A stretch of DNA of 33,925 bases, taken from positions 1-33,925 of the forward strand of contig JAHCKS010000059.1 of NCBI GenBank assembly GCA_026125665.1, read 5' to 3'. The position numbers were made by a program, and so were the translations under genes. This document shows positions 1 to 33,925 of this stretch, piece by piece. Each line of letters opens with the position of its first letter. The stretch's first letter is position 1. Source of the stretch: Rubrivivax sp. GTDB taxonomy: Bacteria; Pseudomonadota; Gammaproteobacteria; Burkholderiales; Burkholderiaceae_C. Under the pieces are notes generated by a model. The model did no database searches. It was not told the origin of the DNA and was given only the letters and a program-made list of their open reading frames with translations.

Positions 1-74
1 GCCGCAGCCGCCGCCGCGGCGCGCCTGTCCGAGGCCGCGGCGGCCGGGGCGGCATCGCTGAGGGGCGCGTTCAC
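1..74 (-). CDS. Possible N-terminus of a gene cut by the left edge
   Basis: A GTG at 74 overlaps the TGA of the upstream flavin oxidoreductase in a GTGA junction, the arrangement also used at 16903 and 23959 in this window. The frame stays open to the edge and begins MNAPLSDAAP, then becomes alanine-rich. MNAPLS is a plausible start peptide, but only 24 codons are visible, so no family can be named. An alanine-rich open frame is also expected by chance at this GC content. The evidence is the start/stop overlap and strand alone. Confidence 0.3.
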   Translation of the reverse strand, partial: MNAPLSDAAPAAAASDRRAAAAAA

Positions 75-1435
75 GGCCGCAGGTCCGACGACCACTCGAG
101 GATCTTCTGCTCCATCTCGGCGCGCGTGCGGAAGCGCTTGCGTTCGTAGCACCCGAGCGGCAGCACCGCCGTGCGCGTGCAGCACGCGCTGCAGAACGTG
201 CACGGCTTCGCCGGGGCCTCGCCGCAGGCGAAGCGCTCGAGCAGGTCCGGGTTGGCCAGCAGTGGCCGGCCGATGGCCACGAGGTCGCAGGCCCCCGAGG
301 CCAGCGCCTCCTCGATCACCCCGCGGTCCTGGAAGCCGCCGTTGGCGATGATGGGCATGCCGCCCAGGCGCGAGCGGAAGGCCCTTGCGTACCCGGCATT
401 GGGTGCGGGCACGAAGCGCCAGCCGAACCCGAGCACCGCGCGTGCCAGCGGTGCCGGCACGAGGTTCAGCAGCGTCGCGCGCACGGCCGCCTTGGCGCTC
501 AGGTGCCGCGCCGAGTTGGCGAAGAGCCGCAGGCCCTCGATCGGGTAGCGGCCCGGGCTGCCCTTGGGGTTGACGAAGCCGAAGCCGCTGTCGATGTGCA
601 GGTAGTCGACGCCGAGCGCGGCGAGCTGCTCGCCGTAGTGCAGCGTCGTCTCGAGCGTGTTGCCCATGAAGTAGTCGCGCGGCGGCCACACCGGCGGCAG
701 GCGCAGGTTCAGAGGCAGCCAGTTGAAGTCGGCCGCCGAGAGCCGCACGCCGAAGAGGTAGCCGGCACCGACCTCGGCACGCACCGCCTGCACGACTTCC
801 TCCAGCAGCCGGAAGCGCTTGTCGACGCTGCCGCCGTAGTCGTCGCGCCGGCGGTTGGTGGCCGGATTCAGGAACTGGTGGATCAGGTAGCCCTTCGACG
901 CGGTGACCTCCACGCCGTCGGCGCCGGCGGCCTGCACGCGCCGCGCCGCGGCCGCGAAGTTCGCGACGGCCGAGGCGATCTCCGCCCTGGACATCGGCGC
1001 GCTGAGGTTGCGATAGCCGTAGTAGCCGTCGAACCACCGCGAGGCCGACTTGCTGTCGGCGGCTTCGGGCAGCAGGCTCGTCTGCGTGTGCCCGCCCGGG
1101 TCGCCGATCTGCACGATGTAGCGGCAGCCTTGCTTCTGCACGGCTTCGATGCCGGCAGCCAGCGGCGCGATGAAGCGGTCGTCGCTGAGCTTCGGGTACT
1201 CGAGCGGCGAGTGCCGCTTGTCGTCGATGGCGATCGTGGCCGAGATGATGGCGCCGAGGCGGAACTCGGGGCGCGCGAAGCGGCGCTCGAAGTTGCGCCA
1301 CGCCGGGGTCACCGTGCCGTCGTAGGCAGCCATGCGGCCGCCCAGCGACGAGCGCACGACGCGGCTGCGCAGGACCAGGCCCTTCTTCAGCTCGAACGTG
1401 TCGAAGATGCCCGGGGCCCGTGGCGCCATGTCCAT
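71..1435 (-). CDS. NADH:flavin oxidoreductase, 2,4-dienoyl-CoA reductase-like
   Basis: 454-residue protein of the Old Yellow Enzyme TIM-barrel family, expected to bind FMN and reduce an activated C=C bond. Visible marks are GADGVEVTASKGYLIHQF (171-188) followed by NRRRDDYGGS (194-203), and the late FMN-phosphate region IIANGGF...AIGRPLL (362-393). The usual His pair of classical OYEs (IHxAHGYL) is replaced by Thr/Lys, as in FadH-type enzymes, which also lack it. A cysteine cluster at C412, C415, C418/C419 and C429 resembles the 4Fe-4S motif of dienoyl-CoA reductases, but the protein ends soon after and lacks their C-terminal NAD(P)H domain. I chose ATG 1435 because GGAGGGGG lies just upstream; a longer open frame to 1567 has a low-complexity Arg/Pro-rich start. 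Substrate unknown; an enoyl or dienoyl compound is inferred. Confidence 0.85.
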   Translation of the reverse strand: MDMAPRAPGIFDTFELKKGLVLRSRVVRSSLGGRMAAYDGTVTPAWRNFERRFARPEFRLGAIISATIAIDDKRHSPLEYPKLSDDRFIAPLAAGIEAVQKQGCRYIVQIGDPGGHTQTSLLPEAADSKSASRWFDGYYGYRNLSAPMSRAEIASAVANFAAAARRVQAAGADGVEVTASKGYLIHQFLNPATNRRRDDYGGSVDKRFRLLEEVVQAVRAEVGAGYLFGVRLSAADFNWLPLNLRLPPVWPPRDYFMGNTLETTLHYGEQLAALGVDYLHIDSGFGFVNPKGSPGRYPIEGLRLFANSARHLSAKAAVRATLLNLVPAPLARAVLGFGWRFVPAPNAGYARAFRSRLGGMPIIANGGFQDRGVIEEALASGACDLVAIGRPLLANPDLLERFACGEAPAKPCTFCSACCTRTAVLPLGCYERKRFRTRAEMEQKILEWSSDLRP

Positions 1436-1694
1436 CCCCCTCCGCGGCCCCTGCATCGGGCCCCTCCGCGCGAGCGTAGCGCCGCGCCCACGTGGCGTCC
1501 ACCGCGTTGCACCCTGCGTCGGGCCGCGCGGGTTCGCGCATTGCGGCGGGCCGCTGCGCGAGCGCATCGGGCGCGGCCTCCCCCAACGTGACTACGACTT
1601 CGGCCAGTGCGTGCGTGCAATGGTGCGGCGGGCAGGGCGGCGCAAGACTGGCGGCATGCCGTCGGGTCCGGCGGCGCAACAGGGAGCGACAGTG

Positions 1695-2294
1695 ATGAAC
1701 ATGAGATGGACAGCGGTGGCCGCCGTGGCGCTCGCCGTCGCGGCCTCGCCCGCCGCCTTCGGTGCCGGTGCCGCGGTGGCGGGTGCCGGCGCGGCCGAGC
1801 TGGAGCGCGGCTTCTGGCAATGCGACCACGCCGCGTCGCGCACGATGCTCGACATGGAGACCGCAGCGCGCTGCAGCCGGGTGACCGATGAGCTGCGCCG
1901 CCAGCGGTTCGACGGCGACTTCCACGCGTTTCTGGCCTGGTGGCAGGAGCGCAAGGCGGCCGAGCACGCGGCGTTGGACGCCGCCGCGGCGTCGACGAGC
2001 GCGGCAGGACCGCCGCCGGCGGCACGGCCCGCACGGGCGGAGCCGCCCGCGCGCGCAGCGAACCCGGGCCAGACGCTGGACGGCGCCACGCCCGAGCAGC
2101 TGAAGGCCGCCTTCCTGCACTGCGACAGGCTGGCGACCACCGAGCAGTTCGACGCGGACGCGGCCGCCGCCTGCTCCGTCGTCTACGAGGCGCTGAAGGC
2201 GCGCGTGTTCGACGGCAGCACCGAGCGCCTGATCACCTGGATGCGGCAGCAGCCGGCCGCCGCGGCCGGCTACGGGGCCGGCACGCCGCGGTAG
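1695..2294 (+). CDS. Exported protein with two C-x16-C modules
   Basis: 199 residues, family not recognised. An N-terminal hydrophobic stretch (6-30, Ala/Val-rich) looks like a signal peptide, so the protein is probably periplasmic. Two copies of a module of about 50 residues follow, at 34-87 and 132-184. Each has an aromatic-x-CD, exactly 16 residues, then CS/CSxV, a helical segment and [RV]FDG followed by a tryptophan (C43/C60 and C143/C160). A Pro/Ala-rich linker (91-130) joins them. The paired cysteines suggest a disulfide in each helical module (inference). GGGAG lies just before the ATG. The next gene carries a third copy, so the pair arose by duplication. No enzymatic residues are obvious. 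Confidence 0.75.
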   Translation: MNMRWTAVAAVALAVAASPAAFGAGAAVAGAGAAELERGFWQCDHAASRTMLDMETAARCSRVTDELRRQRFDGDFHAFLAWWQERKAAEHAALDAAAASTSAAGPPPAARPARAEPPARAANPGQTLDGATPEQLKAAFLHCDRLATTEQFDADAAAACSVVYEALKARVFDGSTERLITWMRQQPAAAAGYGAGTPR

Positions 2295-2381
2295 CGCGGC
2301 GCAGACGTGCAGGCAAGGCAAGCGCCGCGACGCACGCTGCCCGACGACGGGCGGCCGCGGCATGACCCAGGGGAGACGGCA

Positions 2382-2891
2382 ATGACGGCAATGACAGAAG
2401 GGACGACAAGCGGCGCTTCGAGCCGCTGCGGCCGGCAGCGCCAGGCGCGTCGGCACGGCTGGGGCGCACGGCGCGCACGGTGTGTTGCCGGCGCCACGGC
2501 GGCGGCCGCGACGCTGGCGGCGGCATGGCTCGCGTTCGCGCCGGCGGCGCAGGCGCAGGGCGAAGCGGCGGCCAAGCGGCGCGGCCCGGCCACGCCGGCC
2601 GCGCTGGCGCAGGCCTCGCCCGAGCAGCTGAAGGCGGCCTACCTGCAATGCGACCGCCTCGTGCGCAGCGCGCCGCTCGAAGCCGGCACCGCGGCCACCT
2701 GCTCGGTGATCTACGAGACGCTGAAGCAGCGGGTCTTCGACGGGGACTTCCACCGTCTGCTGGCCTGGTCGCGCACGCAATCGAGCCTGCCCGCTGCCGT
2801 GCCGGCGACCGCAGCCTCCGCGGCAGGTCGTGGCGACGCCGCGGCCGGGCGCCGGCCGTCCGTCGCGGCCTCGGCCGCGGCGCGGCGGTGA
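2382..2891 (+). CDS. Exported paralogue with one C-x16-C module
   Basis: 169 residues, not a recognised family. The N-terminus is basic (Arg-rich, 15-33), then a hydrophobic Ala-rich segment (35-58) ends in AQAQG, a likely signal-peptidase site. One module at 79-131 closely matches the second module of the preceding protein: SPEQLKAAYLQCD, 16 residues from C90 to C107, then CSVIYETLKQRVFDGDF and a Trp. The tail from 135 is Ala/Arg low complexity and probably disordered. GGGGAGA precedes the ATG by a few bases. The n-region is unusually long; the ATG at 2391 is an alternative start. It lies 87 bp after its paralogue, on the same strand and probably co-transcribed. Confidence 0.72.
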   Translation: MTAMTEGTTSGASSRCGRQRQARRHGWGARRARCVAGATAAAATLAAAWLAFAPAAQAQGEAAAKRRGPATPAALAQASPEQLKAAYLQCDRLVRSAPLEAGTAATCSVIYETLKQRVFDGDFHRLLAWSRTQSSLPAAVPATAASAAGRGDAAAGRRPSVAASAAARR

Positions 2892-3031
2892 CGCGGGCGG
2901 GTCGCGGGCGGTGTCGCGGGGAGCGGCCGCAAGCGGGGAGTTCAGATCGGTTTCACCGGACGGCAGCGTCAACCCATGGCGCGCACGCTGCCGTCCACAT
3001 CGAGCCAGCGCGCCACTTCAGGGAGATCGAC

Positions 3032-3529
3032 ATGAAGACCTTTCGTCTGACGATGACCGCAGCGCTGGTGGGCGGCCTGTTCGCCGCCGCGGCCCCGGCG
3101 CAAGCCGTGGCCTGTGGCGAAGAGCGGCTGACGCGCGCCGAGGTGGTGGCCGCGACCCACGCCGCGCGCGAGCGCGGCGAGCTCGGCGTGATGGCCGGCG
3201 AGGACAGCGGCTCGTTCTGGATGTCGCGCCAGCCGGTCGCCGTGACGCCGCGCGCCGCGGCGGTGGCGCAAGCCTCGCCCGGCCTCGCGGGTGAAGACGG
3301 CGGTTCCTTCGCGCTCTCGCGCGAGACGCTGGCCGACCCGCGCACGCGCGCCGAGGTGCAGGCCGAGGCCGCGCTGGCCAACCGCCTGGCCTGGACGGTG
3401 ACGGTGACCGGCGAGGACGGCGGCGCCGCCGGCGTGGCCGCCGTGCTGCCGCGCGAGGACCGCGTGCTGGCCCAGCACGGCTTCGCCTGCCCGATGCCGA
3501 TGGCCGCGCTGCGCACCGTCGTGCGCTGA
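3032..3529 (+). CDS. Exported DUF4148-like protein with GEDxG repeats
   Basis: 165 residues with a clear signal peptide (MKTFRLTMTAALVGG to AQA at about 25). LTRAEVVAATHAARERGEL (33-51) resembles the DUF4148 motif common in Burkholderiales secreted proteins, and RTRAEVQAE (104-112) echoes it. A short motif recurs three times: GEDSGSFWMSR (56-66), GEDGGSFALSR (87-97) and GEDGG (127-131). Two cysteines (C28, C152) sit at the ends of the mature chain and could form a disulfide. GGGAGA lies just before the ATG. Function unknown for the family. It follows two other exported proteins and is closed by hairpins downstream. The DUF4148 assignment rests on one motif and is moderate. Confidence 0.72.
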   Translation: MKTFRLTMTAALVGGLFAAAAPAQAVACGEERLTRAEVVAATHAARERGELGVMAGEDSGSFWMSRQPVAVTPRAAAVAQASPGLAGEDGGSFALSRETLADPRTRAEVQAEAALANRLAWTVTVTGEDGGAAGVAAVLPREDRVLAQHGFACPMPMAALRTVVR

Positions 3530-3553
3530 AGCGGCGACGTCGCTCGCCACCGA

Positions 3554-3572
3554 CGAGCTCCACGGGAGCTCG
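3554..3572. other. Short perfect hairpin CGAGCTCC-ACG-GGAGCTCG
   Basis: Perfect 8-bp inverted repeat with a 3-base loop, 24 bases after the stop of the DUF4148-like gene and directly before the stronger hairpin at 3576. The two together probably form a compound 3' end. No T tract follows. Confidence 0.5.
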
Positions 3573-3575
3573 GCT

Positions 3576-3605
3576 GCAGGGGGCGGCCTCCGGGCCGCCC
3601 CCTGC
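3576..3605 (+). terminator. Strong GC-rich hairpin, probable terminator
   Basis: Perfect 13-bp stem, GCAGGGGGCGGCC (3576-3588) with GGCCGCCCCCTGC (3593-3605), around the loop TCCG. It sits between the exported-protein block and the beta-oxidation block. The following bases lack a clear T run, so it is either a weak intrinsic terminator or a 3'-end stabilising stem. Confidence 0.6.
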
Positions 3606-3670
3606 GCTCGTTCGTCGGTGCACACCCGGGGCTGTCGCCTGCACGACGCCGTGGTGGCGGGCGGGATGCC

Positions 3671-3689
3671 TAGAATCGAACGACCGTTC
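3671..3689 (+). promoter_or_regulatory. -10-like box overlapped by a palindromic operator
   Basis: TAGAAT (3671-3676) resembles a sigma-70 -10 box. One base later comes the dyad GAACG-AC-CGTTC (3678-3689), which would cover the transcription start of the gene at 3725. This is a typical place for a repressor, and TetR-family regulators of acyl-CoA genes often use dyads of this kind (family knowledge). No good -35 is seen. No candidate regulator gene lies beside it. Confidence 0.5.
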
Positions 3690-3724
3690 CTTTTTCCAGT
3701 CCGACCCCCGCCGGAGGAGACGCC

Positions 3725-5833
<2,109 letters not shown>

Positions 5834-5870
5834 CCGGGCGGCCGCGGACCTCGGCGGAGCCTGGGCCACG

Positions 5871-7388
5871 ATGCGCGTGATCAAGCGGACGCTGCAAGGC
5901 GTGCTGGTGCTGGCGGCGCTGCTCGCCGGCGTGCTGGTGGGCAACACGCTGCGCCACGGCTCGCGCCAGGCGCAGTGGCCGGCGATCGCGCCGGCGCCGG
6001 TGGACAAGCAGGCCGTCGCCGAGTCGCTGGCCACGGCGCTGCGCGCGAAGACGGTGAGCGGCCTCGTCGACCCGGCCGGCACCGCGGCGGAGTTCGAGGC
6101 GCTGCACGCACACCTGAAGGGCCGCTACCCGCTCGTGCACTCGACGCTCGAGCGCGAGGTGGTCGGCGCGGCGACGCTCGTCTACCACTGGCGCGGCAGC
6201 GACGCGAGCGCGCGCCCGGTCGCGTTGCTCGCGCACCAGGACGTCGTGCCGGTGGCACCGGGCACCGAGGGCCTGTGGAAGCAGCCGCCGTTCGGCGGCA
6301 CCGTCGCCGACGGTTTCGTCTGGGGGCGCGGCGCGCTCGACGACAAGAGCAACGTCGTCACGCAGCTCGAGGCGGTGGAAGCCTTGCTGAAGGCCGGCTT
6401 CAAGCCGCGGCGCGGCGTGGTCCTGATCCACGGCCACGACGAGGAGGTGGGCGGCCAGAAGGGCGCACTCGCGGTGGTCAACCTGCTGAAGCAGCGCGGT
6501 GTGCAGCTCGACTTCGTGCTCGACGAGGGCATGGCCGTCACCGAGGGCATCCTTCCTGGCGTGGCGAAGCCGATCGCGCTGATCGGCCTGGCGGAGAAGG
6601 GCAACGTGTCGCTGCGCCTCGTGGCGCAGGCGACCCCCGGCCACTCGTCGATGCCGCCGGCGCCGGGTCAGAGTGCCGTCGGCATGCTGAGCGCCGCGCT
6701 GGCACGGCTCGACCAGCAGCGGCTGCCCGGCGGCATCCAGGGCGTGGCGGCCGAGCTCTTCGATGTCATCGCGCCCGAGCTGCCGTTCGGCCAGCGCGTG
6801 GCGATGAGCAATCTTTGGCTGCTGCGCCCGCTGGTGGAGAACATGCTCGCCAAGGGCGCGGCGACGAACGCGCTGATGCGCACGACCACGGCGCTGACGG
6901 TCGTCAACGCCGGCAACAAGGTCAACGTGCTGCCAGGCCGCGCCGAGGCGATGGTGAACTTCCGCATCCTGCCGGGCGACACGGTCGAATCGGTGCAGGC
7001 CTTCGTCAAGCGCACCATCGCCGACGAGCGCATCGAGGTCAGCGTCGTCGAGCAGGCCTTCGAGCCTTCGCGCGTCTCGTCGCGCGACGCCCCCGCCTAC
7101 AGGACGGTGGAGCGTGCGATCCGCGAGGTCTTCCCCGATGCCATCGTCGCGCCCGGCCTGACGCTGCAGGCCACCGATTCGCGCCACTTCGACGCGGTGG
7201 CCGACCACGTCTACCGGTTCATGCCGATCCGCTTCAAGCCCGAGGACCTGAGCCGCCTGCACGGCACCGACGAGCGCATCGCCGTCGACCAGCTCGCCGA
7301 CATGGTCCGCTTCTACCAGCGCCTGCTGCAGCTCGCGGCCGGCGCGCCCCCGTCGACCACTTCCCAGCCCGAAGGAAAGCAGCCATGA
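5871..7388 (+). CDS. M20 family zinc peptidase, membrane-anchored
   Basis: 505 residues. One hydrophobic N-terminal segment (8-27) is a membrane anchor or uncleaved signal, placing the domain outside the cytoplasm. Metal-site residues of the M20 family are visible: H122 and D124 in AHQDVVP, D157/D158 in GALDDKSN, E191/E192 in HGHDEEVGG and H464 in LSRLHGTDE. The dimerisation/lid domain lies between about 230 and 350. The overall pattern fits the carboxypeptidase S/PM20D1-like branch, which cleaves (or in animals also forms) N-acyl amino acids. The stop overlaps the thiolase start in ATGA, so the two are translationally coupled. That position between beta-oxidation genes suggests an N-acyl amino acid or amide substrate that yields a fatty acid (inference). 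Confidence 0.88.
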
Positions 7389-8560
7389 GCCAAGCCGTCA
7401 TCGTCTCCACCGCGCGCACGCCGCTGGCCAAGAGCTGGAAGGGCGCCTTCAACATGACACACGGCGCCACGCTCGGCGGTGCGGTCGTCAAGGCCGCCGT
7501 CGAACGCGCCGGCGTCGACCCCGGCGCGGTGGAAGACGTGCTGATGGGCTGCGCCAACCCCGAGGGCGCCACCGGCATGAACATCGCGCGCCAGATCGCG
7601 CTGGCCGCCGGCCTGCCGATCACGGTGAGCGGCGCCACCGTCAACCGCTTCTGCTCCAGCGGCCTGCAGACCATCGCCATGGCCAGCCAGCGTGTCATCG
7701 CCGGCGAAGGCGACGTCTACGTCGCCGGCGGCGTCGAAAGCATCTCCTGCGTGCAGCAGGAGATGAACAAGCACATGGCCAAGGACCCGGCGCTGGAAGC
7801 GAAGAAGCCCGAGATCTACTGGAACATGCTGCAGACGGCGGAGAACGTGGCCAAGCGCTACTCGATCCCGAAGGAGCGCATGGACCGCTACGGCGCCGAG
7901 AGCCAGCAGCGGGCCTGCGCGGCGCAGGAGAAGGGCCTGTTCGACGAGGAGATGATCTCGATGACGGTGACCGCCGGTGTCGCCGACGCGCAGCTCGGCC
8001 TCATCAGCAAGCCGGTGACGGTGAAGGCCGACGAGGGCCTGAGGCCGGGCACGACGTACGAAGGCATCAAGGACATCCGATCGGCGGTGCCCGGCGGCGT
8101 GGTGACGGCAGGCAACGCCAGCCAGTTCAGCGACGGCGCCGGCGCCTGTGTCGTCGTCAGCGAGAGCTACGCCGAGAAGAAGGGCCTGAAGCCGATCGGC
8201 CGTTTCCTCGGCTTCGCGGTCGCCGGCTGCGAGCCCGACGAGATGGGCATCGGCCCGGTGTTCGCGGTGCCGAAGGTGCTGCAGCGCCTGGGCCTGAAGG
8301 TCGGCGACATCGACCTGTGGGAGCTGAACGAGGCCTTCGCGGTGCAGGTGCTGTACTGCGCCGACAGGCTCGGCATCCCGATGGACCGGCTCAACGTCAA
8401 CGGTGGTGCCATCGCCATCGGCCACCCGTACGGCGTGAGCGGCCAGCGGCTCACGGGCCACGCGCTCATCGAAGGCAAGCGGCGTGGCGCCAGGCGCGTG
8501 TGCGTGACGATGTGCGTGGGTGGCGGCATGGGCGCGGCCGGCGTCTTCGAGGTGCTCTGA
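7385..8560 (+). CDS. Acetyl-CoA acyltransferase (thiolase)
   Basis: 391 residues, the usual thiolase length. It cleaves 3-ketoacyl-CoA with CoA to release acetyl-CoA (degradative), or condenses two acetyl-CoA. The nucleophile is C90 in [17 protein letters not shown] follows at about 116. H347 in [11 protein letters not shown] and C377 in [11 protein letters not shown] complete the active site. The start overlaps the stop of the M20 peptidase by 4 bp, and AAGGAAA lies upstream. With the hydratase/dehydrogenase gene two positions upstream it forms a beta-oxidation set. Substrate chain length cannot be read; the beta-oxidation context favours the degradative role. Confidence 0.94.
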
Positions 8561-8908
8561 AGCGCGCGCTGGACACAGTGTCGCGAAGGGTGGCGCGTTG
8601 ACGGGGTTGCGGTTGTGGCGGGCCGGGGCTGCGGGGTGAAGGGCTCCGCGAATGTCCTCTTTGGGCTGCCCAGGCAAGCCTGGGCAGCCCAATGCCCCCT
8701 TGATGTCGCTGCGCCCTTCACCCCGCATCCCCGGCCGGCACCGTCGCAGCGGTCGGGGGCGCCGGCTCCGGGACGGTGGGCGATGGTCGAGCCGGCCCGG
8801 CGCGCGGCGACTTGCACGGCTCGTATCCTTCGAACGCCGCGACGGTGCCCGCCGCTCTCGGCGCGCCACCACCTGGAGGCGCGCTTCGTCCCCTGAGGCC
8901 AAGTCAAG
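8561..8908. other. 348-bp gap with no gene; holds a large palindrome
   Basis: I see no credible coding frame here: both strands give Arg/Pro/Ala-rich shadows. The gap contains the palindromic element at 8621-8736 and then about 170 bp with no recognisable motif up to the dehalogenase. No convincing promoter was found; TATCCT at 8824 is a weak -10 candidate without a -35. Confidence 0.6.
8621..8736. repeat. Large imperfect palindrome with a 15-bp perfect core
   Basis: The core is a perfect inverted repeat, TTGGGCTGCCCAGGC (8661-8675), AA, GCCTGGGCAGCCCAA (8678-8692). Outside it the arms match again: GGCCGGGG at 8621-8628 pairs with CCCCGGCC at 8729-8736, and TGCGGGGTGAAGGGC at 8630-8644 pairs with its complement at 8713-8727. 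Only the middle part of the arms differs. Traces of symmetry continue a little beyond both ends. The architecture fits a dispersed palindromic intergenic element that can fold into a cruciform or RNA stem. It could also end transcription of the thiolase unit. Confidence 0.8.
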
Positions 8909-9805
8909 ATGGAAGTTCTGCGCACCCCCGACGAACGCTTCGCCGGCCTGCCCGGCTGGCCGTACGTGCCGCACTACGTCGACCAGGTGGTCGAGGGCGC
9001 GGGAACGCTGCGCCGCCACTACGTCGACGAAGGCCCGCGCGATGCGGCGGTGACGGCGCTGTGCCTGCACGGGCAGCCGACCTGGAGCTACCTCTACCGC
9101 AAGATGCTGCCGGTGTTCACCGCCGCCGGCGTGCGCGTGGTGGCGCCGGACTTCTTCGGCTTCGGCCGCTCCGACAAGCCGGCCGACGACGCCTGGTACA
9201 CCTTCGACCGCCATCGCGACGCGATGCTCGGTTTCATCGAGCGGCTCGACCTGCGCAACGTGATGCTCGTCTGCCAGGACTGGGGTGGCCTCATCGGCCT
9301 GACGCTGCCGATGGCTGCCCCGCAGCGCTTCACGCGGCTGCTGGTGATGAACACGGGGCTGGGCACCGGGACGGTCACCGAAGGCTTCCTGAAGTGGCGC
9401 GCCTACGCCAACTCGCAGCCCGACCTGGCCGTCGGCAAGCTGATGAAGCGCGGCTGCCCGATGCTCACCGACGCCGAAGCTGCCGCGTACGACGCGCCGT
9501 TCCCCGACGTGCGCCACAAGGCGGGCGTGCGCGCCTTCCCGAACCTCGTGCCCGACCGCGAAGACGCGCCGGGCGCGGCACTGAGCCGCGACGCCGGCAG
9601 GTTCTGGAGCGAACGCTGGACGGGCGAGAGCTTCATGGCCATCGGCATGCAGGACCCGGTGCTCGGCGAGGTGCCGATGCGCGCGCTCGCCCGGCGCATC
9701 CGCGGCTGCCCTCCGCCGATGGAAGTGGCCGACGGCGGCCATTTCGTGCAGGAGTGGGGCGAGCCGATCGCCCGTGCCGCGCTGGCGCACTTCAAGCTGG
9801 CCTGA
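8909..9805 (+). CDS. dhmA: Haloalkane dehalogenase, type I (DhlA/DhmA-like)
   Basis: 298 residues, alpha/beta-hydrolase fold. It hydrolyses carbon-halogen bonds to give an alcohol and halide. Key residues are readable: HGQPTW (54-59) oxyanion region, nucleophile D124 followed by halide-binding W125 in VCQDWGG, the acid D250 in GMQDPVLG and the base H278 in DGGHFVQEWGE. The acid after strand 7 and the QDWGG nucleophile elbow fit subfamily I. An epoxide hydrolase would need two cap-domain tyrosines, which I do not see in register. It abuts a thioesterase gene (TGA then GTG). The natural substrate may not be halogenated pollutants; the reaction class is supported, the substrate is not. Confidence 0.9.
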   Translation: MEVLRTPDERFAGLPGWPYVPHYVDQVVEGAGTLRRHYVDEGPRDAAVTALCLHGQPTWSYLYRKMLPVFTAAGVRVVAPDFFGFGRSDKPADDAWYTFDRHRDAMLGFIERLDLRNVMLVCQDWGGLIGLTLPMAAPQRFTRLLVMNTGLGTGTVTEGFLKWRAYANSQPDLAVGKLMKRGCPMLTDAEAAAYDAPFPDVRHKAGVRAFPNLVPDREDAPGAALSRDAGRFWSERWTGESFMAIGMQDPVLGEVPMRALARRIRGCPPPMEVADGGHFVQEWGEPIARAALAHFKLA

Positions 9806-10273
9806 GTGGCGCAGGCTGCCACCGATCCGCCGCACATGGAGATCGACCTCGACACGCTGCGCGGCTTCTTCGCCGCGTCGCCGTTCATGGTGGACCTGGG
9901 CATCGTGCCCACGGCAGCCGGCGAAGGGCGCGTCAGCACGGCGCTGCCGCTGGCCACGCGCCACCTGCAGCACACCGGCCAGGTGCACGCCGGCGTGATG
10001 GCGGCGATGGCCGACCACAGCATGGGTGCCGCCGCGCAGACGATGGCCGCCGACGGCTTCTGGGTGCTCACCGCCGAGCTGAAGACGAGCCTGCTGCGCG
10101 CCGGCAAGGGCGTGCGGCTCGTCTGTGACGCCTGGGTGCTGAAGCCCGGGCGCAACGTCACCTTCACCGAAGCCGAGGTGTTCGCCGAAGGCGCCGGCGG
10201 CGAGCGCACGCTGGTCATGAAGGCCTCGGCGACGATGGCGCTGGCAGCTGCCGCGGCGGCGTTCAAGCGCTGA
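9806..10273 (+). CDS. PaaI-type hotdog thioesterase
   Basis: 155 residues if translation starts at GTG 9806, directly after the dehalogenase stop; ATG 9836 (MEIDLDTLRG) is an equally possible start giving 145 residues, and neither has a strong ribosome site. The hotdog signature is HTGQVHAGVMAAMADHSMGAAAQ, residues 52-74, with the PaaI-style H-x-G turn at HAG. The pattern predicts hydrolysis of an acyl-CoA or aryl-CoA thioester to the free acid. The context (dehalogenase before, acyl-CoA dehydrogenase after) suggests salvage of CoA from poorly degraded acyl groups. Substrate unknown. Confidence 0.85.
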   Translation: MAQAATDPPHMEIDLDTLRGFFAASPFMVDLGIVPTAAGEGRVSTALPLATRHLQHTGQVHAGVMAAMADHSMGAAAQTMAADGFWVLTAELKTSLLRAGKGVRLVCDAWVLKPGRNVTFTEAEVFAEGAGGERTLVMKASATMALAAAAAAFKR

Positions 10274-10312
10274 GCCCGTTCCCGATCACGCCGTCCTTCC
10301 GAACCGTCCACG

Positions 10313-12142
10313 ATGCGCGACACCGTCGACTTCCTGCTGCACGACTGGCTGCACGTCACCGAGCTGACCGCGCGGCCGCGTTTCGCCGAGCACTCGGCCG
10401 AGACCTTCGCGCAGGTGCTCGACACCTGCGAGCGCATCGCGCGCGAGAAATACGCGCCGTTCAACCGCCTCGTCGACACCGAGGAGCCGCGCTTCGATGG
10501 CGAACGCGTCATCCTGCCGCAGGCCACGCACGACGCCTGGGCCGCCTACGCGCAAAGCGGCATGCTCGCCGCGGCGCAGGACTACGCGCTCGGCGGCATG
10601 CAGCTTCCCTACGTGGTGGAGGCGGCGGCCGACGCCTTCTTCGCCAAGGCCTCGGTGGGCATCGGCGGCGGCCTGCTGACGCGCGGCAACGCGGGCCTGC
10701 TGATGGCGCACGGCACCGAGCGGCAGAAGGCGGTGTTCGCCGCCACCGAGTACACGGGGCGCTGGTCGGGCACGATGTGCCTGAGCGAACCGCAGGCCGG
10801 CTCGAGCCTGTCGGACATCACCACCCGGGCCGAGCCCGACGGCGACGATTTCGAGAGCGACCCGCTCGGTCCGCGCTTCCGCCTGCGCGGCAACAAGATG
10901 TGGATCTCCGCCGGCGAACACGAGCTTACCGAGAACATCGTCCACCTGGTTCTTGCCAAGATCCCGCGCGAGGACGGCACCTTGATTCCCGGCACGAAGG
11001 GCATTTCGCTCTTCGTCGTGCCGAAGAGGATGGTCGACGCCGAAGGAAGGCTCACCGGCGAGCGCAACGACGTGGCGCTGGCGGGCCTGAACCACAAGTG
11101 CGGCTGGCGCGGCACGACCAACACGCTGCTCAACTTCGGCGAAGGGCGGTTCAGGCCGCTCGGCCGGGCCGGGGCCGTGGGCTACCTCGTAGGCCGGCCC
11201 GGCGAGGGCCTGCGCTGCATGTTCCACATGATGAACGAAGCGCGCATCGCCGTCGGCCTGGCCGCGGGGATGCTCGGCATGGCCGGTTACGAGGCTTCGC
11301 TCGATTACGCGAGGAACCGGCCGCAGGGCCGGCCCGTCGGCCCTGCGGGCAAGGACCCGTCGCAGCCGCAGGTGCCGCTGATCGAGCACGCCGACATCCG
11401 GCGCATGTTGCTCGCGCAGAAGAGCTACGCCGAAGGTGCGCTGGCGCTCGAGCTGTACTGCGCGCGGCTGGTGGACGAGCAGCACACCGGCGAGCCTGCG
11501 GCGGCCCGCGAGGCCGCGCTGCTGCTCGAGGTGCTCACACCGATCGCCAAGAGCTGGCCGAGCGAGTGGTGCCTTGAGGCCAACTCGCTGGCCATCCAGG
11601 TGCTGGGCGGCTACGGCTACACGCGCGACTTCCCCGTGGAGCAGTACTGGCGCGACAACCGCCTGAACATGATCCACGAAGGCACGCACGGCATCCAGGC
11701 GCTGGACCTGCTGGGGCGCAAGGTGGTGATGGACGGCGGCGCCGGGCTGAAGCTGCTGGCCACGCGCGTGAGCGCGAGCATCGAGGCCGCGGGCCACGTC
11801 GAAGGGTTGGCCGAGCCGGCCAACGCGCTGGCTGCGGCGCTGCACAAGCTCGGCGCGGCGACGAAGGCCGCCTGGGCCACCGGCAACCCCGAGGAAGCGC
11901 TGGCCAACGCCACGCCGTACCTGCAGGCTTTCGGCCACGTGGTGCTCGCGTGGATCTGGCTGGACGTGGCGCGTGCCGCCGTGGCACAGGCGGGTGCGGC
12001 CGGACGCGGCGCGCTGATGCAGGGCAAGATCGCCGCGATGCGCTACTTCTATGCTTACGAGCTGCCGAAGATCGATGCTTGGCTGGGTGTCGTGGCACGG
12101 CGGGAGCCGCTGGTGCGCGAGGTGCAGGCGGCGTGGTTCTGA
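10313..12142 (+). CDS. Acyl-CoA dehydrogenase, long (600-residue) type
   Basis: 609 residues; FAD enzyme introducing the trans-2 double bond into acyl-CoA and passing electrons to ETF. An acyl-CoA dehydrogenase core is preceded by an N-terminal extension and followed by an extra C-terminal helical domain (from about 470), as in DmdC and related proteins. MCLSEPQAGSSLSDI (157-171) is the flavin/substrate middle-domain motif. IHEGTHGIQALDLLGRK (454-470) contains the catalytic-base glutamate E456. MWISAGEHE (197-205) is also typical. The ATG follows the thioesterase by 39 bp with no strong ribosome site. It supplies the first step for the hydratase/dehydrogenase and thiolase upstream. Chain-length preference cannot be read. 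Confidence 0.93.
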   Translation: MRDTVDFLLHDWLHVTELTARPRFAEHSAETFAQVLDTCERIAREKYAPFNRLVDTEEPRFDGERVILPQATHDAWAAYAQSGMLAAAQDYALGGMQLPYVVEAAADAFFAKASVGIGGGLLTRGNAGLLMAHGTERQKAVFAATEYTGRWSGTMCLSEPQAGSSLSDITTRAEPDGDDFESDPLGPRFRLRGNKMWISAGEHELTENIVHLVLAKIPREDGTLIPGTKGISLFVVPKRMVDAEGRLTGERNDVALAGLNHKCGWRGTTNTLLNFGEGRFRPLGRAGAVGYLVGRPGEGLRCMFHMMNEARIAVGLAAGMLGMAGYEASLDYARNRPQGRPVGPAGKDPSQPQVPLIEHADIRRMLLAQKSYAEGALALELYCARLVDEQHTGEPAAAREAALLLEVLTPIAKSWPSEWCLEANSLAIQVLGGYGYTRDFPVEQYWRDNRLNMIHEGTHGIQALDLLGRKVVMDGGAGLKLLATRVSASIEAAGHVEGLAEPANALAAALHKLGAATKAAWATGNPEEALANATPYLQAFGHVVLAWIWLDVARAAVAQAGAAGRGALMQGKIAAMRYFYAYELPKIDAWLGVVARREPLVREVQAAWF

Positions 12143-12212
12143 GCCCGGGCGCTTCGGGCCTGCGCAGGCACGCCGCGTCCGGCGGGCTGGCAAGGTCGAG
12201 CAGGCAGGCAGG

Positions 12213-12407
12213 ATGGCACTGAGCAACCCGCAACTCGAGACGCTGACCTGGGTGCTGATCTTCAGCGGCCTGGTCATCGCCGCGCTCGGTGTCTTCGTGC
12301 AGCGCGGCGGCGGGTCGCACCTCGGTGGGGTGCTGATCGTCGCCGGGCTGGCCGCCGCCGCCGCCGGCATCTTCCTGGTCTGGTGGCGCTCGCGCCGCCC
12401 GGACTGA
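12213..12407 (+). CDS. Small two-helix membrane protein
   Basis: 64 residues, not a recognised family. Two hydrophobic helices (about 12-29 and 37-56) are separated by a short QRGGGSH turn; the tail WWRSRRPD is basic, favouring a cytoplasmic C-terminus. AGGCAGG lies just upstream of the ATG. It sits between an acyl-CoA dehydrogenase and an SDR gene with gaps of 70 and 35 bp, so it is likely in the same transcript. Coding is supported by the two clean helices and ribosome site rather than by homology. Confidence 0.6.
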   Translation: MALSNPQLETLTWVLIFSGLVIAALGVFVQRGGGSHLGGVLIVAGLAAAAAGIFLVWWRSRRPD

Positions 12408-12442
12408 CCCTCCACCTTCCACGACACCCGCAGGAGACTCCC

Positions 12443-13231
12443 ATGGGCACCCCGGTGCTGAAGCTCTTCGACCTGACGGGCCAGGTGGCCCTCGTCACCG
12501 GCGGCTCGCGCGGCCTCGGGCTGCAGATCGCCGAGGCCCTGGGCGACGCCGGCGCGAAGATCATGCTGACCTCGCGCAAGGCGGCCGACCTCGAGGAGGC
12601 GGCGGCCGACCTGGCCGAACGCGGCATCGACGCACGCTGGGTCGCCGCCGATGCGAGCGACCCCGCGGGCGTGAAGAAGGTCGTCGACGAGACGATGCAG
12701 CGGCTGGGCCACATCGACATCCTCGTCAACAACGCCGGTGCCACCTGGGGCGCGCCGGCCGAGGACTACCCGCTGGAGGCCTGGGACAAGGTGATGAACC
12801 TGAACATCCGCAGCATGTTCCTGTTCAGCCAGGCGGTGGGCAAGGCGAGCATGATCCCGCGCAAGCGCGGCCGCATCCTCAACGTGGCCAGCATCGCGGG
12901 CCTGGGCGGCAGCATGAACGTCGAGTTCATCGCCTACGGCGCAAGCAAGGGCGCGGCGGTGAACTTCACGCGCACGCTGGCCGGCGAGTGGGGTGAACAC
13001 GGCATCACCGTCAACGCGCTGGCCCCCGGCTTCTTCCCGAGCCGGATGACGCAGGGCACGCTGAAGACGATCGGTGTCGACAACCTCGCGGCGCGCGCGC
13101 CGCTCGGGCGGCTGGGCGACGACGACGACCTCAAGGGCGCCGCGCTGCTCTTCGCCAGCGCCGCCGGCAAGCACATCACCGGGCAGATCCTCGCCGTCGA
13201 CGGCGGCGTCTCCTGCGTGCACGGGGGCTGA
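12443..13231 (+). CDS. Short-chain dehydrogenase/reductase (SDR)
   Basis: 262 residues, classical SDR. NAD(P) motif TGGSRGLG (19-26), NNAG (96-99), catalytic S150, Y165 and K169 (YGASK), and a C-terminal GQILAVDGG. AGGAGA precedes the ATG. An Arg after the glycine-rich Ser (SRG) and SRK after the second strand suggest NADP(H), which is inference. The match is to the 3-oxoacyl reductase/gluconate dehydrogenase-like group; the true substrate is unknown. Followed within 8 bp by a thioesterase gene, so they are probably one unit. Confidence 0.9.
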   Translation: MGTPVLKLFDLTGQVALVTGGSRGLGLQIAEALGDAGAKIMLTSRKAADLEEAAADLAERGIDARWVAADASDPAGVKKVVDETMQRLGHIDILVNNAGATWGAPAEDYPLEAWDKVMNLNIRSMFLFSQAVGKASMIPRKRGRILNVASIAGLGGSMNVEFIAYGASKGAAVNFTRTLAGEWGEHGITVNALAPGFFPSRMTQGTLKTIGVDNLAARAPLGRLGDDDDLKGAALLFASAAGKHITGQILAVDGGVSCVHGG

Positions 13232-13238
13232 AGAGAAG

Positions 13239-13745
13239 ATGGCACGCAGGAAGCGCCAGGGGCCGCTGCACTTCCCGGTGCACATCCCCTTCGTCGAGGA
13301 GCTCGGCCTGGAGCTGTGGCACGCCGGCGACGGCACGAGCGAGCTGCGCGTCGACCTCGACGACGCGCACATGAACAGCTGGGAGGTGGCGCACGGCGGC
13401 GTGCTGATGACCCTGCTCGACGTGGCCATGGCGCAGGCCGCGCGCACGATGCGCCACGAAGGCGAGACCTTCGGCCCGAGCGTCGCGACGATCGAGATGA
13501 AGACGAGCTTCGTGCGCCCGGCCGAGGGCCTGCTGACGGCGCGCGGCAGGCTGCTGCACCGCACGGCCACGCTCGCCTTCTGCGAGGCCGGTGTCACCGA
13601 CGAGAAAGGGCACCTCTGCGCGCACAGCACCGGCACGTTCAAGTACCTGCGCGCGCTGGCCGGCCGCAAGTCCCGTGCCGCACGCGCCGACGCCGCGCCG
13701 GCTGCCGGCGATGCCACGACGACGACGAAGGAGACCCCGCGATGA
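13239..13745 (+). CDS. PaaI-type hotdog thioesterase, second copy
   Basis: 168 residues. Hotdog-fold marks: NSWEVAHGGVLMTLLDVAM (46-64), with H-G-G and the catalytic-position Asp on the long helix, then SVATIEMKTSFVRPAEG (81-97). The tail from about 145 is Ala/Thr-rich and likely disordered. Expected to hydrolyse an acyl-CoA. The ATG is only 7 bp after the SDR stop with a weak ribosome site, so translation is probably coupled; its TGA overlaps the ATG of the next gene (ATGA). It is distinct in sequence from the thioesterase at 9806. Confidence 0.86.
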   Translation: MARRKRQGPLHFPVHIPFVEELGLELWHAGDGTSELRVDLDDAHMNSWEVAHGGVLMTLLDVAMAQAARTMRHEGETFGPSVATIEMKTSFVRPAEGLLTARGRLLHRTATLAFCEAGVTDEKGHLCAHSTGTFKYLRALAGRKSRAARADAAPAAGDATTTTKETPR

Positions 13746-14755
13746 AGAACCGCCGCATCGTGCTGGCCTCGCGTCCTGCGGGCGAGGCGACGAGCGCGCA
13801 CTTCCGCCTCGAGACGGTGGACACGCCACCGCTCGCGGAAGGGCAGGTGATGGTGCGCAACCACTGGCTGAGCCTGGACCCGTACATGCGCATGCGCATG
13901 AACGACGCGAAGAGCTACGCGCCGCCGGTGGCCGTGGACTCGGTGATGGTCGGCGGCACAGCGGGCGAGGTGGTCGAGTCGCGGCACGCGGGCTTCGGGC
14001 CCGGCGACACCGTCGTCGCGCAGGGCGGGTGGCAGGAGCTCTCGGTGCTCGACGCGACGCAGAAGGGCGTCGTGCGCAAGGTGGACACCTCGCGCGTGCC
14101 GCTCAGCGCCTACCTGGGGCCGGTGGGCATGCCCGGTGTCACGGCCTGGGTCGGCCTCGTGCACTTCATCGAGCCGAAGGCCGGCGAGACGATCGTCGTC
14201 GACGCCGCCAGCGGCGCCGTGGGCGGCATCGTCGGCCAGCTTGCCAAGGCGCGCGGCTGCCGCGCCGTGGGCATTGCCGGCGGGCCCGACAAGTGCGCCT
14301 ACGTCAACGAAGAGCTCGGCTTCGACGCCTGCATCGACTACAAGGCGCACCGCGACTTCGCCTCGCTCGCCGCGGCACTCGACGCCGCGGCGCCGAACGG
14401 CGTCGACGGCCTGTTCGAGAACGTCGGCGGGCTGCTGCTGGACGTGTCGCTGTCGCGCATGAACGCCTTCGGGCGCATCGCGCTGTGCGGCATGATCGCC
14501 GGCTACGACGGGCAGCCGATGCCGATCGCGAATCCGCGCCTGCTGCTGACGCAGCGCCTGCGCCTGCAGGGCTTCATCGTCAGCGAACACATGCCGCTGT
14601 GGCCGCAGGCGCTGGCCGAGCTCGGCGAAGGCGTGGCCTCGGGCCGCCTGAAGTACCGCGAGACCATCGCGCACGGCCTCGACAACGCGCCCGAAGCGTT
14701 CCTCGGCCTGCTGAAGGGGCGCAATTTCGGCAAGCAGCTCGTGAAGCTGGTGTAG
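13742..14755 (+). CDS. NADP-dependent medium-chain oxidoreductase, CurA/leukotriene-B4-dehydrogenase type
   Basis: 337 residues, zinc-free MDR family. It reduces the C=C bond of alpha,beta-unsaturated carbonyls such as alkenals or curcumin-like enones using NADPH. Visible features are WLSLDPYMRMRM (43-54), the typical substrate-site start of this family, the nucleotide loop AASGAVGGIVGQLAK (about 152-166) and ENVGG (about 222). No zinc-ligand cysteine/histidine set is present. The start overlaps the previous stop in ATGA. In this setting it may detoxify reactive enals from lipid oxidation (inference). Exact substrate unknown. Confidence 0.9.
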   Translation: MKNRRIVLASRPAGEATSAHFRLETVDTPPLAEGQVMVRNHWLSLDPYMRMRMNDAKSYAPPVAVDSVMVGGTAGEVVESRHAGFGPGDTVVAQGGWQELSVLDATQKGVVRKVDTSRVPLSAYLGPVGMPGVTAWVGLVHFIEPKAGETIVVDAASGAVGGIVGQLAKARGCRAVGIAGGPDKCAYVNEELGFDACIDYKAHRDFASLAAALDAAAPNGVDGLFENVGGLLLDVSLSRMNAFGRIALCGMIAGYDGQPMPIANPRLLLTQRLRLQGFIVSEHMPLWPQALAELGEGVASGRLKYRETIAHGLDNAPEAFLGLLKGRNFGKQLVKLV

Positions 14756-14789
14756 GCAACCCCAAGCAACCCCCGGACGGGCCGTCGCG

Positions 14790-15236
14790 ATGCACTGGAC
14801 CTGGTCGCGCTTCGCCGAACTGCGCACGGACGACCTGTACGACGCGCTGGCGCTGCGCGGCCGCGTCTTCGTCGTCGAGCAGCACTGCCCGTACCTGGAT
14901 GCCGACGGCTTCGACCGCGCGGCCTGGCACCTGCTCGGGCGCGATGCCGCGGGCACGCTCGTCGCCTGCCTGCGCGTGCTCGACGCCGGTGCGAAACACG
15001 CCGAGCCTTCGATCGGCCGCGTCGTCACCGCGCCCGAGGTGCGCGGCCGGGGCCTCGGGCGCGCCCTCTTCGCCGAGGGCCTGGCGCGGTGCGTGGCCGC
15101 CTGGCCGGGTCGGCGCATCCGGCTGGATGCGCAGGCGCATCTCGAGCACTTCTACGCCGGCTTCGGCTTCGTGCGCGAAGGCGACACGTACGACGAGGAC
15201 GGCATCGCGCATGTCCGCATGTGGAGGGCACCATGA
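14790..15236 (+). CDS. elaA: ElaA-like GNAT acetyltransferase
   Basis: 148 residues. ElaA-family opening: LYDALALRGRVFVVEQHCPYLDADGFD spans 17-43. The acetyl-CoA loop VRGRGLGRALF lies at about 82-92 (Q/RxxGxG/A type), and FYAGFGFVREGD near the end is the GNAT fourth motif. It transfers an acetyl group to an unknown acceptor. The stop overlaps the aidB ATG by 4 bp (ATGA), so they are translationally coupled. ElaA has no well-defined role in other bacteria. Confidence 0.88.
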   Translation: MHWTWSRFAELRTDDLYDALALRGRVFVVEQHCPYLDADGFDRAAWHLLGRDAAGTLVACLRVLDAGAKHAEPSIGRVVTAPEVRGRGLGRALFAEGLARCVAAWPGRRIRLDAQAHLEHFYAGFGFVREGDTYDEDGIAHVRMWRAP

Positions 15237-16906
15237 GCACCGCCAAAGTGACCGCGACGCACGAAGTCTTCAACCAGGCCGAGCCGCTTGCGGACGTCAA
15301 CCTGTGGCGCGCCAACCGGCCGCTGCAGGACGCGATGCGCACGCTGGCGCCCGGGCTCGAGACGGCGCGCCTCGACGCGCTCGGTGCCGAGATGGGCAGC
15401 GCCGCGATGCAGCGGCACGCGCGGCTGGCCAACCAGCACGCACCGGTGCTGCACGCGCACGACCTGGTCGGCCGCCGCGTCGACCGGGTCGAGTTCCACC
15501 CGAGCTACCACGCGCTGCTCGGTGCGGCCCTGCGGCACGGGCTGCACGGCGCGCCGTGGGCAGCGGGGCCGCTCGCGCATGTCGAGCGCGCGGCCGGCTT
15601 CATGCTCTTCACCGAGGCCGAGCCGTCGGTGCTGTGCCCGGTGTCGATGACCTATGCGGTCACGCCCGCGCTGCGCGCCAACGCGGCGTTGCAGGCGCAG
15701 TGGGGGCCGCGGGTCGCCGGCCGCGACTACGACGAGCGTTTCGTGCCCGGCACGGCCAAGCGCGCCGTGACGATGGGCATGGGCATGACCGAGAAGCAGG
15801 GCGGCTCGGACGTGCGCGCCAACACGACGCGCGCCGTGCCCGACGGTGAGGACGCGTGGGGCCGGCGCTACCGCATCACCGGCCACAAGTGGTTCATGTC
15901 CGCGCCGATGTGCGACGCCTTCCTGGTGCTGGCGCAGGCGACCGGCGGCCTGTCGTGCTTCTTCCTGCCGCGCCACCGGCCCGACGGCTCGGTGAACACG
16001 ATCCACGTGCAGCGCCTGAAGCACAAGCTCGGCAATCACGCAAACGCCAGCAGCGAGGTGGAATTCACCGACGCCGCCGGCTGGCTCGTCGGCGACGAAG
16101 GCCGTGGTGTGCCGCAGATCCTGGCCATGGGCGCGCTGACGCGGCTCGATTGCGCGCTCGGCACTGCCGGGCTGATGCGGCAGGCGCTGTCGGTCGCGCT
16201 GCACCACACGGCACAGCGGCACGCCTTCGGCAAGCCGCTCGTCGCGCAGCCGCTGATGAAGAACGTGCTCGCCGACCTGGCGCTGGAGAGCGAGGCGGCG
16301 ACGCTGCTGGCGCTGCGCCTCGCGTTCTCGGTGGACGCCACCGAGAACGGGCACGGCGATGTCGCCCACGAGGCCGTGATGCGCCGCCTGCTCACGCCGG
16401 TGGCCAAGTTCTGGGTGTGCAAGCGCGGCAGCCACTTCGCGCAGGAGGCGATGGAGTGCCTGGGCGGCAACGGCTACGTCGAAGCCGGCGGCGAAGGCGT
16501 GATGGCGCGCATCTACCGCGAGATGCCGCTCAACAGCATCTGGGAAGGCGCGGGCAACATCATGGCGCTGGACCTGCTGCGCGCGCTGCGCGGCGCCGAC
16601 GTCGCGCCGGCCATCGAGCAAGAGCTCGGCGACGCGCGCGCCCGCCACCCGGCGCTCGAGCGTGCCGCGGCGCGCGTGCTCGCGGCCATCGACGGCGGCG
16701 TGCACGAGGCGCAGGCGCGCATCCTGGTGCGCGACACCGCGCTCGTGCTGCAGGCGGCGCTGCTGGCGCGCATCTCGCCGCCGCAGGTGTTCGACGCCTT
16801 CTGCGCCGCGCGCCTGGCGGCCGGCAGCGACGCCTTCGGCATGCTCGACACCGTCGCCGACCTCGATGCCCTCATCGACCGGGCGATGCCCGTGGAGCAT
16901 GCGTGA
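15233..16906 (+). CDS. aidB: AidB-type acyl-CoA dehydrogenase
   Basis: 557 residues against about 541 for E. coli AidB, a flavoprotein of the acyl-CoA dehydrogenase superfamily induced by alkylation damage and able to bind DNA. Recognition rests on FNQAEPLADVNLW near the N-terminus, MGMTEKQGGSDVRANTT (about 182-198), GHKWFMSAP and MARIYREMPLNSIWEGAGN (about 424-442), all close to E. coli AidB. The start overlaps elaA and the stop overlaps the GST gene (GTGA). No adaptive-response genes (ada, alkB, alkA) are nearby; the neighbours are lipid and detoxification enzymes, so a metabolic role is as likely as DNA protection here. Confidence 0.92.
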   Translation: MSTAKVTATHEVFNQAEPLADVNLWRANRPLQDAMRTLAPGLETARLDALGAEMGSAAMQRHARLANQHAPVLHAHDLVGRRVDRVEFHPSYHALLGAALRHGLHGAPWAAGPLAHVERAAGFMLFTEAEPSVLCPVSMTYAVTPALRANAALQAQWGPRVAGRDYDERFVPGTAKRAVTMGMGMTEKQGGSDVRANTTRAVPDGEDAWGRRYRITGHKWFMSAPMCDAFLVLAQATGGLSCFFLPRHRPDGSVNTIHVQRLKHKLGNHANASSEVEFTDAAGWLVGDEGRGVPQILAMGALTRLDCALGTAGLMRQALSVALHHTAQRHAFGKPLVAQPLMKNVLADLALESEAATLLALRLAFSVDATENGHGDVAHEAVMRRLLTPVAKFWVCKRGSHFAQEAMECLGGNGYVEAGGEGVMARIYREMPLNSIWEGAGNIMALDLLRALRGADVAPAIEQELGDARARHPALERAAARVLAAIDGGVHEAQARILVRDTALVLQAALLARISPPQVFDAFCAARLAAGSDAFGMLDTVADLDALIDRAMPVEHA

Positions 16907-17895
16907 ACGACCCGATGAACGACACCCTTGTCCTGCACCAGTTCGCCGCGTCGCCGTTCTCGGAGAAGGTGCGGCTCGTCCTCGGCTTCAAGCGCCTGGC
17001 GTGGGCGGCGGTCGAGATCCCGATCGTCATGCCCAAGCCCGACGTGGTGGCGCTGACCGGCGGCCACCGGCGCACGCCGTTCCTGCAGGTCGGCGCGGAC
17101 ATCTACTGCGATTCGGCGCTGGTGGCCAAGGTGCTTGAGCGCTTGCGGCCGCAGCCGACGCTGTATCCGGCGAGCGCGCCGCTGGCGGAGCAGGTGGCGC
17201 AGTGGGCCGACAGCACGCTGTTCTGGGCCGCCGTGCCCTGGGCGGCGCAGCCGGCGGCGGCGGCCGTGGTGATGGGCGGCGCATCGCCCGAAGCGCTCAA
17301 GGCCTTCGCCATGGACCGCGCCGCGTTCACCGCCGGCATGAAGCGGCTCAACACGGCCGAGGCGCGCGTGCAGGTGGTGCGGCACGGCGCGGCGCTCGAG
17401 CGGCAGCTCGCTCGGCAGGCCGGCGCCGGCCACGGGTTCCTGCTCGGCCCCGACGCGTCGATCGCCGACTTCTCGGTGGCGCACTGCCTATGGTTCATTC
17501 GCCGGGCCAGGCCCGTCGCGGGCATCCTCGAGCCGTTCCCGGCGCTGAACGCCTGGCTCGACCGCGTGCTCGCGTTCGGCCATGGCGAGCGGCGCGAGAT
17601 GACGAGCGGCGAGGCCGTCGCCATCGCTGCCGCGGCCGCGGCGGCAGGCACGCATGCACCCGCCGAGGTGCTGCCCGGCCAGCGCCTGGAAGCCGGCATG
17701 CCGGTCGTGGCCTGCGCCACCGACTACGGCACCGACCCGGTGACCGGCACGCTTGTCGGCCTCGACGACGAGGAGATCGTCGTGCGCCGCACCGACGAGC
17801 GCGCCGGCACCGTGCACGTGCACTTCCCGCGCGCCGGCTTCCAGGTGCGCGAGGTCAAGGACGAGACGGCATCACGCGTGGAGACAGCCCGATGA
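16903..17895 (+). CDS. Glutathione S-transferase-like protein with C-terminal extension
   Basis: 330 residues from GTG 16903; ATG 16915 is the alternative, but GGAG at 16894 fits the GTG. A thioredoxin-fold GST N-domain (about 5-80) begins LVLHQFAASPFSEKVRLVL, with Ser where a Cys or Ser is usual, and RRTPFLQ/CDSALVAKVLE forms the glutathione-binding part. An all-helical GST domain follows to about 230. After a long Ala-rich stretch there is an extra domain (about 250-325), with predicted short strands, ending in HFPRAGFQVREV. Function of the extension is unknown to me. The gene overlaps aidB (GTGA) and the next SDR (ATGA). Confidence 0.85.
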   Translation: MNDPMNDTLVLHQFAASPFSEKVRLVLGFKRLAWAAVEIPIVMPKPDVVALTGGHRRTPFLQVGADIYCDSALVAKVLERLRPQPTLYPASAPLAEQVAQWADSTLFWAAVPWAAQPAAAAVVMGGASPEALKAFAMDRAAFTAGMKRLNTAEARVQVVRHGAALERQLARQAGAGHGFLLGPDASIADFSVAHCLWFIRRARPVAGILEPFPALNAWLDRVLAFGHGERREMTSGEAVAIAAAAAAAGTHAPAEVLPGQRLEAGMPVVACATDYGTDPVTGTLVGLDDEEIVVRRTDERAGTVHVHFPRAGFQVREVKDETASRVETAR

Positions 17896-18800
17896 GCGAC
17901 AACGCAGCGCGTGGCGGCATTGCCGTCATCACCGGTGCCGCCTCGGGCTTCGGCCTGCAGGCCAGCCGCATCGCGGCGCAGCGCGGCATGAAGGTGGTGA
18001 TGGCCGACGTGCAGGCCGATGCGCTGGCCATCTCGCAGCACGAGGTGGAGGGGCTGGGCGCGCAGGTGCTGCCGTTCCAGCTCGACGTCTCGCAGGCCGC
18101 GCAGGTGGAGGCGCTGGCCGAGGCGACGCTCGCGCGCTTCGGCGTGCCGAGCTTCGTGTTCAACAACGCCGGCGTCGGCGCCGGCGGGCTGGTGTGGGAA
18201 GCGAGCGTGCGCGACTGGGAGTGGGTGCTCGGCGTGAACGTGATGGGCGTCGTGCACGGCGTGCGCGTGTTCACCCCGCTGATGCTGGAGGCGGCGAAGC
18301 GCGACCCTGCGTGGCAAGGCCACATCGTCAACACGGCCAGCATGGCGGGGCTGCTGAACCCGCCCAACATGGGCGTCTACAACGTCAGCAAGCACGCCGT
18401 GGTGGCGCTGTCGGAGACGCTGTACCAGGACCTCGCGCTCGTCACCGACCAGGTGCACGCGCACGTGCTGTGCCCGTTCTTCGTGCCCACCGGCATCCAC
18501 CAGAGCCACCGCAACCGCCCGGCCGAGGCGGCGGCCGCGAAGCCCACGAAGAGCCAGCTCATCGCGCAGGCGATGAGCGAGAAGGCGGTGACGAGCGGCA
18601 AGGTCACCGCCGCGGAGGTGGCGGCCAAGGTCTTCGAGGCGATGGACGACAACCGCTTCTACATCTACAGCCACCCGCGCGCCCTGGCCACGGTGCAGCT
18701 GCGGTTCGAGGACATCATGGCGCCGCGAAACCCGAGCGACCCGTTCCGCGACCGGCCCGAGGTGGGTGAGCAGCTGCGCCGGCAGCTGCGCGGCGCATGA
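17892..18800 (+). CDS. SDR family oxidoreductase, second copy
   Basis: 302 residues. Cofactor motif TGAASGFG (14-21), NNAGVGAGG, and catalytic Y163 and K167 (YNVSKHA). ADVQAD after the second strand, with the acidic Asp, suggests preference for NAD over NADP (inference). After the catalytic helix comes a long segment with CPFFVPTGI and an Ala/Lys-rich part, then a C-terminal region (FYIYSHP) common in SDRs annotated beside acyl-CoA dehydrogenases. Overlaps the GST stop by 4 bp. Substrate unknown. Confidence 0.9.
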   Translation: MSDNAARGGIAVITGAASGFGLQASRIAAQRGMKVVMADVQADALAISQHEVEGLGAQVLPFQLDVSQAAQVEALAEATLARFGVPSFVFNNAGVGAGGLVWEASVRDWEWVLGVNVMGVVHGVRVFTPLMLEAAKRDPAWQGHIVNTASMAGLLNPPNMGVYNVSKHAVVALSETLYQDLALVTDQVHAHVLCPFFVPTGIHQSHRNRPAEAAAAKPTKSQLIAQAMSEKAVTSGKVTAAEVAAKVFEAMDDNRFYIYSHPRALATVQLRFEDIMAPRNPSDPFRDRPEVGEQLRRQLRGA

Positions 18801-20981
<2,181 letters not shown>

Positions 20982-21020
20982 AGCAAAGTACCCTGTTCGC
21001 TGGGCGTTGGGAGGGCCGCA

Positions 21021-21557
21021 ATGGCCGTGCGCGAGATCCTGAAGATGGGCGATCCGCGCCTGCTGCGCGTGGCGCAGCCGGTGCGAGTGTTCGGTACACC
21101 CGAGCTGCACGCGCTGGTCGCCGACATGTTCGACACGATGGCTGCGGCGAACGGCGCCGGCCTCGCGGCACCGCAGATCGGCGTGGACCTGCAGGTGGTG
21201 ATCTTCGGCTTCGAGAAGAACGAGCGCTACCCGGATGCGCCGCCGGTGCCGCCCACGGTGCTCGTCAACCCGCTCGTCACGCCGCTGTCGGACGAGATGG
21301 TGGAAGGCTGGGAGGGCTGCCTCTCGGTGCCGGGGCTGCGCGGCGTGGTGCCGCGCCATGCGCGCGTGCGCTACCGCGGCTGGAGCGAGAAGGGCGAGCT
21401 GATCGAGCGCGAGGTCGACGGCTTCCACGCGCGCGTCGTGCAGCACGAGTGCGACCACCTCGTCGGCCGGCTGTACCCCACGCGCATGACCGACCTGACG
21501 AGGCTCGGCTTCACGAGCGTGCTGTTCCCGGAGCTCGCGGACGCGAGCGACGACTGA
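21021..21557 (+). CDS. def: Peptide deformylase
   Basis: 178 residues, metalloprotease removing the formyl group from nascent N-terminal formyl-methionine. All three motifs are present: [10 protein letters not shown] (motif 1), EGCLSVP (motif 2, metal-binding Cys) and QHECDHLVG (motif 3, the two metal His and catalytic Glu). GGGAGGG lies just upstream of the ATG. It follows ligA by 39 bp and may share its transcript. No fmt gene is adjacent, so this could be a second deformylase copy in the genome (inference). The 3' end runs straight into the palindromic repeat at 21558. Confidence 0.97.
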
Positions 21558-21716
21558 GAAGCTGTGAACGAACCCTCCACGCCCGCTCGTCACGCCAAAC
21601 GACGCCCGCTCGTCGTTGCAAATGCTCGCCATAGCCCGAGCTATGGCTGCGCTTTGCGCCTAGATCGGGCGCCGTTTGGCGTGCCGCTCGGGCGCGGCCG
21701 GTTCATTCACAGCTTC
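21558..21716. repeat. 159-bp imperfect palindromic intergenic element
   Basis: The ends are near-perfect inverted repeats: GAAGCTGTGAACGAACC (21558-21574) against GGTTCATTCACAGCTTC (21700-21716). Further in, CACGCCAAACG and CGTTTGGCGTG pair, and the centre is CCATAGC-CCGA-GCTATGG (21629-21646). The left arm holds a direct repeat ACGCCCGCTCGTC at 21579 and 21602. It begins at the base after the def stop and ends 55 bp before the stop of the convergent phzF-like gene, so it may act as a bidirectional terminator. The form is that of a dispersed palindromic repeat or small non-autonomous element. No transposase is present. Confidence 0.82.
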
Positions 21717-21770
21717 TGAGGGCCCGCGCGGCAGCCTCGGGCTCGGCGGGCCCGGCGCGGCCGGCGCGGC

Positions 21771-22664
21771 TCAGGCGACCAGCCTGCCCTCGACGACCGG
21801 CACCACGCTGCCGCCGACGCTGACGGCCCGCGCCTCGCCGGCGCCGCGCGCACGCAACCGCACGAGCGACGGACGAGCGACCTCGTGGCCCTGCTCGATG
21901 CGCAGCGCGAGCTCCGGGCGGTCGCCGAAGAAGCGGTTGTCGAGCAGGTGGTGGCCGAGGAACGCCGCGGCGTTGCCCGTCGCTGGATCCTCGCGCACGC
22001 CGCGGGCTTCGAAGAAGAAGCGCGCCGCCAGGTCGTTCTCGGGCCGCTGCGTCTCGGTGCAGAAGACGTAGACGAGCGGGTCGAAGCCGGCGGCGGCGAG
22101 CGGCGCGAACGCGGCCAGATCGAGCCGCGCGCGGCCGAGCGCCGCACGACTGCGCAACGGCACGACCAGCGCCGAAATGCCGGCCGTGTACTGCTGCACC
22201 GGTGCACGCGTGTCGATGTCCGCCACGGCGATGCCGAGGGCGGCGGCGATCGGCCCGGCCGGGCAGGTGACGCCGCGGACCACGGGCGGCGCCGTGAGCC
22301 ACGCCACCTCGCCGCCGGCGTCGCGCTCGAAGGCCACGCGCACGGGCCCGACCGGCACGTGCAGCAGCACCGGACCGTCGGCCCGGGGCGTGAGGTGCCG
22401 GCGAACGACCCAGGCCGTGCCGAGGATCGGGTGCCCGCCGAAGGGCATCTCGCGCACCGGGGTGAACATGCGCACGCGCCAGCCGCCGTCGGGCAGCGGC
22501 GCGGACGACATGACGAAGGTCGTTTCCGAGTAGTCGATCTCGGCGGCCAGCTGCTGCATCGACTCGGCGGACAGTCGATCGGCGTCGAGCACGACGGCAA
22601 GCGGATTGCCGCCGTACGACCGGTCGGTGAAGACGTCGACGGTGAAGAAACGTGGTGGGTTCAT
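21771..22664 (-). CDS. PhzF-family isomerase-like protein
   Basis: 297 residues with the two-domain PhzF fold. FFTVDVFTDRSYGGNPLAVV covers 6-25, the catalytic-position Glu is in YSETTFV (about 46-52), MPFGGHPILGTA (about 72-83) starts the substrate loop, and EDPATGNAAAF the second-domain loop. PhzF itself isomerises a phenazine precursor; most family members act on unknown small molecules, and no phenazine genes are here. The ATG overlaps the transporter stop by 4 bp, making it the last gene of the minus-strand operon. A link to a substrate of that transporter is possible. Confidence 0.9.
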   Translation of the reverse strand: MNPPRFFTVDVFTDRSYGGNPLAVVLDADRLSAESMQQLAAEIDYSETTFVMSSAPLPDGGWRVRMFTPVREMPFGGHPILGTAWVVRRHLTPRADGPVLLHVPVGPVRVAFERDAGGEVAWLTAPPVVRGVTCPAGPIAAALGIAVADIDTRAPVQQYTAGISALVVPLRSRAALGRARLDLAAFAPLAAAGFDPLVYVFCTETQRPENDLAARFFFEARGVREDPATGNAAAFLGHHLLDNRFFGDRPELALRIEQGHEVARPSLVRLRARGAGEARAVSVGGSVVPVVEGRLVA

Positions 22665-23959
22665 GGCGTTCGATGCTGCCGGGGCGGCGCCGCCGGCGCG
22701 GCGGTTCCTGCAGCGGGTGCCGGCCGCGCCCACGACCGGACGATAGCGCCTGCGGCGAGCACGACGAAGGGCACCGTGGTCAGGTTCAGCTCGGCCCAGC
22801 CGATCGTCGCGACGAGCGCGCCGGCCGCGCCCGATGACGTGATCATCACGAGGAAGACGACGAGGTCGTTGACGCCCTGCGCGTGCGCCTTCTCGTCGGC
22901 GGTGTAGGTGGTGGTCAGCAGCAGCGTGGCGCCGGTGAACATGAGGTTCCACCCGAGCCCCAGCGCCACCAGCGCGGCCCGGAAGTGCCCCGCCGACTCG
23001 CCATGCTGGCTGACGGCCACTGCGGCGAGCATCGCGGCGCAGCCGGCGAGCATGACCGCGTGCGTGCCGTGGCGGCGCACGAGCGCGCCGGTGAAGAAGC
23101 CGGGCGCGAACATCGCGACGACGTGCCACTGGATGACGCCGGTGGACTGCGCGACCCCGAAGCCGCACCGGTCCATCGCCAGCGGCGTGGCGTTCATCAG
23201 CAGGTTCATCGTGCCGAAGCCCACGGCCGCCACGCCCACCGCGACGAGGAACTCCGGCTGCACCACGATGCGCGCCAGCGGCCGCCGGGTGGCCGCCCCC
23301 GTCGCGGCCGGGGCCGGGATGCGCAGCCGGCTCGCCAGGACGAGCGCGATCAGCGCGACGGCGGCCAGCGCCGCAAAGCTGCCGGCGTAGGTGACCGGCA
23401 GCGCTTCGCGCGTGAGGCTGGCGAGCTCGGGGCCGACGAAGCCGCCGGCGATGCCGCCGGCGAGCACCCACGACATCGCGCGCTCCCGCGCGTCGTGCCC
23501 GCAGGCCTCGGCCACATCGACGGCGGCGAAGCGCAGGTACTGCGCGAACGCGTTGTAGATGCCGAGCGCGAACGACCCGGCACACAGGCCGGCGAAGCTC
23601 CCCGCCAGCATGGCGACCGCGCCGATGGCCGCGCCGACGGCGCCGCTGGCGGCGCCGAAGACGAAGCCGGCGCGCCGTCCGAAGCGCCCCATCGCCAACG
23701 ACGCCGGCAGCGTCGCCAGCGCCGCGCCGACGAAGTACACCGTCACCGGCAACGTCGCCCACGGCGGCGCCGGTGCCAGCGCCAGCCCGGCCAGCCCGTT
23801 CACGGCCACGAGCGCCACGCTGTTGACCTGCAGCAGCGCCTGGCAGGCGGCGAGCAGCGCGATCTGGCGGCGTGCGCCTGCCGGGCTCTCCGACACCTGC
23901 GGCGGCTCGACGGCCGTCGCGGCCGCGCCACCGCGCAGCGAACCGGCCGCAGGCGTCAC
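22661..23959 (-). CDS. MFS transporter
   Basis: 432 residues from GTG 23959, the only well-placed start, which overlaps the peroxidase stop in GTGA. About twelve hydrophobic segments run from IALLAACQALLQVNSVALV to the C-terminus. The signature MGRFGRRAGFVFGAASG between helices 2 and 3 is the major-facilitator loop (G-R-x-G-R-R). The protein belongs to the inner-membrane MFS class; close members are often annotated as YcaD/UMF1-like or general permeases. The cargo is unknown. It lies within the sulfur/redox operon and is coupled both to the peroxidase before it and to the PhzF-like gene after it. Confidence 0.87.
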   Translation of the reverse strand: MTPAAGSLRGGAAATAVEPPQVSESPAGARRQIALLAACQALLQVNSVALVAVNGLAGLALAPAPPWATLPVTVYFVGAALATLPASLAMGRFGRRAGFVFGAASGAVGAAIGAVAMLAGSFAGLCAGSFALGIYNAFAQYLRFAAVDVAEACGHDARERAMSWVLAGGIAGGFVGPELASLTREALPVTYAGSFAALAAVALIALVLASRLRIPAPAATGAATRRPLARIVVQPEFLVAVGVAAVGFGTMNLLMNATPLAMDRCGFGVAQSTGVIQWHVVAMFAPGFFTGALVRRHGTHAVMLAGCAAMLAAVAVSQHGESAGHFRAALVALGLGWNLMFTGATLLLTTTYTADEKAHAQGVNDLVVFLVMITSSGAAGALVATIGWAELNLTTVPFVVLAAGAIVRSWARPAPAAGTAAPAAPPRQHRTP

Positions 23960-24966
23960 GGGCGCTGCCCCGGCGGTGCGTAGCTCGCCGGCACGTCGCC
24001 GCTCAGCGACTCGAGGAAGGCGACGATCGCGGCCACCTCGTCGTCGCCGAGGTGCTGCCCGAGCTGCACCGCGGCCATCACGCGCACCGCGGCGTCGAGC
24101 GTGGCCACCGAGCCGTCGTGGAAGTACGGTGCGGTGCGCGCCACGTTGCGCAGCATCGGCACGCGGAAGACATGGCGGTCCTCTTCCCTCTTCGTGACGG
24201 CGTGGCGGCCTTCGTCGATGCGCGCCGAGCCGGTGGCAAGCCAGTAGTCCCGCACGACGCCGAAGCGCCGCCAGGCGTTGCCGCCGAGCAGCGCGCCGTC
24301 GTGGCAGCCGGCGCAGCCGCGTTCGATGAAGAGCTTCAAGCCGGCCTTCTGCCGCGCGTCCAGTGCCGCCGCGTCGCCGCCGAGGTAGCGGTCGAACGGC
24401 GCCGGCGTGACGAGCGTGGCCTCGTAGGCGGCGATGGCGCGGCCGTAGTTGCGCGCGTTGACCGGTTCGGCCTCGTCCGCGAAGGCGGCGCGAAACGCCG
24501 CCTCGTAGCCGGACTGCCGCAGCAGCGGCACGATCTCGTCCTTGTTGCGAAAGCCCATCGAACCGGTGATGGAACCCTCGGCCTGCTCGGCGCCGCTGCG
24601 GCGGTCGCCGAGCCAGCGCAGCGTCGGCTGGCGCAGCGCGTTGAAGACCGTGGGCGAGTTGCGCGCCGTCGCCTTGCCGCGGGCGTCGATCGACGCGGCC
24701 CGCCGGTCGGCGCCCCCCTCCCCGGCGGCGTGGCAGCTGGCGCAGGACGTCCTGCCGTCCGCCGACAACCGCGTGTCCCAGTACAGCGCGCGCCCCAGCT
24801 CGACCTGGGCGAGCGGTCCGGGTGCGGCCGGCTCGAGGCGGCCGAAGCGCCGGGCTGCTTCGGCCTGCAGCGGGTCCTGCGCAAGCGCCACACCGGCGGC
24901 GGCGATGGTGCCCGACAGCACCCAACGCATCGCGCCATGCCAGCGTCTCGCCATCGTTTCGTTCAT
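23956..24966 (-). CDS. Dihaem cytochrome c peroxidase (CcpA/MauG family)
   Basis: 336 residues. An N-terminal hydrophobic segment ending in ALAQ (about 14-30) is a Sec signal, so it is periplasmic. Two haem-attachment motifs are present: CASCH (75-79) and CAGCH (218-222). NSPTVFNA (103-110) and FRVPMLRNVARTAPYFHDGS, the conserved stretch at 267-286, are classic for the family. It reduces hydrogen peroxide with electrons from a small cytochrome c, or oxidises a partner protein as MauG does. AGGGAGC precedes the ATG. It follows the sulfide dehydrogenase genes, so the small FccA-like cytochrome could supply electrons (inference). Confidence 0.92.
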   Translation of the reverse strand: MNETMARRWHGAMRWVLSGTIAAAGVALAQDPLQAEAARRFGRLEPAAPGPLAQVELGRALYWDTRLSADGRTSCASCHAAGEGGADRRAASIDARGKATARNSPTVFNALRQPTLRWLGDRRSGAEQAEGSITGSMGFRNKDEIVPLLRQSGYEAAFRAAFADEAEPVNARNYGRAIAAYEATLVTPAPFDRYLGGDAAALDARQKAGLKLFIERGCAGCHDGALLGGNAWRRFGVVRDYWLATGSARIDEGRHAVTKREEDRHVFRVPMLRNVARTAPYFHDGSVATLDAAVRVMAAVQLGQHLGDDEVAAIVAFLESLSGDVPASYAPPGQRP

Positions 24967-25030
24967 CGTTGCTCCCTCGTTCGCGGTGCCTTCGTCAAGC
25001 CGCGCCGGCCGCGGCCCGCCCCCTCGCCTT

Positions 25031-26368
25031 TCAGCTGAGCATGTCGGCCCAGATCGTTCGCGCCCAGCCCCAGGCGTACTGCCCCTCGGTCAGCCAGGCG
25101 GCGCGGTCGTGGCCCGAGACGCCACCGGCGCCCGGCACCGGCTCCAGCGTCCTCTTCTCCGGCACCCAGCGGTGCACGCTGGCCACGTGCACGGCGCTCT
25201 GGCCGTCGATGAAGCTGTAGCAGGTGTTGGCCATGCGCGGCGGTTCGGGTGGGTGGCCGGACATCAGCGCGACGATGGCCGCGGCGGCCGCCTTGCCGTG
25301 CTGGTTGGCCATGTGGCCCGACTTCGGCATGCCCGGCGCCGACGCGGTGGCGTCGCCGAGCACGTGCACGCCGGGGAGCGCGAGCGACTCCATCGTCATC
25401 CAGTCGACGCGGCACCAGCTCTCGCCGGGCGCGAGCAGACCGGCCACGTGCGCGAACTCGCCGGCGCGCTGCGGCGGCACGAGGTTGACGACGTCGCCGC
25501 GCACGCGTTCACCCATGTCGGTGACGAGCGTGCGGCTCGTGGCATCGACCTCGATCACGCGGTGGTTCGGCCGGTACTCGACGAGGCCGGCGTAGTCCTC
25601 GGCGAAGACGCGCGCGAAGAGCGCCTTCTTGCTGACGATGTCCGGGTTCGCGTCCAGCAGCAGCAGCTTGGAGCGCGGCTTGGTGCGCTTGAGGTAGCTG
25701 GCGATCTGACAGGCCCTTTCGTACGGCCCGGGCGGGCAGCGATAGGGCGCGGCCGGCATCGCGACGACGACGGTGCCGTCGTCGGGCATCTCGACGAGGC
25801 GCCGGCGCAGCGCGAGCGTCTGCTCGCCGGCCTTCCACGCGTGCGGCATCGCTGCCTGCGCCTCGGGGGTGAAGCCGGCGATGCGCCCGGGCAGCAGCTC
25901 GATGCCCGGCGCAACGACGAGGCGGTCGTAGGAGAGCGGCGCGCCGGCCGCCACGTGCAGCCGCCGCGCAGCGGCATCGAGCGCGACGGCGCGGTCGTGC
26001 ACGACGCGCACGCCGCGGCGCACGAGGCCGTCGTAGCCGAGCGTCAGCTGCGAGAGCTCGCGGTGGCCGCCGAGCACGAGGTTGCTGATCGGGCACGAGA
26101 CGAAGGCCGGGTTCGGCTCGACGAGCACGACCTCGATCGCGCCGGCGGACCACAGGCGCAGGTACTTCGCGGCCGTGGCGCCGCCGAAGCCGCCGCCGAC
26201 GACGACGACGCGGCCGAGGTGGTTCGCCCGGGCGGGCGGCGCTGCGCAGCCGCCAAGCGCGGCGCCGAGCGCGGCACCGCCGGCCAGCGTGGCGGCCAGC
26301 GCCGCGCGGCGCGACAAGGACCGGGTGCCGGCGCGCGTGTCGCGGGGCAGGGGGCTGGAGCGATGCAT
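25031..26368 (-). CDS. fccB: Flavocytochrome c sulfide dehydrogenase, flavoprotein subunit
   Basis: 445 residues. It oxidises sulfide to sulfur in the periplasm, passing electrons to a cytochrome c partner. The N-terminus has a twin-arginine signal (SLSRRAALAATLAGG, 17-31) ending in LGGC with C41, so the mature protein may be lipidated. FAD binding starts at VVVVGGGFGG (54-63). C92 in SCPISNLV fits the cysteine that holds FAD covalently in FCSD; C211 in YRCPPGPYE and C319 in SWCRVD fit the redox disulfide pair. VHVLGDA (335-341) is the second FAD motif. The cytochrome gene is immediately upstream. AAGGAAC lies before the ATG. Also described as SoxF in some organisms. Confidence 0.93.
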   Translation of the reverse strand: MHRSSPLPRDTRAGTRSLSRRAALAATLAGGAALGAALGGCAAPPARANHLGRVVVVGGGFGGATAAKYLRLWSAGAIEVVLVEPNPAFVSCPISNLVLGGHRELSQLTLGYDGLVRRGVRVVHDRAVALDAAARRLHVAAGAPLSYDRLVVAPGIELLPGRIAGFTPEAQAAMPHAWKAGEQTLALRRRLVEMPDDGTVVVAMPAAPYRCPPGPYERACQIASYLKRTKPRSKLLLLDANPDIVSKKALFARVFAEDYAGLVEYRPNHRVIEVDATSRTLVTDMGERVRGDVVNLVPPQRAGEFAHVAGLLAPGESWCRVDWMTMESLALPGVHVLGDATASAPGMPKSGHMANQHGKAAAAAIVALMSGHPPEPPRMANTCYSFIDGQSAVHVASVHRWVPEKRTLEPVPGAGGVSGHDRAAWLTEGQYAWGWARTIWADMLS

Positions 26369-26394
26369 GCTGTGTTCCTTTCGGCTTTGCGCCT

Positions 26395-26751
26395 TCACTT
26401 CTGCGCCTCGAAGTACGCGGCGATCGCCGCCACCTCGTCGTCGCGGTAGCCCCTGGCGATCTGGTGCATCAGCGTCGCCGGCCGCTGGCCGTCGCGGAAC
26501 TGGCGCATCGCCAGCACCGTCTGCGCCGCGGGCCGGCCGGCCAGCGGCGGCATCGCGCCTTCGGCGCGCCCTTGCGTGCCATGGCAGTTGGCGCAGTTGG
26601 CCGCGAGGAAGGCGCCGCGGGGGTCGGCGCCCGGGCCGGCGGCCGTGGCGGGCTGGCCGTGCAGCAGCAGCGGCAGCGCGACGGCCAGGGTAGACAGCGC
26701 CCCGAGGGCCGGGCAGGCCAGGGTGGCGCGGATCAGCGGGCGCAGCGACAT
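26395..26751 (-). CDS. fccA: Monohaem cytochrome c, sulfide dehydrogenase partner
   Basis: 118 residues with a signal segment (about 8-38, ending ATAAG). One haem site, CANCH (53-57), and a distal methionine M95 in PATLMHQIARGY, the pattern of the cytochrome subunit of flavocytochrome c. It is a periplasmic electron acceptor for the flavoprotein encoded 26 bp downstream. The Allochromatium subunit has two haems; this one has a single haem, as in Chlorobium-type enzymes. GAGGAG precedes the ATG. It could also serve the peroxidase two genes later. An ordinary soluble c-type cytochrome is the only other reading. Confidence 0.9.
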   Translation of the reverse strand: MSLRPLIRATLACPALGALSTLAVALPLLLHGQPATAAGPGADPRGAFLAANCANCHGTQGRAEGAMPPLAGRPAAQTVLAMRQFRDGQRPATLMHQIARGYRDDEVAAIAAYFEAQK

Positions 26752-26835
26752 CTCGTGTCTCCTCGTTGGACGGGTCGGTCGGGGCGATGGGCAGGGCGGG
26801 CGCGGCCAGGCACGGCCAGGCGCGCCCGACGGGCC

Positions 26836-27216
26836 TCACCAGTGCCAGAGGCGGTCGTAGCCGGCCGCGAGCGACGGCAGGCCGGCAAAGGGCAGCGGCT
26901 GCGGTCCTTCGACGAGCTCGCCGGCCTCGATGCCCAGGCGCGCCAGGTCCTCCTGCAGCACGAAGACCTGCGCCCCCTTGGCCATCAGCGCCGCGAGGTC
27001 GCGCTCGATGCGCGGCGGCTGCGTCTGCCGCCAGCGGCCGAACTGCAGCCCGCCGGCGTCCTGCCCGCGCACGGCGTAGTTGGCGGCGTTGCCGACGAGC
27101 AGCACGTCGGCGCCGGCGCCGGCGCCGCGCAGTGCCTGCGTCAGCCACAGCACGGTGTCGTCCTGCTCCTCGAGCGTGGCGCGGTAGGCCGATTCGACGA
27201 TGTTCAGTACCTTCAT
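26836..27216 (-). CDS. DsrE-superfamily protein without cysteine
   Basis: 126 residues, cytosolic, no signal peptide. The DsrE/TusBCD-like fold is suggested by MKVLNIVESAYRATLEEQDD at the start, the strand-loop DVLLVGNAANYAV (about 38-50) and QVFVLQEDLARLGI (about 83-96), which matches the EDL-x-R/L-G segment of the family. It has no cysteine at all, so it cannot itself carry a persulfide, and it probably plays a structural role in a hetero-oligomer with its two neighbours (inference). Ends in LWHW, similar to the LWH end of the protein from 28015. Ribosome site weak; 34 bp after the previous gene. Confidence 0.78.
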   Translation of the reverse strand: MKVLNIVESAYRATLEEQDDTVLWLTQALRGAGAGADVLLVGNAANYAVRGQDAGGLQFGRWRQTQPPRIERDLAALMAKGAQVFVLQEDLARLGIEAGELVEGPQPLPFAGLPSLAAGYDRLWHW

Positions 27217-27250
27217 GGTGGTGGTTCCCGTTGATGCGTGTCGCGGGGCG

Positions 27251-27661
27251 TCACTCGCGCGTGGCGATGACGAGCGTGTTGACGGCGTCGCGCGCCTGCT
27301 GCCAGAAGTCGGCGGGGGTGCCGCGGCGCACGCCGTCGATGCACTGGCCGGCGCCACGTTCGTCGACGCACAGGCCGCAGTTGATCCACTCGAGGCTGCC
27401 GCCGGTCTGCCTGGCCAGCAGCATCAGCTCGCCGATCACCTCGCGCGGCAGGCAGTGGTTCTCCTCCTCCACCGACAGGCCGTGCACGGCGTTGGCATGC
27501 CGCTGCTGCAGCGCAAACGGCTGCATCACCGCGCCCTCGTAGGCGAAGACCTTGACGTGGCAGCCGCGGCGCGCCGCGGCGGCGATGAGGCGGTGCGCGG
27601 CGGTCGAGCGCGCGCTCTCGAAAGGCGCGTCCATCAGCGCGAAGCTCAGGGTCGGGTTCAT
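27251..27661 (-). CDS. DsrE/TusD-like sulfur relay protein
   Basis: 136 residues, cytosolic. The opening LSFALMDAPFESARSTAAHR and the strand KVFAYEGAVM match the TusD/DsrE pattern (FF-Y-H-x-G-V in E. coli TusD). The segment EWINCGLCVDERG (91-103) places C95 and C98 near the position of the persulfide-bearing Cys of DsrE/TusD. C34, C70 and C107 are also present; five cysteines in 136 residues is high for this family. Predicted to accept or deliver sulfane sulfur in the cytosol. GGAGGAA precedes the ATG. No tusE or dsrC partner is visible in the window. Confidence 0.82.
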   Translation of the reverse strand: MNPTLSFALMDAPFESARSTAAHRLIAAAARRGCHVKVFAYEGAVMQPFALQQRHANAVHGLSVEEENHCLPREVIGELMLLARQTGGSLEWINCGLCVDERGAGQCIDGVRRGTPADFWQQARDAVNTLVIATRE

Positions 27662-27682
27662 GCGGGATTCCTCCGGTGCAGT

Positions 27683-28015
27683 TCAGTGCCAGAGCACCCT
27701 GGTGCCATCGAGCAGCCGCTCGACCACGACATCGAGCGGCGCCGCCGACACCCCGGGCGCGAGGCGCGCCGCGCCGATGCCGCGTTCGGCGAGCGAGAAG
27801 CTGTCGGCGAACACGGGCACGCCGGCCGCGTGCAGGCGCGCCAGGTCGGTGGTGCGGGCGCCACGGCGTGCCGCGAACACGCCGTTGTTGACCAGCATCA
27901 CGCTGGCCGGCTGGCCGGCCGCGGCCAGTGCGAGCGCGAAGCTCGTGCACCAGCCGCCACCCGCGGGTGCGAACGGGTCGCGCGATTCGATCAGCATCCA
28001 CGACGACGAGGTCAT
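27683..28015 (-). CDS. DsrE/TusB-like protein, first gene of the sulfur operon
   Basis: 110 residues, cytosolic. ASVMLVNNGVFAARRGA (about 31-47) and GVPVFADSFSLAERGI (about 59-74) align with TusB/DsrH (LLLQDGV...ALNEDLIARGL) and other short DsrE-like proteins. The single cysteine is C23 in GGWCTSF; whether it is redox-active is unknown. It ends in LWH. AAGGAGAA is a strong ribosome site and favours ATG 28015 over an upstream in-frame ATG at 28057. It lies 21 bp before the TusD-like gene. With its two neighbours it makes a trio resembling TusBCD/DsrEFH in size and fold, but in a different order and without dsrAB. Confidence 0.8.
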   Translation of the reverse strand: MTSSSWMLIESRDPFAPAGGGWCTSFALALAAAGQPASVMLVNNGVFAARRGARTTDLARLHAAGVPVFADSFSLAERGIGAARLAPGVSAAPLDVVVERLLDGTRVLWH

Positions 28016-28060
28016 GCGGTTTCTCCTTGCGGTTCGGGTCGTTCGGGTGAGGGCCACCCG

Positions 28061-28131
28061 CGGGAACGCAGGCTAGGAGGGCAGCGTTCCGCGCCGTTCC
28101 GCGGCGTCCCGTCGTCCCGCGCCGTCCTGCC
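28061..28131. promoter_or_regulatory. Phased direct repeats in the divergent promoter region
   Basis: On the plus strand CGTTCCGCG occurs at 28085 and 28095, CGTCCCG at 28105, CGTCCCGCG at 28113 and CGTCCTGCC at 28123: five related copies with steps of 10, 10, 8 and 10. An inverted half (GGGAACG) lies at 28062. On the minus strand TAGCCT (28075-28070) is a possible -10 for the sulfur operon, and the two best copies would straddle its -35 position. Further down, GTTCGGGT is repeated at 28032 and 28041 inside the leader. Short direct repeats at one helical turn are the kind of site SARP-type regulators use, and such a regulator starts at 28210. Binding is inferred. Confidence 0.55.
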
Positions 28132-28209
28132 GACGAAGGGCGGGCGCGGCGGCGACAAGCGCGCGGCGCTGCGGGCGCCGGCGTACATTGGCGCGCCCGG
28201 TTCCGTCCG

Positions 28210-31200
28210 GTGGCGTGGCGGCGGACGCGTCCGGCCGCGGCCGGACGACAAAGCCCGGCGCCGCGCCTGGCCCGCGCCCGCCGCCTCGCCGAGAACGACG
28301 ATCCCGCTGCACCTTGCTCGCTTCGCCTTTACGGCAGCCCCGTCGTCGCGCGGAGCGGCGGTGCGGCCCCACCCTGGCCGGCGCAGCGGCGCACGGCGCT
28401 GCTGGCGCTGCTGGCGCTGCGCGGCGACTGGGTGCCGCGGCGCGACCTCGCCGCACTGCTGTGGCCCGGCCTGCCGCGCGCCCGTGCGCTGACGAATCTG
28501 CGCAAGGCTTGGCACTTCGCGCACGAGCTCGTGCGCGGCTCGGGCCTGCAGGCGCCGCTCGAGGCGACCGCCGACGCGTTGCGCTGGGCGCCGCCGAGCG
28601 ACGCGCAGCGGTTCGAGCGGGCGCAGCGCGATGGCCGCTGGGCCGACGCGCTGGCGGCGCAGGACGGCGTGCTGCTCGACGGGCTCGACGACCCCGACAA
28701 CGCCGCCTGGACCGAGTGGCTGCACGCCGAGCGCGCGCAGCACCGGCGCGACTGGCACGTCGCCGCGCGCGCCCGGCTGGCCCAGCTGGCCGACGACCCG
28801 CCGCGCGCGCAGACGCTGGCGCGCGCGCTGCTGGCCGACGATCCGCTGGACGAGGACGCGATGGTCGCGCTGCTCGGCGCGCAGCGTGCCGCGCAGCGAC
28901 ACGCCGAGCAGCGCGAGACCTACCGTGCCTACGCGCAGCGGCTCGACGACGAGCTCGGCGTCGAGCCGTCGGCGCGCGTGCGGGCGCAGCTCGCCGGCAC
29001 GTCACCGGCCGCCGCCGGCCTGATCGGCCGCGCGGCCGAGCTGGCCGCGCTGCGCGCGCTGCTGGGCGAAGGCGGCCCGCGGCTCGTCACGATCGTCGGG
29101 CCGGGCGGCATGGGCAAGAGTGCGCTGCTGAAGGCGCTGCTGCGCCAGGGCACCGCGCACCACGGCGCGCGCTGGCTCGCGCTGGACGACCTGCTGAACG
29201 CGGCGCAGGCGGCGCTCAGGCTGTGCGGCGAGCTCGGCGTGCAGCCGCATGCGGGCGAGTCGCCGCAGCAGGCGGCCAGCCGCGCGCTGGCCGAGTCGGC
29301 CGCCGGCGCGCCGCTGCTGGCGCTGGACAACTGCGAGCACCTGGCCGGCGTCGCACCGCTGGTGCAGGCCTGGCTCGATGCCGCGCCGCGGCTGCGCATC
29401 GTCGCCACCTCGCGCGAGCGCCTGGGCGTGCCCGGCGAAAAGCTGCTCGAGCTGCGCGGCCTGTCGCTGCCGGCCGCGCACGCGGGCTCGGCCGATGCGC
29501 TGGACAGCGACGCGGTGCGGCTGTTCGTGGCCGGAGCCCGCAACGTGCAACCCGACTTCGATGCCGGCCGCGAAGGGCCGGCGATGGCGGCGCTCGTGCG
29601 TTCGCTCGGCGGGCTGCCGCTGGCGCTGCTGCTGGCCGCGCACTGGGTGCGGCGGCTGACGGTGGCGGAGATCGGTGCCGAGCTGCGGCAGTCCCTGGCG
29701 CTGCTGGCCAGCGCCGAAGAGGGCGACGAGCGCCCGGAGCACCGCAGCGTCGAGGCGACGTTCGCGCGCTCGTGGCAGCGGCTGGCGGCGCACGAGCAGC
29801 GCGTGCTGGCCGCGCTGTCGGTGTTCCCCGGCAGCTTCACGCTCGCCGCCGCGGCCGACGTGGCACGCACCAGCCCGCCGCTGCTCGGCGCGCTGGCGGA
29901 CAAGTCGCTGCTGCACTTCGAGCCGGCAGGGCGCGTGGCGCTGCACCCGCTGATCCGCCGTTATGCCGCCGCCAGGCTGCGCGACGGCGCCGGTGAACGC
30001 GAGCGCCTGGCGCTGTACTTCCTGCGCTGGCTGGCGCAGCTCGCGCCGCGCGCCGGCAAGGGCGACAGCGAGGCGATCGACGAGATCGGCCGCGAGCTGG
30101 AGAACTGCCGCCAGGCCTGGGCTTGGGGCGTGGCGCAGCGCCACTTCGGCCCGCTCGGCGATGCGGTGGGGGCGTTGCGGCACTTCTTCGTCGTGCGCGC
30201 GCAGATGACCGAGGGGCTGTCGCTGTTGCAGACGGCGCGCTGCAGCGACGCGCCGCCGGAGTTCGTGGCGCGGCTGGAGACGGCGCTGGGGCAGCTGTGC
30301 TACCGCTGCCATCGCCTGCCCGAGGCCGAGGAGGCGGCGCGCCGCGGCATCGCGGCGGCGCGCGCCGCCGGCCGCCGGGAGCTTCTGGCGCAGTGCCTGA
30401 GCGTGCTCGGTGTCAGCGCCTACCAGCGCGGGCAGGCACCGGCGGCGCGCCGCCTGCTCGAGCGGGCCTTGACGCATGCACGTGCCGCCGGCGACCAGGC
30501 CGCCTTCTCGCTCGCGCAGGCCAACCTGGCGCTGGTCGAGCGCGAACTGGGCCACGTGGAACAGGCGCTGTCGATCATGGCCGAGTGGCTGCCGGTGCAG
30601 CGTGCCGCGGGCGACTGGCTGCGTGTCACGCTGGGGCTGTCGAACCAGGGGCTGATGCTGCTGGACCTCGGCCGCTTCGCGCAGGCCGAGGAGGCGCTGA
30701 CCGAGGGCCTGCGCCTGTGCGACGAACACCGGCTCGACGCCGCGCGCACCGGGCTCATGGTCAACCTCGCCGAGACCCTCGTGCAACTCGGCCGCCTGGA
30801 CGAGGCCGAGGCGATGTGCCGGCGCACGCTGGAGCTGCTGGCCGGCGGCCAGCGGCCGGAGATCGCGGCGCAGGCGCGCAACGTGCTCACGCACGCGGCG
30901 CTGGCCAGAGGCGACATGTCCGCGGCGCGCCGACGCGTTCGCGAGGCCGCCGAGGCGGCGCTGCGCACGCAGCTGGTCGCCTCGCTGCTCGAGGTGGTGC
31001 TCTGCGACGCCCTCGTGCGCTTGAGCGAGCGCGATGTCGAGACGGCGCGCCGGCAGCTCGCCTGGTACCTGACGCAGCCGCGGCTGGAGGTGCCGGACCG
31101 GCGGCGTGCGACCGAGGCACTGAACGCCCTGCCGTCCGCGCGGCCGGGTGCGCGGCCGGGTGCGCGCCCGGCGGGGCGCGCGGAGGCGCCGCCGCTGGAG

Positions 31201-31239
31201 CTGCGGTCGCTCGTGCGGGCCATCGCCGGCGGGCGATGA
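28210..31239 (+). CDS. SARP-type winged-helix/BTAD/STAND ATPase transcriptional regulator
   Basis: 1009 residues from GTG 28210, the best visible start though its ribosome site is weak. A winged-helix DNA-binding domain (about 37-105: LRLYGSP...RRTALLALLALRG...RRDLAALLWP) is followed by a BTAD helical domain (about 130-262). A STAND-type ATPase carries Walker A GPGGMGKS (297-304), Walker B LLALDNCEHL (369-378) and sensor VATSRERLG (398-406). The rest, about 620-960, is helical and TPR-like with repeated Ala/Leu pairs. This is the AfsR/MalT-like plan: ligand or protein signal, ATP-driven assembly, then activation. It is divergent from the sulfur operon, with direct repeats between, so control of that operon is the simplest inference. 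The signal is unknown. Confidence 0.88.
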   Translation: MAWRRTRPAAAGRQSPAPRLARARRLAENDDPAAPCSLRLYGSPVVARSGGAAPPWPAQRRTALLALLALRGDWVPRRDLAALLWPGLPRARALTNLRKAWHFAHELVRGSGLQAPLEATADALRWAPPSDAQRFERAQRDGRWADALAAQDGVLLDGLDDPDNAAWTEWLHAERAQHRRDWHVAARARLAQLADDPPRAQTLARALLADDPLDEDAMVALLGAQRAAQRHAEQRETYRAYAQRLDDELGVEPSARVRAQLAGTSPAAAGLIGRAAELAALRALLGEGGPRLVTIVGPGGMGKSALLKALLRQGTAHHGARWLALDDLLNAAQAALRLCGELGVQPHAGESPQQAASRALAESAAGAPLLALDNCEHLAGVAPLVQAWLDAAPRLRIVATSRERLGVPGEKLLELRGLSLPAAHAGSADALDSDAVRLFVAGARNVQPDFDAGREGPAMAALVRSLGGLPLALLLAAHWVRRLTVAEIGAELRQSLALLASAEEGDERPEHRSVEATFARSWQRLAAHEQRVLAALSVFPGSFTLAAAADVARTSPPLLGALADKSLLHFEPAGRVALHPLIRRYAAARLRDGAGERERLALYFLRWLAQLAPRAGKGDSEAIDEIGRELENCRQAWAWGVAQRHFGPLGDAVGALRHFFVVRAQMTEGLSLLQTARCSDAPPEFVARLETALGQLCYRCHRLPEAEEAARRGIAAARAAGRRELLAQCLSVLGVSAYQRGQAPAARRLLERALTHARAAGDQAAFSLAQANLALVERELGHVEQALSIMAEWLPVQRAAGDWLRVTLGLSNQGLMLLDLGRFAQAEEALTEGLRLCDEHRLDAARTGLMVNLAETLVQLGRLDEAEAMCRRTLELLAGGQRPEIAAQARNVLTHAALARGDMSAARRRVREAAEAALRTQLVASLLEVVLCDALVRLSERDVETARRQLAWYLTQPRLEVPDRRRATEALNALPSARPGARPGARPAGRAEAPPLELRSLVRAIAGGR

Positions 31240-31312
31240 GCGGCTCGGCCGCCGAGGCATGCCCGACGCAATGCGCGCCGCTTGCGGTGCGTGGGCCCGG
31301 CGGCAGCGCTGC

Positions 31313-32269
31313 TCAGCGCGCCGGCCGGCCGCTGGCAAGCTCGCGCTCGAGCTCGGCGATCAGCGCGCGCGCCTCGTCGCCTTCCGGAATCGCCCGCCCG
31401 CTGTCGCGCCACTGAACGGCGTTCTTGAAGCCGTGCACCTGCGCCTGGCGGCGGAACCACAGGCCTTCGGGGTTGTGCCGCGTGACGCCGTCGAAGAGCG
31501 TGGCGAACATCTGCGTCTGCTCCAGCCCCATCGTCAGCATCGCCTGGTTGACGACCATCTTGTGCATCGCCAGGTGCGCACGCGGCACGCCGGCGATGCG
31601 GCGGGCCAGCGCGAGCGTCGCCGGCTCGAGCTCCGCCACCGGCACCGACATCGTCGCCAGGCCCCAGGCGGCGGCGGTGCGGCCGTCGATCATGTCGCCG
31701 GTGAACATCAGCTGCTTGGCGCGCATCGGGCCGAGGCGGTAGGTCCACATCGCCGTCGTCGGGCAGCCCCACACGCGCACCGGCGGATAACCGATCTTCG
31801 CGTCGTCGGCCATCACCAGCAGGTCGCAGCACATTGCGATGTCGCTGCCGCCGGCCAGCGCCACGCCGTGCACCATGGCGATGGTCGGCTTGCGGCAGCG
31901 CCACAGCGCCATGAAGTCCTCGGTGTAGCGCTTCATCACCGCGTAGTCCTCGGTCGGCTCCCACGGCTGCCGCTCCTGCTGGCAGGGGTGCTCGGCACGG
32001 CCGGCGCCGAACTCCTGCAGGTCGTAGCCGGCGCAGAAGGCGCGGCCGGCGCCGGCCAGCACGATGACGTGCACGTCGTCGTCGGCCTCGGCCTGCTGCA
32101 CCGCGGCGCGGATCTCGCCGGGCACCTGCTCGTTGATGGCGTTCAGCCGCGCCGGGCGGTTCAGCGTCAGGCGGGCGATGCGCGGCTCCGCGGGCTGCGT
32201 GGCGAGCGTGAGGGTGGTGTAGCTTGCGCTGCCGGTGGTGGCGCGGGGGCCGGGCTGGGCGGAACTCAT
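31313..32269 (-). CDS. Crotonase-fold protein lacking the usual catalytic glutamates
   Basis: 318 residues from ATG 32269, supported by GGGAGCC; a longer open frame to 32323 has no such site. The crotonase core runs from about 18 to 230, with the oxyanion-hole segment AFCAGYDLQEF (78-88). In hydratases a Glu follows GGG; here GGSDIAMCCD has D143. The second Glu of (F)GxPE is replaced: IGYPPVRVWGCP has P163. The mutated pair argues against ordinary enoyl-CoA hydratase activity. Other crotonases use the same fold as isomerases, hydrolases or dehalogenases, so the reaction is open. It is convergent with the regulator and divergent from the DUF6600-like gene. Confidence 0.85.
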   Translation of the reverse strand: MSSAQPGPRATTGSASYTTLTLATQPAEPRIARLTLNRPARLNAINEQVPGEIRAAVQQAEADDDVHVIVLAGAGRAFCAGYDLQEFGAGRAEHPCQQERQPWEPTEDYAVMKRYTEDFMALWRCRKPTIAMVHGVALAGGSDIAMCCDLLVMADDAKIGYPPVRVWGCPTTAMWTYRLGPMRAKQLMFTGDMIDGRTAAAWGLATMSVPVAELEPATLALARRIAGVPRAHLAMHKMVVNQAMLTMGLEQTQMFATLFDGVTRHNPEGLWFRRQAQVHGFKNAVQWRDSGRAIPEGDEARALIAELERELASGRPAR

Positions 32270-32325
32270 CGAGGGCTCCCGAGGTCTGTCGTGGCACCGA
32301 GCATCGGCCAGCGTGTCGCGCACCG

Positions 32326-32355
32326 CCCGCGTGGAAACACGGCTTTACACGCGGG
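32326..32355. promoter_or_regulatory. Inverted repeat between divergent genes
   Basis: CCCGCGTG (32326-32333) and CACGCGGG (32348-32355) are perfect complements 14 bp apart, with AAA/TTT inside adding three more pairs after one mismatch. A nested CGTG-GAAA-CACG sits in the left half. It lies midway in the 145-bp region between the crotonase gene and the exported protein gene. It could be an operator or an RNA hairpin in the crotonase leader. Confidence 0.45.
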
Positions 32356-32414
32356 ACACCCCACCGGATGGGTGCTTCGGTCATCGTTGCGCCCGGCGCA
32401 CGCGTTCGAGGCAC

Positions 32415-33925
32415 ATGGACCAACCACGCTCCCAGACAGCCGCGCGCGGCTTCGTGCCCGCCGCGCGGCCCGGGCCCCGTGCACGCGGGTTCGCCACGCT
32501 GATGCTCGGGCTGGCCGCCGGCGCCTTGCTCTGGGCGGCTGCCGGCGCGGTGCGCGCCACCGGGTCGGCGGGCGCAGCGGCAGCCGAAGCCGACCCGCCG
32601 GGGCGCGTCGGGCGCATCGTCGACATCCAGGGCAACGTGTCCCTCTACGACCACCAGGACGAGCGCTGGAGCGACGCCGAGCGCAACCGGCCGCTGACCA
32701 CCGGCGACCGGCTCTCGACGACCGGCGGCGCGCGGGTCGACGTGCGCATCGGCTCCACGGTGCTGCGGCTGGGCGGTGGCACCGAGCTCGAGGTGCTGCG
32801 GCTGGACGACGAGCGCATGGTCTTCAGCCTCGCCGCCGGCGAACTGGCGCTGCGCGTGCGCTCGCGCGAGATGGCCTCCGAGATCGAGGTGGTCACCGAC
32901 GAGGCCCGGCTGCTGCCGCTGCGCGCCGGGCACTACCGCATCGACCGCCGCAACGACACCACCTGGGCCGGCAGCTGGGTCGGCGACCTGCGCGTCGACG
33001 ACGCGCGGCGCCTCACCGCCGGCACCGGCCAGCGGCTGGAGCTCTTTCGCGACGTGCGCAGCGGCGAGTTGCGCCACGTCTGGCGCGGCCTGCCCGACGA
33101 CGATTTTGCGGCCTGGGTGCGTGCCGAGGACCAGCGCGACGAGCGTCTGGCGCGATCGAGCCACGTCTCGCCGGAGATGACCGGCGCCGAGGACCTCGAC
33201 CGCTGGGGCCAGTGGGAGCGCCACCCCGACTACGGCACCGTGTGGTACCCCTACGAGGTGCGCAGCGGCTGGGCGCCGTACCGCTACGGCCGCTGGGTGT
33301 GGGTGCACCCCTGGGGCTGGACCTGGGTGGACGAGGCGCCCTGGGGCTTCGCGCCGTTCCACTACGGGCGTTGGGTCCACTGGCGCGGCCGCTGGTGCTG
33401 GGCACCTGGCGGCTACGTGCAGCGGCCGGTGTACGCGCCGGCACTCGTGGCCTGGGTCGGCGGGCCCGCATTCAGCGTGTCGGTGAATATCGGCGCGCCG
33501 ATCGGCTGGGTGCCTCTGGCGCCGCGCGAGTGGTACGTGCCGTACTACCGCGTGACTCCCGTGTACATCGACCGCGTGAACCGCCATCCGCGTTTCCACG
33601 ACCCGCGGCATCCGCGCACCGTGCCCACGGGTCCCATCGCCTACACGAACCAGGGCGTGCCCGGCGCGGTGACGGTGGTGTCGCGCGACGTGCTGGCGCG
33701 CCGCGAGCCGGTGGCGCGCGCCGTGGTGAACGTGCCCGACGTGCACCGCGCGCCGCTCGTGCAGGCTGCGCCGCCTCCGGTGGTGCGGGTGCCGACGGTG
33801 CGCACGGCCCCGCCGCGCGACGCGGCGGCCGACGACGGGCGCAGCGGCTTCGGTGCCGACCGGCGCGATCGGGCCGATCGGCCCGATCGTCGGGAGGGCC
33901 GCGACGAAGGTCGCGGCGTGCGCGA
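32415..33925 (+). CDS. FecR/DUF6600-like exported protein, cut by the right edge
   Basis: At least 503 codons, open to the window end. An N-terminal hydrophobic segment (about 26-52: FATLMLGLAAGALLWAAAGAV) is a signal or anchor. Residues about 60-165 (GRVGRIVDIQGNVSLYD, LTTGDRLSTTGGARVDVRIG) are a FecR-like beta domain. Residues about 255-340 are extremely Trp/Tyr-rich with repeated GRW/WVH/PWG units (YGRWVWVHPWGWTWVDEAP), the DUF6600 pattern. The tail becomes basic and Asp/Arg-rich (RRDRADRPDRREGR). Family role unknown; probably envelope-associated. No FecI-type sigma factor or TonB receptor is nearby, so a classical FecR function is not supported. The ATG lacks a strong ribosome site. Confidence 0.83.
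   Translation, partial: MDQPRSQTAARGFVPAARPGPRARGFATLMLGLAAGALLWAAAGAVRATGSAGAAAAEADPPGRVGRIVDIQGNVSLYDHQDERWSDAERNRPLTTGDRLSTTGGARVDVRIGSTVLRLGGGTELEVLRLDDERMVFSLAAGELALRVRSREMASEIEVVTDEARLLPLRAGHYRIDRRNDTTWAGSWVGDLRVDDARRLTAGTGQRLELFRDVRSGELRHVWRGLPDDDFAAWVRAEDQRDERLARSSHVSPEMTGAEDLDRWGQWERHPDYGTVWYPYEVRSGWAPYRYGRWVWVHPWGWTWVDEAPWGFAPFHYGRWVHWRGRWCWAPGGYVQRPVYAPALVAWVGGPAFSVSVNIGAPIGWVPLAPREWYVPYYRVTPVYIDRVNRHPRFHDPRHPRTVPTGPIAYTNQGVPGAVTVVSRDVLARREPVARAVVNVPDVHRAPLVQAAPPPVVRVPTVRTAPPRDAAADDGRSGFGADRRDRADRPDRREGRDEGRGVR

Follow-up and report, generated by a model that had tools for sequence, protein, structure and literature searches.

A DsrE-type gene trio with an invariant CxxC motif, joined to fccAB in a Rubrivivax operon and to cysJI in other bacteria

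What do three DsrE-family proteins do in an operon that also encodes a flavocytochrome c sulfide dehydrogenase, a dihaem peroxidase, a transporter and a PhzF-family protein? We analyzed this question in a window, i.e. the whole stretch of DNA under study, of 33,925 nt from Rubrivivax sp. (GCA_026125665.1, contig JAHCKS010000059.1, positions 1 to 33,925, forward strand). The operon (21771..28015) comprises eight genes, all on the minus strand, which in the order of transcription encode D1, D2, D3, FccA, FccB, the peroxidase, the MFS transporter and the PhzF protein, separated by gaps of 21, 34, 84, 26 and 64 bp and then by two overlaps of 4 bp. This layout, as given in a first-pass annotation of the DNA, was confirmed, and the spacing of the genes suggests that they are co-transcribed. 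A scan of positions 21500-28400 yielded no promoter-like and no terminator-like sites (0.1 and 1.6 in shuffles), a result that is weakly informative at 73% G+C. Homologues of all eight genes were found, in a different order, within one 6.6-kb run of another Betaproteobacteria MAG (L014). Because of this clustering, and because the trio was in order at 33 of 33 loci, the grouping is not due to chance.

FccB (25031..26368, minus strand), which carries a twin-arginine leader recognized by eye, matched the Pfam families FCSD_central (6e-40) and FCSD-flav_bind (1e-20) and, in the PDB, 1fcd (E 2.3e-111) as well as 3vrd and 5n1t. Its residues Cys92, Cys211 and Cys383 line up with cysteines of 1fcd, for which we assume FAD/redox roles. 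The adjoining FccA (26395..26751, minus strand) is the cytochrome c subunit, with a Pfam Cytochrome_CBB3/Cytochrom_C match, one CXXCH motif (residue 53) and a signal peptide, seen by eye, that marks it as exported. Judging from these homologies, FccAB is a bona fide flavocytochrome c sulfide dehydrogenase. The peroxidase (23956..24966, minus strand) contains CXXCH motifs at residues 75 and 218, belongs to Pfam CCP_MauG (1.1e-38) and, by its PDB matches, is a true dihaem cytochrome c peroxidase. A MauG-type role was ruled out by the far better match to cytochrome c551 peroxidases (E 2e-67) than to MauG (2.7e-9 at best), and removal of peroxide by the operon is plausible. The MFS transporter (22661..23959, minus strand, GTG start; Pfam MFS_1, 1e-20) is 75% identical to the L014 copy, and none of the further matches listed for 299 genomes of the family exceeds 48%. 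The PhzF protein (21771..22664, minus strand; Pfam PhzC-PhzF, 6e-54; TIGR00654, 181 bits against a cut-off of 76) is 77% identical to its L014 counterpart.

The new element of the operon is the trio D1-D2-D3, which combines a fixed gene order, the DsrE/DsrH fold (D2 and D3) and an invariant CxxC motif with scores below the curated Tus/Dsr cut-offs. D1 (27683..28015, minus strand; 110 aa), a DsrE/DsrH-like subunit lacking a conserved Cys in an alignment of 34 rows, reached 26.1 bits against the Pfam DsrE cut-off of 22.7 and was assigned by this cut-off only. D2 (27251..27661, minus strand; 136 aa), a DsrE/YchN-like subunit, remained below the same cut-off (21.0 bits), as did D3 (26836..27216, minus strand; 126 aa), which is DsrH-like, for Pfam DsrH (19.4 bits; cut-off 24.4). 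The predicted structures of D2 and D3 nevertheless have the DsrE/DsrF/DsrH fold, and a structure search with each placed E. coli YchN at the top, tied with DsrE or DsrH. The curated TusB/TusC/TusD models were not reached by any of the three (D1, 19.0 bits at best, with TusB, vs 49.2; D2, unmatched; D3, 12.8 bits). In D2, C95 and C98 were invariant in 34 of 34 rows, within the motif NCGLCxxERG..G..RGxP, and D2 is likely the sulfur-carrying subunit. The window copy of D3 has no Cys and none is conserved in the 34 rows; its motifs are EEQDDT.LW and a C-terminal WxW. No signal peptide was seen by eye in D1-D3. A similar CxxC motif (CGTCMDARG) occurs in a DsrE-family protein encoded elsewhere in the Rubrivivax sp. 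genome. The gene identities proposed in the first-pass annotation were thus borne out, by Pfam for FccA, FccB, the peroxidase, the MFS and PhzF proteins and D1, and by predicted folds for D2 and D3.

On balance, we favor the view that the operon is a second sulfide-oxidizing unit of an rDsr/Sox sulfur oxidizer, with the trio serving as a DsrEFH-like sulfane-sulfur carrier. The same annotation had instead seen in the operon a stand-alone module for handling sulfide, independent of dsrAB, soxYZ and dsrC. This holds for the operon and the window, in which tblastn found no dsr, tusA or soxYZ match, although tblastn does not reach remote relatives and missed the trio itself with dsrE, dsrF or dsrH queries. 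It does not hold for the genome, where L043 carries a reverse-Dsr cluster (dsrA,B,E,F,H,C,M,K), L110 a sox cluster and L114 a second fccAB, and where SoxY was matched twice; several of these dsr/sox/fcc names were assigned by eye. A second fccAB is likewise present, along with dsrA,B,E,F,H,C,M,K, in both other genomes with fccAB beside the trio (the two checks on these genes covered 17 and 18 genomes, a subset of those holding the trio). Methylophaga-type genomes point the other way, as their PF01077 places, viewed as a set, included no evident pair of dsrAB genes. We regard a stand-alone module as very improbable and reject it in view of what all three fccAB-linked genomes contain. The proposed link of periplasmic sulfide oxidation to a DsrE-type trio was supported, and co-conservation, set as a test of it, was found for fccAB with D1-D2-D3 in three genomes and for all eight genes in two (Rubrivivax sp. 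and L014).

It is possible, if less than probable, that fccAB and the trio alone make up the functional unit, with the peroxidase, MFS and PhzF genes as passengers that have no part in sulfur metabolism, which would be compatible with a carrier role of the trio. A 20-kb stretch around the second fccAB-linked trio (L008) has no homologue of these three genes, and MFS homologues are widespread in the family (at E <= 1e-50 in 201 of 299 genomes, the host's among them). A conserved MFS-PhzF pair across the family was rejected, as none of the 29 best-scoring MFS loci (~4.2 kb each) had PhzF, peroxidase, Fcc or trio homologues. The L014 operon argues against passengers, since it holds homologues with 75-84% identity within the same, reordered unit. 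The roles of the MFS, PhzF and peroxidase proteins in the operon are ones that we infer.

The surroundings of the trio were compared at 41 places, i.e. 33 loci, the window, L069/L070, L102/L103 and L122-L124; the set of 33 loci favors D2 relatives so similar that they have a short peptide in common, and two of the loci (L018 and L020) are from one MAG. The order D1-D2-D3 was kept at all 41. The commonest partner of the trio across the wider family is CysJI and not FccAB: cysJ-cysI (NADPH sulfite reductase) precedes the trio at 22 of 41 places, whereas fccAB is joined to it at three (window, L008 and L014). All 22 trio-linked cysI genes encode the motif C-x5-C ... C-x3-C, which we take to be the Fe-S/siroheme ligand of CysI. 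Hosts of cysJI-linked trios are Methylophaga, Alcanivorax and relatives, several of them named strains. An ETHE1-like persulfide dioxygenase gene lies in the L014 operon (4ysb, E 1e-59), and a dioxygenase-rhodanese fusion gene directly follows the trio in L124 (5ve3, E 2e-40). A metallo-beta-lactamase neighbor in L011 was rejected as a persulfide dioxygenase, its PDB matches being of another kind. In the stretch examined, which was short (from 4.6 kb) in some cases, 14 of the 41 trios (15 counting L122) lacked all of cysJI, fccAB and a tested dioxygenase; selected neighbors of these include heavy-metal ATPase, MsrP-like and thioredoxin-reductase-like genes.

D2 was rare in overlapping genome samples from which its own genome was left out. 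It was found in 1 of 199 family genomes, at full length in 2 of 398 order genomes (nine more had partial matches at E <= 0.001, each around the CxxC) and, at E <= 1e-20, in 3 of 368 class and 0 of 397 phylum genomes. Five plasmid records also contain D2; two were examined, and the other three are from P. fungorum, like one of the two. In a tree of 37 rows, constructed without L103 and L122-L124, the window grouped with L008 (0.996) and L014 was separate, while 19 cysJI loci and L070 formed one clade (1.000) with L069 separate. Deep support was weak, so fccAB may have joined the trio once or twice.

The trio is read as a sulfane-sulfur carrier because neighboring enzymes make or consume zero-valent sulfur. 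We infer its complex formation, persulfide chemistry, direction and partners as follows. In the periplasm, FccAB would oxidize sulfide to zero-valent (sulfane) sulfur and pass the electrons to FccA; part of these may continue to the dihaem peroxidase, which would use them to reduce peroxide. Any sulfane sulfur arriving in the cytosol would be bound as a persulfide on Cys95 of D2, which Cys98 would resolve, in a D1-D2-D3 complex resembling DsrEFH/TusBCD, and would then be handed on to TusA/DsrC and rDsrAB, to a persulfide dioxygenase or to biosynthesis. Elsewhere, the trio would receive S0 from CysJI, and CysIJ has been reported to produce S0 directly (PMC13188885, in the part used here). In DsrEFH of types I and II, sulfur is carried on the DsrE Cys in vitro (portions of PMC3397948 and PMC13293266).

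C95 of D2 aligns with a Cys of the host's canonical DsrE, the one corresponding to the sulfur-carrying Cys78. This alignment is remote (BLAST E 0.04), so C98 is also a possible carrier. Some observations run against a carrier: FccAB is periplasmic, D1-D3 have no visible signal peptide and the operon encodes no known sulfur importer. The trio also looks redundant, since the host already has a canonical DsrEFH, and the 14 (or 15) trios that lack all three kinds of sulfur-related neighbor count against a carrier as well. In addition, D3 lacks DsrH Cys20, which is essential in A. vinosum (PMC3397948, as excerpted), and the CxxC of D2 suits a redox role equally well. The trio might be a thiol-disulfide redox or repair partner, in which the D2 CxxC reduces S0, over-oxidized cysteines or cluster damage that sulfide or sulfite enzymes cause. 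We consider this unlikely, because three DsrE-type subunits in fixed order are closer to known sulfur relays than to thioredoxins and because C95 aligns with a sulfur-carrying Cys.

Finally, the trio could sense sulfide or persulfide and thereby control the operon, e.g. with the divergent BTAD/AAA/TPR (AfsR-like) regulator encoded at 28210..31239 on the plus strand (Pfam BTAD, AAA_16 and TPR_MalT). BTAD regulator homologues are near the trio in 3 of 3 fccAB-linked loci. In L008 the gene lies immediately upstream of the trio, in L014 upstream of the whole operon, and these are the only two of the 33 loci with matches at E <= 1e-4. A LysR gene, by family or annotation, lies upstream of cysJ in both cysJI loci checked (L016 and L103). 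However, the type of regulator varies with context while the trio is constant, and the Pfam matches of D1-D3 include no DNA-binding family, which makes a sensor quite improbable.

Returning to the carrier, a sulfur-carrying step common to fccAB- and cysJI-linked trios is hinted at. Tentatively, D1-D2-D3 may constitute a DsrEFH-like complex of a third kind, whose carrier subunit has a CxxC and which passes S0 directly from CysJI or FccAB to cysteine synthesis, a persulfide dioxygenase or rDsrAB. The product that assimilatory sulfite reductase releases is reportedly zero-valent sulfur and not sulfide, with no evidence so far for DsrC in this CysIJ route (the excerpt of PMC13188885 on which we draw). 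If our suggestion is true, the trio is the carrier so far lacking in the S0 route recently proposed for sulfate assimilation. Associated with fccAB in rDsr sulfur oxidizers and with cysJI in Methylophaga, Alcanivorax and relatives, it is a testable candidate, and the named host strains make gene removal and protein work feasible. Among the open-access papers listed in literature searches, none was seen to describe the trio or its link to cysJI, and no biochemistry on it was found.

Like DsrEFH type I and TusBCD (A. vinosum 2hy5, E. coli 2d1p), which form alpha2beta2gamma2 hexamers, the trio consists of three DsrE-fold subunits encoded side by side (D1 by Pfam only). Here the DsrE-like Cys subunit is encoded by the second of the three genes, with a CxxC in place of a single Cys; C95 would be the counterpart of Cys78, and D3 has none for DsrH Cys20. 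The trio scores below the NCBIfam TusB/C/D cut-offs and exists besides a canonical DsrEFH. E. coli YchN, the top structural match of D2 and D3, is presumably a single gene, whereas three different subunits form one cassette here. Compared with the FccAB of 1fcd, 3vrd and 5n1t, FccB is a clear homologue that keeps the Cys positions, and the genes for the trio, the peroxidase and the MFS and PhzF proteins are extra in this operon. A single haem motif is present in FccA, in contrast to the cytochrome subunit of 1fcd, which we take to have two. In the methanethiol-oxidase clusters of Methylophaga thiooxydans, a MauG-type peroxidase domain, a persulfide dioxygenase and a sulfide-oxidizing flavoprotein are likewise clustered, the last being SQR there and FccAB here; the word DsrE is absent from the main text of that paper (PMC6548844). 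DsrEFH type II (the YeeE-TusA-DsrE cluster of cable bacteria) is described, in the sections of PMC13293266 used here, as syntenic with tusA and yeeE in its bacterial members and as mostly co-occurring with reductive dsrAB; a bit score over 80 marks a match to its models. For tusA and yeeE, tblastn found no match in 36 trio loci (E 1e-5) or in the window (1e-3), and the two TusA matches of the Rubrivivax sp. genome are both on other contigs. Type II and the trio are alike in being divergent DsrEFH-like trios that escape sequence models and in having one subunit with a conserved Cys (PMC13293266, same sections). The trio, here set apart by description and not by comparison of sequences, may belong to type II, above all to its subtype 1, which includes Pseudomonadota (21%; PMC13293266, as excerpted).

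We re-examined the sequence of the window operon, whose eight minus-strand genes (positions 21771..28015) encode three DsrE/DsrH-like proteins (D1, D2 and D3, hereafter the trio), FccA, FccB, a peroxidase, an MFS carrier and a PhzF-like enzyme. The genes, coordinates, gaps and overlaps of the first-pass annotation were all confirmed, as were its identifications of FccB, which is clearly a flavocytochrome c sulfide dehydrogenase (1fcd, E 2e-111), and of the dihaem peroxidase, which carries two CXXCH motifs and matches c551 peroxidases. The MFS and PhzF proteins are members of large families. By eye, a purine-rich stretch precedes the start of D1, D2, FccA, FccB and the peroxidase, and D3, MFS and PhzF have a weak stretch of this kind or none. 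A gene for a BTAD/AAA/TPR regulator, recognized by its family domains, lies divergently from the operon (28210-31239).

A scan based on D2 returned 33 loci, all of which kept the order D1-D2-D3. With the window, the trio loci of genomes G290 and G270, two plasmid loci and three class-level genomes, this gave 41 places, and the trio was present in the same order in 41 of 41. It is joined to fccAB in three of them, namely the window, locus L008 (genome G686) and locus L014 (genome G690, the MAG BroJett031). L014 carries on one strand, within 6.6 kb, genes for the peroxidase, FccA, FccB, D1, D2, D3, MFS and PhzF, with a persulfide dioxygenase gene between those for the peroxidase and FccA. Over the aligned parts, its proteins are identical to those of the window at 84% (peroxidase), 77% (PhzF), 75% (MFS), 65% (FccB), 64% (FccA), 46-63% (trio) and 37% (regulator) of residues. 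L008 contains the regulator, the trio and fccAB only. Thus, three genomes share fccAB and the trio, and two of these have all eight genes, which bears out the co-conservation of the trio with fccAB.

The first-pass annotation had also described a stand-alone module without dsrAB, soxYZ or dsrC; at the level of the genome this did not hold, as the host carries rDsr, a sox cluster and a second fccAB. Contig C243 of the window's genome bears dsrA, B, E, F, H, C, M and K with a YeeE-DsrE2-TusA group and the second fccAB, whose FccB is 53% identical over 344 residues, and contig C235 bears the sox cluster (dsr and sox names assigned partly by eye). Matches to the same dsr genes were obtained in G686 and G690, together with a second fccAB in each. 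When 18 genomes were tested with PF09242, each of the three having an fccAB-linked trio gave two matches, five gave one and ten gave none. Because all three of these genomes have both rDsr and a second fccAB, the eight-gene operon is an added unit of rDsr sulfur oxidisers and not a substitute for their existing genes. Near the rDsr cluster of the window's genome (stretch L043), a second DsrC-like gene was seen by eye at 8357-8686, besides dsrC at 3260-3592, and G686 and G690 likewise show a second DsrC-like match. Elsewhere in the window's genome, a single DsrE-family protein (stretch L044, 5603-5968) has a CGTCMDARG motif close to the CxxC motif of D2.

The most frequent partner of the trio was cysJ-cysI, encoding NADPH sulfite reductase, which lies directly upstream in 22 of the 41 places as a conserved cysJ-cysI-D1-D2-D3 cluster. 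This count comes from the 36 loci given to a dedicated check; in the remaining five places (the window operon, plasmid locus L102 and the class-level loci L122-L124), no cysJ-cysI was present beside the trio. The spacing from CysI to D1, taken between aligned ends, is 7-91 bp. Examples are L016 (6202-10803), L103 on a Methylophaga thalassica plasmid (3201-7803, close to an IS element), and L069 and L070, the loci of G290 and G270. CysI and CysJ adjoining the G290 trio both scored over the curated models; in L016, CysI failed TIGR02041 though it passed PRK13504, which is broader, and CysJ passed neither CysJ model. Seven of eight tested genomes having a cysJI-linked trio possess elsewhere an additional two-part gene of the PF01077 family, 550-573 aa long, that likely encodes a second CysI-type reductase; G290 is the exception. 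The Methylophaga clusters run on into ccoN (cbb3-type) and a gene resembling nitronate monooxygenase, NMO (L016, 10843-13492; L103, 7843-10487), and in Alcanivorax-type clusters D3 is followed after 18-72 bp by an NMO-like gene that is more distant.

In class-level locus L124, a persulfide dioxygenase-rhodanese fusion (8863-9897) lies directly downstream of the trio, and the start of a neighbouring gene in L122 is almost identical to that of this fusion. Among the selected neighbours that were scanned, those of the other 14 of the 41 trios varied. On the Paraburkholderia fungorum plasmid pBIL, the trio (L102, 8660-9799) comes after a heavy-metal ATPase gene, and another such ATPase lies ~8 kb beyond it.

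Zero-valent sulfur is a common product or substrate of CysJI, FccAB and persulfide dioxygenase, and a 2026 paper reports direct S0 release by CysIJ (PMC13188885). Based on these neighbours, the predicted DsrEFH-like fold and the invariant Cys-x-x-Cys (CxxC) of D2, the best reading, which we hold with moderate confidence, is that the trio serves as a sulfane-sulfur carrier. The CxxC could instead have a redox role, which we consider improbable.

DsrEFH types I and II have both been described already. The trio differs from type I in two tested features, as it falls below the model cut-offs and lacks DsrH Cys20, and from type II in one, as it lacks the tusA-yeeE synteny. It may nevertheless belong to type II, whose subtype 1 includes Pseudomonadota (PMC13293266). 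No description of the D1-D2-D3 trio was found in the open-access literature searched.
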